Below, piece after piece: positions 1 through 64,000 of a DNA stretch of 64,000 nucleotides (positions are counted from its first letter, which is position 1; each line of letters opens with the position of its first letter). Made by a program: the position numbers and the translations under genes. The notes beneath the pieces are model-generated. The model made no database searches. It had not been told where the DNA came from and saw only the letters and a list, made by a program, of their open reading frames with translations. The DNA comes from Dictyoglomus thermophilum H-6-12 (GTDB taxonomy: Bacteria; Dictyoglomota; Dictyoglomia; Dictyoglomales; Dictyoglomaceae), in NCBI RefSeq assembly GCF_000020965.1, contig NC_011297.1, forward strand, positions 1,130,387 to 1,194,386, in the 5' to 3' direction.

Positions 1-483
1 AATTCTGATTATTTTGTTTCTCCTCTACTCTTCTTTTATGGGTTAGTGGCTCTTTCCAAAATTATAATTTTAATTAAGACAAAAACAATTCCAAGAGAAG
101 TACTTCATGGATTAACGGTAAGAATAGCAGGAGAGAAATCTGTAGATTGGACAAAAGATTATGATCCAAGAATTGAGACAGTGCTTGTAAAAGAAAAAGG
201 ACTTTTTCCTACTTTTTATAAAACTATCTCTACTTACTCCCTTCCAGAAGGTGAAAAATATACTTTAGGAGATTTATTTTTATTCCTTAACAAGAGAACC
301 TCTTTAGATACTTTAGCTATCCATTACCTAATTCTTTTTCTTCTAAGTATGCTTACCAGGTATGAACCTCAAAAATGGGGATGGGCCTATGAAAAATCCT
401 CATTCTCCCGTGAATTGCAAACCTATTTAAAGATTATAGGTAGAGATGTTTATGATCTTTGGAAAGAGAAAATCAAATTATAG
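1..483 (+). CDS. YaaC-like protein, 5'-truncated by the window edge
   Basis: The frame is open from base 1 to the stop at 481-483, so the GTG at 46 is very probably internal and the true start lies outside the window. The visible part contains a hydrophobic stretch reading SPLLFFYGLVALSKIIIL, then the conserved-looking WGWAY segment near the C-terminus. This resembles the YaaC family of Bacillus, whose function is unknown. The last 34 bp overlap the 3' end of the convergent prenyl synthase gene. The family call rests on my recall of the PLLLFYGL-type motif. No catalytic residues can be named. Confidence 0.55.
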   Translation, partial: NSDYFVSPLLFFYGLVALSKIIILIKTKTIPREVLHGLTVRIAGEKSVDWTKDYDPRIETVLVKEKGLFPTFYKTISTYSLPEGEKYTLGDLFLFLNKRTSLDTLAIHYLILFLLSMLTRYEPQKWGWAYEKSSFSRELQTYLKIIGRDVYDLWKEKIKL

Positions 484-1481
484 TAATCTTCAAAGAGTTT
501 TCTCAAAAGAGAGATATTGTATAAATCCTGAAAAGATAAGAGCTTTTTATAACTTTCACCAAAATACTTCTCTGCAAGATTAAATGTTGCCTCTTTAACT
601 CTTTTCTTCTCCAAACGATCTAAGAGATATTCAATGTCTTTCTCGGTAACAATATCCCTACCCCATATTTCTTCTATCATGCGTTTTTCTTTATCAGAAG
701 CTTCGGAATACAAATACAAAATAGGATAAGTTTTCTTCTTTCTCCATAAATCCGCAAAGGCATTTTTTCCTGTCTTTTCAGGATCACCCCATATTCCCAT
801 AGCATCATCAGCAATCTGGAAGAATAATCCAAAATTTCTGCCTATATCTTGAAAAAGTTTAGAAATCTCTTCTTTATAAGTAGCAGAAAAAGCCCCAAGA
901 TAAAAACTCGTAGAGAAAAGCTTAGCAGTTTTTTTGTCTATCATCATTAAGTACTCTTTGAGACTTATATCCTTTCTCTTCTCAAAGGAAATATCTAAAT
1001 ATTGTCCCTCAATGAGCTCCCTTATAGTCTCGGTTAGCTCTTTTAAGGATTTAGAAAGCAAAAGAGGAGATTTAAGGTTAGTGAGTACCTGAAAAACCAT
1101 ATTAAAAAGAAGATCCCCTACATTTATTGCCTGAGCCTCTCCCCATATTTTCCAGACAGTCCACTTTCCATGTCTTTTCTCATCTTGATCTTGAATATCA
1201 TCATGTACTAAAGAGAAATTATGCAAAAATTCAATAGCAGATCCTATCTCTAATGCGTCATCCAAAACCCCATTCAAGGTCTGATTTACTAAAACACAAA
1301 AAAGAGGCCTCAGTCTTTTCCCACGTCTGATGTTTGTAATAGGAATTAGATCTTCATCGACCCATCCCATATGATAGGCTGTAATTAAATGAATAGGAAT
1401 ATTAGTAGAAAACTTAGACCAATTCTCTTGAAGTTTATTCTCTATTATTAATAAAAATTTTTGAATCTCATTTACATCCAT
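450..1481 (-). CDS. Polyprenyl (geranylgeranyl/farnesyl-type) diphosphate synthase
   Basis: Class I trans-prenyltransferase that condenses isopentenyl diphosphate onto an allylic diphosphate to give isoprenoid chains for quinones, carotenoids or lipid carriers. Visible: GKRLRP (residues 54-59, substrate binding), the first Asp-rich motif DDIQD (94-98), the TAK triad near 185, and the second Asp motif DDAMGIWGD starting at about 225 with a following Lys. At 343 residues it is slightly longer than typical IspA, with a C-terminal extension of about 50 residues. Product chain length cannot be read from sequence alone. It overlaps the ThuA-like gene upstream by 10 bp and the convergent YaaC-like gene by 34 bp. 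Confidence 0.88.
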   Translation of the reverse strand: MDVNEIQKFLLIIENKLQENWSKFSTNIPIHLITAYHMGWVDEDLIPITNIRRGKRLRPLFCVLVNQTLNGVLDDALEIGSAIEFLHNFSLVHDDIQDQDEKRHGKWTVWKIWGEAQAINVGDLLFNMVFQVLTNLKSPLLLSKSLKELTETIRELIEGQYLDISFEKRKDISLKEYLMMIDKKTAKLFSTSFYLGAFSATYKEEISKLFQDIGRNFGLFFQIADDAMGIWGDPEKTGKNAFADLWRKKKTYPILYLYSEASDKEKRMIEEIWGRDIVTEKDIEYLLDRLEKKRVKEATFNLAEKYFGESYKKLLSFQDLYNISLLRKLFEDYYNLIFSFQRS

Positions 1482-2095
1482 AATATCAGATCCCTCAAGA
1501 ACCTTCTTAATTTTTCATCCTCTAAAGCCTCATTATGGGCAGGAGTAAAACATAATACCTTTCCCTTGCCATAATTATGATACCATCCTGCAATAGACTC
1601 TCCGTCAGAAGAGCTAGAATACAGAAAGATATTAGTATTCTCTTTATCGACCTCTACAAAATAATGTTCATCAAAAATTTCAAAACATATTTCCTCATCT
1701 TTCTCAGGGTATTTTCCATAGTATTTAACTATCTTCCTCTCAGGATGATATTTGAAATAACCCCTCGTAAGTTCTCTTACATATTTTCCATTTACATTAT
1801 AAGATGCCAGTCCAGAATGCAAAACGAAAAGTTTTCCACCATTTATGACATAATCTACCAATACGTTTTCAATTCCATCACTCATCCAAACAGGAGAATT
1901 CTCACCTTGAGGATTAAGCTTATTTTCTCTCCCTATAATAACTAAATAAGGATTTCTTCTAAGTGATTCTAAAAAGTTTTCATGGGATACATATTCAACC
2001 TGGTAAATATCCCTTAAAATAAAGTCCAAAGTCTCTCTAATTTTTTCCTCTGGATGGTAGTAATCTCCAAGAATAGCAAGAACTTTTTTCATCAT
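1472..2095 (-). CDS. ThuA-like (glutamine-amidotransferase-fold) protein
   Basis: A 207-residue protein with the class I glutamine-amidotransferase-like fold of the trehalose-utilisation ThuA family. The N-terminus is a beta strand (VLAILGDYYHP). A central GGKLFVLHSG segment occupies the position of the nucleophile elbow but lacks a catalytic Cys, as in other ThuA proteins. A GKGKVLCFTPAHN segment lies near the C-terminus. The physiological substrate of this family is not established; many members sit near sugar oxidoreductases. It lies between a VOC protein (3 bp upstream) and the prenyl synthase (10 bp overlap), so it is co-transcribed with genes of unrelated function. Confidence 0.7.
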   Translation of the reverse strand: MMKKVLAILGDYYHPEEKIRETLDFILRDIYQVEYVSHENFLESLRRNPYLVIIGRENKLNPQGENSPVWMSDGIENVLVDYVINGGKLFVLHSGLASYNVNGKYVRELTRGYFKYHPERKIVKYYGKYPEKDEEICFEIFDEHYFVEVDKENTNIFLYSSSSDGESIAGWYHNYGKGKVLCFTPAHNEALEDEKLRRFLRDLILWM

Positions 2096-2098
2096 ATT

Positions 2099-2563
2099 TT
2101 AGAAGTTCTCCAGAAGTTCAATTATAAACTTTAATTTTTCAAAGGAGTTAAGATAAGTATATCTTCCTCCTGTGTAATCTCCTTTTTGCACTACCTCAAT
2201 TCCATGATTTTTAAATCTTTCCACAACCTCATCAGTTCCTTTTACAAAAAAGGCTAAATGATGAACGCCTTCTCCATGCTTATCTAAAAACTCTCTCCAA
2301 GTGGATGGATTCTCATCAGGCTCTATAAATTCTATCTCCACATTCTTAAAATTTTTAAAAAATGCAAGCTTTGCCCTAGCAGGAGTAGGATTTCCTCTAT
2401 ATTCTGTGTGAGCCTTCTCATAAATATCAGTAATTATTATCTCTGGTTTTTCTACATTAAAAATTTTCGAAAATTCCTCTACAGCTTTTTCTATATCCTT
2501 TACAATAATACCAATTTGAACCACCACATCAGTACCTAAAATCTCATTCGACATCTTTATCAC
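2099..2563 (-). CDS. VOC-family (glyoxalase / methylmalonyl-CoA epimerase-like) protein
   Basis: Single vicinal-oxygen-chelate domain of about 150 residues. The metal-ligand pattern of the fold is visible: Gln in VVQIGI near residue 16, Glu in VEIEFIEP near 77, His in GVHHLAFF near 98, and Glu in FIIELLEN at the end. The pattern resembles methylmalonyl-CoA epimerase, but the specific substrate is uncertain. Start is ambiguous: GTG at 2563 sits only 3 bases after a GGAGG, while ATG at 2554 (MSNEIL) is 12 bases after it. It is separated from nadD by 8 bases and belongs to the rplU-obg transcription unit. Confidence 0.72.
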   Translation of the reverse strand: MIKMSNEILGTDVVVQIGIIVKDIEKAVEEFSKIFNVEKPEIIITDIYEKAHTEYRGNPTPARAKLAFFKNFKNVEIEFIEPDENPSTWREFLDKHGEGVHHLAFFVKGTDEVVERFKNHGIEVVQKGDYTGGRYTYLNSFEKLKFIIELLENF

Positions 2564-2571
2564 TATCCTCC

Positions 2572-4466
<1,895 letters not shown>

Positions 4467-4471
4467 CTAAT

Positions 4472-4726
4472 CTATTGAATAGGAAGTACGTTTACGTATT
4501 TTTTACCGTGTTTTATAGAGAATTTTACTATTCCAGGTTTTAGAGCATAAAGAGTAAAGTCTCTACCAAGCCCTACATTTATACCAGGATAAATTTTTGT
4601 ACCTCTCTGCCTTACAAGAATATTACCTGCATCTACTATTTGCCCTTCAAATCTTTTAACACCCAAGTACTTAGGATTACTATCTCTTCCGTTCCTACTT
4701 GCACCACCTGATTTCTTGTGAGCCAT
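4472..4726 (-). CDS. rpmA: 50S ribosomal protein L27
   Basis: An 84-residue basic protein starting [15 protein letters not shown], the conserved flexible N-terminus that reaches the peptidyl-transferase centre. There is no N-terminal cleavable extension of the Firmicutes type, and correspondingly no prp (ysxB) protease gene between rplU and rpmA, only a 22-base gap. A strong ribosome-binding site (AGGAGGTG) lies just upstream on the minus strand. Confidence 0.98.
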
Positions 4727-4748
4727 AAAATTTCACCTCCTTTTCTCC

Positions 4749-5066
4749 TTACTGAGGTAGAACTATTTCTTTAACAGAGAGTTGAGTGTAAGGTTGTCTG
4801 TGGCCATACTTTCTTCTATAATGCTTCTTTCTCTTGAATTTGAAAACAATCACTTTAGGATACTTATCTTGTTTAACCACTTCTGCTATAACTTTTGCTC
4901 CTTCTACATAAGGCTGACCAATAAGCACTTCATCATCCTTTCCTACTAAAAGTACCTTATCTAAAACCACTTCATCACCAACATTTGCTTGTAATTTCTC
5001 CACTCTTACAGTACTTCCAACACTTAATTTGTATTGCTTTCCTCCTGTCTCTACTACCACAAACAT
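4749..5066 (-). CDS. rplU: 50S ribosomal protein L21
   Basis: A 105-residue 23S-rRNA-binding protein. The signature N-terminus FVVVETGGKQYKLSVG and the C-terminal KRKKHYRRKYGHRQPYTQL block are diagnostic. It is the first gene of the minus-strand block rplU-rpmA-obg-nadD-VOC-ThuA-prenyl synthase. Its ribosome-binding site is AGGAGG about 11 bases before the ATG, and its promoter is at 5125-5154. Confidence 0.98.
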   Translation of the reverse strand: MFVVVETGGKQYKLSVGSTVRVEKLQANVGDEVVLDKVLLVGKDDEVLIGQPYVEGAKVIAEVVKQDKYPKVIVFKFKRKKHYRRKYGHRQPYTQLSVKEIVLPQ

Positions 5067-5124
5067 TTTCTAACAACCTCCTATAATATCTAAGGAATAA
5101 TTTTTAAAATTTAATCAACACTAC

Positions 5125-5154
5125 AATTTATCACTTTATCACTGCTTTTGTCAA
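5125..5154 (-). promoter_or_regulatory. Sigma-70-type promoter of the rplU operon
   Basis: On the minus strand TTGACA (5154-5149), an 18-base spacer, then TAAATT (5130-5125). The leader to the rplU ATG would be about 50 bases. The spacer contains two tandem copies of GTGATAAA (plus strand TTTATCAC twice, 5127-5142). It faces away from the DUF362 promoter 36 bp to the right. Confidence 0.65.
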
Positions 5155-5189
5155 GCATTAATAAAAAAATAAGAGGAAATTCTATAAGA

Positions 5190-5218
5190 TTGACACTTAT
5201 AAAATAGAGCATTATACT
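5190..5218 (+). promoter_or_regulatory. Consensus sigma-70 promoter of the DUF362 gene
   Basis: Plus strand TTGACA (5190-5195), a 17-base spacer, then TATACT (5213-5218): 11 of 12 consensus bases at ideal spacing. The transcription start is expected near 5225, giving a leader of about 54 bases before the ATG at 5279. Confidence 0.75.
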
Positions 5219-5278
5219 TTACTGTTGGTTTAATATAGTGCATATATTTTGCATAATATCAAAAATAGGAGGTCTTCC

Positions 5279-6406
5279 ATGAGTAAGGTTGCTATAACAA
5301 GAACAAATGAAGACCTATATAAATCAGTAGGTGATGCTATTGATTTAATAGGTGGAATAGGAAAATATGTAAAAAAAGGAGACACAGTTTTAATAAAACC
5401 TAACGCCTTTATCAATAAGGAAGAAAAAGGATTTATATCTGATCCTAAAGTTGTGCTATCCCTTGCTAAGCTTTGTAAAGAGCAAGGAGCAAAAGAGGTA
5501 TATATTGGAGAGAGAACCCCTACAGTCTTCAAGTGGTATAAAAAAGAAGATATAAACTTTGCAAAAATAGTATGTTTTGATGATCCTCCTCATAACTTAA
5601 GGACTTTACCTGAAGCAGAAGTAATCAAATCTGCCGTACCTATTCCTAAAATCGTAGAAGAATGTGATGTTTTTATAAATGTTCCTGGCCTAAGATTCCA
5701 TGCCTTAACCATAATCTCAAATGGAATGAAAAATATGATGGGAATCATGCCCAAAGAAACCACTTTATTGATACATGTGTCAGGATTGGAAGATGCTATA
5801 GTGGACTTAAATCGATTTAGAAAAAGCGATCTTGTGGTAACTACAGCTATACATACTCTTGTTGGAAACTTTCCTGTCAGTGGTTACGGTATAGAAAGTA
5901 ATACTTTAATTGTAGGAGATAACGTGGTCGCTGTAGATGCAATAGCTGCTAAGATATTAAAGGTAGATCCTTATGAAATAAGACATTTAACCCTTGCTAA
6001 TAAATTAGGTCTTGGCCCTATAGATCTCCCTGAGATAGAACTATCAGGAGTGCCTATAGAATCTCTTGAATGGCGGGAGAAAATTGTAAGGCCAGTATTA
6101 GACTACGAAGAATTCAGGGATAAAATTAATATCATTGATCCATCGAAAAACTGCTTAGGTTGTAAAAGAGCAATGGCAAGTGGAATTGCAGGTATTTTTG
6201 AAGAAAACCCTAAGGCTGATTTAAAAGATATAACTCTAGTAATTGGTCCTGTAGAAGAGCTTAATAAACATAAACTTACAGATAAAATAATACTTTTTGG
6301 TAATTGTACTTTCCCATATAAAGATAAAGGACTATATGTACAAGGATGTCCCCCAAGAGCTAATATGGCTAAACAAGCTATAAAGAAAATTATGGAAGAT
6401 AAATAA
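5279..6406 (+). CDS. DUF362 iron-sulfur protein
   Basis: A 375-residue protein with a DUF362 domain (about residues 1-270; TVLIKPNAF, KNMMGIMPK and GDNVVAVDA segments) followed by a Cys-containing C-terminal region (NCLGCKRAM, GNCTFPY, VQGCPPRA). That region could ligate an iron-sulfur cluster, although it lacks a full double CxxCxxCxxxC ferredoxin pattern. Members of this family are annotated as iron-sulfur or uroporphyrin-related proteins without an established reaction. I chose ATG 5279 because AGGAGGT (5267-5273) sits 5 bases upstream; an earlier in-frame ATG at 5249 has no such site. The gene is monocistronic, with its own promoter. It converges on the oxidoreductase gene, overlapping it by 17 bp. 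Confidence 0.78.
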   Translation: MSKVAITRTNEDLYKSVGDAIDLIGGIGKYVKKGDTVLIKPNAFINKEEKGFISDPKVVLSLAKLCKEQGAKEVYIGERTPTVFKWYKKEDINFAKIVCFDDPPHNLRTLPEAEVIKSAVPIPKIVEECDVFINVPGLRFHALTIISNGMKNMMGIMPKETTLLIHVSGLEDAIVDLNRFRKSDLVVTTAIHTLVGNFPVSGYGIESNTLIVGDNVVAVDAIAAKILKVDPYEIRHLTLANKLGLGPIDLPEIELSGVPIESLEWREKIVRPVLDYEEFRDKINIIDPSKNCLGCKRAMASGIAGIFEENPKADLKDITLVIGPVEELNKHKLTDKIILFGNCTFPYKDKGLYVQGCPPRANMAKQAIKKIMEDK

Positions 6407-7376
6407 TCTTATTCTCATCTGCAGATTCTCTTGCTTTAAGAGCTATCTCCGTGGCATAAAAAGACTCCTCTGCTGTAACCATACAGCTTCCTTCTCCTTT
6501 TATATCTTTCAAAAAGTCTACAAATATATTTCCTCCATCTTCAAGAGGAATCTCCTGCCCACTATAGTCTTTATTGATTAGAAACACTTTATTGAATATA
6601 ACATCTATCACGCCCTTAGTTCCCACAATTCTCATCCGATCATCATCATGAGATGGAGCATTCTCAGGACGTAAATAATCTATACTTAAAGAGGCAAAGA
6701 TTTCATCTTCCAAAGTAAAATGACAAAGAGCTGTTACTTCAAGATCTCCATGATCTTTATTATATTTTCTTGAATGAGTTGCATATATGCTCTTAAATTT
6801 TTTATGAGTAAACCAATAAATCCAGTCTATGGCATGAATACCTACCCAAGGAATAGTTCCCCCATAACTTTCTCTTTGCTTATAAAATTCCTCTCTTTTA
6901 CCTAATTTATAAGATTTTTGAGTATTTATTAATCTTATCTCTCCTATAGCTCCACTTTCTACAAGTTTATGGGCAGTAAAAAACCAAGGTCTATATCTTA
7001 TACCAAACATAGCGCAGAGTCTTTTTCCAGAATTCTCATAAACTTTCCTCAATTTTTCTAAATCTTCTAATGTAGTAGCCAGAGGCTTTTCTGTGAAAAC
7101 ATGACAGCCATAACTTAATGCTTTAATATTTACCTTAGCTATATCTCCAAAATGGCAAGCTACCACCGCAATATCTGGAGAAAGCTCTTTTAACATTAAT
7201 TCATAATCATCATAGATTTTACCCTTAAAATTATCCCTAAGCATACTCAAAACTTTGTCCATACTCTCCCCTTCAGAGCCAGGAGCAACCCCCACTATCT
7301 CACAATCCTTCGCAGCTTTTATTCCTTCAATTGCATATCCCACATGTCCTGAGGAGCCAATTATACATACTTTCAT
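6390..7376 (-). CDS. Gfo/Idh/MocA-family NAD(P)-dependent oxidoreductase
   Basis: A 328-residue dehydrogenase. The Rossmann domain starts at residue 1 (CIIGSSGHVGYA, a variant GxGxxG). The family EKP motif (FTEKPLATT) lies near residue 95, and the C-terminal alpha/beta domain carries GGTIPWVGIHAIDW near 172-185, supplying the usual catalytic Asp/His-type residues. Substrates of the family are sugars, inositols or related polyols; which one applies here is not evident. A ribosome-binding site AGGAGG lies about 10 bases upstream of the ATG. The 3' end overlaps the DUF362 gene tail-to-tail, so the two genes may interfere transcriptionally. Confidence 0.85.
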   Translation of the reverse strand: MKVCIIGSSGHVGYAIEGIKAAKDCEIVGVAPGSEGESMDKVLSMLRDNFKGKIYDDYELMLKELSPDIAVVACHFGDIAKVNIKALSYGCHVFTEKPLATTLEDLEKLRKVYENSGKRLCAMFGIRYRPWFFTAHKLVESGAIGEIRLINTQKSYKLGKREEFYKQRESYGGTIPWVGIHAIDWIYWFTHKKFKSIYATHSRKYNKDHGDLEVTALCHFTLEDEIFASLSIDYLRPENAPSHDDDRMRIVGTKGVIDVIFNKVFLINKDYSGQEIPLEDGGNIFVDFLKDIKGEGSCMVTAEESFYATEIALKARESADENKIIYLP

Positions 7377-7412
7377 GTCTTTATTATCCTCCTACCTTTT
7401 AAAATCAAGTTT

Positions 7413-7440
7413 ATTATAACAAAAAGCAAGTTATTGAAAA
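7413..7440 (-). promoter_or_regulatory. Candidate promoter of the Gfo/Idh/MocA gene
   Basis: Minus strand perfect TATAAT (7418-7413), a 16-base spacer, and a weak TTTTCA -35 element (7440-7435). The leader would be about 30 bases and contains the AGGAGG ribosome-binding site. Confidence 0.45.
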
Positions 7441-7504
7441 TTATGCTTTTTTTTGATAGAATACTTGACGGAGAATGTAAGGTGAATTTTGTACCTTGAA
7501 ATTG

Positions 7505-7533
7505 TTGACAAAACAAGATAAATATAGTATATA
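7505..7533 (+). promoter_or_regulatory. Promoter of the tRNA cluster
   Basis: TTGACA (7505-7510), a 17-base spacer, and TATATA (7528-7533), ending 13 bases before tRNA-Lys. An overlapping TATAGT at 7523-7528 has a spacer of only 12 bases and is less likely. Confidence 0.65.
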
Positions 7534-7546
7534 AAAATACTCGTGT

Positions 7547-7622
7547 GAGCCGCTAGCTCAGTCGGTAGAGCACCTGACTTTTAATCAGGGGGTCACAGGT
7601 TCGATTCCTGTGCGGCTCACCA
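7547..7622 (+). tRNA. tRNA-Lys (anticodon TTT)
   Basis: Full cloverleaf of 76 bases. Acceptor GAGCCGC (7547-7553) pairs with GCGGCTC (7612-7618). The anticodon stem CCTGA/TCAGG encloses loop CTTTTAA (anticodon UUU). The T arm is ACAGG-TTCGATT-CCTGT, the discriminator is A, and CCA is encoded. It is the first of four closely spaced tRNAs. Confidence 0.97.
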
Positions 7623-7630
7623 GATAAGAT

Positions 7631-7708
7631 GCCCTCATCGTCTAGCCCGGCCTAGGACACCGCTCTTTCAAGGCGGTGACGGGGGTTCGAATCCCCCTGA
7701 GGGCGCCA
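7631..7708 (+). tRNA. tRNA-Glu (anticodon TTC)
   Basis: Cloverleaf of 78 bases with acceptor GCCCTCA (7631-7637) pairing with TGAGGGC (7698-7704). The anticodon loop is CTTTCAA (anticodon UUC) on stem CCGCT/GGCGG, with one T-G closing pair. The D loop is enlarged (CCCGGCCTA). The discriminator is G and CCA is encoded. It lies 8 bases after tRNA-Lys. Confidence 0.96.
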
Positions 7709-7713
7709 TAAGT

Positions 7714-7789
7714 GGGCGGATAGCTCAGTGGTTAGAGCGCCTGCCTTACAAGCAGGAGGTCGTAGGTTCAAGTCCTGCTCCGCCCACCA
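7714..7789 (+). tRNA. tRNA-Val (anticodon TAC)
   Basis: A 76-base cloverleaf. Acceptor GGGCGGA pairs with TCCGCCC (7779-7785). The anticodon stem CCTGC/GCAGG encloses CTTACAA (anticodon UAC). The T arm is GTAGG-TTCAAGT-CCTGC, the discriminator is A, and CCA is encoded. It lies 5 bases after tRNA-Glu. Confidence 0.97.
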
Positions 7790-7816
7790 CTAAAAATGTG
7801 ATATAATAAATAATGC

Positions 7817-7895
7817 GGGGTCGTGGTGTAGCCCGGTTTAACACACCTGCCTGTCACGCAGGAGATCGCGGGTTCGAATCCCGTCGACCCCGCCA
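7817..7895 (+). tRNA. tRNA-Asp (anticodon GTC)
   Basis: A 79-base cloverleaf. Acceptor GGGGTCG (7817-7823) pairs with CGACCCC (7885-7891). The anticodon stem CCTGC/GCAGG encloses CTGTCAC (anticodon GUC). The T arm is GCGGG-TTCGAAT-CCCGT, the discriminator is G, and CCA is encoded. A TATAAT at 7802-7807 precedes it but lacks a usable -35, so I read the gene as the end of the Lys-Glu-Val-Asp transcript. Confidence 0.97.
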
Positions 7896-7916
7896 AAAAA
7901 GTAAAATCTTAGTTTT

Positions 7917-7939
7917 AATGAATTTACTCTTCATTTTTT
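7917..7939 (+). terminator. Weak terminator candidate after the tRNA cluster
   Basis: AATGAA (7917-7922), a 7-base loop, and TTCATT (7930-7935) running into a T stretch ending at 7939. The stem has only one G-C pair, which would be marginal in a thermophile. Confidence 0.3.
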
Positions 7940-8194
7940 AATTTATATACTTAGCCTATTAAACTATGTTTTCTATATTACGATAAGGTATTTTTAACCT
8001 TGTACTCTTCACTTAAACTCTCATTCTTACAAATCACACATCAATTCCCTTTGATCGACTAAAACTACAGCATAAATAATCTCCTCTTGAACTCGCTTGA
8101 TTATATAGAGGTCTAAAGTTTAAAAAATTAAAGGAATAAATTGAGATGCATACATTTACCTTAGAGTGAAAAATAAGAGTTTTCAAGAACAAAT
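7940..8194. other. Gene-free interval between tRNA-Asp and tRNA-Thr
   Basis: About 350 bases separate tRNA-Asp (ends 7895) from tRNA-Thr (starts 8242). Apart from the weak terminator and the tRNA-Thr promoter I see nothing here: no open frame with a ribosome-binding site, no repeat array, no strong inverted repeat. Composition is very AT-rich and it may simply be decayed sequence. Confidence 0.5.
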
Positions 8195-8224
8195 TTGACT
8201 TAAAGTATTAATTAAAGCTATAAT
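8195..8224 (+). promoter_or_regulatory. Promoter of tRNA-Thr (and probably the downstream RseC-like gene)
   Basis: TTGACT (8195-8200), an 18-base spacer, and perfect TATAAT (8219-8224), ending 17 bases before tRNA-Thr. No terminator is visible between tRNA-Thr and the gene 30 bases downstream, so the transcript may continue into the proA-proC-htrA operon. Confidence 0.7.
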
Positions 8225-8241
8225 TACTTTGAAACGTTGGG

Positions 8242-8316
8242 GCCGGTGTAGCTCAGTGGCAGAGCAGCCGATTCGTAATCGGCTTGTCGCCGGTTCGAGT
8301 CCGGCCTCCGGCTCCA
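8242..8316 (+). tRNA. tRNA-Thr (anticodon CGT)
   Basis: A 75-base cloverleaf. D stem GCTC/GAGC, anticodon stem GCCGA/TCGGC with loop TTCGTAA (anticodon CGU), T arm GCCGG-TTCGAGT-CCGGC, discriminator T, CCA encoded. Acceptor GCCGGTG (8242-8248) pairs with CTCCGGC (8306-8312) except for a T-T mismatch at the sixth pair; many bacterial homologues have A there (CACCGGC). Confidence 0.93.
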
Positions 8317-8346
8317 ATTGGAAAGAACTTAAGAGGTGTATTATAC

Positions 8347-8757
8347 ATGAAAGAAATTGGTCAAGTCATTGAGAAAAATGGAAAGATTTTAAAAATAAAG
8401 TTTAGCTCTTCAGAAGCATGCCATAGTTGTGGTTTATGCAAAGTAGACGAAGATAATTTAACCCTCAATGCTATAGATGAATGCAATGCTAATTTAGGAG
8501 ACTTTGTGGTAGTGGAAGTAGAAAGAAAAGACTTCTTCCAAGCTACTTTTTTAATATATTTGTTCCCTTTAATTGCCTTTATTCTTGGAGTTATATTAGG
8601 ATACTTAACTGGAGAAAGATATAATTTTGATCCACAGCTTTTAGGCTTTATAATAGGTTTACTCTTTACTCTCATGAGTTATCCTTTAATAAGGCTTATC
8701 TATAAGCGGCTTTCCAAAAAACAAAAATTTATTCCCGTGGCAAAAAAAATTGTTTAA
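8347..8757 (+). CDS. RseC/MucC-like membrane protein with a Cys cluster
   Basis: A 136-residue protein of the SoxR-reducing-system/RseC family. The N-terminal cytoplasmic part carries CHSCGLC (residues 26-32), likely a metal or iron-sulfur site, followed by two transmembrane helices (about 66-85 and 95-115) and a basic C-terminus. Family members act near Rnf-type electron-transfer complexes or sigma-E regulation, but no Rnf genes are present here. I chose ATG 8347, preceded by AGAGGTG about 10 bases upstream; the frame is open further upstream, but that part lies inside tRNA-Thr. Confidence 0.75.
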   Translation: MKEIGQVIEKNGKILKIKFSSSEACHSCGLCKVDEDNLTLNAIDECNANLGDFVVVEVERKDFFQATFLIYLFPLIAFILGVILGYLTGERYNFDPQLLGFIIGLLFTLMSYPLIRLIYKRLSKKQKFIPVAKKIV

Positions 8758-8995
8758 AGAATTTACTCCCCCACAAGGGTATAAAGTACTAAAAGTAGCT
8801 CCTAATTACATAATAGGAGAACTTATATATAATTTGCTGTTAACCGAAGGTTTCCACCCCCAGATAATTTCCTCTGCTTTTCCCTATACAGATCCTGTTT
8901 ACATGGGAAGAGGATTACCCGTCTACATCATAATTCCTGAGGAAGAATTTGAAGAAGCTCAAAAACTACTTGAAAGTCAAAATTTTGAAGAATAG
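8750..8995 (+). CDS. DUF2007-like small protein
   Basis: An 81-residue protein with a ferredoxin-like fold pattern (YKVLKVAPNYIIGELIYNLL, then PVYIIIPEEEFEEAQKLL) resembling DUF2007, the putative signal-transducing domain that binds GlnB-like partners in some proteins. The start is TTG at 8750, overlapping the RseC-like stop by 8 bp; no ATG or GTG in frame precedes the conserved part. Its function is unknown. Position suggests translational coupling with the RseC-like gene, followed 12 bases later by proA. Confidence 0.55.
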   Translation: MFKEFTPPQGYKVLKVAPNYIIGELIYNLLLTEGFHPQIISSAFPYTDPVYMGRGLPVYIIIPEEEFEEAQKLLESQNFEE

Positions 8996-9007
8996 GGGTG
9001 ATTAAGA

Positions 9008-10255
9008 GTGGAGAATCTCGTAGAAAAGCTTAAAAAAGCTAAAGAATCGACTTATATTCTATCACTCTTAAATACTAACGAAAAGAATGAAGCTTTACGC
9101 GCTATAGCAAATAATATAGAGAAAAACATAGATAAGATCATAAAAGAAAATGAAAAAGATATTAAGAGAGGGGAAGAAAAAGGTTTAAGTAAAGCAATTC
9201 TTGATAGAATACTCCTTAACGAAAAAAGACTTAAAGATATAGTAAAGAGTATAGAAGATGTTATAAAACTTCCAGATCCTGTAGGAGAAATAGTGTCCAT
9301 GCAAAAAAGACCCAATGGAATTCTTGTAGGACAAATGAGAGTACCTATTGGAGTTATTGCTATAATCTATGAGGCACGGCCAAATGTTACTGTTGATGCT
9401 ACTATTCTTGCCTTGAAATCAGGAAATGCTATTGTTTTAAGAGGAAGTTCTGACGCCTTGAACTCAAATATTATTCTTACAAACATTATGAAAGAAGCTC
9501 TATCAAATACAAAAATTCCTCAAGATGCAGTCCAAATAATTGAATCTCCAGAACATTCTGTAGTAGAAGAGCTTCTACAAATGACTGATTATATTGATGT
9601 AGCCATACCTAGAGGAAGTGCAAAATTCATCAAACATGTCATGAATATTTCTAAAGTCCCTGTAATTGAGACTGGAGCTGGAAATAACCATATCTATGTG
9701 GAAGAAGATGCAGACTTTGAAATGGCAAGAAAGATAATAATAAATGCAAAAGTTCAACGTCCTTCAGTATGCAATGCTATTGAAAAACTACTAGTACACA
9801 AAAATATTGCAGAAGAATTTTTACCAGTAATAGTAAAGGATTTGAGAGAATACAACGTAGAGATAAGAGGATGTGAAAAAACATTAAAAATCGTAAAAGA
9901 TGCCATACCTGCTACTGAGGAGGATTGGTATACGGAGTACTTGGATTACATAATTGCCATAAAAGTTGTGGATTCTATCGATGAGGCCATTGCGCACATC
10001 AATAAATACAACACCAAACATTCAGAAGCAATTATTACAAAAGACTATCATAAGGCATTAAAATTTTTAAGAATGGTGGATGCTGCAGCTGTATATGTAA
10101 ATGCTTCTACAAGATTCACTGATGGAGGAGAATTCGGTTTAGGTGCGGAAATAGGAATATCTACTCAGAAATTACATGCAAGAGGCCCTATGGGACTAAA
10201 AGAATTAACTACAACAAAATATGTAATCTTTGGAGAGGGGCAAATACGCGAATAA
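9008..10255 (+). CDS. proA: Gamma-glutamyl phosphate reductase
   Basis: NADPH-dependent reduction of L-glutamyl-5-phosphate to glutamate-5-semialdehyde, the second step of proline synthesis. The 415-residue aldehyde-dehydrogenase-fold protein shows YEARPNVTVDA (about 120-130), the cofactor-loop region IPRGSAKFI, and the catalytic Cys in QRPSVCNAIEKLL (about residue 256). The C-terminal FGLGAEIGISTQKLHARGPMGL block is typical of ProA. Start is GTG 9008 after a GGGGTG ribosome-binding site. proB (glutamate 5-kinase) is not in the window; proC follows 12 bases downstream. Confidence 0.96.
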   Translation: MENLVEKLKKAKESTYILSLLNTNEKNEALRAIANNIEKNIDKIIKENEKDIKRGEEKGLSKAILDRILLNEKRLKDIVKSIEDVIKLPDPVGEIVSMQKRPNGILVGQMRVPIGVIAIIYEARPNVTVDATILALKSGNAIVLRGSSDALNSNIILTNIMKEALSNTKIPQDAVQIIESPEHSVVEELLQMTDYIDVAIPRGSAKFIKHVMNISKVPVIETGAGNNHIYVEEDADFEMARKIIINAKVQRPSVCNAIEKLLVHKNIAEEFLPVIVKDLREYNVEIRGCEKTLKIVKDAIPATEEDWYTEYLDYIIAIKVVDSIDEAIAHINKYNTKHSEAIITKDYHKALKFLRMVDAAAVYVNASTRFTDGGEFGLGAEIGISTQKLHARGPMGLKELTTTKYVIFGEGQIRE

Positions 10256-10267
10256 GGAGGACCCTTT

Positions 10268-11086
10268 ATGATACTAGGAATAATTGGTGGAGGAATGATG
10301 GGGGAAGCAATACTTGCTGGAATAATTGAGAGCAATTTCCTAAAAAAAGATGAAATAATAGTGTCAGAGAAGATAGAAAAAAGAAAAGATCATTTAAGAG
10401 AAAAGTATAATGTAGAAGTTACTACAGATAACAAATCTCTTGCTCAAAAGGTTAAATATATTCTTATTGCTGTAAAACCTCAGAATATAAAAGAAGTCTT
10501 AAAAGAGATTAGTCCTTATGTAGATGAAAGCAAAACCATAATTTCAATTGCCGCAGGGGTTAAAATATCTCTAATAAAAAAATACTTAAATAATTCCAGA
10601 TGTGTTATAAGAGTAATGCCTAATCTATCTTGCACTATAAAAAAAGGTGTTATTGCTTTAACTTTCGATAAATATGAAAAAGAAGACGTGGAATTTGTAA
10701 AAAATCTATTTTCTACCATAGGTGATGTTTGGATTATTGAAGAGAAATATTTTAATACTATAACAGCATTAACTGGAAGTGGTCCTGCGTTTGTTTCTAC
10801 AATTTTACAAGGATTTACCTTAGCAGGTGTAAAAGGAGGAATCCCCTACGATACTTCAAAAGAGATGGTGTTAAAGCTTTTTGAAGGTGTAATTGAATAC
10901 ATAAAAGAGAAAAATTTATCTTTTGAAGATGTTATAAAAATGACAAGTTCTCCAGCTGGTACAACTATTATGGGTTTAGAAGTACTTTATAAAGAAGGAG
11001 TAACGGGAATAATTATGGAAGCAATAACGTCAGCTAAATTGAGAGGCGAAGAAATAAGCAAAAATTTAGAGGAGGGAGAATTATGA
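10268..11086 (+). CDS. proC: Pyrroline-5-carboxylate reductase
   Basis: Final step of proline synthesis: NAD(P)H reduction of 1-pyrroline-5-carboxylate. The 272-residue protein has the Rossmann motif GIIGGGMMGEAI at the N-terminus, VKPQNIKEVL near 70, IRVMPNLSC near 117, the substrate-binding ALTGSGPAFV near 168, and the C-terminal SPAGTTIMGLEVL signature. AGGAGG precedes the ATG. Its stop overlaps the htrA start (ATGA-type, 4 bp), suggesting translational coupling of proline synthesis and a protease gene. Confidence 0.96.
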   Translation: MILGIIGGGMMGEAILAGIIESNFLKKDEIIVSEKIEKRKDHLREKYNVEVTTDNKSLAQKVKYILIAVKPQNIKEVLKEISPYVDESKTIISIAAGVKISLIKKYLNNSRCVIRVMPNLSCTIKKGVIALTFDKYEKEDVEFVKNLFSTIGDVWIIEEKYFNTITALTGSGPAFVSTILQGFTLAGVKGGIPYDTSKEMVLKLFEGVIEYIKEKNLSFEDVIKMTSSPAGTTIMGLEVLYKEGVTGIIMEAITSAKLRGEEISKNLEEGEL

Positions 11087-12252
11087 ATAGAGAAAAGGGA
11101 GTATGGCAAGTTTTATTGATTATATTTATATTGGGAGCCCTGATAGGAGGTTTTATTGGAAGCGTAGGAGGCTATTATTTTTTACATAAAAATTCTTTTG
11201 CATCAAGTGAAACGAAAATAAACAATGTAGTTCCTACCCAAGAGGTATATATACCAAGTTCTCTTGGAGCCTTTGAAAAGGACATTGTCACGGTAATTAA
11301 GAAATCAATGCCTGCAGTGGTAAATATAAGTACCATAACCTTAGTTGAGGATTTCTTTTTTGGAGTATACCCATCTTCAGGGGTAGGTTCAGGATTCATT
11401 ATCGATCCTAAGGGATATATCTTGACCAATTACCATGTAGTAGAAGGAGCAAAAAAAATTGATGTAACCTTATCTGAAGGAAAAAAATACCCAGGAAGAG
11501 TAGTTGGATATGATAAGAGATCTGACCTTGCGGTAATAAAGATTGATGCCGAAAATCTACCAGCATTACCTTTGGGAGACTCCGATAAATTAGAACCTGG
11601 TCAATTTGCTATAGCAATTGGAAACCCATATGGGCTAAACAGAACAGTAACCCTTGGCATTGTGAGTGCTCTTAATAGGACTATTGTAGAACCCAACGGT
11701 GTAAGACTTGAAAATCTTATTCAGACTGATGCAGCAATTAACCCTGGAAACAGTGGAGGTCCACTAATAAATATCAAAGGTGAGGTCATTGGAATAAACA
11801 CAGCCATAAAAAGCGATGCCCAAGGAATTGGATTTGCTATTCCTATAAACAAGGCAAAACAAATTGCAGATAAGCTGATAAAAGAAGGAAAAATAACTTA
11901 TCCATGGATAGGAATACGTGGATATGCTATTACTCCTGATATGCTTGATTATATTAAATTTCCAGTAAATAAAGGTGTTGTAATAGCCGAAGTAGTACCT
12001 GGGAGTCCAGCAGACAAAGCAGGACTAAAAGGAGGAAACAGAGTCATATATGTGGATAGTACCCAAATTATCGTAGGTGGAGATATCATCACTAAAATCG
12101 ATGGAAAACCTGTAGAAAGTATGGAAGAACTGAGAGCAGAAATTCAAAAGAGAAAGGTTGGAGATACTGTAGTCCTTACATACATAAGAGGTGGAAAAGA
12201 ATATACTGTAAAAGTAAAATTAGAGGCAATGCCTGAAGATTTAAGTGGATAA
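11083..12252 (+). CDS. HtrA/DegQ-like membrane-anchored serine protease with PDZ domain
   Basis: A 389-residue envelope quality-control protease. An N-terminal transmembrane anchor (about residues 9-32) is followed by a trypsin-like domain with the catalytic triad visible as His118 (TNYHVV), Asp148 (RSDLAV) and Ser224 (PGNSGGP). A single PDZ domain follows (about 285-385, containing [15 protein letters not shown]). One PDZ domain groups it with HtrA/DegS-like rather than two-PDZ DegP proteins. The catalytic domain would face outward, beyond the cytoplasmic membrane. It is the third gene of a proA-proC-htrA-rlmH unit. Confidence 0.93.
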
Positions 12253-12254
12253 AA

Positions 12255-12716
12255 TTGAACATTAAAATTATAGTAATAGGGAAGATAAGAAACGAATTCA
12301 TAAAGGCAGGAGTCAATGAGTATCTGAAAAGACTCCTGCCTTTTATAAATATAAAAATTGAATTCTTACCAAGTTTCTCAGAACTCTCCGAAAAAATAGC
12401 TCTATTAAAGGAAGAAGAAATTATTCTTAAAAACCTAAGAAATGGTGAATTTATAATCACATTAGACAAAGATGGAGAGAAGATATCTTCTGAGGAATTT
12501 TCAAAAAAGCTTTTTAAACTTCCAATCTCACAAAATTCACAGATCACCTTTATAATTGGGGGCATATACGGAGTATCAGAAAAGATTAAACAGAGCTCAA
12601 ATTTTATTCTATCCTTATCTTCTATGACTTTTACCCACGAATTTGCTCTTTTAATCTTGTTAGAACAAATCTACCGAGCCCTTAAGATACAGAGAAATGA
12701 ACCTTATCACTATTGA
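12255..12716 (+). CDS. rlmH: 23S rRNA (pseudouridine1915-N3)-methyltransferase
   Basis: SPOUT-class methyltransferase modifying pseudouridine 1915 in helix 69 of 23S rRNA. The 153-residue length is standard. The SAM-binding knot is seen in [13 protein letters not shown] (near 104-116) and the C-terminal [24 protein letters not shown]...YHY signature. The apparent start is TTG 12255, two bases after the htrA stop. Codons about 17-30 form a perfect 13-bp inverted repeat (listed separately). The stop abuts the stop of the convergent LptF/G-type gene with no spacer. Confidence 0.95.
12302..12343. repeat. 13-bp perfect inverted repeat inside rlmH
   Basis: AAAGGCAGGAGTC (12302-12314) and its exact complement GACTCCTGCCTTT (12331-12343) enclose a 16-base loop and are followed by TTATAAAT. 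The structure looks like an intrinsic terminator in either direction but lies within the first fifth of the rlmH reading frame, about 50 bases after the htrA stop. Confidence 0.8.
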
Positions 12717-13787
12717 TTATCGCTTTTTATTTAAAAGATAAATACCAATTATAAGAAAGATAATATTCCCTAACCAAGCGCCTAAAAAATAAGAAACAAT
12801 GCCTGCCTTTGCAAGAGATCTTCCTATAGAGAAAAGAACATAATATACAAAAATAGATATAACACTTAAACCAAAACTTAGTGATCTTCCTCCCCTTCCC
12901 ATATTCAATCCAAGACCAAGAGCAAGAATTGCAAATATAGGACAAGTAAATGGCAATGCAATTCTAATATGAAATTCAGTCTTCAAATTGTTCAAATTTA
13001 ATCCTGTACCCTCTAAGAGTCTAATTTGATCTATTATCTCAAATATGCTCATCTCCTCTATAGGTTTTGAGGATGGAACTAATTGATAAGGATTTCTATC
13101 TAACACCACTTTGTATTCTTTAAATCTTCCTTGGAAAATCATATCTCCTTCCTTATTTAAGGAATAAACCTCTCCATCCATAAAAGTCCAACCTTTAATC
13201 TCATCCCACGTTGCTTTTTTGGCATATATTATTAATTTAATATTTCCTCTCTCAAGGAGTTCTATTAAAAGAATCTCTTCAAATCTCTTATTCTTAGGAT
13301 CAACTTTCCTAAAGAAATAAAAATTATTATTTTCATTAAAAAACACATTTTCTCTACTTTGTACAGCAATGTTATTGTAAGATTTACTTAACAAAAACTT
13401 TTCCCTTTCATAGGCTTTAGGAGCAACAAATTCGTTCACGTAAAACATAATTAATTGGACAGAAAAAGAAAATACAAGTATAGCAGGCAAAAAATACTTT
13501 ATAGATGCTCCAGAAGCTTTCATTGCCATTATCTCGCCATGTTCACTAAACTGCCCTATAACATAAACTACTGCAAGGAATATTGCCATAGGAAAAGTAT
13601 AAGTTAAATAAGGAGGAATCTTAGTTAAAAAAAGCTCAAAAGCAACCTTTAAAGGGATAGATCTTGCAACTACAAGATCCATTATAATGAAAAGAGGAGA
13701 AACCAGTAGGATTGTGGTAAAAAGTAATAACCCTACAAAAAAAACAGGTATAAAATTTTGGAGAAAATATTTAGAAATTATCTTCAT
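12717..13787 (-). CDS. LptF/LptG (YjgP/YjgQ) family permease
   Basis: A 356-residue inner-membrane protein with the family architecture: three N-terminal transmembrane helices (about 12-40, 50-75, 100-120), a large periplasmic beta-jellyroll domain (about 125-260), then three C-terminal helices (about 270-350). In diderm bacteria LptF and LptG pair with the ATPase LptB to extract lipopolysaccharide. Only one such gene occurs here, so it may act as a homodimer or pair with an unlinked gene. Its presence argues for an outer-membrane-like layer. It is the last gene of the rpoD-infC-pheST-mutS2 block. Confidence 0.85.
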   Translation of the reverse strand: MKIISKYFLQNFIPVFFVGLLLFTTILLVSPLFIIMDLVVARSIPLKVAFELFLTKIPPYLTYTFPMAIFLAVVYVIGQFSEHGEIMAMKASGASIKYFLPAILVFSFSVQLIMFYVNEFVAPKAYEREKFLLSKSYNNIAVQSRENVFFNENNNFYFFRKVDPKNKRFEEILLIELLERGNIKLIIYAKKATWDEIKGWTFMDGEVYSLNKEGDMIFQGRFKEYKVVLDRNPYQLVPSSKPIEEMSIFEIIDQIRLLEGTGLNLNNLKTEFHIRIALPFTCPIFAILALGLGLNMGRGGRSLSFGLSVISIFVYYVLFSIGRSLAKAGIVSYFLGAWLGNIIFLIIGIYLLNKKR

Positions 13788-13792
13788 AATTT

Positions 13793-16129
13793 TTAAACTG
13801 GACTGTCAAGAATTACAATTGTCGCACCCTCTCCCCCTTCATTAGGAGGAGCAAGATAATATTCCTTTACATAGGGTACTTTAGATAAATATTCATGAAC
13901 TGCATTTCTTAATTTACCAGTACCTTTCCCATGAACTATTCTCACTCTTTTTAATCCTGCCAAAAAGGCTTTTTCAAGATACTTCTTAACCTCTTCTAAC
14001 CCTTCATCTACAGTCATCATTCTTATACTTATCTCCCTGGGTACATCTTCCTGATTTACCCTTTCAACTTTAACATAAGAAGGAACTGATATCTCTTCTT
14101 TCAATGAGGGAGCAAGCTCTGCCCATGGAACATTTATCTTCAAAAGCCCTACTTGTACTAAAGCAGTCTTTTTCTCATTATCCACATCAATCACATAACC
14201 CTCTTTTTTCGTAGATCTTAACAGTACCCTATCACCTATATGAGGAATATAGGTTAAGTTCTCAGGCTCTCTTTTTTCCTCTATAGTTAATTCTTTTCTA
14301 AGGTTTCTTAATTCCTCCTGCAAACTCTGTGCATCTTTCATAGTTAAGCTTTCTTCTTGCAGTTTTCTTATAATTTCCCTAATTTTACCCTCCACCTTTG
14401 ATATATCCCTGAATAATTCCTCCTTATATTTAGCCTTCAACTGCGCTTTTTCTTTTTCCAACATTTCCTTTTCCTCTTGAATCTTTCTTTTTTCCTCCTG
14501 CAAATCTCTCTTTAACTTATTAATCTTTTCAATCTCTTCCTCATATCTTCTCCTATCCCTCTGAAGTTCTCCTATTACTTCTTCTAGTTTTATCTCATCT
14601 TCGGATAGTAAGCTTAGAGATCTATCAAGAATTTTTCTAGGAAGACCTAACCTTTTGGATATCAATATAGCATTACTTTTTCCAGGAATCCCCATGACTA
14701 CTTTATACAAGGGTTTTAAGGAAATCTCATCAAATTCCATAGAAGCATTCTCCATACCTGGATATTTAGAAGCAATCACCTTTAACTGAGGAAAATGAGT
14801 AGCAATAACATTTATAGTTCCTTTTTCATGAAAATATTCTAAAAGAGCTACAGCAAGAGCTGCACCCTCTTGAGGATCAGTTCCAGCACCTAATTCATCT
14901 ATAAGAATAAGTACTCTTTTATCTCCCGTTCTTTCCAAATAATCTATAAAAGAGATGATATTTGTCATATGAGAGGAAAAAGTACTTAAATTTTGTTCAA
15001 TACTTTGTTCATCTCCTATGTCAGCAAATACTTGATTGAAAATACCTAAAACTGTACCTTCCTTAGCAGGTACAGGAATTCCAGCCTGATTCAAAAGAAC
15101 AAAAAGTCCAATAGTCTTTAAGGTTACAGTCTTTCCACCAGTATTGGGACCTGTGATCACAAGAGTATTAAAAGTGCGACCTACCTCAAGACTAATAGGT
15201 ACCGCCTTTTCTCCAAGAAAAGGGTGCCTTGCTTCTCTTAATATTATTAAAGGCTTCTCTTTTTCAAGAATAGGAGTAATAGCCTTATGCTTTTCTGCCC
15301 ATTTTATCTTTGCATAAACAAAGTCAAGCTCAAAGGAAGTTCTTAAATTTTCTAATATTTCCTCTTTATAACTAAGCAATATGGAAGTAAGCCTTGTTAG
15401 TATTCGCTCAATTTCTCTTTTTTCCTCACTCTCAAGTAGAGCTATTTGATTGTTTAACTCCACAATTACTTGAGGTTCTACATAAACAGTAAGGCCAGAT
15501 GTGGACTGATCATGTACAATCCCTTGAATCTTTCCTCTAAACTCCTGCCTTATAGGAACTACATATCTTCCATGCCTTATAGTTATTATTTGATCTTGTA
15601 AATAACTTCGCCATTCTTTTTGAATTATATTCTCCAAAGTCTCTTTTATTTTTTGATTAAGTCTCTCCTTCTTTTGCCTTATCTGCTTAAGTTCAGGAGA
15701 GGCAGAATCTACCACCTCTCCATCTTGAATACACCTCCTTATTTGAATGTAAAGGTCATGAAGGTTGTGTAAAGTATTCCTCCATAAATTAGGTGCTATC
15801 TTTCTAACTTTTTCTTGGTAATCTCTTAATTTGCTCCATATTTCTATAGTTCTTACTATTTCTTCAAATTCATCGGGATATACAATACCACCCTTTTCGG
15901 CCTTATCAATATAAATCTCCAGATTTTTAATCCCCGAAAAAGAAGGATATCCAAAAGAGGATACAGTTTTAAAAGCCTCATCATTTAACAGATGCCATCT
16001 TTCTATAATCTGATAATCAGTTATAGGCCTCAGAGAACGGATTCTTATCTTACCGCCTTCTGTTTCAGCCTTTTTTTCTATCTCATCTATTATTTTCTCC
16101 CACTCAAGGGTTTTTAATGCCTTCTCCAT
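13793..16129 (-). CDS. mutS2: MutS2 endonuclease / ribosome-rescue ATPase
   Basis: A 778-residue MutS2 protein. It lacks the mismatch-recognition domain of MutS. It has core/clamp helices (about 1-290), an ABC ATPase domain with Walker A GPNTGGKT near residue 325 and LIDELGAGTDP (Walker B) near 405, a long charged coiled coil (about 510-620), and a C-terminal Smr nuclease domain (about 700-775) with the HGKGTGKLR motif. Known roles include suppressing homologous recombination and, in Bacillus, resolving collided ribosomes. Its start overlaps the pheT stop by one base. Confidence 0.96.
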   Translation of the reverse strand: MEKALKTLEWEKIIDEIEKKAETEGGKIRIRSLRPITDYQIIERWHLLNDEAFKTVSSFGYPSFSGIKNLEIYIDKAEKGGIVYPDEFEEIVRTIEIWSKLRDYQEKVRKIAPNLWRNTLHNLHDLYIQIRRCIQDGEVVDSASPELKQIRQKKERLNQKIKETLENIIQKEWRSYLQDQIITIRHGRYVVPIRQEFRGKIQGIVHDQSTSGLTVYVEPQVIVELNNQIALLESEEKREIERILTRLTSILLSYKEEILENLRTSFELDFVYAKIKWAEKHKAITPILEKEKPLIILREARHPFLGEKAVPISLEVGRTFNTLVITGPNTGGKTVTLKTIGLFVLLNQAGIPVPAKEGTVLGIFNQVFADIGDEQSIEQNLSTFSSHMTNIISFIDYLERTGDKRVLILIDELGAGTDPQEGAALAVALLEYFHEKGTINVIATHFPQLKVIASKYPGMENASMEFDEISLKPLYKVVMGIPGKSNAILISKRLGLPRKILDRSLSLLSEDEIKLEEVIGELQRDRRRYEEEIEKINKLKRDLQEEKRKIQEEKEMLEKEKAQLKAKYKEELFRDISKVEGKIREIIRKLQEESLTMKDAQSLQEELRNLRKELTIEEKREPENLTYIPHIGDRVLLRSTKKEGYVIDVDNEKKTALVQVGLLKINVPWAELAPSLKEEISVPSYVKVERVNQEDVPREISIRMMTVDEGLEEVKKYLEKAFLAGLKRVRIVHGKGTGKLRNAVHEYLSKVPYVKEYYLAPPNEGGEGATIVILDSPV

Positions 16130-18528
16130 TACTTCTGTCTCAGATAGACTCCTTTTTCAGATAATTTGATTAGTACCTTATTAATTATCTCATCTACTTC
16201 CTTATCCTCAAGAGTATGATCTTCAGCAAGGAAGAAGAGAGAAAAAGTTATACTCTTGTATCCTTTTTCAATCTTTTCACCCTGATATAAATCAAAGATT
16301 CTCAGCCATTTTAATAATTCACCTGAAGTCTCAAGAATATCTTTTTCCACATTTTCTACTGGCATATCTTCAGGAATGATTAAAGCAAGATCTCTTCTTA
16401 TTCCAGGATATATAGGAAGAGGCTTATATTTAGGCTTTGGACTCTCAAAATTTAACTTATCTAGGTTAATTTCTGCAAAATATACTCTCTCTCTTATATC
16501 TAAATTTTGAGTTATCCAGGGATTAACTTCTCCCATAAATCCTACAATTTCATCTCTAAAGGCAATATAACTTTGTTTAGAAGGATGCATAAACTCAAAA
16601 TTACTCTTCTTAAAAGTAGGTTCTTCTTTCCATATCCTCTCAAAAATGGTTTCAACAATACCCTTGAGATCATAAAAATCTACTTTTCTTATCTCATAAG
16701 GAACACTCCAAGGATCTTTATAAGCCTCACCAGTCATAAGTATTCCTAAGTGTTTCTCTTCTATATATTCATCCTTTCCCTTATAAAAAACTTTTCCAAT
16801 CTCGTAAACAAAAACATCCTTTTGTTGCCTATTACTGTTCACCTGAGCAACATTCAATAAAGAAGGTAAAAGCGATGTTCTTAATACACTATTTTCCTCA
16901 CTTAAGGGATTAGAAATTTGAATAAAGAGATTAAATGGCTCTGTATTTAAAATACCAGCCTTTTCTAAATCTTTAACTGACATAAAACTGTAATTTATAG
17001 CTTCGTACAAACCTAAACTTGGTAAAGTCTCCCTAATTCTTCTTTCTATAATCTCTTCTGTTAATGGAGGATCTACAATATGCCCTTTCTGAAGAGGAAC
17101 TGAAGGTATGTTATTGTACCCATAAAATCTTGCAACTTCTTCAATAAGATCTATTTCCTCCTTTATATCCTGTCTATAAGAAGGAACTTCTATTTCAAGA
17201 ACAGGATTTCTTGATTTTATATCAAATCCAATTTTTGAGAGAATTCTTACAATCTCGTCTTCTTTTAAATTAGTTCCAAGAATTTTGTTGACCCTTTCTG
17301 GGCGTAAAAATACCTTTGTTAAGCTTGGTAATCCCTTATTAATATCAATTTTATCTTTTGCGATATCTCCTCCTGCGACTAATCTTATCATCTCAGCAGC
17401 ATAATCAAGAATATCTGCTGTTCTATGAATATCTACATTTCTTTCAAATCTTAACGATGCGTCAGTACGAATACCAAGTTTTCTTGCACTTCTTCGTATA
17501 TTAACGGGAGAAAAATATGCTGCTTCAAGAAGAACGTTCTTAGTATTATCGTTTATTTCAGTATCTTTACCTCCCATTATTCCACCTATTCCTACCGCCC
17601 TTTCTGCATCTGCTATTACAAGTATGTCATTATCTAATATCTTCTCTTCACCATTTATTAGAACTATTTTTTCGCCTTCTTTTGCTCTCCTAACAATTAA
17701 TTTACCACCCTTTAAAAGATCAAAATCATAAGCATGAAGAGGTTGACCCGTCTCAAGCATTATAAAATTAGTAATGTCAACCACATTATTTATAGATCTC
17801 AAACCAACTCTTTCAAGTCTCCATCTTAACCATAGAGGCGATGGACCAATTTTTACATCTTTTATAAATCTCAAAGTAAACCTTGGACATAAGTCAAAAT
17901 CAAGCACCTCGCAAGAAGCAAAATCCTTTATACTAATATCGTCCTTCTCTTGGGCCTTTTTAAATTCAAATTTCAAAGGAACCCCAAAATATCCTGAAAT
18001 TTCCCTAGCTATCCCTAAATAGCTTAGACAGTCTCCTCTATTTGAAGGAACTTCAACATCTATTAAGAAGTCACCTTTTCCAAAATAGGTATCAAAGGTA
18101 GAACCAATCTTAAAATCTTCGGGAAGGATCATAATACCTTCCTTATCTTCAGAAAACTCTAATTCATACTCAGAACAGAGCATACCTTCAGACTTTATTC
18201 CATTAAACTCTCTTATTCCTATTACCTCTCCTAATATTTCTACCCCTGGTAAAGCCACAGGTACTTTTGCTCCCACAAAAACATTTTTTGCTCCTGTTAC
18301 AATGTTTAGTAATTTTTCTCCTACATCTACCTTGCATATCAAAAGATTTTCAGAATGAGGATGCTTTTCAATAGATTTAATTTCCCCAATTATGATTTTA
18401 TCCCAATTTGCTCCTATACTTTTTTGAATAGTACCATAAAGACCAAGATTTCTTAAAGCATTTATAACTTCTTTAACTGGAATTTCCTCTTCTAAATAAT
18501 CCATTAACCATCTATATGAGACTAACAT
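16129..18528 (-). CDS. pheT: Phenylalanine-tRNA ligase beta subunit
   Basis: A 799-residue subunit of the alpha2-beta2 enzyme charging tRNA-Phe. Domains: EMAP-type tRNA-binding domain (about 40-150), B3/B4 editing domain (about 210-385), B5 domain (about 400-470), a catalytic-like core, and a C-terminal FDX-ACB anticodon-binding domain (about 705-795; YPGIRRDLALIIPED). It follows pheS by 12 bases. No T-box or Phe leader precedes the pair. Confidence 0.97.
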   Translation of the reverse strand: MLVSYRWLMDYLEEEIPVKEVINALRNLGLYGTIQKSIGANWDKIIIGEIKSIEKHPHSENLLICKVDVGEKLLNIVTGAKNVFVGAKVPVALPGVEILGEVIGIREFNGIKSEGMLCSEYELEFSEDKEGIMILPEDFKIGSTFDTYFGKGDFLIDVEVPSNRGDCLSYLGIAREISGYFGVPLKFEFKKAQEKDDISIKDFASCEVLDFDLCPRFTLRFIKDVKIGPSPLWLRWRLERVGLRSINNVVDITNFIMLETGQPLHAYDFDLLKGGKLIVRRAKEGEKIVLINGEEKILDNDILVIADAERAVGIGGIMGGKDTEINDNTKNVLLEAAYFSPVNIRRSARKLGIRTDASLRFERNVDIHRTADILDYAAEMIRLVAGGDIAKDKIDINKGLPSLTKVFLRPERVNKILGTNLKEDEIVRILSKIGFDIKSRNPVLEIEVPSYRQDIKEEIDLIEEVARFYGYNNIPSVPLQKGHIVDPPLTEEIIERRIRETLPSLGLYEAINYSFMSVKDLEKAGILNTEPFNLFIQISNPLSEENSVLRTSLLPSLLNVAQVNSNRQQKDVFVYEIGKVFYKGKDEYIEEKHLGILMTGEAYKDPWSVPYEIRKVDFYDLKGIVETIFERIWKEEPTFKKSNFEFMHPSKQSYIAFRDEIVGFMGEVNPWITQNLDIRERVYFAEINLDKLNFESPKPKYKPLPIYPGIRRDLALIIPEDMPVENVEKDILETSGELLKWLRIFDLYQGEKIEKGYKSITFSLFFLAEDHTLEDKEVDEIINKVLIKLSEKGVYLRQK

Positions 18529-18540
18529 TTTATACCCCCT

Positions 18541-19560
18541 TTAGAATTGTTTTAGAAATCTTATGTCATTTTCATAGAAAAGCCTTATATCATCAATACC
18601 ATAGATTTGCATTGCTATCCTATCGGGCCCCATACCAAAGGCAAAGCCCGTATATTTTTCTGGATCAATTCCTACAATTCTAAATACCTCTGGATGAACC
18701 ATGCCACATCCAAGAATTTCTAAGACTCCCGAATATCCACAGGCCTTACACCCAACACCCTTACAAACACCACATTCTACGTACATCTCTGCACTTGGTT
18801 CTGTAAATGGGAAATAACTAGGTATAAAATAAACTTTTCTCTCTTTACCAAACAATCTATGAGCAAAAATAGTAAGAACTCCCTTTAACTCAGCAAAAGT
18901 TATATCAGTATCCACCGCAAGCCCTTCAATTTGATGGAACATTGGACTGTGAGTCGCATCAGGCATATCTCTTCTATAACATTTTCCTGGAGCCACAACC
19001 CTAAGAGGAGGTTTCTTTTTTTCCATAACTCTTATTTGTACAGGAGAGGTTTGAGTCCTTAATAAGTGCTCTTTATCTATATAAAAAGAATCATGAGATT
19101 CTCTCACAGGATGATCACTAGGAATATTTAGAGCAGTAAAATTATAATAATCAGTCTCAAGCTCTGGTCCATAAACTACTTGAAAACCCATCTCTTTAAA
19201 AACTGTAACTATTTCTTCTATAACCTGATTTATAGGATGAATCCTTCCGAGAATCTTCCGTCTTCCTGGCAAAGTTATATCAATTTTTTCCCCCTCAAGT
19301 TTTTTCTGTAATGTCAAATATTTTAATTCTCTTTCTTTATTTTCATATAAAGTCTCAAGTTCTTCCTTCCACTCATTAGCAAGTCTTCCCCATTTGGCTC
19401 TTTCTTCTTGAGGCATTTTACCTATAGATCTCAAGATTTGAGTTAGAAAACCCTGCTTTCCTAAATAAATCCTTTTAACCTCTTCTAGCTCATTTAAACT
19501 CTGAGCTTTTAAGATTTTATCCTTCGCTTCCTTAAATTTTTCAGTATACTCTTCGCTCAT
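18541..19560 (-). CDS. pheS: Phenylalanine-tRNA ligase alpha subunit
   Basis: A 339-residue catalytic subunit. An N-terminal coiled-coil arm (about 1-85) is followed by the class II core with HPINQVIEEIV, FHQIEGLAVD (motif 2 region) and the C-terminal GFAFGMGPDRIAM (motif 3). A CGVCKGVGCKACGYSG stretch near 275 has four Cys in a zinc-ribbon-like pattern found in many bacterial PheS proteins. It sits 3 bases after the SpoU methyltransferase gene, so it is transcribed from the infC/rpoD side. Confidence 0.97.
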   Translation of the reverse strand: MSEEYTEKFKEAKDKILKAQSLNELEEVKRIYLGKQGFLTQILRSIGKMPQEERAKWGRLANEWKEELETLYENKERELKYLTLQKKLEGEKIDITLPGRRKILGRIHPINQVIEEIVTVFKEMGFQVVYGPELETDYYNFTALNIPSDHPVRESHDSFYIDKEHLLRTQTSPVQIRVMEKKKPPLRVVAPGKCYRRDMPDATHSPMFHQIEGLAVDTDITFAELKGVLTIFAHRLFGKERKVYFIPSYFPFTEPSAEMYVECGVCKGVGCKACGYSGVLEILGCGMVHPEVFRIVGIDPEKYTGFAFGMGPDRIAMQIYGIDDIRLFYENDIRFLKQF

Positions 19561-19563
19561 CCT

Positions 19564-20364
19564 TTATTCCTCCTTCGTAATATATCTTTGTCTTTGAGCT
19601 TCAAAAAGGAAAACCGAGGCTGCAACAGAAACATTTAATGAGTCCACACCCTTTCTCAGAGGAATTCTTAATAATATAGGATTTAAATCTAAATACTTCT
19701 CTTTTTTAATTCCCCATGCCTCATTTCCAAGAATAAGGACAAAACTTTCTTTAAAATTTTCCTCAAAATATAGCTTACTACCTTTAGGATCCGCAATAAC
19801 TATTTTCCAATCCTTAAAAAATTCTACAAAAGTTTTATCATCTGAAATCCATATAGGAACCCTAAAGATAGAACCTGTTGAAGCCCTTATAACCTTATAA
19901 TTGTAAGGATCAACCGTATTCTCGCTAAGAATAAAGGCATCTACACCAACACCATCGGCTACTCTAATAATGGTTCCCAAATTTCCAGGATCTTGTATAT
20001 CATCGGAATAAAGCACTATTTTATTATCTTTATTTTTCAAAATCTCCCACTTAGGAGATAAAAATAATGGAAACACCCCCATAATTCCCGGGGGTGTTTC
20101 CATAAGAGAGATCTTATTCATTAAGTTATCTTCTACAATATATAAATCGCAAGAAGAAAATTTTTCTAAGATTTCTTCTCTTTTTTTATTCCATAAACTT
20201 TTTGAGATTATTAATTTTTCAATGGAAATCCCATTTTCTTTAGCATCCTGTATCAATCTCCAGCCTTCTACTAGACATTTATTTAATTTTTTTCTCTTAT
20301 TCTTATCATGGAGCTTTATTACTTCTTTTATTACTTCATTAGAAGGACTGGAGATAAATTTCAT
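19564..20364 (-). CDS. TrmH/SpoU-family RNA 2'-O-methyltransferase
   Basis: A 266-residue SPOUT methyltransferase with an N-terminal L30e-like substrate-binding domain (about 1-100, including the METPPGIMGVF block) and a C-terminal knotted SAM domain (about 110-260). The latter contains DDIQDPGNLGTIIRVADGVG (motif 1), VLILGNEAWGI (motif 2) and RIPLRKGVDSLNVSVAASVFL (motif 3). The likely substrate is a ribose in 23S rRNA, by analogy with RlmB or TsnR-like enzymes; the exact site is unknown. It lies between rplT and pheS, as in Bacillus (ysgA). A 14-bp inverted repeat lies inside the gene. Confidence 0.88.
   Translation of the reverse strand: MKFISSPSNEVIKEVIKLHDKNKRKKLNKCLVEGWRLIQDAKENGISIEKLIISKSLWNKKREEILEKFSSCDLYIVEDNLMNKISLMETPPGIMGVFPLFLSPKWEILKNKDNKIVLYSDDIQDPGNLGTIIRVADGVGVDAFILSENTVDPYNYKVIRASTGSIFRVPIWISDDKTFVEFFKDWKIVIADPKGSKLYFEENFKESFVLILGNEAWGIKKEKYLDLNPILLRIPLRKGVDSLNVSVAASVFLFEAQRQRYITKEE
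20067..20103. repeat. 14-bp perfect inverted repeat inside the SpoU methyltransferase gene
   Basis: ATGGAAACACCCCC (20067-20080) and its exact complement GGGGGTGTTTCCAT (20090-20103) surround a 9-base loop. In the minus-strand mRNA the arms encode METPP and GVFP of the conserved substrate-domain motif. The stem is GC-rich in an AT-rich gene and would be stable at high temperature. Confidence 0.85.
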
Positions 20365-20365
20365 C

Positions 20366-20707
20366 TCATCTTACTTTGTTCACCAATGCCTCGAAGGCTT
20401 TAGGCTCATTTACACATAAATCTGCAAGAACTTTTCTATTAAGTTTTATGTTTGCCTTTCTAAGTAATCCCATAAACTTACTATAGGATAAACCATAATT
20501 TCTCAAAGCTGCATTTATTCTTACAATCCAAAGTCTTCTAAATTCTCTTTTCTTTCTTCTTCTGTCTATATAAGCACGATATAATGCTTTAATTACAGAT
20601 TGGTTTGCAATTTTAAAAATCCTGCTTCTTCTTCCTTTGTATCCTTTTGCTAATTTTAATACCTTCTTATGTCTCTTTCTTGTTATTGTTCCACCCTTTA
20701 CTCTCAT
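20366..20707 (-). CDS. rplT: 50S ribosomal protein L20
   Basis: A 113-residue basic protein, [20 protein letters not shown] start, with the [19 protein letters not shown] rRNA-binding helix. L20 is the autoregulator of the infC-rpmI-rplT operon in Escherichia coli and Bacillus. I see no obvious L20 operator mimic in the short leader before infC. It lies 18 bases after rpmI. Confidence 0.98.
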
Positions 20708-20725
20708 CTCTCATCTCTCCCTATC

Positions 20726-20926
20726 TTATAGATTGTATGGAAGCATTCTTTCAACCTTCCAGCGATCTACACTTTTAATTTCACCAGGAATATCAAGTCT
20801 TCTTTTTCTTGCCTTTGACTTTTTACTTAAATTATGCCTTTTACCAGCCTTCTTGTGCAAAATTTTACCAGTCGCAGTAACTTTAAATCTTTTTGCAGCA
20901 GAAGATCTTGTCTTTAATTTACTCAT
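20726..20926 (-). CDS. rpmI: 50S ribosomal protein L35
   Basis: A 66-residue basic protein, start [20 protein letters not shown], with the [19 protein letters not shown] core. Its ATG overlaps the end of infC by 8 bp, and its ribosome-binding site (AGAGGAGG) lies within the infC 3' end, suggesting coupled translation. Confidence 0.98.
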
Positions 20927-21476
20927 TTTTTACCTCCTCTAATACAGCTTTTTTTGTAGAAGTTTTCTTTCCTGGAACCAACATAGTAATTAAAGAAGAA
21001 CCAACTTGCTGTCCTTTCTTTTCAGCTGTGCCTAAATCAGATATGTCTTGCAAAATTCTTTCTAAAAGTTTATCACCCCATTCATTATAAATCAATTGCC
21101 TTCCTTTAAAAAGTATAATTAAACGTACTTTATATCCTTTTTCAAGAAATTCTCTTATTTTTCTAAGCTTAACCTGATAATCATGTTCTTCAATATTAGG
21201 TCTTATCTTTATCTCTTTGACCTCTGATGCTATCTTTTGATTTTTCTTTGCTTCCTTTTCTTTTCTTGCAAGTTCATATTTAAATTTACCAAAATCCATT
21301 ATTCTACATACAGGAGGATTAGCATTTGGAGCTACTTCCACCAAGTCTAAGTTTTTCTCCCTTGCAATTTTTAAAGCCTCACTCACTGACATTATACCTA
21401 GTTGTTTTCCATCCTCATCAACCACCCTAACCTCCTTTGCTCTTATTTTCTCATTAACTCTATAATCTTTGTCTAT
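20919..21476 (-). CDS. infC: Translation initiation factor IF-3, probable ATA start
   Basis: IF-3 binds the 30S subunit and checks initiator tRNA and start codon. From GTG 21425 the frame gives 168 residues beginning [11 protein letters not shown], but homology to IF-3 continues upstream: the in-frame codons read [14 protein letters not shown], the canonical IF-3 N-terminus. The only start with a well-placed ribosome-binding site is ATA at 21476-21474, 7 bases after AGGAGGTG (21491-21484). That gives 185 residues. A second AAAGGAGG lies 5 bases before GTG 21425, so a shorter form may also be made. Rare AUU/AUC/AUA starts are a known autoregulatory hallmark of infC. Confidence 0.88.
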
Positions 21477-21501
21477 TGAAAAACACCTCCTTGAAAAAAT
21501 T

Positions 21502-22752
21502 TTAATCTTCTAAATAATCTTTTATCTTTTTACTTCTACTTGGATGACGGAGTCTTCTCAAAGCCTTAGCTTCAATTTGTCTTATTCTCTCCCTAGTCAC
21601 ATTAAAAAGTTTACCAACTTCTTCTAAAGTTCTTGGCTGATTATCTTCTAACCCAAACCTTAACTTCAATATCTCCCTCTCTCTCTCGGAAAGCTCATTT
21701 AATAGTTCTTCTATATCCTTTTTTAGAGATTTTTGAACAGCAATATCTGCAGGACTTAAATCTTTATTCTCTACAAAATCAGCCAATCTATTGTCTTCGT
21801 CTTCACCTACAGGCATCTCTAAAGAAAGAGGCTCTTGTCCCATCATGCTTATTTCTCTTACTTTTTCAGTTTGTTGCCTTATTTCTTCCTCAAGCACATG
21901 CTTCAGTTCTTTAGCTTTTTCATTTATCTCCTCTTTAGTTGGTACCTTATTATTTTTTGCCTTAAGATGCATCTCCACAAGTTTTTTAGCTATTTCTTCC
22001 AAAGATAATTTACTTATCTCAATAATTTCATCATCAGAAATTTTCTCTCCCGATTCTTGATATACTCCGAACTCTTGCAATTTCTGCTGTATAACCAAAA
22101 ATTTTGCTATATCTTCTTCTGTAGGCTTTCTACCTAAATTTTGAGTAAGAAGCCTAGTTATTTTATGAATCTTGTTCATTGTCTCAACCATGTGAACAGG
22201 AATACGTATAGTCCTCGCCTGATCAGCAATAGCCCTAGTTATTGCCTGTCTTATCCACCAAGTAGCATAAGTAGAAAATTTATATCCTTTTCTCCAATCA
22301 AATTTCTCTACAGCTTTTATAAGACCAAGATTACCCTCTTGAATTAAATCAAGAAAAGATAAACCCCTTCCAATGTACCTCTTAGCCACGCTTACTACAA
22401 GCCTAAGGTTTGCTTCTATAAGCTTCTTCTTTGCCTCCTCATCTCCTTGCTCAACTCTTTTAGCAAGTTCTATTTCCTCCTCCGGAGTTAATAAAGGAAT
22501 CTTCCCTATTTCTTTTAGATACATCTTAACGGGATCATCCAGTTCAATATCTTCGGGAATCTCAACTTCTTCCTCAATATTTTCAGGAATCTTATCTTCT
22601 TTAATATCTACATAAAGATCTTCACTATCCACAAGTTCATGATCTTCAAGAAATTCTTCAACTTCTTCTATACTTTCTTCAGGATATGGGAACTCCGCAA
22701 GGACCTCCTCGGGAGTTACTTTTTTAACCTTCTTTTTAGGCATGAAAATCAT
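21502..22752 (-). CDS. rpoD: Primary RNA polymerase sigma factor (RpoD/SigA) with an insertion in region 3
   Basis: Housekeeping sigma factor. In 416-residue numbering: acidic N-terminus (about 20-72), region 1.2 ([18 protein letters not shown], from 72), regions 2.1-2.4 ([13 protein letters not shown]... [24 protein letters not shown], 115-183), region 3.0 ([10 protein letters not shown], 186-195), and regions 4.1-4.2 (from 340, ending [20 protein letters not shown]). Between EEDIA (216) and EKVREI (296) there are about 79 residues where homologues have about 7. ATG 22752 is only 2 bases after AGGAGG; ATG 22743 (MPKKK) has better spacing. It is preceded by dnaG and followed by infC. Confidence 0.96.
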
Positions 22753-22769
22753 CTCCTCCTTAAAAATTT

Positions 22770-24503
22770 TTATCCTTTTACTTCTAAAAGACTCCTCAGA
22801 AAATAAATTTCTTCCATTAATTCTTTTTCTTTTATAGGATCATCCAACTTAGACAATTCTTCTATCAACCTATTAATCTCCTTCTTAATTCTTAACTTTT
22901 GAAAATGATCCCACAAAAAAGGAATAATATCTTCCTGATTAATAAACTCTTCTCCTGAAGATATAGCTCTATCTATAAGTACCCTCTTATCTTCATCCCA
23001 CAAATTCAAAAACTCTTCCAAACTTCCTTCCCAAACCCTCCACTTCTTTAAAACTTCCTGATACAAAGGAAAAGAAAAATCTTCAGGACTCATATTTTTA
23101 ATTTGAGAATTATTTATACCTAATAAAATCAATCCTAATAATACCTCTTCAGTCTTTGATACTCCAAAATAGCGCGTTATCTCAATTTTAACATTACTCT
23201 TATAACTCCTATCAGAAAAAATTCTTTTCTGAATCTCTTTTTGAATACCTTCTTCCGGTACTCCTAACCTCTTACTTATTAACGGAAGATATTGCTTTAT
23301 TTTTTCTTGTTGGACTAGTATATTTTTACTACGAAGAATGGAAGATGTCAATATTTCTATAATTTCTTCTAATCTTTCTTTAAAATTCATAGGAAGGCTT
23401 AAAGTATTTTCAATTAAAAAATCCAAAGAAGGTTTACTCTCTTTAACAAATTTTAAAAATTCTTCTTTTGAATACTTATGAATAAATTCATCAGGATCTT
23501 TTACATCCTTAGGTAAAGAAAGCCAATAAACTTCAATACCTTCTACTTCAAGCAAAGATAAAGCTCTCTTTCCCGCCTGATATCCCGCAGAATCCTGATC
23601 ATAACTCAATATAACTTTGTTAGTATAACTCTTTAATAATTTAGCCTGGTGAGAAGTAAACGCAGTACCCAACGAGGCAACCACATTAGTAATACCTGCC
23701 TGATGCAAAGAAATAGCATCCATATATCCCTCAACTAAAATAGCTTCTCCTTCTTTTTTAATACTCTCCTTAGCCTGATATAAAGCATATAAATTCTTCC
23801 CTTTACTAAAGAACTCACTTTCTGGAGAATTTAAGTATTTCGGCTCTTCACCAGTTAGACTCCTACCACCAAAACCTATTACTTTTCCCCTAGGATTTAC
23901 TATTGGAAAAATTACCCTCCCAGCAAAAGGATCTTTCCACTCATCTCTTACAAAATAAAGCACCTTCGCCTTAATAATATCATCCTTAGAAAAACCCTTT
24001 TTCTCAAGATACCTCAATAGTAAAGTTGGATTTAAAGGAGCATAGCCTAACAAGAATTTTTCTTGAATCTCTGAAGAGATTCCTCTCTTTTTTAGATATA
24101 ATTTACCCTCCGCACCATACTTACTATTAAGATATATATGATAAAAGGTTGCTACAGCTTTGTTTATCTCTAAAACAATATTAGCTTCGGTAGAGATCTG
24201 CTCTTCTTTCTTTGGAATTTCTAAACCAGCCTCACGGGCAAGTTCTTCAAGAGCTTCACGAAAAGTAAGATTTCTATAATTAATGAGAAAGGTAAAAACA
24301 TCACCAGCCGCTCCACATCCAAAACAGTGATAAAGTCCCTTATCAGGGCTAACATAAAAAGATGGTGTCTTTTCCTGATGGAAAGGACATAAGCCTACAT
24401 AATTTTTCCCTGTCTTTTTTAAGTTGACATACCTTGATATAACATCAACTATATTAACTCTTTGCTTTACCTCATCCACAAAATCTTCCCATACTAAACC
24501 CAT
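22770..24503 (-). CDS. dnaG: DNA primase
   Basis: Synthesises RNA primers at replication forks. The 577-residue protein has an N-terminal CHC2 zinc finger ([11 protein letters not shown]... [10 protein letters not shown], about 40-66), an RNA-polymerase domain, and a Toprim domain ([15 protein letters not shown] near 255 with [11 protein letters not shown] near 305). A C-terminal helicase-interaction region follows (about 440-577). It is one base downstream of dgt and 17 bases upstream of rpoD, the classical macromolecular-synthesis operon order. Confidence 0.97.
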
Positions 24504-25541
24504 CTAAAAGAACCTCCACGGTTTTGGTATGAATATACTTTCGTAAAGTTCTATAGCATATCTATCGGTCATTCCTGCCAAAAAGTCTCTTATTTTTATT
24601 ATAATATTTTCCTCTTCGGGAAGATTTTTGGGAAGTTTTTGAGGATTCTTCATAAAGTATTCAAAAAGTCCTGTCAATAAAAGTTTAACTTTTTCATTCT
24701 CAGATTTCACATGAGGATTTACATATAACGTCTCATATAAAAAGGCTCTCATTTCTTCAATAGCATCTAATATCTCATAGTCAAACATTAGCCTATCTTT
24801 ATCTGTACTATTTGCCACAAGGTTTTGTACCATAGTATTGATTCTATCTCTATGAGTCCTTCCTAAAACCTCTAAAACTTTTTTAGGAATATCCTTCTCT
24901 CTAATAACACCAGCCCTTATCGCATCATCAAGATCATGGTTTAAGTATGCAATAACATCAGAGAATCTCACAACTTCAGCCTCCAAAGTTTCACATACTC
25001 GAGTACTAAAACATTTTCTAAAATCTTGCTGTCCCTTGCTATGTTGAAGGATACCCATCCTCACCTCATAAGTTAGATTTAGTCCTTTACCGTTATTTTC
25101 AAGTTTATCCACAATCCTCAAACTTTGCTCTGCATGAGAAAAACCTGAAAGACCGTAAGCTTTAGATATTTCATCCAAAACATCCTCTCCCATATGTCCA
25201 AAGGGAGTATGGCCAAGATCATGCCCCAAAGCTATAGCCTCTGTTAGATCTTCATTTAGAAACAAAGCCCTTGATATAGTCCTTGCTATTTGAGAGACTT
25301 CAAGAGTATGAGTTAAACGAGTTCTATAGTGGTCTCCTTCAGGCGCAAGAAATACTTGGGTTTTATGTTTTAGTCTTCTAAAAGCTTTCGAATGGATGAT
25401 TCTATCTCTATCTCTTTGAAAACGAGTTCTTATAGGACATTCTTCCTCAAAAGAAGATCTACCTTTACTGTTACAACTTAGAGTTGCATAAGGGGATAAG
25501 AATAATCTTTCTCTTTCTTCTAATTTTTCCCTAATAGTCAT
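24504..25541 (-). CDS. dgt: dGTP triphosphohydrolase-like HD protein
   Basis: Hydrolyses dNTPs to deoxynucleosides plus tripolyphosphate. The 345-residue protein contains FQRDRDRIIHSKAFRRLKHKTQVF, RLTHTLEVSQIARTI and the metal-binding HD motif GHDLGHTPFGH, then NHDLDDAIRAG. The frame is open to GTG 25580, but those extra codons run through the 11-bp inverted repeat at 25546-25570. Homology begins at ATG 25541 (MTIREKLEER), so I prefer that start, even though no good ribosome-binding site precedes it. It lies between ppdK and dnaG, a clostridial order. Confidence 0.9.
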   Translation of the reverse strand: MTIREKLEERERLFLSPYATLSCNSKGRSSFEEECPIRTRFQRDRDRIIHSKAFRRLKHKTQVFLAPEGDHYRTRLTHTLEVSQIARTISRALFLNEDLTEAIALGHDLGHTPFGHMGEDVLDEISKAYGLSGFSHAEQSLRIVDKLENNGKGLNLTYEVRMGILQHSKGQQDFRKCFSTRVCETLEAEVVRFSDVIAYLNHDLDDAIRAGVIREKDIPKKVLEVLGRTHRDRINTMVQNLVANSTDKDRLMFDYEILDAIEEMRAFLYETLYVNPHVKSENEKVKLLLTGLFEYFMKNPQKLPKNLPEEENIIIKIRDFLAGMTDRYAIELYESIFIPKPWRFF

Positions 25542-25545
25542 CCTT

Positions 25546-25570
25546 AAGGGGAGGGAACCTCCCTCCCCTT
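25546..25570 (-). terminator. 11-bp hairpin between ppdK and dgt
   Basis: AAGGGGAGGGA (25546-25556) and TCCCTCCCCTT (25560-25570) form a perfect GC-rich stem with a 3-base loop, 15 bases after the ppdK stop. No U-tract follows on the minus strand, so termination may be partial or the element may be an RNA-stability or attenuation hairpin. Confidence 0.55.
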
Positions 25571-25584
25571 CCACTATCACCTCT

Positions 25585-28254
25585 CTATGCAGTTCTGTCT
25601 ACAAATTCCATCTTCTTTTGATGCTTCAATGTAGCTTGAGCTGCTGCTAATCTTGCTACAGGAACTCTGAATGGAGAACAGCTTACATAATCAAGACCAA
25701 GGATATAACACAATTCAATAGACTTAGGATCTCCACCATGCTCTCCACATATACCTACTTTTAGATCTGGTCTAGTACTTCTGCCCTTTTGAATTCCGAT
25801 CTTCATTAGTTCAGCTACACCTTCAGCATCTAAATGTTCAAATGGATCTTCCTCAATATATCCTTTTTCTCTATATATTCCTAAGAATTTACCTTCTGCG
25901 TCGTCACGGCTAAATGCAAAAGTCATCTGAGTTAAGTCATTGGTTCCAAAGGAGAAGAATTCAGCAACCTTTGCAAGTTTATCTGCTATTATAGCTGCCC
26001 TTGGAACCTCAATCATTGTACCAACCTTATACTCAACATTAACTCCACTTTCTTCAATTACTTGTTTTGCTACTCTATGAATAAGTTCTCCAAGTACTTT
26101 CATTTCAGATTCCAAAGCCACGAGAGGAATCATTATCTCGGGCTTTACAGGTAAGCCTTCTTTAGCTACTGCAACTGCAGCTTCCATAATTGCTCTAACT
26201 TGCATTTCAAATATTTCTGGATATACCATACCCAATCTACATCCTCTAAATCCTAACATTGGGTTGAATTCATGTAATCTCTTAACCACAGCGAGTAATT
26301 TTTCTTTTTCTTCTAACTCTTTACCTGTGATGCCTTTTGCCTTCATTACCTCTACTTCAACAGTAAGATCTAAAAGTGGTGGTAAGAATTCATGTAAGGG
26401 AGGATCAATCAATCTTATAGTTACAGGCTTACCTTGCATTGCCTTAAAGAGCCCAATAAAATCCTCTCTTTGTACAGGAAGAAGTTTATCGAGAGCTTTT
26501 CTTCTATCCTCTTCTGTTTCTGCAAGAATCATTTCCTGAACAAGAGGAAGTCTATTTCCAAGGAACATATGCTCGGTTCTCGCAAGTCCAATACCCTCTG
26601 CTCCATATTCAAAGGCTTTCTTAGCATCCTCAGGCGTATCAGCATTAGCTCTTACTCCAATCTTTCTTATCTCATCAGCCCAGGAAAGAAGCTCCTTAAG
26701 CTCATCACTTAATGTGGGTGGAATCATTGGAACTTCTCCAAGTATTACCTCTCCAGTAGAACCATCTATAGTTATAACATCGTCTTTCTTTACTACTACG
26801 TCTCCCACTACAAATTGTTCTTTTTCTAAGTCTATCTTAATGGCTTCGCATCCTACTACAGCAGGTTTACCCATTCCTCTTGCTACCACTGCAGCATGGC
26901 TTGTCATTCCACCCCTACTTGTTAGAACACCTTGAGCGGCAGCGAGTCCTCCGATATCATCGGGGGTTGTCTCAGGTCTAACAAGTAGAACCTTCTCTCC
27001 TTCTTTTCCTCTCTTTTCAGCCTCACGAGAAGAGAATACCACTTTACCTGATGCAGCCCCTGGAGAGGCTGGAAGTCCTTTTGCAATTACCTTTTTCTCC
27101 GCCTTTGGATCTATCTGAGCATGGAGTAATTGATTTATTTGATCAGGTGATACTCTTAAAATAGCCTCTTCTTTAGTAATCAATCCTTCTTTAACCATAT
27201 CTACTGCAATTTTCACTGCTGCTCTTGCAGTTCTCTTCGCATTTCTTGTCTGGAGCATGTATAACTTACCTTTTTCAACTGTAAATTCGATATCTTGAAC
27301 ATCTCTATAGTATTTTTCAAGAAGGTCTCTTACTTCAAGGAGCTGTTTATATACTTCGGGCATCTCTTCTGCAAGCTTAGAGATAGGTTGTGGAGTTCTT
27401 ATACCTGCTACTACGTCCTCTCCCTGAGCATTGGTTAAGTACTCACCATAAAATTCCTTCTCTCCTGTGGATGGGTTTCTAGTAAATGCCACACCTGTTC
27501 CACTATCATTACCCATATTTCCAAATACCATAGTGACAATGTTTACTGCAGTACCATAATCTTCAGGAATATTGTGGAGTTTTCTATAAATAATTGCTCT
27601 TTCGTTATTCCAAGAATCAAAGACTGCCCTAATTGCCATCTCTAATTGTTGATAAGGATCTTGTGGAAAATCTTTTCCTGTCTCCTTCTTTACAAGTTCT
27701 TTATATGCCTCTACTACTTTCTTCAAAGTCTCTGCTGAAAGTTCACTATCGAGTTTAACACCTTGCTCCTTTTTATAGTGATCTAAAATTTCCTCAAATT
27801 TCTCATGAGGAATACCTAAAACCACATTACCAAACATCTGAATGAATCTTCTATAAGAATCATAGGCAAACCTCTCATTATTACTTCTCTTGGCTAATCC
27901 TTTTACAGTCTCATCGTTCAAGCCAAGGTTTAAAATGGTATCCATCATACCTGGCATAGAGACTGGTGCTCCCGATCTTACCGAAACGAGAAGTGGGTTC
28001 TCAGGATCAGCAAATTTCTTTCCTGTCTTTTCCTCTAATTTTTTCATCGCTTCTAATACTTCTTCCATTAATCCTTCAGGAAGTTTTTTGCCATTCTCAT
28101 AATATTCTTTACACACTTCTGTGGTGATTATGAACCCTGGAGGGACAGGAAGGCCTGCTTTGGTCATGTCAGCTAATCCAGCACCTTTACCACCAAAAAG
28201 CAAACGATTCTTACCATCAGCCTCTTCAAATAAATATACCCTCTTTTTTGACAT
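25585..28254 (-). CDS. ppdK: Pyruvate, phosphate dikinase
   Basis: Interconverts pyruvate + ATP + Pi and phosphoenolpyruvate + AMP + PPi, central to PPi-linked glycolysis in many anaerobes. The 889-residue protein has an N-terminal ATP-grasp domain (LLFGGKGAGLADM, about 15-30; MVFGNMGNDSGTGVAFTRNP near 245-265). The phosphohistidine swivel domain carries GGMTSHAAVVARGMGKPAV (about 450-468), and the C-terminal TIM barrel ends in VGICGEHGGDP with the catalytic Cys (near 842). It has its own promoter and is followed by a stem-loop before dgt. The usual ppdK regulatory kinase gene is not adjacent. Confidence 0.97.
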   Translation of the reverse strand: MSKKRVYLFEEADGKNRLLFGGKGAGLADMTKAGLPVPPGFIITTEVCKEYYENGKKLPEGLMEEVLEAMKKLEEKTGKKFADPENPLLVSVRSGAPVSMPGMMDTILNLGLNDETVKGLAKRSNNERFAYDSYRRFIQMFGNVVLGIPHEKFEEILDHYKKEQGVKLDSELSAETLKKVVEAYKELVKKETGKDFPQDPYQQLEMAIRAVFDSWNNERAIIYRKLHNIPEDYGTAVNIVTMVFGNMGNDSGTGVAFTRNPSTGEKEFYGEYLTNAQGEDVVAGIRTPQPISKLAEEMPEVYKQLLEVRDLLEKYYRDVQDIEFTVEKGKLYMLQTRNAKRTARAAVKIAVDMVKEGLITKEEAILRVSPDQINQLLHAQIDPKAEKKVIAKGLPASPGAASGKVVFSSREAEKRGKEGEKVLLVRPETTPDDIGGLAAAQGVLTSRGGMTSHAAVVARGMGKPAVVGCEAIKIDLEKEQFVVGDVVVKKDDVITIDGSTGEVILGEVPMIPPTLSDELKELLSWADEIRKIGVRANADTPEDAKKAFEYGAEGIGLARTEHMFLGNRLPLVQEMILAETEEDRRKALDKLLPVQREDFIGLFKAMQGKPVTIRLIDPPLHEFLPPLLDLTVEVEVMKAKGITGKELEEKEKLLAVVKRLHEFNPMLGFRGCRLGMVYPEIFEMQVRAIMEAAVAVAKEGLPVKPEIMIPLVALESEMKVLGELIHRVAKQVIEESGVNVEYKVGTMIEVPRAAIIADKLAKVAEFFSFGTNDLTQMTFAFSRDDAEGKFLGIYREKGYIEEDPFEHLDAEGVAELMKIGIQKGRSTRPDLKVGICGEHGGDPKSIELCYILGLDYVSCSPFRVPVARLAAAQATLKHQKKMEFVDRTA

Positions 28255-28316
28255 ATTCCATCCTCCTTACCTTTTATATTTTTTATTTTTTAAGACTTTT
28301 AAATTTATCTTAAAGA

Positions 28317-28337
28317 ATTATACCATAATCCTTATGG
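28317..28337 (-). promoter_or_regulatory. Extended -10 promoter of ppdK with adjacent dyad
   Basis: Minus strand TATAAT (28322-28317) is preceded by TGG, giving a TGnTATAAT extended -10. No -35 resembling TTGACA is seen. Overlapping it upstream is a 6-bp dyad CCATAA-3-TTATGG (28323-28337), which could be an operator or a remnant terminator for glyS. The leader would be about 55 bases. Confidence 0.55.
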
Positions 28338-28364
28338 AACTTATTTTAATAAAACTTTAAAAAA

Positions 28365-30434
28365 CTAACTCAACCTACTCCAATCTAAAATTTCCCAAAA
28401 TAACAATTTTATTAAGGACAAAAGTGACAATCGATTAATCCTCTCATCTTCGTTAGGAGACATAACAAGTACATTGTCAAAGAATTTTTCAATATCGTCG
28501 GAAAACTCATTTAAGAAGTCATAACTGAGAAGTACTTCGTAATTACCTTCTAATATATCGTTGAAGATCTCATTCTTTATTTTTAAATAATCTTCATAAA
28601 GTTTTTTCTCAAAAGGAGAGCTAAGCAAATTCTCACTAACTTCTTTAGGGGTAAAATCTTTTGGAAGTATCCTATAAAGCCTATTTAATGCTTTCTTTAG
28701 TTTCTCATAAGATTCTTTTTCTTTAAACTTACTTATAAAATCTAATCTTCTTTTTAATCTCCACATCTCGTCATATCCCACTTCCATTACAGCGTCCACT
28801 ATATCAATAGAATACCTATCTAATAATAGATTTCTTAACCTTTGTCCAATAAAACCCATACCTTTATCAATTTGAGATAAAGGATATTTCTCCCCAAAGT
28901 TGTAAATCTCAAAAGATTTAACAAAAAGATTTCTCAAGTTTAATTTAAGACTGCTCTCTAAAAGAAGCCTCAAAAGCCCTCCACTTATCCTCCTTAACCC
29001 TATAGGATCTTCAGATCCTGTGGGAAATAGATCTAATGCAAAATATCCAGTAAGACTGTCTATTCTGTCGGCTATGCCTAAAATAGAGGCAAGAAAATTA
29101 CTAGGAAGCCTATCATCTAATGTGCGGGGATAAATGTACTCTCCTATTACTTCAGGTATAGGATCCTTCTCCCCGCTAATTTTAGCGTATATTCTTCCCA
29201 TAATACCATGCAGTTCAGGATATTCACTAACCATCAAAGTACCTAAGTCAGCCTTGTAAAGGTTTACAGATCTTTCTAAAATCTTATTTTCCTCAGAACT
29301 TAAACCTAAAATATTAGCTATTTCTCTAACAAGAATTCTTACCCTTTCTACTTTATCTTTTATAGTCCCTAATTGTTCCTGAAATATAATCCCTGATAGC
29401 TTTTCAGTATACTTTTCCAAAGGATGCTTAGTATCCTCGTGATAATAATACTCCGCATCTGAAAGTCTTGCCTTCAAAACTTTTTCATTACCCTGTATTA
29501 CTATATCTTTATAATTGTCAGTACCATTTCTTATCACAATGAACTTATTAGTCAAATTTCCATCAGCATCTCTCAAAGGGAAATATCTCTGCTTTTTTTC
29601 CATGGTAATAATAAGTACAACTTCAGGCAGAGCTAAGTATTTTTTATCAAACTCCCCTAAGAGTGCTGTAGGATATTCTACTAAATAATTAACCTCCTTT
29701 AGAAGATCATCTTCATAATCAAGGATAAAAGAATTTTCATTAGCAATTTTATTAATTTGCTTTAAAATCTCATTCTTTCTCTCTTCTTGATCTACAATAA
29801 TATAATTTTCTCTCATTACATTAAGGTAAGAGTCAGCATCTCTTATCTCAATAGGAATCTGTGGCAGAAATCTTGGCGGTCTTGAGTACCTAGAGGATTT
29901 AACCCCTGCAATCTCAACTTCTATTTCAGTGTCCCCATATAAAGCTACAATCCATCTTATGGGTCTGCCAAAATAGAAGTCCACATCTCCCCACTTCATC
30001 ATTTTAGGAAATCTTATACTTTTTAGAAGAGATGTTATATAATCTGGAAGTATCTCTAAGGTATTCATTCCCTCTTTAACTTTCCTTAGAAAAATATATT
30101 TACCTTTTGGTGTCTCTTCTATATGAAGATCCTCTAAAGATGCTCCATACTGTTCCACAAATCTTTTTGCAACTTCAGTCCACATTCCATCTTTGTAACC
30201 AATATGAGCTGCTGGTCCCCTAATTTCTTCTTCTTGAGCCTCTTGTTTTTCACCGAGATTTTCTATATAAACCACAAGTCGTCTTGGAGTAGCCCAAATT
30301 TTAACACTTTCAAGACTTATCTTTTTATTCTTAAAGTACTCCAACGAGAAGTCATACATTTGCCTTATAGCAGGATCAATAAAATGAGCAGGCATCTCTT
30401 CAGTTCCTATCTCTAACAGAAAATTCTTACCCAA
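28365..30434 (-). CDS. glyS: Glycine-tRNA ligase beta subunit
   Basis: A 689-residue beta subunit of the alpha2-beta2 bacterial glycyl-tRNA synthetase, responsible for tRNA recognition. Recognised by the N-terminal [14 protein letters not shown], the [22 protein letters not shown] block near 145-165, the HD-like core, and a C-terminal DALR-like anticodon domain ending [19 protein letters not shown]. The gene overlaps glyQ by 8 bp. No stop or frameshift is seen. Confidence 0.97.
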
Positions 30435-31326
30435 TTTGAGCTTCCTCCTTTCTCCATGCCTTGTTAAGAAGAGGAAAACCTAATGCCTCTCTACTCTTTA
30501 AATAATTCTCAGCAGCCTTGGCAGCAAGGCGTCTGATGCGAGATATATACTGGCTTCTTTGTACTACACTTATAGCCCCCCTAGCATCAAGTAAATTAAA
30601 AGTATGAGAACACTTTAATACATAGTCATAACCTGGAAAAGTCAAACCTTCATTTAATAGTCTTTCTGCCTCTTTCTCATATTCATTAAACAGAAGTCTT
30701 AACCTTTCTACATCTGCCAACTCAAAGTTATAAATACAATTCTCTACCTCGCTTTGAAGATGAATGTCCCCGTAAGTTATACCGTCCTGCCATTTTATAT
30801 CCTTGAAATCATCTATACCTTGGATATACATAGCAATACGTTCAAGACCGTAAGTAATTTCAGCTGAAATTGGAAAGAGATCAAATCCACCACATTGCTG
30901 AAAATATGTGAATTGAGTAATTTCCATCCCATCAAGCCAAACTTCCCATCCTATTCCCCAAGCACCTAAGGTTGGAGACTCCCAATTGTCTTCTACAAAT
31001 CTAATGTCATGTTTTTCTATATCTATTCCAAGATACTCTAAACTTTCAATATAAATTTCCTGAACATTAGCAGGAGAAGGCTTTAAGATTACTTGGTATT
31101 GATAATAATGTTGGAGTCTATTAGGATTTTCTCCATATCTACCATCGGTAGGTCTCCTAGACGGTTCCACATAAGCAACATACCAAGGCTCAGGACCTAA
31201 TACCCTAAAGAAAGTAGCAGGATTCATAGTCCCTGCGCCCACTTCTATATCGTAAGGCTGCTGAATAATACATCCTTGCTTATGCCAGAACTCATTTAGC
31301 TTGAATATAATTTCCTGAAAAAGCAT
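30427..31326 (-). CDS. glyQ: Glycine-tRNA ligase alpha subunit
   Basis: A 299-residue catalytic subunit. It starts with the typical [24 protein letters not shown] and has [21 protein letters not shown] and the [21 protein letters not shown] class II motif 3 region. It follows recO by 2 bases, and there is no T-box leader. The order recO-glyQ-glyS is typical of Firmicutes. Confidence 0.98.
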
Positions 31327-31328
31327 AA

Positions 31329-32039
31329 TTATACCTCCTGTTCAATTCTTTCTATCATCCTACCTATTAAGTTCAAGTTATCAAGACTATTTATATACTT
31401 TTCTCTTACTATTTCATCAAAAGTTTTATCGAGGATTTCATTAAATTCCATAACCTCTCTTAGATCTACTTTTACAGAACCTATGTCCTTACATTCTTCA
31501 CAATAAACTACATTATCTCTAAGATTAAAATACATATAATCATTCTTTGACAGATCTTTTACACATTTTTTGCATTTCAATTCCAACTTACCCATATATC
31601 CTAACCTTTGTAAAAGCTTTATTAAAAAGACATCCCCTAAATATCTATCTATAAGTCGCCAACTTTTTAAAAAATCATAAAAATAACTATAAATAACTAA
31701 ATCTTTAACCTCTAAAGGTATAAATTTATCAGCCCTTCTAATATAGTCAGATATTAAAATGAACTTGTCTACATCTTCTAATATCTCTAAGAATTTCTCA
31801 TAAGATTCCCAGGAAATTAGTAAATCAACTTCTCTTCTCTTTACGAAATGCCCTCTTCCAACAGAAAAAATACTTACTTTTCCCCTCAAACGATTTTTGA
31901 TTTTCAAAGCCCCTTTTGCAATTGCGAAAAATTTTCCCTTCTCTTTACCATAAATTGTCAATAAAAGATCACCTTCTCCTATTTTCTTCTTGAACAAGAT
32001 TATCCCTTCTTCATAGTAATATCTACTCTCTAAGCTCAT
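31329..32039 (-). CDS. recO: DNA repair protein RecO
   Basis: Recombination mediator that helps RecR load RecA onto SSB-coated DNA. The 236-residue protein shows an N-terminal OB fold ([27 protein letters not shown]), a helical middle, and a zinc site formed by CKKC (near 153) and CEEC (near 178). It overlaps deoC by 17 bp and lies directly upstream of glyQ. Sequence conservation of RecO is low, but the layout and neighbours support the call. Confidence 0.88.
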
Positions 32040-32700
32040 TTATTATGTTCACTCCGCTAGAAGTACCAATCCTGTCTGCTCCTGCATTTATCATCTCTAA
32101 AGCCTGTTCAAGGGTCCTGATACCCCCTGCAGCCTTTACTTTTAATTTATCTCCAGCCACAGATTTTAATAATCTAACATCTTGGACTGTGGCTCCTTGA
32201 GGACCAAACCCAGTAGATGTTTTTACAAAATGAGCACCTGCTTCTTTTATTATTTCTGTAGCATATATCTTTTCTTCGTCTGTCAAATAGCATGTTTCAA
32301 TTATCACCTTGACTATTCTACCTTCTGCCGCTTTCATAACTTCTTTAACCTCAGAAACCAAATAATCTTTTCTTCGATCTTTCAAAGCTCCAATGTTTAT
32401 AACCATATCAAACTCTTCAGCTCCAAGCTTAAGGGCTTCTTGTACTTGGCATACCTTCATGTTAATAGTTCCTGCTCCCAAGGGGAAATCAACAACCGTA
32501 CATATCTTAACATTAGAACCTCTCAAAAACTCCCTTGCATAAGAAATATAATAGGGATTTATACACACAGAATAAAAGCCATATTCTTTTGCCTCTTTAC
32601 ACAATTTTTCAATATCGGATAATAAAGCATTTGGTTTCAAAAGAGTATGGTCTATCTTTTGAGCAAGCTCATATTTATTCATTTTTTTCACCTCATTCAT
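32023..32700 (-). CDS. deoC: Deoxyribose-phosphate aldolase
   Basis: Class I aldolase splitting 2-deoxyribose-5-phosphate into glyceraldehyde-3-phosphate and acetaldehyde. The 225-residue TIM barrel has IDHTLLKP at the N-terminus, the Schiff-base Lys in VKTSTGF (near 163), and the second active-site Lys in KVKAAGGIRT (near 192). It is inserted between era and recO, overlapping both (8 and 17 bp), and is functionally akin to the nearby cytidine deaminase (nucleoside salvage). An upstream ATG would give MNEVKKMNKYEL; the second Met at residue 7 may be the real start. Confidence 0.95.
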   Translation of the reverse strand: MNEVKKMNKYELAQKIDHTLLKPNALLSDIEKLCKEAKEYGFYSVCINPYYISYAREFLRGSNVKICTVVDFPLGAGTINMKVCQVQEALKLGAEEFDMVINIGALKDRRKDYLVSEVKEVMKAAEGRIVKVIIETCYLTDEEKIYATEIIKEAGAHFVKTSTGFGPQGATVQDVRLLKSVAGDKLKVKAAGGIRTLEQALEMINAGADRIGTSSGVNIINELRE

Positions 32701-33585
32701 ATCCTAACTCTCTTAACATTTCTGGTTTTTTTCTCCACTTCTCTCTTACCTTTACCCAGAGATCAAGATAAACTTGCTTTTGATAATAAGCTTCAATCTC
32801 CATTCTAGCTAAAGTACCTATTTTTTTGAGCATCTGACCATCTTTTCCAATAATAATTGCTTTTTGAGTTGGCCTTTCCACAACAATAGTTGCTCTAATA
32901 TATAGTAAATTACCATTTTTTCTTTCCTCAATCTCATCTACGTAAACCGCTACTGAATGAGGAACCTCTTGATAAGTTAGATGAATTATTTTCTCCCTTA
33001 TTATCTCCGAAATAAAAAACTTATCGGTTTGATCAGTTAACATATCGGGAGGATATAAAAAATCACCCTCAGGAGCAATTTCTTTAAGTTTTTCTATAAG
33101 CAATTCTTTATTAGTACCATAAAGTGCTGAGATTTCCATAATCCTTTCTTCTTCAACCCCTAAAGAAATAACCTCCTTCTTTCTTTCTTCGAGAACCTTT
33201 GGTGATACCATATCTATCTTGTTTAACAATACTAAATAAGGTTTACCTTGATCTTTAACAAATTTTAGTAAAGTTCTGTTATCCTCATCTAGTTCTACCG
33301 ATGAGTCAATAACATAAAGAACAATATCAGAATCTTCGATTGTTTTCTTAATTGTTTTCTGCATATATTCTCCCAACAAGTGTTTAGGAGGAAACCAACC
33401 AGGAGTATCAAGAAAAATAAATTGTGCATCTTCAAGGGTGAGAACACCGAGAATTCTTTGTCTTGTTGTTTGAGGCTTGTCAGCTACAATAGAGACCTTT
33501 TCCCCTACCAAGAGATTAATCAAAGTTGATTTTCCGGCGTTAGGTTTACCCACTATTCCTATGTAAGCAAGTTTTGTATTTGCCA

Positions 33586-33586
<1 letters not shown>
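32693..33586 (-). CDS. era: GTPase Era
   Basis: Essential GTPase that binds the 3' end of 16S rRNA during 30S maturation. The 297-residue protein has the G1 motif GKPNAGKST (13-21), G3 DTPGW near 59, G4 NKID near 122, and a C-terminal KH domain (about 205-285, IIGKDGQMLKKIG). It shares one base with the cdd stop (TAATG). Confidence 0.97.
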
Positions 33587-36854
<3,268 letters not shown>

Positions 36855-36871
36855 TTTAACCTCACGCCCCT

Positions 36872-37229
36872 TTAAATTAATCTGGAGATATATCTAAAGA
36901 ATATTAATAACCCTGATACCAATGCCATCAAAGCCAAAATAAAAACAGCAGAAGCAGAGAGATCTTTAACTACCTTTATTTTAGGAGAATACTCTTCGGA
37001 GAGAACATCCATTGCCCTTTCAATAGATGAGTTAAAAAACTCAGCACTAATCACCACACCACATAATTATTAATAGCTTATCTGTTGAATCAAAATTTAA
37101 AACTATTGATAAAATTATGACAATTATTGCTATAAATGCTTGAATTTTTATATTTCTTTCATATTTCAAGCCAAAAACTAAACCCTCTATAGCTTTTGAC
37201 ACACTTTCAATAAGATTTCTATTTCTCAT
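36872..37229 (-). pseudogene. dgkA: Diacylglycerol/undecaprenol kinase, frameshifted
   Basis: DgkA-type integral membrane kinases phosphorylate undecaprenol or diacylglycerol. Frame A, from ATG 37229 (overlapping the ybeY stop as TAATG), encodes the N-terminus with GLKYERNIKIQAFIAIIVIIL and ends at TAG (37049-37047) after LLIIMWCGD. Frame B resumes at once with VVISAEFFNSSIE, the catalytic AExxNTxIE-type motif, and runs to TAA at 36872 through two more helices. Together they make one complete DgkA. The break lies at two TGGTG repeats (37061-37052); a third unit would restore W-C-G-V-V-I-S. It could be a real mutation, a phase-variable site, programmed frameshifting or an assembly error. Confidence 0.85.
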
Positions 37230-37657
37230 TATCTCCAAAGAGAAATCAGATTTTTAGTTTCCTTTTCCATTTCCCTATAGTCCTCTTCCTTTTCATGATC
37301 ATAACCAAGTATATGCAAAAGTCCATGTAAGGTCAAAAAAGCAACTTCATCTATAAGATTTTTATTATTTTCCTCCGATTGAACGCGAGCAGTATCTATA
37401 GATATATAGATTTCTCCAATTATTCTCCCCTTAGGATCCTTTCCAAGAGAAAAAGAAAGAACATCGGTAGGCACATCTTTTTTCCTATATTTACTATTAA
37501 GCTCTCTTATCTTTTCATTATTCACGAAAACTACTGATATATCATACTTGTTAGGAAGAAGTCCCTTCTTCTTTAAAACTTCCTTAACAAAATTTTTAAT
37601 CCTCTCATTCTCTTTCTTTTCAAAATACCCATTTAAATCAAATACATTAACACTCAT
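37229..37657 (-). CDS. ybeY: Endoribonuclease YbeY
   Basis: Single-strand endoribonuclease needed for 16S rRNA 3'-end maturation and ribosome quality control. The 142-residue protein has the zinc motif HGLLHILGYDH (H-x3-H-x5-H, near 113-123) and the LNSKYRKKDVPTDVLSF segment. It starts one base after phoH ends. Its TAA stop overlaps the dgkA ATG. Confidence 0.96.
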   Translation of the reverse strand: MSVNVFDLNGYFEKKENERIKNFVKEVLKKKGLLPNKYDISVVFVNNEKIRELNSKYRKKDVPTDVLSFSLGKDPKGRIIGEIYISIDTARVQSEENNKNLIDEVAFLTLHGLLHILGYDHEKEEDYREMEKETKNLISLWR

Positions 37658-38545
37658 TTATTTTGTCTCCCATCTTTCGTAAGCTTTTATGATCTCCTTC
37701 ACTATATCGTGTCTTACTACATCTTTTTCAGTAAGTTCCACAAAACCTATACCTTTTATACCTTTCAATACTTCCCAAGCATGATTCAATCCAGAAGTTT
37801 TACCTATATCAAGATCTGTTTGTGTTATATCCCCTGTAACAACCATTTTACTGCCTTCTCCAAATCTTGTAAGAAACATTTTCATCTGCATAGGAGTAGT
37901 ATTTTGAGCCTCATCCAAAAGTATAAAAGAATATTTAAAAGTCCTTCCCCTCATATAAGCAAGAGGGGCAACTTCAATTATATTTTTCTCTACATACTTA
38001 GTAAGTTTCTCAAATCCCAACAACTCTTCTAAGAAATCATAGAGAGGCCTTATATAAGGATCTACTTTCTGCTGAATGTCCCCAGGGAGAAAACCTAACT
38101 TTTCCCCTGCTTCTACTACTGGTCTTGTTAAGATCATCTTCTGTACAAGATTATTCTTTAACATATTCAAGCCTACTGCTATCGCAAGAAAACTTTTTCC
38201 TGTGCCTGCAGGACCTTTTGCCAACACTATATGATTTTTTTCAATTTCTTCTACATATCTTTTCTGCCCTGGGGTTAGTATCCTTACTATCTTCTTATCA
38301 AAAACAAATACCCTATGACTTTGAAAAGTTTCACCTTTCTTAGAAACAGATATTTGATCCAAAAGAAAAGCTTCCACCCTTTTTACGGACTCTGGCTCTC
38401 CGTAAATCACTACCTTATTGTCTTCTAACTTAATTTTTACATTATCTATTTCTTCTAATGACTCGAGGTTTTTCAATATATCTTCTTTATAAATTGCTAC
38501 CTCTTTTGGAATTACTATCTCTGTCCTTGTTAATGCTCTCTCCAT
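37658..38545 (-). CDS. phoH: PhoH-family ATPase
   Basis: A 295-residue ATPase of the PhoH/YbeZ group, paired with YbeY in most bacteria and thought to support rRNA maturation. An N-terminal KH-like nucleic-acid-binding part (about 20-70) is followed by Walker A AKGPAGTGKS (near 108-117), MILTRPVVEAGEKLGFLPGD, Walker B FILLDEAQNTT near 209, and VVTGDITQTDL. It lies between rpsU and ybeY as in clostridia (the PhoH family domain at about 80-285 matches). Confidence 0.95.
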   Translation of the reverse strand: MERALTRTEIVIPKEVAIYKEDILKNLESLEEIDNVKIKLEDNKVVIYGEPESVKRVEAFLLDQISVSKKGETFQSHRVFVFDKKIVRILTPGQKRYVEEIEKNHIVLAKGPAGTGKSFLAIAVGLNMLKNNLVQKMILTRPVVEAGEKLGFLPGDIQQKVDPYIRPLYDFLEELLGFEKLTKYVEKNIIEVAPLAYMRGRTFKYSFILLDEAQNTTPMQMKMFLTRFGEGSKMVVTGDITQTDLDIGKTSGLNHAWEVLKGIKGIGFVELTEKDVVRHDIVKEIIKAYERWETK

Positions 38546-38555
38546 AAAAATTTAT

Positions 38556-38726
38556 TTACTTCTTTTTTTTAGATTGAGCTTTTTTTCTATTTCTTTTTTC
38601 GCTAGGTTTTTCATAATACTCGTGTCTGCGAATATCTGCAAGAACACCATCTTCCTGCAATTTTTTCTTAAATCTTTTTAATGCACTATCAAGGCTTTCA
38701 TCTTTTCCTACTCTTACTTCAGTCAC
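38556..38726 (-). CDS. rpsU: 30S ribosomal protein S21
   Basis: A 56-residue, very basic protein. It starts at GTG 38726, 7 bases after GGAGGG, and reads [19 protein letters not shown], then [20 protein letters not shown], with a Lys-rich tail to the TAA at 38558-38556. S21 sits at the platform of the 30S subunit and assists initiation. It lies between mtaB (16 bases) and phoH (10 bases). Confidence 0.97.
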
Positions 38727-38742
38727 AATCTTCCCTCCTTTC

Positions 38743-39996
38743 TTATAATTTAGCTTTTACTTTGCTTTCTAAATGCTCACCTAACACTTTCTCATTCTCT
38801 TCATCTATCGTCAATAATCTTACCTTTGTATAATCACCCTCTTTCAATAACAGATTACTCTTAAACTCTACTTTTATATAATTTTCAGTGGTACCCCTGT
38901 ACACATCTCCTTCTTTTTCCTCAACCATCACCTCTATTTCTTTACCTAAGAATTTACTTACATATGTTTTCCATAACTTGCTACTTAATTTTATCAATTT
39001 TTCTTTTCTTTTTGTAATTATTTCATAAGGCAAAGGCTTAAGATCATACGCCTTAGTAAAAGGACGTGGCGAAAAAGGAAATACATGTATTCTCATAAAA
39101 CCTATTTTTTCCGCAAAAAGATAAGTATTGTTGAAATTTTCTTCACTCTCCTCAGGATAACCTACTATTATGTCGGTAGTGATAGCTATATTAGGCACCT
39201 TTTCTCTTAGTTTATAGATAATATTTTCAAAATATTTTGTATCATATCTTCTATTCATCTTTTTCAAAATATCATCATCACCACTTTGGAGAGGTATATG
39301 CCAATGTTTACACAACTTAGGATGATCTGCAAGTTCTATAAGATTTTCTGTGATATCCATAGGCTCTATAGAACTCAATCTTATTTTTGCTAATCCATCT
39401 ATTTCAAAAAGATTTAAAAGAAGTTTATAAAGAGCATCCTTATCTCCCCAATCGCTTCCATAAGTCCCCAATCTTATACCTGTTAGAATAATTTCCTTAA
39501 AACCACTCTCAACAAGTTTCTTTGCTTCCTCAACTACTTTATCTAAGGGTTTACTCCTCTCTCTACCTCTTAAATAGGGCACTATACAGTATGAGCAAAA
39601 ATTATTACAACCATCTTGAATCTTCAGAATTGCCCTCGCTCGATCTTCTGAACTAACAAAACCTGAATTCTCATCTCCCCCAAAAAATCTCCATTTCTCT
39701 TTATTATCCAGTATTAAATCTACAGGAATAATTTCTGAAGATAATTTGAGTCTTTCAGAATAACATCCTGCAAGGATAATTTTAGCCTCAGGGAAATGAT
39801 TTTTAATAAAATTAATTAGCCTTCTTGCTTTTCTCTCAGCTACATGAGTTACAGCACAACTATTTATGAATATTAAATCAGCTTTTTGTCCAAATGGAAC
39901 AACTTCGAAGCCTAAATTCCTTGCCAATATTTTTAAATGCTCAGTTTCATATTGATTTACCTTACACCCAAAAGTATAAAAAGCAATCTTTCTCAA
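38743..39996 (-). CDS. mtaB: tRNA (N6-threonylcarbamoyladenosine37-C2)-methylthiotransferase
   Basis: Radical-SAM enzyme converting t6A37 to ms2t6A37 in tRNAs reading ANN codons. The 417-residue protein has the N-terminal UPF0004 domain with three cluster Cys ([27 protein letters not shown]), the radical-SAM motif CNNFCSYC near 131-138, and a C-terminal TRAM domain (about 345-405). The [11 protein letters not shown] start is diagnostic of MtaB versus MiaB or RimO. It starts 4 bases after rsmE. Confidence 0.95.
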
Positions 39997-40000
39997 GATA

Positions 40001-40756
40001 TTAAATTAAGCCTAAGCCTCCTTTCTCATAGAGAAGGAGAGCTGAAGCTACGATTGCGGCTGTTTCAACCTTCAGTATTCTCGGTCCCATATTAAAAAAA
40101 ATACCTCCGTATTTCTTCATGAGCTCAATTTCTTCATCAGCGAAACTTCCCTCTGGACCTATAAAAAGAAAAATCTTATCTTTAATTTCTCTCCTATTCA
40201 TAATATCTTTTAAACCTAATTCGGCCCCTTCCCACGCAACCACTATATCAAAATCTTTTTCCCTTGCTAAACTTAAACACTCTTCCAAACTCTTAACTTG
40301 ATACAATAATGGCAACCTATTCCTTCCACACTGTTTAACTGCTTCTCTTATGATCTTATTCCATCTTTCATATTTTTTGACTAAGCCGTCTTTTGATAAG
40401 TTTACAATACTCCTTTGAGTTTGTAAAGGAATAAAACCTACAACTCCAATTTCGGTACATTTTTCTAAAATAATTTCCCAGGATTCTCTCTTAGGTAGAC
40501 TTTGACACAGATAGACCTCAACATTAGATTCTTTATCCTCCAACTCCCCTATAATTCTGCATACTATCTTGTCTTTTTCTATTCTTTCTACATAAGTCTC
40601 ATATATTTTTAAGTTGTAATTTACATTGATTTTTTCTCCTTCTCTTACTCTTAAAACATTAACAAGATGAAAAATATCCTCTTTGTCCTCTATATAAAGT
40701 AAGTCTGGTTCTTTAAAAGAAGTGGCAAAAAACGTAGGTGACATACTATCAATCAT
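40001..40756 (-). CDS. rsmE: 16S rRNA (uracil1498-N3)-methyltransferase
   Basis: SPOUT methyltransferase acting on U1498 of 16S rRNA. The 251-residue protein has an N-terminal PUA-like domain (HLVNVLRVREGEKI) and a C-terminal knot with QTQRSIVNL, FLFIGPEGSFADEEIELMKK (near 195-213) and LGPRILKVETAAIVA-like MGPRILKVETAAIV. Its first bases overlap the hrcA stop by 4 bp. The Met at residue 5 is an alternative start. Confidence 0.94.
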   Translation of the reverse strand: MIDSMSPTFFATSFKEPDLLYIEDKEDIFHLVNVLRVREGEKINVNYNLKIYETYVERIEKDKIVCRIIGELEDKESNVEVYLCQSLPKRESWEIILEKCTEIGVVGFIPLQTQRSIVNLSKDGLVKKYERWNKIIREAVKQCGRNRLPLLYQVKSLEECLSLAREKDFDIVVAWEGAELGLKDIMNRREIKDKIFLFIGPEGSFADEEIELMKKYGGIFFNMGPRILKVETAAIVASALLLYEKGGLGLI

Positions 40757-41790
40757 TCACCCAAAATCTGCGTAAGCTTCTCTGATAGAGTCTTACCGAT
40801 CAATTCTACAAAAGCAAGCATTCTTTCATATTTCATTCTCTTAGGTCCTATCATCCCTATAGACCCAGTAATATTCTCGCCTAAGGAATAAATCGTAGTT
40901 ATAACACTACAATCACTGAGCTCTGGAATATTTATCTCCTGTCCAATAAGTATGGTAAGCCCCTTATTCAAAAAAGCAGTGAACAATAAAGATGATAGAG
41001 TTTTTTCTTCTTCTAATACATCTACTAAAGTTTTTACTTTGTTAATATCCTGAAATTCTAAATGATTTAAGATTTTAGAAAGTCCAGCTACAAATACTCC
41101 TTCTTCTTTTCCTGCATAAATTAGCTCTTTTAATATATCTTTTAATGTTTTAATAATCTCGGAAGGAATGCTAAGTTTTTTACTCTCTCTATCTAAATCC
41201 CAATATATTTTTTGTAATTCTTTATTTCCAAATTTTCTATTCAACTCTAACTTTACCTTTTGCAACTCATCTTCCGTAATAGGAGTTGATAATTTTATAA
41301 TTTTTTCCTTAACTACACCTGTTGAGGTGGTTACGATAATAACTACAGTCTCTTCTCTCAAATCTACGAACTCTATCTTCTTAAGAGTTGCCTCCCTTAA
41401 TTGTGGGTACAAAACAACCCCAATAAAAGACGTCCTTTCAGACATTAATTCAGCCACTTTTCTAAGAAGACTCTCCCAATCAAGAACCGAAAAGATTATA
41501 CTATTTGCGATCTTAACATCTTCCTCATGTAATTCGTACCCATCCAGCAAAAAATCCACATAGAACCTATAACCTCTATCTGAAGGAATTCTTCCAGCCG
41601 AAGTATGAGGCTGTATCAAGTACCCTTCTTCCTCAAGATCTGCCATTTCATTACGTATAGTAGCTGGACTCCACCCCAATAGGTACTTCTTAGCTAGTAC
41701 CCTTGAGCTTACTGGATGAGCCGATTCTATATAATCTTTTACAGTTATTTTTAATATAATCTTTTTTCTTTCGTCTAACAAATTTAGCAC
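40753..41790 (-). CDS. hrcA: Heat-inducible transcription repressor HrcA
   Basis: CIRCE-binding repressor of class I heat-shock genes. The 345-residue protein has an N-terminal winged helix (about 1-75: ILKITVKDYIESAHPVSSRVLAKK, SPATIRNEMADLEEEGYL, QPHTSAGRIPSDRGYRFYVD), then a GAF-like dimerisation domain, ending VELIGKTLSEKL. Start is GTG 41790. Unlike the common arrangement, grpE-dnaK-dnaJ do not follow; rsmE and mtaB do. A CIRCE-like element overlaps the start codon, suggesting autoregulation. Confidence 0.95.
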   Translation of the reverse strand: MLNLLDERKKIILKITVKDYIESAHPVSSRVLAKKYLLGWSPATIRNEMADLEEEGYLIQPHTSAGRIPSDRGYRFYVDFLLDGYELHEEDVKIANSIIFSVLDWESLLRKVAELMSERTSFIGVVLYPQLREATLKKIEFVDLREETVVIIVTTSTGVVKEKIIKLSTPITEDELQKVKLELNRKFGNKELQKIYWDLDRESKKLSIPSEIIKTLKDILKELIYAGKEEGVFVAGLSKILNHLEFQDINKVKTLVDVLEEEKTLSSLLFTAFLNKGLTILIGQEINIPELSDCSVITTIYSLGENITGSIGMIGPKRMKYERMLAFVELIGKTLSEKLTQILGE

Positions 41791-41810
41791 TCTCCTTATT
41801 CAATTGCTAA
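41784..41810. promoter_or_regulatory. CIRCE-like operator over the hrcA start codon
   Basis: TTAGCACTC (41784-41792), a 9-base spacer, then AATTGCTAA (41802-41810). The first arm is the perfect CIRCE half; the second matches GAGTGCTAA at 7 of 9 positions, with the canonical 9-base spacing. The GTG start (41790-41788) lies within the first arm. A further isolated half, TTAGCACTT, lies at 41827-41835 over the -10. Confidence 0.7.
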
Positions 41811-41823
41811 AATATCCAATAAA

Positions 41824-41854
41824 ATATTAGCACTTAATTTTACTATATGTCAAT
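41824..41854 (-). promoter_or_regulatory. Promoter of hrcA
   Basis: Minus strand TTGACA (41854-41849) and TAATAT (41829-41824), spacer 19, with TG one base before the -10 (TGCTAATAT, extended -10). The -10 coincides with a CIRCE half-site (GTGCTAA), so repressor binding would block RNA polymerase. Confidence 0.55.
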
Positions 41855-41885
41855 AGTAATTGATAATAGTTATAAATTTTAAAAA

Positions 41886-42731
41886 TTATGTACTTTGTTT
41901 AGGTGTACTACCTCCTTTATAAGGTTGATAAGGTACAGGAATATACTGAACAGAAGGTCTTGTTCCAGGAGATTGAGGATACAAACTCATAAGAGCATAA
42001 ATTTCTTTTGGCAAACCAACTTTTACTGGAAGACCTAATTTTTGAGCCTCTTCAACCGTTATAGGATAATCATGAGTCCAGGTACCTGTAGAAAGAATTT
42101 CTGCAATCTCTTTTGCTTTTTCTTCAGACATTTTATCTTTTAACAATTCAAAAACCGATTCCTTCACTTGTCTAATTGCCTTTTCTGCCACATCTCCAAG
42201 AATTAGGGTCTTATCCTCAACCTTCTCCACTCCTTTTTTATTAATAGCATTTAAAATCGATGCAGCAGGATACTCTCCAAGTTGAGGATCCACAGGACCA
42301 AGAACTGCATTCTCATCCATTACAATTTCATCTGCTGCAAGAGCTATAAATGTACCTCCTGACATAGCATAATGAGGTACAAAAACAGTAACTTTACCTT
42401 TATGATTCTTTAATGCATGAGCTATCTGCTCAGCCGCCAAGACTAATCCACCTGGAGTATGTAAAATTAAATCGATAGGCATATCCTCAGGAGTCAATCT
42501 TATAGCTCTCAAAACTTCTTCTGAATCCTCAATATTAATATATCTTGCGATGGGAATACCTAAAAAGTTCATAGTTTCTTGCCTATGTATAAGGGTTATA
42601 ACCCTTGATCCTCTTTTTTTCTCAAGAGTCTGAATTAGACGAAACCTTTCAGCCTCTATCACTCTTTGTCTGACTATCGGAGAAAGACTGCTTAATATAA
42701 ATATGATCCAAAAAATATCCCAAAAACCCAT
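41886..42731 (-). CDS. ClpP-fold membrane serine protease (SDH/serine dehydrogenase proteinase family)
   Basis: A 281-residue protein with an N-terminal transmembrane helix (about 3-20) and a ClpP/SppA-like crotonase-fold domain. Visible features are IDLILHTPGGLVLAAEQIAHAL (about 84-105), the nucleophile Ser in HYAMSGGTFIALAADEIVMDENAVLGPVDPQLG (Ser near 123), and a C-terminal Pro-rich tail. Family members with an SDH_sah domain are presumed membrane-associated proteases; the substrates are unknown. It is followed by hrcA on a separate promoter and preceded by a rhomboid protease 18 bases away, making a protease pair. Confidence 0.82.
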   Translation of the reverse strand: MGFWDIFWIIFILSSLSPIVRQRVIEAERFRLIQTLEKKRGSRVITLIHRQETMNFLGIPIARYINIEDSEEVLRAIRLTPEDMPIDLILHTPGGLVLAAEQIAHALKNHKGKVTVFVPHYAMSGGTFIALAADEIVMDENAVLGPVDPQLGEYPAASILNAINKKGVEKVEDKTLILGDVAEKAIRQVKESVFELLKDKMSEEKAKEIAEILSTGTWTHDYPITVEEAQKLGLPVKVGLPKEIYALMSLYPQSPGTRPSVQYIPVPYQPYKGGSTPKQST

Positions 42732-42749
42732 TCAAAAACACCTCCTCTT

Positions 42750-43430
42750 CTAACCTAAGTAATAATAAAACCAATATTTTCTTCTTCTAAAATATTTCGC
42801 TAAAATAAAACCAAACACAAACCCCCCAATATGTGCCCACCAAGCTATACCCCCGCTAATATCAATTAAGAGCGAAAATAAACCTGAGGAAACCTGAAGT
42901 AAAAACCAAAGTCCTATATACAAAAATGCAGGAATGTAAATAAAATCAATAAAGAAAATAAAGAAAGTAATGGTCAAAACTCTTGCTAAAGGGAAATATC
43001 TCATATAGGCTCCCAAAACCCCTGCTATTGCTCCACTTGCTCCTATAGCGGGAATATAAGGATTACTACTGAAAAAGACCTGAGTTATTCCTGCTAAAAT
43101 TCCTGACAAAAGATAAAAAATTAAATATCTAAAGTGTCCCATAGCATCCTCCACATTATCTCCAAAGATATACAGATAAAGCATATTACCAATAACATGA
43201 GACCACCCACCATGTAGAAACATAGAAGTAAAAAGGGTTAAAATACCATGCGGAAGCAGAGCTATGTTAAAAAACCTATAAGGTATCACACCATATTTAA
43301 ATATTATGTTTTCCAAAACCCTTTGTGGCAAAGAGATTTCCCATAAAAATACAAGAATATTTGAAATAAGAAGAATTGTATTAACTATAGGATACCTTCT
43401 TGATGGAACATCATCTTTTAAAGGAATCAT
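42750..43430 (-). CDS. Rhomboid-family intramembrane serine protease
   Basis: A 226-residue polytopic protein with six or so transmembrane helices. The diagnostic elements are present: SMFLHGGWSHVIGNMLYLYIFGDNVE (helix 2, HxxxN), the catalytic Ser in AIGASGAIAGVLGAY (GxSG, near 133), and the catalytic His in WWAHIGGFVFGF (near 197). It cleaves transmembrane segments of substrates in the membrane. The start MIPLKDDVPSRRYPIV is the usual bacterial form. Confidence 0.93.
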   Translation of the reverse strand: MIPLKDDVPSRRYPIVNTILLISNILVFLWEISLPQRVLENIIFKYGVIPYRFFNIALLPHGILTLFTSMFLHGGWSHVIGNMLYLYIFGDNVEDAMGHFRYLIFYLLSGILAGITQVFFSSNPYIPAIGASGAIAGVLGAYMRYFPLARVLTITFFIFFIDFIYIPAFLYIGLWFLLQVSSGLFSLLIDISGGIAWWAHIGGFVFGFILAKYFRRRKYWFYYYLG

Positions 43431-43470
43431 TTGTCTTATTTTAACCTCGCTTCAATAAAGCTTAGCAAAC

Positions 43471-43848
43471 TTAAAAAATCGCTATTGCTTCAATTTCAAT
43501 TTTTACATTCTTAGGTAAAGCGGAAACTTGTACAGTTGATCTTGCCGGAAAATTACTGGAAAAATATTCTTTATAAACCTCATTCATCTCAGAGAATTCT
43601 GATAAATCCACCATAAATACGGTAGTTTTTACTATATTGTTTAGACTTCCACCTATAGATTCTAATATAGCCTTTATATTTTCCAAAACTCTCCTTGTCT
43701 GTTCCTTTATCCCCCCTTCTACTATATTTCCTGTTTCTGGATCAATAGGAATTTGCCCAGAAATGAAAACCATATTTCCAACTTTCACTCCTTGAGAATA
43801 GGGACCAATAGCAGCAGGAGCCTTAGAAGTTGAAATTATCTCTTTCAT
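43471..43848 (-). CDS. ridA: RidA-family enamine/imine deaminase
   Basis: A 125-residue YjgF/YER057c/UK114 protein. It hydrolyses reactive 2-aminoacrylate-type enamines released by PLP enzymes. The signature is complete: [31 protein letters not shown], the conserved Arg in [25 protein letters not shown] (near 103), and a terminal Glu. It overlaps rdgB by 4 bp. Confidence 0.96.
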
Positions 43849-44462
43849 ATTTTACCCCCTTTACAATAAGCATCTAAAAATAATTTTAACTTACTAAAAG
43901 CCAAAAATCTATGGCTGTATTTATTTTTCTCAGACTTGTCTATTTCTCCAAAAGTTTTATCAAGAAGCGGAAAATAAAATATAGGGTCATAACCAAACCC
44001 CTTTTCACCTTTTGGCTCATAGGCAATATATCCTTCTACTTTTCCTCCCGTGATGATTTTTACATCCTCTTTCATATCATAAAATACAGCTTTACATATA
44101 AATCTTGCTTTTCTATCTTCCCAAGGAGTATCTTTCATCTTCTCTAAAACCAGACTTATCTTTTCTTTATATCCCACATTTCCACCAAATCTTGCGGAAT
44201 AAATCCCTAATTCCCCTTGTAGAGCGTCAATTTCAAGACCTGAATCCTCAGCAATTACAGGATAGCCCGTAATCTCAGCAACATATTTTGCTTTAATAAA
44301 AGCATTCTCTTCATAACTTTTTCCTGTTTCTTCAGGAAGATCCATATCAAATTCCAATTCTTTCAAAGTTTTTATTTGATCTTTATATTCAGAAAGAATC
44401 TCTAATATCTCTCTCACTTTACCTTCATTTTTTGTTGCTAATACAATAATTCTCTTATCCAT
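43845..44462 (-). CDS. rdgB: XTP/dITP diphosphatase (RdgB/HAM1)
   Basis: House-cleaning pyrophosphatase removing inosine and xanthosine triphosphates. The 205-residue protein shows [12 protein letters not shown] at the start, [39 protein letters not shown], and [14 protein letters not shown], with a C-terminal [10 protein letters not shown]. It starts 2 bases after rph, the usual rph-rdgB pairing. Confidence 0.97.
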
Positions 44463-44464
44463 AC

Positions 44465-45187
44465 CTACAAAAGACCAAGAGCCTTCTTTTGTATCTCAAT
44501 TAACTTCATAATACCCTGTTTAGCAAGGTTAAGCATCTGCTGAAGTTGCTCGTAAGTAAAAGGAGTCTTTTCAGCTGTTCCTTGAATTTCAACAAACTTA
44601 CCACTCTCTGTCATAACTACATTCATATCAACTTCTGCTCTCATATCCTCATTAGCAGAAAGGTCAAGAAGTATTTCACCATCTACAATTCCAACACTCA
44701 CAGCAGCCACAAATTCTTTTATAGGTATCTCTTTTATAACTCCATCTCTCTTTAGTTTCTCTAAAGCATCATAAAGGGCTACAAAAGCACCTGTTATAGC
44801 AGCAGTTCTTGTACCTCCATCTGCTTGAATTACATCAGTATCAATCCATATTGTTCTCTCACCAAGCTTACTAAAGTCAATAACTGCCCTTAACGACCTA
44901 CCTATGAGTCTCTGAATTTCTTGAGATCTTCCATTAATTACTCCTTTAACTACATCTCTAACTTTTCTCTCTGGGGTTGAGCCAGGAAGCATTCCATATT
45001 CAGCTGTTAGCCAACCTTGGTTTGTACCTTTGAGAAACGGAGGCACCTTCTCTTCCATAGAGACCGTGCATATAACTTTTGTTTCTCCCATCTCAATTAA
45101 GACAGAACCTAAGGGGTATTTCAAATATTTTCGCGTTATCTTTACAGGCCTTAAATCTACATTAGATCTTTTATCAATCCTTATCAT
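44465..45187 (-). CDS. rph: Ribonuclease PH
   Basis: Phosphorolytic 3' exoribonuclease for tRNA 3'-end trimming. The 240-residue protein has [31 protein letters not shown], the phosphate-site [16 protein letters not shown], and [21 protein letters not shown]. The gene overlaps the P-loop protein upstream by 14 bp, tying this housekeeping pair to the end of the methylaspartate operon. Confidence 0.97.
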
Positions 45188-46115
45188 ATCTACCTTCCCT
45201 TTCTTTAAGTTTATTAACTATTTTATCATATTCCTCTATATCAACGAATCCAACGAGCAAGTAATCTCCCTCTTCTTCATCAAAGATAAGATCAGGATAT
45301 AGACAAAACTCTCTTATCTCCTTCGTATTTTTTACATGTAGTCTTGGACCTGTACAGGATATAATACGATCACCTATCTTAATATGCTGCCTATCCACAT
45401 AAGACACTTCTATACCACTCTCAATGTATTTTTTAACCTCTTCTTCTATTTCAGAGGGATCTATCTTAATTTTTTCTCTCAATCTTATTACAAATCCATG
45501 TCTAACATCGCTATGCCCTTCAATATAACGAAAATACCCATGATCTTCTAAGACCATTCCCGTTAGATCCTCAGCAGTATGGGCTTGTAACCTATACTTC
45601 AAAGAAGTAAAAACAATTTTAACAATATCTTCTGGTAAAGGACCAAAAATATTTGGCCTTGAGACAATAACTTCCTCACCTATACCTATAAGTAGATCCG
45701 CATTTCTTTTTATATAAGGATAAATCAACTCAAAATGTTCACAGACAATTTTTTTATCTTCCTCTAATGCTTTCAAAATTGCCTCGGCTATGAGATATAT
45801 AGGATAAAAGGCCAATTCGAATCTTATATCGACATGATATATATATTCATAAAATTTTCCCCTCTCATAATCCTCAAGAAGAGGTAAAGGTCTTCTATAT
45901 ACTCCCTCATCATCATTTGTTAAATTAAGCCCAGGGAACATTCCTCTAATTAAAAGAGATTTGCCTGAACCAGAATCACCTATTAATCCTATCAATTTAT
46001 CTTCGTGGGATAGAAAATTTTGACCAATAACAGACCCAAGAAGCTGAAGACGAGCTTCCCCTCTTGGAGCATAATAAACTGCTTCCCTCAGTAGAACCTT
46101 AGGATGTATCATCAA
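45174..46115 (-). CDS. P-loop NTPase of the methylaspartate operon, function unknown
   Basis: A 313-residue soluble protein with Walker A GDSGSGKS at residues 46-53 followed by [19 protein letters not shown]. The middle has [22 protein letters not shown], and a [11 protein letters not shown] block with HSDVRHG resembles a C-terminal domain found with some alanyl-tRNA-synthetase-like proteins; similar clostridial proteins carry the odd label 'alanine-tRNA synthetase second additional domain'. No kinase or transporter signature beyond the P-loop is evident. It starts 4 bp inside the hydratase beta subunit stop, so it is part of the same operon. Its role is not known to me. Confidence 0.6.
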
Positions 46116-46636
46116 ATCTCCCAGAAAGAATTCCCTTTAGAATCAATAGCCATCAAAACAGGGAAATCAAGAACCTCTAAATAGTAAACAGCTTCAGGAC
46201 CAAGTTCAGGAAAAGCCACAACTTTCATACTTTTGATTCTATCCCCTAAATAAGCGCCAGCTCCCCCTACTGTTACAAGATAAAAACCCTTATATTTTCT
46301 GATTGCTTCTATTACTTCTCTACCCCTTAAGCCTTTCCCAATAAAACCTTTCACTCCATTTTTCATAAGCTTTGCCACAAAAGGGTCCATTCTTTTACTC
46401 GTAGTAGGACCTGCAGATCCAACCACCCTACCAGGAGGTGCAGGCGAAGGTCCCATATGGTAAATAATAATATCTTTTAGATTAATAGGAGGCTTCAGCC
46501 CCTTTTCTAGCATATCTACGATCCTCTTACAAGCCTGATCTCTTGCAGAATACAATGCTCCGTTTAACAATATCCACTCTCCTACGCTAATTTCCTCTAA
46601 CTTACCAATATCTTCAGGAAGATGAATCTTTTTCAT
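46112..46636 (-). CDS. Class I fumarase-type hydratase, beta subunit
   Basis: A 174-residue subunit matching the C-terminal domain of iron-sulfur fumarases and tartrate dehydratase beta (LNGALYSARDQACKRI, HMGPSPAPPGRVVGSAGPTTSKRMDPFV, KGLRGREVIEAI, GGAGAYLGDRI, FPELGPEAVYYLEV). In this operon it most probably hydrates mesaconate to citramalate together with the alpha subunit; fumarate/malate activity cannot be excluded from sequence. Starts overlap by 4 bp on both sides. Confidence 0.9.
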   Translation of the reverse strand: MKKIHLPEDIGKLEEISVGEWILLNGALYSARDQACKRIVDMLEKGLKPPINLKDIIIYHMGPSPAPPGRVVGSAGPTTSKRMDPFVAKLMKNGVKGFIGKGLRGREVIEAIRKYKGFYLVTVGGAGAYLGDRIKSMKVVAFPELGPEAVYYLEVLDFPVLMAIDSKGNSFWEI

Positions 46637-47475
46637 AGCTCAATCCACCCATGCCTTACTGCACAACATTGAAGACTTATAGCAAGAGTAAATCCTGCAA
46701 TGTGCACAGGATAAATCTCTACATTTACCGCTAATGCCGTAGTTTTACCCCCAAGTCCACCAGGACCTATACCGAGAGCATTTATTCTCTCTAAGAGATC
46801 ATCCTCAAAAGAAGCCCAAAAAGGATCTTGATTATGCTCTCCAATAGGTCTTAACAATGCTTTTTTAGATAAAATTGCAGCCTTTTCTAAAGTACCACCT
46901 ATTCCAACCCCAACAATTAAAGGTGGACAAGCATTAGGACCAAATAACCTTACATGGTCTACGATCTCATCCATTAACTCTTCTCTTGATATGGTAGGAA
47001 GCAAATTCTTTACCGCGCTTGCATTCTCGCTACCAAAACCTTTAATCAATACGTATATCCTTAACTTATTCCCATTAACTATATCATAGTGAATAACAGC
47101 AGGAGTATTATCTTCTGTATTAATCCTTCTTAAAGGATCCTTAACTACAGATTTTCTAAGAAAATCATTCACATAAACCGTTCTTACCGCATTATTTATA
47201 ACATCTTCTATACTCCCACTAATACATAATTCTCTACCAATTTCTACAAATGCTACCACCATTCCACAATCCTGACATAAAGGAAGTTTCTTCTCTTTTG
47301 CAATTTTCGAGTTTTCTATAAGAATATCAAGAACGATCTGAGCATTTTTGTTATCTTCTTTCTTCCTTGCCTCTACCAAAGCGCTCTCTACATCCTTAGG
47401 AAGGGAAAAATTTATTTCTTCTATTAACTTCACCAGCTCTTTATAGATTTCTTCTTGAGTGATTACTCTAAACAT
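46633..47475 (-). CDS. Class I fumarase-type hydratase, alpha subunit (iron-sulfur)
   Basis: A 280-residue subunit carrying the catalytic [4Fe-4S] site. Candidate cluster Cys are in LPLCQDCGMVV (near 61-64), PNACPPLIVG (near 176) and SLQCCAVRHG (near 271). The GIGGTLEKAAILSKKALLR and GPGGLGGKTTALAVNVE blocks are typical of fumarase and mesaconase alpha chains. The two-subunit organisation and operon context favour mesaconase. The start overlaps DUF4387 by 8 bp. Confidence 0.9.
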   Translation of the reverse strand: MFRVITQEEIYKELVKLIEEINFSLPKDVESALVEARKKEDNKNAQIVLDILIENSKIAKEKKLPLCQDCGMVVAFVEIGRELCISGSIEDVINNAVRTVYVNDFLRKSVVKDPLRRINTEDNTPAVIHYDIVNGNKLRIYVLIKGFGSENASAVKNLLPTISREELMDEIVDHVRLFGPNACPPLIVGVGIGGTLEKAAILSKKALLRPIGEHNQDPFWASFEDDLLERINALGIGPGGLGGKTTALAVNVEIYPVHIAGFTLAISLQCCAVRHGWIEL

Positions 47476-47785
47476 CTAATTCCACCCCTAAAAGGGGAGC
47501 ATGTTGCTGCGCACCATATACGTCAGTATCACCTGGACTTCCTGACGGAACCTTCCTTTTTATATTAGCCTTCACAGCATTTACAGGATCAAAATATATT
47601 ACAGAAATAACATCTTCTATATCTATTCCATAAATCTCAGCCCACCACTTTTTTGAAAAATAATCTAGCTCTTTTAGCTTGTGATATATATGGGGATCCT
47701 TGAAGATGATATCTATAGTCAATATGAAAGGACCACTATTTTTAGTACGTATTACTTTTGCTAAATCCATTAACTTATATCTCAT
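47468..47785 (-). CDS. DUF4387 protein
   Basis: A 105-residue protein with the DUF4387 features: LAKVIRTKNSGPFILTIDIIF at the N-terminus and the conserved end PSGSPGDTDVYGAQQHAPLL. The function is unknown. In other genomes this domain accompanies, or is fused to, AtuA-like proteins, which fits the AtuA-like gene 2 bases upstream. The two probably form one complex. It overlaps the hydratase alpha gene by 8 bp. Confidence 0.8.
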   Translation of the reverse strand: MRYKLMDLAKVIRTKNSGPFILTIDIIFKDPHIYHKLKELDYFSKKWWAEIYGIDIEDVISVIYFDPVNAVKANIKRKVPSGSPGDTDVYGAQQHAPLLGVELDV

Positions 47786-47787
47786 AA

Positions 47788-49128
47788 CTAAACCTCTACA
47801 ATCTTTATGGGAAATTCACAATCTTCAGGTTTTATGAGATGGTAGATTCCAAATTCATAGACTTCCCCCCAAATAGTCTCTGAGGGAGAGAAAGGAAAAG
47901 CAAGATTTCCAGCAGTAGAAATTCTATTTTCATACCCATAATGAAGAAGCGAAGACCTCAAAAAACCAACTATTGTTTTCACATGGTCTTGATCTTTACC
48001 AACAACTTCAATGACAATACCAAGCTCATGAGACAATTTTTTTTCTTTTTCCCAATCCCCCATAACACCATTTTTTCCATAAACGTGGAAAAATATATTA
48101 TAATCTTCATTTAGGGTTTTAAAATTTTCTTTTAAAAGAATTTTTTGTTTTTCTAAGACCTCATCTATTTGAGAAATCATGATAGGATCCCTAACACCTG
48201 CTATACATACTCCTCTTATACCAAGATACTTCGCTCCTTCTATTTTAATCCATTTTTCTTCAAACTCTACAAATTTCGATCCTTTTACCAAAACAGTTCT
48301 ATCATCTTTCTGTATAAACACTGATTGGGTAAGATCAATAATTCCATCAGGACCGACCAGATGATAAGGATCACTCTTTTCATATAAAGTATGAGCAGCA
48401 ACTGACAGAACAGTACATCTTCTATTTTCATTCAAAGGATAAACCTCAAAATGGTCCTCAAAAATGACCCCCATAAGTCCATCCCTTCCACTACCAGGTT
48501 CGGCAGCAATCGCTCCACACTCAAGAATTTTTCCTAAATGATATGAAAGACCTTTTGAATATCCTTTATAAATTGGAATTGCGGAAAAGGGTGCTGGATC
48601 GTAGCTTCTTCCAGCTAAGATAATATTTACACCTTTTTCATAAGCTTCGATAAAAGGTGAAATACCTATTTGCGCTACAATATTAGTTATACCGTCAAGA
48701 CCTTCTAAAGTCAGCTTTGATGATCCATCAAGTTCTCTAATTTTATTTTCTAATATGGCTTTTCTGACAATATTTTTATCAACATCGCTATATATTTTAG
48801 CAATTTTAGCCTTAAGATTATTAGCTTCTAAAATCTCCTTGACTATATCAAAGGTCCAATCTAAGGAAGACTTTGTACCACATCCCCCCGAACTTCCAAC
48901 TAGTAATGGAATATCAAGTTTTAAAGACATTTTTATTAAATACTCTAAATCTCTTTTGGTAGCTTCTCTGTCAACAAAAGAAATGCCTTTTCCTAAATAA
49001 TAAGGCCCAGGATCCGTTGAACCTGCGTCCACAGCTATAACATCTGGCTTTTCTGAAAAAGCCTTATAGTAAGTCTCTTCAGGAAAACCGTAGCCTAAAA
49101 TAGCTGTAGGAGAGAATATTTTAATCAT
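47788..49128 (-). CDS. AtuA-like protein (DUF1446 / acyclic terpene utilisation family)
   Basis: A 446-residue protein with the family signature near the N-terminus (AVDAGSTDPGPYYLGKG, then LLVGSSGGCGTKSSLDWT), the middle motif ILAGRSYDPAPFSAIPIYKG and ECGAIAAEPGSGRDGLMGVI. AtuA was named from the Pseudomonas acyclic-terpene catabolic cluster; its reaction is not established. Here it is placed between methylaspartate ammonia-lyase (8 bp overlap) and DUF4387, pointing to a role in handling mesaconate, citramalate or their CoA esters. That role is inference. Confidence 0.8.
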   Translation of the reverse strand: MIKIFSPTAILGYGFPEETYYKAFSEKPDVIAVDAGSTDPGPYYLGKGISFVDREATKRDLEYLIKMSLKLDIPLLVGSSGGCGTKSSLDWTFDIVKEILEANNLKAKIAKIYSDVDKNIVRKAILENKIRELDGSSKLTLEGLDGITNIVAQIGISPFIEAYEKGVNIILAGRSYDPAPFSAIPIYKGYSKGLSYHLGKILECGAIAAEPGSGRDGLMGVIFEDHFEVYPLNENRRCTVLSVAAHTLYEKSDPYHLVGPDGIIDLTQSVFIQKDDRTVLVKGSKFVEFEEKWIKIEGAKYLGIRGVCIAGVRDPIMISQIDEVLEKQKILLKENFKTLNEDYNIFFHVYGKNGVMGDWEKEKKLSHELGIVIEVVGKDQDHVKTIVGFLRSSLLHYGYENRISTAGNLAFPFSPSETIWGEVYEFGIYHLIKPEDCEFPIKIVEV

Positions 49129-50374
49129 CTATTACATTTAGTCCTTTCCTCTTCAATATCCTTAAAGTTCTCATCATCTCATTGTAAACAATCATAAGCC
49201 CCTCATCTACACCCATTCCTGGCTTTGCCAATATTTGGTCCGCCTGAGTTGCTAATGCAACATGGACAGAAACTTGAGCAGATCTATCAGTTTCGTTACA
49301 ACTACCGCCTAAATATGCCCCTATATTGTTTTCCTTGCAATAAAGAACAGCCTCAATAGAGTTGTGTATGCTACCTAATACAGGAGTCTTTATCTGGATC
49401 ATATCTACAGCTTCTGCCTTTATGAAATCTTTAATATCATTCAAACTATTGCACCATTCATCTGCCACAATATCTACCTTTATACCTTTCTCCTTTAATT
49501 TTTTTCTAAGTTTGCTTAAAAATTCTATTTGCAACTCTTTACTTTCCATATCCACAGGGCCTTCAATTCTCAACTTATAAGGATAACAAATTTTTTCAAG
49601 TCTACCAAGATATTCCGCTATCTCATCTACATTGTATTGAAAAGCAATTCCTATAGTCCCATAAACATCTATATGAAATACAGGATAATAATTATCGCCT
49701 CCTAAAATTCTTACTCTTTCTTTTAACCATCCTAAGTATTCAATCAATTTTTCCCCTCGCCATCCTAATTTTGTCTCTACATTATTAATAAGAGCATGAG
49801 GTAAAACATCTACCCGCTTAAGGATCATCTTATCTGCATTGATATACCTCTCATCTCCTGACTGAGCAAAGATTGGAACTTTTTTAATTTCAAAATTTAG
49901 TGAATACTCATCTCTAATAATTTCTGTCATTGTTTTCTTGTAATATTTTGCAAAAGTATCAAGAATAACTTGGGAAACCCCATATCTTATAGCAGTATGA
50001 AGCTTCTTTCCATTAACCCTCAAATCCTCTAATTTTTGACACATCTCTCTAAAACTACTCCACTTCTCATTCATAAGAAACGGAAAAACCACTTTTTCCA
50101 AATCTTTTGCTAAATCCCTTGCCTTAAATAGTGGTTCTCTTCCTCCTGCTCCTGAATATTGAATAGCAGCACAATCCCCAAAAGCAATTTGACCATCATC
50201 AAGAAATAACATTACTGATATACTCTCCCCTTTTTGCCTTACAGCCTCATATCCTGAGGTTAAAGGAACTCCTCTATAAGCAAAACCGTCCTCTTTAGCT
50301 CCTGCTTTTATAGCCCTCTGATCATCAAAATAAAATCCTGAAAGTCCTATCGAATAAAAAGCATCTTTAATCAT
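49121..50374 (-). CDS. Methylaspartate ammonia-lyase
   Basis: Eliminates ammonia from (2S,3S)-3-methylaspartate to give mesaconate. The 417-residue enolase-superfamily protein has all expected residues: general bases His193 (LPHALINN) and Lys329 (IQIKTPVLG), and metal ligands Asp236 (HIDVYG), Glu271 (IEGPVD) and Asp305 (VADEW), at nearly the same positions as in Clostridium tetanomorphum MAL. It lies 14 bases after the glutamate mutase epsilon gene and overlaps the AtuA-like gene by 8 bp. Confidence 0.96.
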   Translation of the reverse strand: MIKDAFYSIGLSGFYFDDQRAIKAGAKEDGFAYRGVPLTSGYEAVRQKGESISVMLFLDDGQIAFGDCAAIQYSGAGGREPLFKARDLAKDLEKVVFPFLMNEKWSSFREMCQKLEDLRVNGKKLHTAIRYGVSQVILDTFAKYYKKTMTEIIRDEYSLNFEIKKVPIFAQSGDERYINADKMILKRVDVLPHALINNVETKLGWRGEKLIEYLGWLKERVRILGGDNYYPVFHIDVYGTIGIAFQYNVDEIAEYLGRLEKICYPYKLRIEGPVDMESKELQIEFLSKLRKKLKEKGIKVDIVADEWCNSLNDIKDFIKAEAVDMIQIKTPVLGSIHNSIEAVLYCKENNIGAYLGGSCNETDRSAQVSVHVALATQADQILAKPGMGVDEGLMIVYNEMMRTLRILKRKGLNVIDD

Positions 50375-50388
50375 GACAATTCTCCTAA

Positions 50389-51840
50389 CTATCTAGGCCT
50401 TCCTACAAGTCTGCCTTTACTTATAGCATATATATCATCTAAAACCATCTGAAAACTAATCTCCCTTTTTTCATACTTAGCTCTTTCTTCCAGTTTCTTC
50501 CTATGAAAACTCTTTATCTCTTCATCAAAAGGTAGATTTCCAAAATCAAAAAATCTTACTGCTCCTTCGTTGTCTCTCACCGGCATTACTCTTCCAAGAG
50601 TAAATCTACTTGGAGCAAAGGGAACATCAAGCAAACCAGAAGCAAAAGCCCTCACAGTACCTAATACAAAATCCCCTTCTCCAACAGAATATACTGTATT
50701 TAATATGCTTCTCACTTCTCTCTCAATAATATATTCTTCTTCTTGAACTTTATTTTTATCAATAAAATCTTGACAATCTAACATTTGCAGAACCTGCCTT
50801 GTATTCCTTAAAGCTGCCGCATTGGCTTCCTTTGATGGAATTCCTACTGCCTCTTGAGGAGTTTTTACTATGATCTTTGTAGCTTTTGATAATACCGCAG
50901 GAATTGTACCCAAACTTATTACTGCATATGCTCTAGCTTCGTCCTCTGGAAAACCGCCCATAAAGTGATGTAAAACGGTAGTAATATGTACATCATAATA
51001 TCCAAAACTTGCCAAATACTCTTTTGTTAATCTATCGAGCACATTTATAGCAGCAGCATCCTGAATAACATTTCCACATTGCCCATACCCTACACTAAAG
51101 CTTTTTACCCCTTGTTCAGCAGCAAAAAGAGCCTCTATAATCCCAATACTTATAGAAATAGATGGAGGCACAAGAGTACCTGTCAACGGTCCAAAGGATT
51201 CTCTGTTTATTATTACACCATTCTCAGCATAAAGTCCCACAAGGTAATCTACATATTGCCAATATAGAATAGAATTCTCTAAAGAGACATCTTTAGCATA
51301 AGGAATATTGTATGTAATACCGCCCCCCTCAAAAGAGGTAAATCCAGCCGCCAAGGTAATCTCTGCAAGTAATCTTGCATCTGGCGTTCCATGTCTAATC
51401 TCTACAGGTACATCAACGCTTTCTATTATTTCTCTACAGGCCTTAACTCCATAATTTACCGCTGGGAAACCGTTAAGTAATGACTTGCCTTCTCTTAAAC
51501 TTTCCTCAATGCCAATCTGAGCCTCCCTATACCTATTTTGTCTAGTATAACTATCAATAGTAGTAGGTAATATATCTGCACCACCCTCTTTTTGAAGATA
51601 TTGCAGTAGAAGAATATGCTCTCTCAATATAGGAACTCCTGCCCTAGGTTGTAACAAGGTTCTTTTTTCTTCATCAGCCTTTTTCAAAACATAATCTGCA
51701 TATTTCTCCTTAGGTAATGACTTTAAATATGATACTGCTTCTTCAAAATTCACCTCTTTTCCAGTCTCCCAAGAATTTAAGACTTCCTCTCTCATTTTTA
51801 GAAAATAATTATGATCCCATTTTTTGTTCTTCAAAACCAT
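50389..51840 (-). CDS. glmE: Glutamate mutase epsilon subunit
   Basis: Catalytic TIM-barrel subunit of the adenosylcobalamin-dependent glutamate mutase, which converts L-glutamate to 3-methylaspartate. The 483-residue protein starts LKNKKWDHNYF like clostridial GlmE. It has LQPRAGVPILREHILLLQYLQ, RHGTPDARLLAEITLAAG, EGGGITYNIPYAKDVSLE and GPLTGTLVPPSI. ATG 51840 is preceded by GGGGGA and lies 32 bp inside the glmL 3' end, so translation of the two is likely coupled. Confidence 0.96.
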   Translation of the reverse strand: MVLKNKKWDHNYFLKMREEVLNSWETGKEVNFEEAVSYLKSLPKEKYADYVLKKADEEKRTLLQPRAGVPILREHILLLQYLQKEGGADILPTTIDSYTRQNRYREAQIGIEESLREGKSLLNGFPAVNYGVKACREIIESVDVPVEIRHGTPDARLLAEITLAAGFTSFEGGGITYNIPYAKDVSLENSILYWQYVDYLVGLYAENGVIINRESFGPLTGTLVPPSISISIGIIEALFAAEQGVKSFSVGYGQCGNVIQDAAAINVLDRLTKEYLASFGYYDVHITTVLHHFMGGFPEDEARAYAVISLGTIPAVLSKATKIIVKTPQEAVGIPSKEANAAALRNTRQVLQMLDCQDFIDKNKVQEEEYIIEREVRSILNTVYSVGEGDFVLGTVRAFASGLLDVPFAPSRFTLGRVMPVRDNEGAVRFFDFGNLPFDEEIKSFHRKKLEERAKYEKREISFQMVLDDIYAISKGRLVGRPR

Positions 51841-53215
51841 AATAATCCCCCATTTTCTCTACATATCTATAAATAAGCTCTTTAGCCTTCTCTTTATCAA
51901 TTTCAGAAATTACACCTATAGAGAACAATATGTATTCTTTATCAATAAATATCTCTGAAGAAACAGGTTTTAAAACAAAAGGTTCATCCTTGGAATAAAC
52001 AGCTCCTTTTATTATCATTTTTTTATGAGGATTATAGATTAAAGGTCCACCAGTAAATAATAAATTTTTCACTTCTCTCAAATCTTTTCCATATTGAAAA
52101 TATAAAGTCCCCATAGGAGTATAGACCACTTCTATATGCCCCACATGCCTTTCCACACTTATTTTTACAGCAAAATAGGCAAGTACTGCGTCAAAATACA
52201 AATCCTCATTGTCTTTAGGTATAAACCCAGTATTCTTAGTCAGGAAATATGCCTTCTCTTTAGGATTTATTCTTGATGTATCTAAAAATCTCTTTAACTC
52301 CTTCTCATCAACTACTTCCAATAGAGATAAAGCAGAAACTCTTACACCAAGATCTCCTTCTACACTTCTCTTTACTCTTGGATCTTTTAATCCCTTCCAC
52401 ACAACTCCTGCCTGAGTCGGTGCTCCCTCAGCTACAGAACAAACATCAGTGGTGGCTCCTCCTACATCTACAAGTAAACTTTCTCCATAAATATCCGCAA
52501 ATACTTCTAAACCTTTTAAAACTGCAAGAGGGGTAGGCATTACTACACCCTCGATAATTTCTTTAACTTTATCAAGTCCTTTTGCGTGAATGATATTTCG
52601 AAGAAAAATCTCCCTAATCAGCTCTTGAACTTTATCAATATTGATCACACCATACTCTGGCATTACATTTTCTGTAATGTATATTTCTTTATTACTTCCT
52701 TTAAAAATTTTTTCTATCTCATCCCTTAAATCTTTATTTCCAGCATAAATAAAGGGTACATTTAAGGGTAGGGTAGAGAGTTTTTTAGCATTTATCAGGG
52801 GATAATAGCGATTTCCACCATCTGTTCCACCTGAAAGGATTATTATGTCAGGTTTTAAAGAGGAAATTTCTTCAAGATCAGCTTTAGTAAGTTCGTAAGC
52901 ATACACCTTTAATACTTTTCCTCCTGCAGAAAGCGCAGCCTTTTTAGCAGCTTCAGCCGTTAGATCAGGAACAAGTCCAATAGCAACTATCTTTAAACCT
53001 CCAGCAGCACTACTAGTAGCTCTTTTTATCTCAAAGTCTCTAATATCATATCCTGTCTGGACTTTTATTTCATCTATTACTTTACTTAAACCTATATTCA
53101 CATCCTCATTCACAGTAGAAGGATGTTTCGCTTTACCTATAATTTCACCCTTATCAAGATCGTATGCCACACCTTTTGTGAAGGTACTACCAATATCAAA
53201 TATTAATGCCTTCAT
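51809..53215 (-). CDS. glmL: GlmL/MutL-type activator of glutamate mutase
   Basis: A 468-residue ASKHA-fold ATPase (start FDIGSTFTKGVAYDL; phosphate-2 region LLVDVGGATTDVCSV near 243) that reactivates glutamate mutase by exchanging damaged cobalamin. It is unrelated to the DNA mismatch-repair MutL despite the shared name. It lies between the sigma subunit gene (4 bases) and glmE (32 bp overlap), the S-L-E order known from clostridia. Confidence 0.93.
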   Translation of the reverse strand: MKALIFDIGSTFTKGVAYDLDKGEIIGKAKHPSTVNEDVNIGLSKVIDEIKVQTGYDIRDFEIKRATSSAAGGLKIVAIGLVPDLTAEAAKKAALSAGGKVLKVYAYELTKADLEEISSLKPDIIILSGGTDGGNRYYPLINAKKLSTLPLNVPFIYAGNKDLRDEIEKIFKGSNKEIYITENVMPEYGVINIDKVQELIREIFLRNIIHAKGLDKVKEIIEGVVMPTPLAVLKGLEVFADIYGESLLVDVGGATTDVCSVAEGAPTQAGVVWKGLKDPRVKRSVEGDLGVRVSALSLLEVVDEKELKRFLDTSRINPKEKAYFLTKNTGFIPKDNEDLYFDAVLAYFAVKISVERHVGHIEVVYTPMGTLYFQYGKDLREVKNLLFTGGPLIYNPHKKMIIKGAVYSKDEPFVLKPVSSEIFIDKEYILFSIGVISEIDKEKAKELIYRYVEKMGDYYGFEEQKMGS

Positions 53216-53219
53216 ATCT

Positions 53220-53642
53220 TTATTCCAATTCTAAATCTTTTTTCAAATCTCTAATTACTTCTTCGGGAGAAGTTTTGGGAGGATAAACCCTATGAAATCC
53301 CAAATCTTTGAACTTCCTTTCTACTTCACTCCAATCCTTTTGCCCTACCCCAAGATTGCCACCTATATAAAGAATTATATTTTCAAGTCCTGCTTCTTTT
53401 AATTTTTCCTTAAATCCTCTACAATCAAGTTCTGCATGACCATAAAGAGATGAGACTAAAATAGCCCTCGCCCCAGATTCTATGGCAGCTTTTATAAAAT
53501 CCTCTTGGGAAGATAGAACTCCGATATTGACCACATCAAATCCTGCGTTCCTTAAAACATAATCAAGAATCCTCAATCCCACAGCATGAACATCTGCTCC
53601 AATAACCCCTAAAACAACAGTTCTCTCCCCCATATAAATCAC
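53220..53642 (-). CDS. glmS: Glutamate mutase sigma (cobalamin-binding) subunit
   Basis: A 140-residue B12-binding domain. The base-off/His-on motif is present: Asp17, His19 and Gly22 in GADVHAVG, with [10 protein letters not shown] and VSSLYGHAE (SxL) and the later IGGNLGVG. Together with GlmE it forms the active mutase. The Met at residue 4 is another possible start. It overlaps the M20 peptidase stop by 4 bp, the first link between the peptidase/racemase genes and the glutamate-degradation genes. Confidence 0.94.
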
Positions 53643-54736
53643 CCTCTTATAAGATTATAGATCAGTACTGCTGTATCATAGAGATTATCTATACTAATAC
53701 GTTCTTCCTTAGAATGTGCATTTTCCATTCCTATACCTACATTTATCGTTCTTATTCCATAAGAGTTTAAAATATTAGCATCACTTCCACCCATAGTATA
53801 AGTTAGTTCAACTTTCTTTCCCATGTTATTTAAAACTCTTACTATCCTTCTTACAACCTCTTCATTTTCATCAATACTAAATCCCTTGTAAAGATTTTCT
53901 TTCCTTAAATCATATTTAGCACCTTTTTCTATCATTTTACGAAGTTTTTCTTCAAATTCTTGCCACAAAGAGTAAATTCTATCCTCATTAAGACTTCTAA
54001 ATTCACCTTCCAAATATACCTCATCGGGCACTATGTTTGTAGCTCTACCACCTCTTATAATCCCTACGTTCGCAGTAGTAAAATCATCGACCCTTCCCCA
54101 AGAAAATTTAAGCAAAAATTCAGAGGCTAATAATATAGCATTTATACCCTTCTCAGGCGAAGTTCCTGCATGAGATGCTCTACCATAAATAGTAAGATAA
54201 AACCTATCATGAGTTGGTGCCCTTAGTATAAGAGTCCCAACTTCACCTTCCCCATCAAACACATAACCCTCTTGCGACTTTATTAAAGAACGATCTACAT
54301 TTTTAGCTCCAACAAGCCCAATCTCCTCTCCGATGGTAAAAAGAAACTCAACCCTTCTTGTATTCTCACTTCTTTCTCTTATAGTTTGTAAAGCTTCTAT
54401 TATTGCTGATATTGCCGCTTTATCATCAGCCCCTAAGATCGTATTTCCATCACTCACAATATATCCATTAGCTATCTTTGGACTTATATTCTCTCCAGGA
54501 GAAACAGTATCCATATGAGCCGAAATTAGAATTGGATCTCCATCTCCCTCAAGATAAGCATATAAATTTCCAGAATTTCCACCCAGAATCTTTCCAGCGT
54601 TATCCTCCACAACTCTTAATCCTAAATCTTCAAGTTTACTTTTCAGAAAAGAGGAAAAATCTCCTTCTTTTAAGGAAAGAGAAGAAATCTTAACCAAATC
54701 CATAAAAGTATTAATTAATCTATCCTTTGATAACAC
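53639..54736 (-). CDS. M20-family metallopeptidase (PepT-like)
   Basis: A 365-residue cocatalytic zinc peptidase. Metal and catalytic residues are seen in [11 protein letters not shown] (His/Asp), [12 protein letters not shown] (bridging Asp), [12 protein letters not shown] (Glu-Glu) and GGSDANIL (Asp), with VFDGEGEVG and [16 protein letters not shown] in the lid domain. It resembles peptidase T and other tri/aminopeptidases; it would supply amino acids such as glutamate from peptides. It overlaps murI by 17 bp and glmS by 4 bp. Confidence 0.86.
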
Positions 54737-55520
54737 TTATATCCCTCCTGTCTAAAGACACTTTCTTAACAGTCCAGTTAGTCCCCAGGAGTTTATTAAG
54801 AATAGCCTGGAATTCCTCAGCCTCGCCAGTTACAAAAATTTCCACATTCTTCTCATCAATACTGTTAGTTTTGCTTAAAAATCTTACTACCTCTAAAGAG
54901 GGATCAACTATAAAGAGATTTGGGTACAGATTTTTAATTACTCCTTTTATGAAGGGAAGATGAGTACATCCTAGAATAAGTCCTTCAATACCATTCTCTA
55001 CTAAAGGATCAGTACATTTTATTATTTCTTTTTCAATAATTTCACCTTCTACAATACCTTTCTCAATAGTTTCTAATAGAGGCCCCTCACTGCAAGACTG
55101 AACATAAACCTCAACATTTTTTGAAATTCTTTCATGAATTAAGTTAGGATATATATTACTTTCTTTTGTTCTTTTTGTAGCTAACACTCCTACTTTCTTA
55201 AAAGTATAACTTTTAATACCCTCTATAGCTCCTAACACAATACTATGAATTTTTATATCTCTAAAATTATCTACCAGAAAATCATAAGCTACTGAGGATG
55301 CGGTATTACAAGCCACAATCACCTCTTCCACGCCAAAGTTTTTAAAAAAACTTACTATTTCAAAAACTCTTTCTTGAATAAACTCTACAGGTTTAATCCC
55401 ATAAGGAAAATACTTTGTATCCCCTAAAAAATAGACTTCATCGGCTAAATTATTGAAGTAAACCTCCTTAAGAACCGAAAGGCCACCAACACCAGAATCT
55501 AAAATACCTATTTTACTCAT
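54720..55520 (-). CDS. murI: Glutamate racemase
   Basis: Interconverts L- and D-glutamate for peptidoglycan. The 266-residue protein has both catalytic Cys motifs, VACNTASSVAYD (near 72) and ILGCTHLPFIKG (near 182), and the N-terminal ILDSGVGGLSVLKE. It starts 8 bp inside the amidase 3' end. Placed among genes for cell-wall hydrolysis and glutamate catabolism, it could serve both D-glutamate supply and recovery. Confidence 0.96.
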   Translation of the reverse strand: MSKIGILDSGVGGLSVLKEVYFNNLADEVYFLGDTKYFPYGIKPVEFIQERVFEIVSFFKNFGVEEVIVACNTASSVAYDFLVDNFRDIKIHSIVLGAIEGIKSYTFKKVGVLATKRTKESNIYPNLIHERISKNVEVYVQSCSEGPLLETIEKGIVEGEIIEKEIIKCTDPLVENGIEGLILGCTHLPFIKGVIKNLYPNLFIVDPSLEVVRFLSKTNSIDEKNVEIFVTGEAEEFQAILNKLLGTNWTVKKVSLDRRDISVIKG

Positions 55521-57204
55521 TTTTACCTCCCTCGAAATATTTTTCTACTGCTTCTATTATTTTATCTATTAATTTGTCTTGATAATCCTCATTTAATAAT
55601 AAACTTCTATCAACATCATTAGTAATAAATCCCATCTCAATAATAACAGAAGGAATAGGCACACGAGAGAGAACATAAAACTTACCCTTAATAGCCCTTC
55701 GTACTACAAATCCATTAGAATTAAAAATATCAACAATAGTCTTTACCAAACCCTCCGAAAGATCATTAGCATAGCATACTTCTATACCTCTTACATCAGA
55801 CGAAAAAGCAGCATTAGTATGTATACTTATTAGAATTGACGAAGCTAACAGGACATTATCCAAATTTATTTTCTTATTGATAAAACTAACTCTATCATCT
55901 AAAGATAAGCTAATATCATTTTCTCTAAGAATATACACTATATATCCTTTATTTCTTAGCTTTTCTGCAAGCTTTAAAGAAACCTTGAGATTTATATCCT
56001 TCTCTTTAATATCTCCATATATTGCTCCAGGATCCGATCCCCCATGTCCAGGATCAATAAAAACCGTATATCTAGTAGAATTCTTCTCTGTTAAGGAGTT
56101 ATTATTTGATAGGTTTTCTTCTTTTTTAGGAATCCTAAAAGAAATCTTCAACGTATTTGAATATACCTCTTCGGTTAAATAAACAGTGTCAGTATATGTT
56201 TCAAAAACAATCCTCAGCTTACGGGAATCTTCCAATTTTTCCCCGATTCTTACTAAATTAACAGGTTCTTTCTGAATAGAGATACTAGTATATGTTAGTG
56301 CTGATTCAGCATCTAAGACATCATAGTAATACCTTGGAGGGTTAGGAAGGAAATTTTTAGTATAGGTAAAGGTATCAGAAAAGATCAAAAAAAAATTTAA
56401 AGTATTATCTTCCTCCTTCCATGTCATATCAGAAAGTTTCACGAAATTTTTACTATCATTTTTTTCTTCATCTCCCCCATATTTTAATGGAAATTCTAAT
56501 ATCAGTTTTCCTAATTCCTTTTTTATATTCGGTTCTAAAACTTGTTTCTTGAATTCGATGACTACTCTTACTACGTATGGAGCCACAGTAAACTGAGAAT
56601 ATCTTATACTTTTTATGTATGGATCATTTAACTTCACTTCTCCTTTGTTGTCAATAAAAACTACACTTTGGAGATCTAACACAAAGCGTGGAGGAGAGTC
56701 TAAATTTAAAGTGTTAAAGTTTATCTTGGATTTTCCTCTCAGATTTATCGTTAATACGCCCTTTGAATATTTCACGCCAGATAATTCGTTTACTATGTAA
56801 AGAATGTTATTTTTCAGATAAACTCTATATCCCAAAAGCCTATAGAAGGAAGAAAGAGGAAAATAGACAGTGTTATCTTCTTTTAAAAGAGGATTTATCA
56901 GAGCTGCAGATTTTCCATACAAAGATACTTTTTTTTCTCCTATTTTAGCTACGAAAAATTCATTATTAGACTCGTAGAAATAAACTTTATCATCAATTTG
57001 TTTATAAAAATAGCCAAAAGTTGAAGAGAATAAGGGTAAAGGAATATAAATATCGTTATTTATCTCCTTAAGGGTGGTAAGAATTTTAACTCTTTCTCCT
57101 AAATAGTCGATTTCGAGAAAGGATAATTCATTACCAAGGATATAATTGCTAACTAGTAAAAACAAAATAAAAAACAAAACAAATGACCATTTCCTACAGT
57201 GCAT
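55513..57204 (-). CDS. N-acetylmuramoyl-L-alanine amidase with AMIN domains
   Basis: A 563-residue secreted cell-wall hydrolase. Signal peptide or N-terminal anchor at about 6-25 (FVLFFILFLLVSNYIL); a copper-amine-oxidase-like N-terminal domain (about 28-145); two AMIN-type beta domains (about 148-240 and 258-365); a Ser/Asn-rich linker; and an Amidase_3 catalytic domain (about 378-560). The zinc site is seen in FIDPGHGGSDPGA and SIHTNAAF, and the catalytic Glu in VIIEMGFITN. AMIN domains target amidases to the envelope or septum. It heads the murI-peptidase-glutamate mutase series and lies about 50 bases after tmRNA. Confidence 0.92.
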   Translation of the reverse strand: MHCRKWSFVLFFILFLLVSNYILGNELSFLEIDYLGERVKILTTLKEINNDIYIPLPLFSSTFGYFYKQIDDKVYFYESNNEFFVAKIGEKKVSLYGKSAALINPLLKEDNTVYFPLSSFYRLLGYRVYLKNNILYIVNELSGVKYSKGVLTINLRGKSKINFNTLNLDSPPRFVLDLQSVVFIDNKGEVKLNDPYIKSIRYSQFTVAPYVVRVVIEFKKQVLEPNIKKELGKLILEFPLKYGGDEEKNDSKNFVKLSDMTWKEEDNTLNFFLIFSDTFTYTKNFLPNPPRYYYDVLDAESALTYTSISIQKEPVNLVRIGEKLEDSRKLRIVFETYTDTVYLTEEVYSNTLKISFRIPKKEENLSNNNSLTEKNSTRYTVFIDPGHGGSDPGAIYGDIKEKDINLKVSLKLAEKLRNKGYIVYILRENDISLSLDDRVSFINKKINLDNVLLASSILISIHTNAAFSSDVRGIEVCYANDLSEGLVKTIVDIFNSNGFVVRRAIKGKFYVLSRVPIPSVIIEMGFITNDVDRSLLLNEDYQDKLIDKIIEAVEKYFEGGKNE

Positions 57205-57253
57205 TCTCTTAATAACGCTTCCTTTCCCACTATAAACTTCATTTTAATATTTT

Positions 57254-57603
57254 TGGTGGAGGCGGCGGGAGTCGAACCCGCGTCCAGAGAGCAAGAATCA
57301 AAAGCCTCTACAAGCTTAGCGGGAGTTTTAACTTTTCGGCACTTACAGACTCCCTCCCGCAGGATTCTGTAAGCACCTATCCCCTACATCTTTCCCTTCC
57401 TTAGGGGAGTCGGAAGGGGCAGCTGGCTCATTATGACACCCTTCTAACCCTGCCAGCCCGGGTTAGAAGAGCGTAGCTGCTAAATTAAGCAGCTAATGCT
57501 AAATTTGTGTTGGCACTTCTTTTTTGCCGTTGTTTTACGAGGTAACGGCACCTCGGCTTGCAGCTTTTGATCCTTGTACTCCCTGTCGAAACCAATCGCC
57601 CCC
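57254..57603 (-). ncRNA. ssrA: tmRNA (transfer-messenger RNA)
   Basis: About 350 bases on the minus strand. The 5' end GGGGGCG (57603-57597) pairs with CGCCTCC (57264-57258) before A-CCA (57257-57254). GGTTTCGAC in the 5' part and GGTTCGACTCC in the T arm are hallmark tRNA-like-domain sequences. The tag reading frame is GCC AAC ACA AAT TTA GCA TTA GCT GCT TAA (57514-57485), giving ANTNLALAA. Several GC-rich helices downstream fit pseudoknots PK2-PK4. It frees stalled ribosomes together with SmpB, whose gene ends one base upstream. Confidence 0.97.
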
Positions 57604-57604
57604 A

Positions 57605-58066
57605 CTAATATTTTAACTTATATAATCTCTCCAATTCACGTCTTTCTTCTCTTTCTGCTATATCTCTTCTTTTATCGTAAAGCTTCTTACCCTTTGCAAG
57701 ACCCAATTCTACCTTTGCCCAACCCCGCTCGTTAAAGTATATAGAAAGTGGTATCAAAGTCAAGCCTCTTTCTTTTACTTTCCCTACCAGATATGCAATC
57801 TCATCTTTATTGAGAAGAAGCTTTCTCGGTCTCTTAGGATCATGATTATAAATATTTCCATGTTCATAAGGACTTATATGCAAATTATAAATCCAAACCT
57901 CACCATTTTTAACATCTGCATAACTATCTTGCAAACTCACCTTACCGTTCCTAAGAGATTTAACTTCGGTACCCGTCAGAGCTATTCCAGCCTCAAAGGT
58001 CTCTAGGATGGAATAATCATGTCTTGCTTTTCTATTAACCGCTACAATCTTTTTTCCCTTTGCCAT
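57605..58066 (-). CDS. smpB: SsrA-binding protein SmpB
   Basis: A 153-residue partner of tmRNA in trans-translation. The start [39 protein letters not shown], the middle [14 protein letters not shown], and the C-terminal [16 protein letters not shown] tail are typical. The TAG stop (57607-57605) is separated by one base from the tmRNA 5' end. The ribosome-binding site is weak (CGGAA just before the ATG). Confidence 0.98.
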
Positions 58067-58077
58067 TTCCGATATTA

Positions 58078-58106
58078 ATTATATCAAATTTTATTCAGAA
58101 TATCCA
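58078..58106 (-). promoter_or_regulatory. Possible near-leaderless promoter of smpB-ssrA
   Basis: TATAAT (58083-58078) with TGGATA (58106-58101) at a 17-base spacing. It lies 11 bases before the smpB ATG and overlaps the galE stop region. The -10 lies in a 15-bp AT-rich dyad (GATAT-5-ATATC, 58071-58085). The leader would be about 5 bases, so the assignment is tentative. Confidence 0.3.
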
Positions 58107-59080
58107 AAAGGATGCTTTTTCATCCAATTCCAAGCAGTTGAAATCATGGTTTCCAAATCATTAAATTTAGGTTTCCATTTAAGATTCTTTTTTATCTTAT
58201 TAGAACTCGCAATAAGTACCGCAGGATCCCCTGGTCTTCTCTGTCCTTCCTTAACTGGGATCTTTTGTCCTACAACTTTTTCAGCAATACTGATTACTTC
58301 CCTCACCGAATATCCTCTCTCGTTGCCCAAATTAAAAATTTCTGAGCTCATCCCATCAAAGAGCGCCTCTAAAGCAAGAATATGAGCTTCAGCCAGATCT
58401 ACTACATGAATATAATCTCTTATACATGTACCATCAGGAGTTGGATAATCAGTTCCATATATCTCCACATACTCCCTTTGACCTAACGCAGTCTTCAAAA
58501 CTATAGGTATTAGGTGAGTTTCAGGTCTATGATCTTCACCAAGCTCTCCTTCAGGATCTGCTCCTGCAGCATTGAAATATCTCAAAGAAACGTATTTAAT
58601 GCCATATATTCTGTCATACCAATTAAGTATTTCTTCGAACATTAACTTAGAAGAACCATAGACATTAGTAGGATTCTTAGGATGATCTTCGGGTATCGGA
58701 ATTACTTGAGGTTCCCCATAAACAGCAGCGGTAGAAGAAAAGATAAAGTATTTTATGTTATGATCTTTCATTAGTTCTAATAGATTTAAACCGCCCAATA
58801 TATTATTCTCGTAATACTTGAAAGGCTCTCTCATAGACTCACCTACAGTACTTAGTGCAGCAAAATGCATTATCGCATCAATCTCATATTTTTCAAAAAC
58901 ACCTTTCAAAAGATTTTTTTCCTTTAGGTCTACGTTTTCAAAATAAGGTGTTAGAACTGCTTTTTTATGACCTTTTTGTAAGTTATCAAGCACTACAACT
59001 TTATAACCTTTTTTAAGTAGCTCTTTTACCACATGACTTCCTATATATCCTGCTCCACCTGTAACGAGTATAACTCCCAT
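58091..59080 (-). CDS. galE: UDP-glucose 4-epimerase
   Basis: NAD-dependent interconversion of UDP-glucose and UDP-galactose (or the N-acetyl forms). The 329-residue short-chain dehydrogenase has TGGAGYIGSHVV (NAD site), ALSTVGESM, the Ser and Tyr-x3-Lys catalytic set (SSTAAVYG, NVYGSSKLMFE), RYFNAAGADPEGELGE and the PDGTCIRDYIHV block. It is the last gene of the mglB-mglA-argB-wzz-aminotransferase series and so probably supplies sugar nucleotide for polysaccharide. Confidence 0.94.
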   Translation of the reverse strand: MGVILVTGGAGYIGSHVVKELLKKGYKVVVLDNLQKGHKKAVLTPYFENVDLKEKNLLKGVFEKYEIDAIMHFAALSTVGESMREPFKYYENNILGGLNLLELMKDHNIKYFIFSSTAAVYGEPQVIPIPEDHPKNPTNVYGSSKLMFEEILNWYDRIYGIKYVSLRYFNAAGADPEGELGEDHRPETHLIPIVLKTALGQREYVEIYGTDYPTPDGTCIRDYIHVVDLAEAHILALEALFDGMSSEIFNLGNERGYSVREVISIAEKVVGQKIPVKEGQRRPGDPAVLIASSNKIKKNLKWKPKFNDLETMISTAWNWMKKHPFGYSE

Positions 59081-59082
59081 AA

Positions 59083-60195
59083 CTACCCTCCATTTTTCTT
59101 ATAAAACTCTCTTATAGATTCGATTACATAATATACCTCTTCATCAGTAAGTTCAGGCCACATGGGTAGTGCTAATACCTCTTCACTTGCCTTTTCTGCC
59201 TCAGGAAAATCACCCTTCTTGTATCCTAAATCCTCATAGCATTTTTGCAAATGTAATGGCAATGGATAGTATATTGCTGTTCCAATACCCTTAGAAGCCA
59301 AATAATTTTGAAGTTCGTCTCTCTTTTTTACCCTTATTACATACTGATGATAAACATGTTTTAAATAAGGCTTTTCTTCTGGAACTATTATGTCCAACTC
59401 TTTCAAGTTTTCAGAATATATTCTTGCAATTTCTCTCCTTCTCTCTATCCAAGAATCTAAATACCTTAATTTTACTCTTAATATTACTGCTTGAATTTCA
59501 TCCAATCTGCTATTATGACCTATCATTTCATGATAATACTTCTTAGAACTACCATGTACCCTCAAAAGTTTGGCTTTTTCATAAACTTCTTCGTTGTTAG
59601 TAGTAATAAGACCACCATCTCCATAGCCACCTAAATTTTTTGTAGGAAAAAAGCTAAAACAACCAGTATCTCCAATACTACCCGCCTTTTTCCCTTTGTA
59701 CTCCGCACCTATTGCTTGGCAAGCATCTTCAACAATAAAAAGATCATATTTTTCTGCAAGATAAGTTAAATCATCCATTTCAGCCATTTGACCAAAGAGG
59801 TGTACAGGGATTATCCCTTTTGTCTTAGGAGAAATAGCATCTTCAACTTTCTCTGGATCTATGTTATAAGTAACAGGATCGATATCTACAAAAACTGGTT
59901 TCGCCTTCAACAAGGATATTACCTCTGAAGTAGCGAAAAAAGTAAAGGGAGTAGTTATGACCTCATCCCCTTCTTTTATTCCTAAAGCTTCTAAAGATAT
60001 AAGCAGAGCATCAGTACCCGACGCAACACCCAAACTATATTTTGTATTACAATAATTAGCCAGTTCTTTTTCCAACAAACTAACATTCTCCCCTAAGATA
60101 AATTGACCTTTTGAAAATGTCTGTTCTAAAAGAGGCAAAAGTTCATTCGAAATTTTCTTATACTGTCTAGTCAAATCAAAGGCTGGAATTTTCAT
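59083..60195 (-). CDS. DegT/DnrJ/EryC1/StrS-family PLP aminotransferase
   Basis: A 370-residue enzyme of the sugar-aminotransferase family, which transfers an amino group to a keto-sugar nucleotide. The PLP Lys lies in FSFFPTKNLGGYGDGG (near 187), with GVASGTDALLISLEALGI (PLP phosphate binding), PVHLFGQMAEMD and ARILRVHGSSKKY-like LLRVHGSSKKYYHEMIGHNSRLDEIQAVIL. It starts 1 base after the wzz-like gene and precedes galE by 2 bases. Its likely role is synthesis of an amino sugar for surface polysaccharide. The exact substrate is unknown. Confidence 0.92.
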   Translation of the reverse strand: MKIPAFDLTRQYKKISNELLPLLEQTFSKGQFILGENVSLLEKELANYCNTKYSLGVASGTDALLISLEALGIKEGDEVITTPFTFFATSEVISLLKAKPVFVDIDPVTYNIDPEKVEDAISPKTKGIIPVHLFGQMAEMDDLTYLAEKYDLFIVEDACQAIGAEYKGKKAGSIGDTGCFSFFPTKNLGGYGDGGLITTNNEEVYEKAKLLRVHGSSKKYYHEMIGHNSRLDEIQAVILRVKLRYLDSWIERRREIARIYSENLKELDIIVPEEKPYLKHVYHQYVIRVKKRDELQNYLASKGIGTAIYYPLPLHLQKCYEDLGYKKGDFPEAEKASEEVLALPMWPELTDEEVYYVIESIREFYKKNGG

Positions 60196-60196
60196 T

Positions 60197-61585
60197 TTAT
60201 CCTCCTATTCTCTGCCACTCCTTCTTAAAATTTTCCCAAAAATTAAGGAAAAAGGCTAAAAATACCCCTAAAAATACACTACTCACTCCCGCTATAAGAA
60301 CATTCAAAACAGTGGAAGGTTTTGATTTTTTTAAAGGTGGCACAGCAGGATCAAGAACTGAAACTACAGCTACTTCTTTAGTTTCATCAATTTTTGCTTG
60401 CTCATATTGAGAAAGAAGCATAGTATAAATAGTCTCCTGAACTTTCACATCTCTCAGAAGTTTAGATAATGTAAGACCAAGCTCCGGTAATTTAGAAAGT
60501 TTACTCTGATACTGATCAATAACATCAGAAAGAGCCTTAAGTTTAGACTCATTTACTAAGATACTCATCTGTAGATTGAATAGATCATATAAAGAGGAGT
60601 TATTAATAGCCTTATAAACCCTATCAAGTTCCTCCCTGATCACCTTTTTTGTCTCCTCAATAGCATACTTCATAGAAACAACTTTTGGATGTTCTGGACC
60701 ATAATCAATAGAAAGAAGAGCAAGTTCTGATTCCTGAGAAATCAATTTATTTCTTAGGTCAGAAAGAACAGTAGAGGTAGCAGTAAGAGAGGTAATAGCA
60801 AGCAAATCCTTTTGTTGAATTCTTTGTTGATTAACAAGTTCTTTCTTTAAATTTTCAAAATTATCTTTTGATACTTTCAAAGTTATAGCTGTCATCTGTT
60901 TTTCCGATTCAAGTTTTGCAAGAGCATCTACTATGGCTTTTGCCTCATCATCAATGCTAAATATTAAATTCTTCTCCTGAAATTCCTTCAGTTTATTTTC
61001 TGCTTGATCTAAATCTTTTTTAACTCTCTCTATCTGTTTTTCCAAGAACTCCTTTGTTCTCTTTGCAGTATATACTCCAAGAGAAGCATTTATAGTACTC
61101 AAAGCCTCAACATAAGTATTAGCAATATCAGCAGCCAACTTAGGATCTTTAGCCTCTGCAGTTATAGTAATGGTGTTTTCCTTCTCATTAGTTGTTACTT
61201 TTATACTGTCCATCAATTGTTTTAAAGCATCCTCATAGGTTTTTGCTTTAAAATAGTCATCAAGTTTTAGTTTTTTAAAAACATACTCAGCAGCAGATCT
61301 ACTCTTCAGAATAGCAACCATATTTGCTGATGGAGTTGAAGATGTGATTCCAATTGGAATAGGTAAATTTTGGAGAAGAGCACTCAAAGTAGAGGAAGTT
61401 CCCGATTGTTGAGGAATTAAAATCACAGTCTTAGCCTCATAAATTTTGGGGGCTAATAAACTATAAACCAATGCTATTAGTACAGAGATTATAAATAATA
61501 TGATAACTAAAACCCTTCTCTTCCATATAATGTAAAAAAGCTCAGCCAAGCTAATTTCATCCTCATACATTTTTTCTTCGTTCAT
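60197..61585 (-). CDS. Wzz-type polysaccharide chain-length determinant / co-polymerase
   Basis: A 462-residue inner-membrane protein. N-terminal cytoplasmic LAELFYIIWKRR (Wzz motif), transmembrane helix at about 29-49, a large extracytoplasmic region with long coiled coils (about 170-390), a GNVR-type LPELGLTLSKLLRDVKVQETIYTMLLSQYEQAKI segment near 365-400, then PAVPPLKKSKPS and a second transmembrane helix (about 425-447). There is no C-terminal tyrosine-kinase domain, so a separate kinase would be needed if it belongs to a PCP-2 system. It sits between argB and the aminotransferase. Confidence 0.88.
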   Translation of the reverse strand: MNEEKMYEDEISLAELFYIIWKRRVLVIILFIISVLIALVYSLLAPKIYEAKTVILIPQQSGTSSTLSALLQNLPIPIGITSSTPSANMVAILKSRSAAEYVFKKLKLDDYFKAKTYEDALKQLMDSIKVTTNEKENTITITAEAKDPKLAADIANTYVEALSTINASLGVYTAKRTKEFLEKQIERVKKDLDQAENKLKEFQEKNLIFSIDDEAKAIVDALAKLESEKQMTAITLKVSKDNFENLKKELVNQQRIQQKDLLAITSLTATSTVLSDLRNKLISQESELALLSIDYGPEHPKVVSMKYAIEETKKVIREELDRVYKAINNSSLYDLFNLQMSILVNESKLKALSDVIDQYQSKLSKLPELGLTLSKLLRDVKVQETIYTMLLSQYEQAKIDETKEVAVVSVLDPAVPPLKKSKPSTVLNVLIAGVSSVFLGVFLAFFLNFWENFKKEWQRIGG

Positions 61586-61603
61586 AACTTCCCCCTATTT
61601 TAT

Positions 61604-62383
61604 TTACAAAGCTTTATACACCAAAGTTCCTTCCTCCATATTCCATGCCCTTGAAAAATCTACTCCTCCCCATATTTGTACCGTCTTTACCCCATTTTCT
61701 ATAGCTCTAATTGCGGACTCAAGTTTAGGAATCATTCCACCAAAAACTTTTTCTTCCTCAATTAATTTCTTAGCCTCCTCTATAGATAACTTATTCAACA
61801 CCTTATCCTTATCATCTTCTCTCAAAATAACCCCAGGAACGTCGGTACAAAATATTAATCTGTCTACCTTGAGAGAAATACCCAAAGCTAAGGCAGCAGA
61901 GTCAGCATTTATATTATAAGAAACACCACTCTCATCCATTCCTAAAGACGTGGTAACTACAACATATCTTTCCTCAAGGAGCCTTCTAATAGGTAAGACA
62001 TCTACTTCTACAACTTCTCCTACATATCCTAAGTCTATATTATCAATAATTAATTTCTTGCATTTAAATATGGATTTTCCATTTAATCCCAAAACTTTTA
62101 ACCCTGCTTTTTTTACTTCAGATATAACTTTTCCTTGTATATCTCCTGAAAGGACCATCTCAACTATTTTTAATGTGTTTTCATCAGTTATTCTTCTACC
62201 TTTTACAAACTTTGGTTCAAAACCTAGTTTTTCCATCCAAGAATTTATCTCATTTCCCCCTCCATGCAATAAAACAAAATCATAACCCAATTCATAAAGG
62301 GTTTTAATAAACGACAAAAAAAGAGAAAGTTTACTTAAAGTATTACCACCAATTTTTACAAGAATTAAACCTTTTCTATCCAC
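61604..62383 (-). CDS. argB: Acetylglutamate kinase-like amino-acid kinase
   Basis: A 259-residue amino-acid-kinase-fold enzyme. Seen: LVKIGGNTLSK (N-terminal phosphate site), LLHGGGNEINSWMEKLG, FVKGRRITDENTLKIVEMVLSGDIQGKVI (N-acetylglutamate-type site), NINADSAALALG, and FCTDVPGVI with GGMIPKLESAIRAI. These fit ArgB, which phosphorylates N-acetyl-L-glutamate in arginine synthesis. A LysZ-like role acting on a carrier-protein substrate is an alternative. No other arginine genes are nearby; the neighbours are mglA (8 bp overlap) and wzz. Confidence 0.82.
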   Translation of the reverse strand: MDRKGLILVKIGGNTLSKLSLFLSFIKTLYELGYDFVLLHGGGNEINSWMEKLGFEPKFVKGRRITDENTLKIVEMVLSGDIQGKVISEVKKAGLKVLGLNGKSIFKCKKLIIDNIDLGYVGEVVEVDVLPIRRLLEERYVVVTTSLGMDESGVSYNINADSAALALGISLKVDRLIFCTDVPGVILREDDKDKVLNKLSIEEAKKLIEEEKVFGGMIPKLESAIRAIENGVKTVQIWGGVDFSRAWNMEEGTLVYKAL

Positions 62384-62963
62384 GGGTAAGCTTTAATAAT
62401 ACCTCCTGAGATATAGCTTTCAAAGTTTCCATTACTCCTTTTCCTTCGATTGCAACAGCTTCAAAATATTTATACTTTCCTTCAGGATTCAACCTTTGGT
62501 TAAGCTCTTCAACACTCACAATATCCGGTAGATCCCTCTTATTATATTGAAAAACGAATGGAAGAGTGTTAAAATCATAACCCACAGCAGCAAGTTCTTT
62601 TTTTAGAGCCTCAAATATCCTTACATTCTCTTCTAATCTCGACTTTTGAGAATCCACCACAAAGACAAGACCATCAACACCCCTCAAGATCAATTTTCTA
62701 CTTGCCTCATATAAAGCTTGCCCTGGTGTAGTATATAATTGAAATCTTAACTTAAATCCCTGTACTGTTCCAAGATCTAATGGCAAAAAATCAAAAAACA
62801 AAGTTCTCTCTGTTTCAGTAGCAAGAGAAACAAGCTCTCCACGTCTATCAGGAGAGACCATCTTATAAATCTGTTGTAAATTTACTGTTTTCCCGCTCAA
62901 ACCTGGGCCACAATAAACAATTTTACAAGTGATCTCCCTTGCAGCATAATTTAAAACCGCCAT
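62376..62963 (-). CDS. mglA: MglA-like small Ras-family GTPase
   Basis: A 195-residue small GTPase. Walker A is in YCGPGLSGKTVNLQQIY (residues 17-33) and the G3 region in LYTTPGQALYEASR, with TTPGQ replacing DxxGQ as in MglA; G4 is NKRDLPD. The FDFLPLDLGTVQGFKLRFQLYTTPG block is typical of MglA rather than eukaryotic Ras. In Myxococcus MglA sets cell polarity and motility. It is paired with an MglB-like gene 31 bases upstream. Confidence 0.93.
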   Translation of the reverse strand: MAVLNYAAREITCKIVYCGPGLSGKTVNLQQIYKMVSPDRRGELVSLATETERTLFFDFLPLDLGTVQGFKLRFQLYTTPGQALYEASRKLILRGVDGLVFVVDSQKSRLEENVRIFEALKKELAAVGYDFNTLPFVFQYNKRDLPDIVSVEELNQRLNPEGKYKYFEAVAIEGKGVMETLKAISQEVLLKLTRG

Positions 62964-62994
62964 TTTTCTTCACCTTTCTATATTTTTTTATTTT

Positions 62995-63477
62995 TTACTT
63001 TTTAAAGAAATCCTCTATATCGCTAAAATTAAACTCTGCTTTAGGTATATCCTTTTGTTTTTCCTTAATCTTCTTTATTATCTTTGCAAGATTCTCACAA
63101 GCTTTTTGAGCAAAGAGTCTTACCATACCAAGAGTAGTAGAATCATCAAAAATCACAAGCAACAAGACTTGCTTCTCTATATGAGAGATATGAAGGTGAT
63201 TCCTCTTCCCCTGATGGAAAATTAATGAGAATTCTTCCTCACCCAAGAGTTTTGCAAGCTCTTGAGTAGCAGAAAAAGCTCCTGCAGCTAAAGCAGATAT
63301 AGTCACAAAATCAAACTGCGAAGCCGTTCCTCTTCCGCCAATAACAGTACCGCTTTTATCTATTAAAAGAGCAGCTTTAGCTTTAGATTCCGCAAGAAAT
63401 TGACCAAGATATCTCTCTATCTCTTCCTGATCCTCCAATGAAATTACTAGTGATAAAATCTGTTCTCTTTCGTCCAT
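62995..63477 (-). CDS. mglB: MglB-like Roadblock/LC7 domain protein
   Basis: A 160-residue protein with a Roadblock/LC7 fold: the GTPase-activating or co-factor partner of MglA. The core reads LAESKAKAALLIDKSGTVIGGRG, LAAGAFSATQELAKLLG and HISHIEKQVLLLVIFDDSTTLGMVRLFA. The C-terminus (about 130-160) is a charged helix. It is the first gene of the series; GGAGGG precedes the ATG. Confidence 0.88.
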   Translation of the reverse strand: MDEREQILSLVISLEDQEEIERYLGQFLAESKAKAALLIDKSGTVIGGRGTASQFDFVTISALAAGAFSATQELAKLLGEEEFSLIFHQGKRNHLHISHIEKQVLLLVIFDDSTTLGMVRLFAQKACENLAKIIKKIKEKQKDIPKAEFNFSDIEDFFKK

Positions 63478-63531
63478 TAATAACCCTCCTTAAAAAAATT
63501 TAAAATTTTGTCACTTCTTAACTTGAAAAAA

Positions 63532-63560
63532 ATTATAAATCTTTAAAAAAATATAGTCAA
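63532..63560 (-). promoter_or_regulatory. Promoter of the mglB-mglA-argB-wzz-aminotransferase-galE series
   Basis: Minus strand TTGACT (63560-63555), a 17-base spacer and perfect TATAAT (63537-63532). It begins 7 bases after the dnaB stop and gives a leader of about 50 bases to mglB. Confidence 0.75.
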
Positions 63561-63566
63561 ACTTCA

Positions 63567-64000
63567 TTAGACTTCGTCTCTTAGACTTAAAGACTTAAAG
63601 GAAGTAGAATTCTTCATAAATAATAACTTAACTGTTCCAGTAGGACCATTCCTCTGTTTAGCTATTATTATCTCCACCTCTTCAGGTAAATCAGACTCCA
63701 CCTCTGCCTCTTGAGCCTTATAATATCCTTCTCTATAGATAAATATCACCACATCTGCATCTTGTTCAAGCCCACCTGAACCTCTTAAATCTGAAAGTTG
63801 AGGCCTCCTTTCAGCTCTGGTCTCCACAGCTCTTGATAACTGAGATATAGCAATAACTGGAACCTCAAGTTCTCTCGCCAAAGACTTAAGCCCTCTAGAA
63901 ATTTCAGAAATTTGTTGATGTTCACTCTTATCCCTATCTAAAAGTCTTATCAGCTGTAGATAATCCACAATAATAAGAGAAAGCCCTACTTCTGCCTTCA
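63567..64000 (-). CDS. dnaB: Replicative DNA helicase DnaB, C-terminal part (truncated by the window edge)
   Basis: The frame is open to base 64000, so the 5' part is missing. The visible 144 or so residues are the end of the RecA-like helicase domain: Walker B as [12 protein letters not shown], then [28 protein letters not shown] (motif H3), [26 protein letters not shown] (H4 region) and [14 protein letters not shown]. The conserved Gln, Arg and Lys residues of these motifs are present. The protein unwinds DNA at the replication fork with the primase encoded at 22.8-24.5 kb. Confidence 0.96.

Follow-up and report, generated by a model that had tools for sequence, protein, structure and literature searches.

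For the prokaryotic kinase DgkA (PF01219), residues E69, N72 and E76 of the E. coli enzyme are listed as functionally important (PMC6408475). In B. subtilis, a dgkA mutant is without growth defect, and a reporter indicated an effect on the supply of undecaprenyl phosphate during late stationary phase (PMC5723303). Where tandem pentamers have been scanned for in H. influenzae, the published cut-off was three or more units (PMC2651432). No paper on dgkA in Dictyoglomus thermophilum was found in the literature. The window analysed here is a stretch of 64,000 nucleotides from strain H-6-12, lying within a genome that is a single contig of 1,959,987 bases, and its dgkA is split into two frames at a short pentamer repeat. 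The most probable explanation, at roughly two chances in three, is that a recent 5-base slippage deletion inactivated the single dgkA of H-6-12, with no special mechanism involved.

The dgkA locus and its two frames

The gene lies in a minus-strand run consisting of a phoH-like gene, ybeY, dgkA, a CNNM/CBS/CorC_HlyC gene, pyrG, cdd and era, in which the names of phoH-like, pyrG, cdd and era come from sequence only. The intact open frame upstream of ybeY (37658..38545, minus strand) is one that we take to be phoH-like from its sequence and from the usual phoH-ybeY-dgkA order. The endoribonuclease gene ybeY (37229..37657, minus strand; PF02130, E 8e-39) is also intact; its stop and the start of dgkA share one base in TAATG (37231-37227, minus strand), which suggests that translation of the two genes may be coupled, and the junction is similarly close in the sister species. 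By its family match and its place in the ybeY-dgkA run, the broken gene is assigned as dgkA, predicted to encode a small integral-membrane diacylglycerol/undecaprenol kinase.

As a whole, dgkA extends from 37229 to 36872 on the minus strand, with its two frames parting at TGGTGTGGTG (37052..37061, minus strand), which is made up of two TGGTG units at 37061-37057 and 37056-37052 and is where five bases are missing in comparison with the sister species. The 5' part (37047..37229, minus strand) starts with the ATG at 37229, has 60 codons, ends in ...MWCGD-stop and matches PF01219 at positions 3-47 (E 1e-7); the 3' part (36872..37057, minus strand), in the other frame, runs from GTG to TAA over 61 codons and matches positions 51-102 (E 2e-15). 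Both pieces exceed the cut-off of this family profile, in two frames rather than one continuous frame. From 37064 to 37047 the minus strand reads ATG TGG TGT GGT GAT TAG, and the premature TAG (37047..37049) is in frame through the deletion. The initial annotation had placed the two halves in different frames meeting at the two TGGTG units, and this is confirmed in the sequence; it had also named a second, intact dgkA as a finding that would speak against it, and a PF01219 profile search of the whole genome matches only these two pieces.

The 5' part covers the N-terminal portion of the protein and ends before the catalytic residues of TM2, ahead of those equivalent to E69, N72 and E76 (a correspondence made by eye from the conserved motif). 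The 3' part carries the catalytic segment E-F-F-N-x-x-I-E together with TM3, and is without the N-terminal surface-helix region and TM1. A working two-piece kinase appears unlikely from this division of the protein.

Relatives, repeat and past selection

The relatives compared, at one genome per species, were G001 (the sister species), G002 (same genus), G003, G004, G005 and G006; a search of genome contigs yielded one distant relative only and no second D. thermophilum genome, and viral contigs likewise yielded none. The G001 genome has 1,855,560 bases, is syntenic and shares about 82% identity with D. thermophilum; from this synteny and identity, we take it to be D. turgidum DSM 6724, for which the published average identity to D. 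thermophilum is 82.4% (PMC5167688). In G001 dgkA is whole, and the alignment is continuous with exactly five extra bases at the break point, where the protein reads W-C-G-V-V-I-S-A-E. This is the reading that the initial annotation had obtained by adding one TGGTG unit, and the five additional bases bear out its proposal that the loss of one unit explains the break. The gene is also intact in G002 and in G004 and G006 of a neighbouring genus; in G005 it is interrupted by contig ends, and there is no match in G003, whose genome is 72% complete. The pattern observed directly, a 5-base difference with a premature stop in a single-copy gene whose orthologues are intact in relatives, is a lineage-specific disabling change in an otherwise conserved gene, as is expected of a recent pseudogene.

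The pentamer tandem is confined to the two sister species, being missing in G002, G004 and G006, and G001 has an imperfect third unit (TGGTA), both of which argue against a switch based on unit number. Each of the two sister Dictyoglomus genomes has a single copy of the surrounding 12-mer, TGTGGTGTGGTG, at this place. As more distant relatives use other codons for this part of the protein, the repeat is likely a by-product of the Cys-Gly-Val-Val codons rather than a conserved element. Its length is equally ordinary: compared with ten simulated sequences having the dinucleotide content of the window, the window contains 66 period-5 tandems of at least 10 bases (mean of 82 simulated), 15 of at least 11 bases (23 simulated) and 4 of at least 13 bases (3.4 simulated). 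The two TGGTG units are at chance level and unremarkable, although the break as such is real relative to the relatives.

Between D. thermophilum and G001, dgkA has a dS of 1.04 and a dN of 0.080, giving a ratio of 0.077, and for the 56 orthologues of the window the median is 0.055 (quartiles 0.028-0.092). When changes were polarised with G002, 12 synonymous and 6 non-synonymous changes fell on the D. thermophilum lineage and 17 and 6 on the sister lineage, counts that are small and set no exact date. Beyond the 5-base loss, neither half of dgkA contains a stop or frame break that would represent a second disabling change. As the ratio resembles that of an ordinary intact gene, the break is either recent on the evolutionary scale or absent from the organism. 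Judged from these substitutions, ordinary constraint acted on dgkA during most of the period after the species split, so that the selection which the initial annotation saw on both halves holds as past purifying selection. Ancient decay of dgkA was also considered and is ruled out by the ratio.

Along the 56 kb in which synteny with G001 is unbroken, dgkA alone is split (1 of 56 sister-species ORFs). A further 200 kb, aligned at about 82% and carrying about 190 orthologous ORFs, revealed no additional interrupted gene, so that across the roughly 256 kb compared with G001 no orthologue other than dgkA was found to have a broken frame. The remaining flags comprise alternative or over-extended starts, with stops near the starts of over-extended ORFs, very C-terminal stops, one spurious ORF over a tRNA-like stretch and antisense-looking ORFs. 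With no other broken orthologue in 56 plus about 190 ORFs, generally poor sequence quality is ruled out; the sequence is of good quality, and genes are not being shed at large in the sampled regions.

Two further genes of the window have unusual starts. Downstream of dgkA, the intact CNNM/CBS/CorC_HlyC gene (35577..36854, minus strand; PF01595, PF00571, PF03471) lacks an ATG, GTG or TTG close to where PF01595 would place the N-terminus, and the match to this family begins at residue 6 when counted from a CTG at 36854-36852 (minus strand). In D. turgidum, G002, G004 and G006, the corresponding position likewise has an in-frame CTG following a purine-rich GTGAGG/GTGAAG run, and this gene probably starts at a conserved CTG codon. 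For the RseC/MucC-like gene (PF04246; 8284-8757, plus strand), the longest ORF is over-extended; its true start is probably internal, as D. turgidum has stops just ahead of an internal ATG.

Origin of the break

With a single genome of the species, a real mutation is inseparable from a sequence or library-clone error, and a fixed change from a polymorphic one; mutation and sequence error, both named in the initial annotation, are still live options. The main rival holds that the organism carries an intact dgkA and that the database entry is short by five bases. Only one assembly was examined, and as it is otherwise clean over about 256 kb, an isolated break in a conserved gene would also fit a rare error. 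Membrane-protein genes can acquire mutations in plasmid clones, which counts for an error; the loss of a whole 5-base unit is typical of biological slippage and not of a Sanger miscall, which counts against it. The libraries were indeed plasmid clones; however, the Sanger assembly was of about 9x, with at least double-clone coverage everywhere and manual editing (PMC3931368). An error is considered unlikely, though it deserves to be kept in mind, and the database entry would want correction if this were the cause.

Phase variation would instead have the number of TGGTG units turn dgkA on and off, and one whole unit does differ between the two sister species. In H. influenzae, a tract of four pentamers switches rapidly, and at one locus some strains have two units and others three; however, strain Rd has 1,676 two-unit pentamers, and two is the longest tract expected by chance (PMC2651432). 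A Neisseria study used a cut-off of five or more units (PMC5953494), and the two units of dgkA are not above chance number. The product is moreover an inner-membrane salvage kinase and not a surface structure. The on/off switch suggested in the initial annotation is set back by this low unit number and by the absence of the repeat from more distant relatives, and is regarded as quite improbable. Were D. thermophilum to toggle its sole DgkA kinase by slippage at such a very short pentamer tract, an extreme thermophile would have a minimal switch that acts on the recycling of the cell-wall carrier lipid; the likelihood of this is very small. Decoding has also been proposed as the explanation, in that a programmed +1 (or -2) shift, or re-initiation at GTG 37057, could yield a full-length or two-piece kinase. 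The stop is met at once, the downstream GTG frame overlaps it, and both halves are well conserved; however, no slippery or shift-prone codon pair is visible at the junction, no stable downstream RNA structure that could stimulate a shift is found (z = -0.42 at 37 C), and no Shine-Dalgarno-like run lies ahead of GTG 37057. Relatives with the whole gene on one contig use a single frame, so there is no conserved shift signal, and a +1 shift would be predicted to cost one or two TM2 residues just ahead of the catalytic glutamate. These points weigh against the +1 shift of the initial annotation, and a decoding event of either kind is highly improbable.

Under the preferred reading of a recent slippage deletion, the TGGTG copies would have arisen by happenstance from the Cys-Gly-Val-Val codons, and replication slippage between neighbouring copies may have removed five bases, deletion at such a repeat being what replication slippage does. 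The loss would bring TAG 37049-37047 into frame and end dgkA early. The strain would survive as the kinase is presumably a salvage enzyme and the de novo supply of undecaprenyl phosphate by UppP probably stays. Since BacA/UppP (PF02673) and a DAGK_cat lipid kinase (PF00781) are kept intact in the genome, and the B. subtilis mutant grows, loss of dgkA in a laboratory-held strain is plausible. The reference strain is probably without a working DgkA and is a poor basis for inferring kinase function in the species; beyond annotation, the break has little significance.

Likeness to known systems

In comparison with prokaryotic DgkA (PF01219), the D. thermophilum gene agrees in that both pieces exceed the family cut-off, in the ybeY-dgkA order seen in many bacteria, and in that the sister species and the neighbouring genus carry the orthologue intact; it differs in that the frame is broken just ahead of the catalytic glutamate of TM2. 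With the pentanucleotide phase-variable genes, such as hsdM of H. influenzae and opa of Neisseria, it shares the five-base unit and the change of frame per unit; however, dgkA has two units only, at chance level and unconserved, and is not a surface or restriction gene. The likeness is closest to single-strain slippage pseudogenes, in which one unit is lost at a short chance repeat in a single lineage with no further decay, and no feature distinguishing D. thermophilum dgkA from these was seen.
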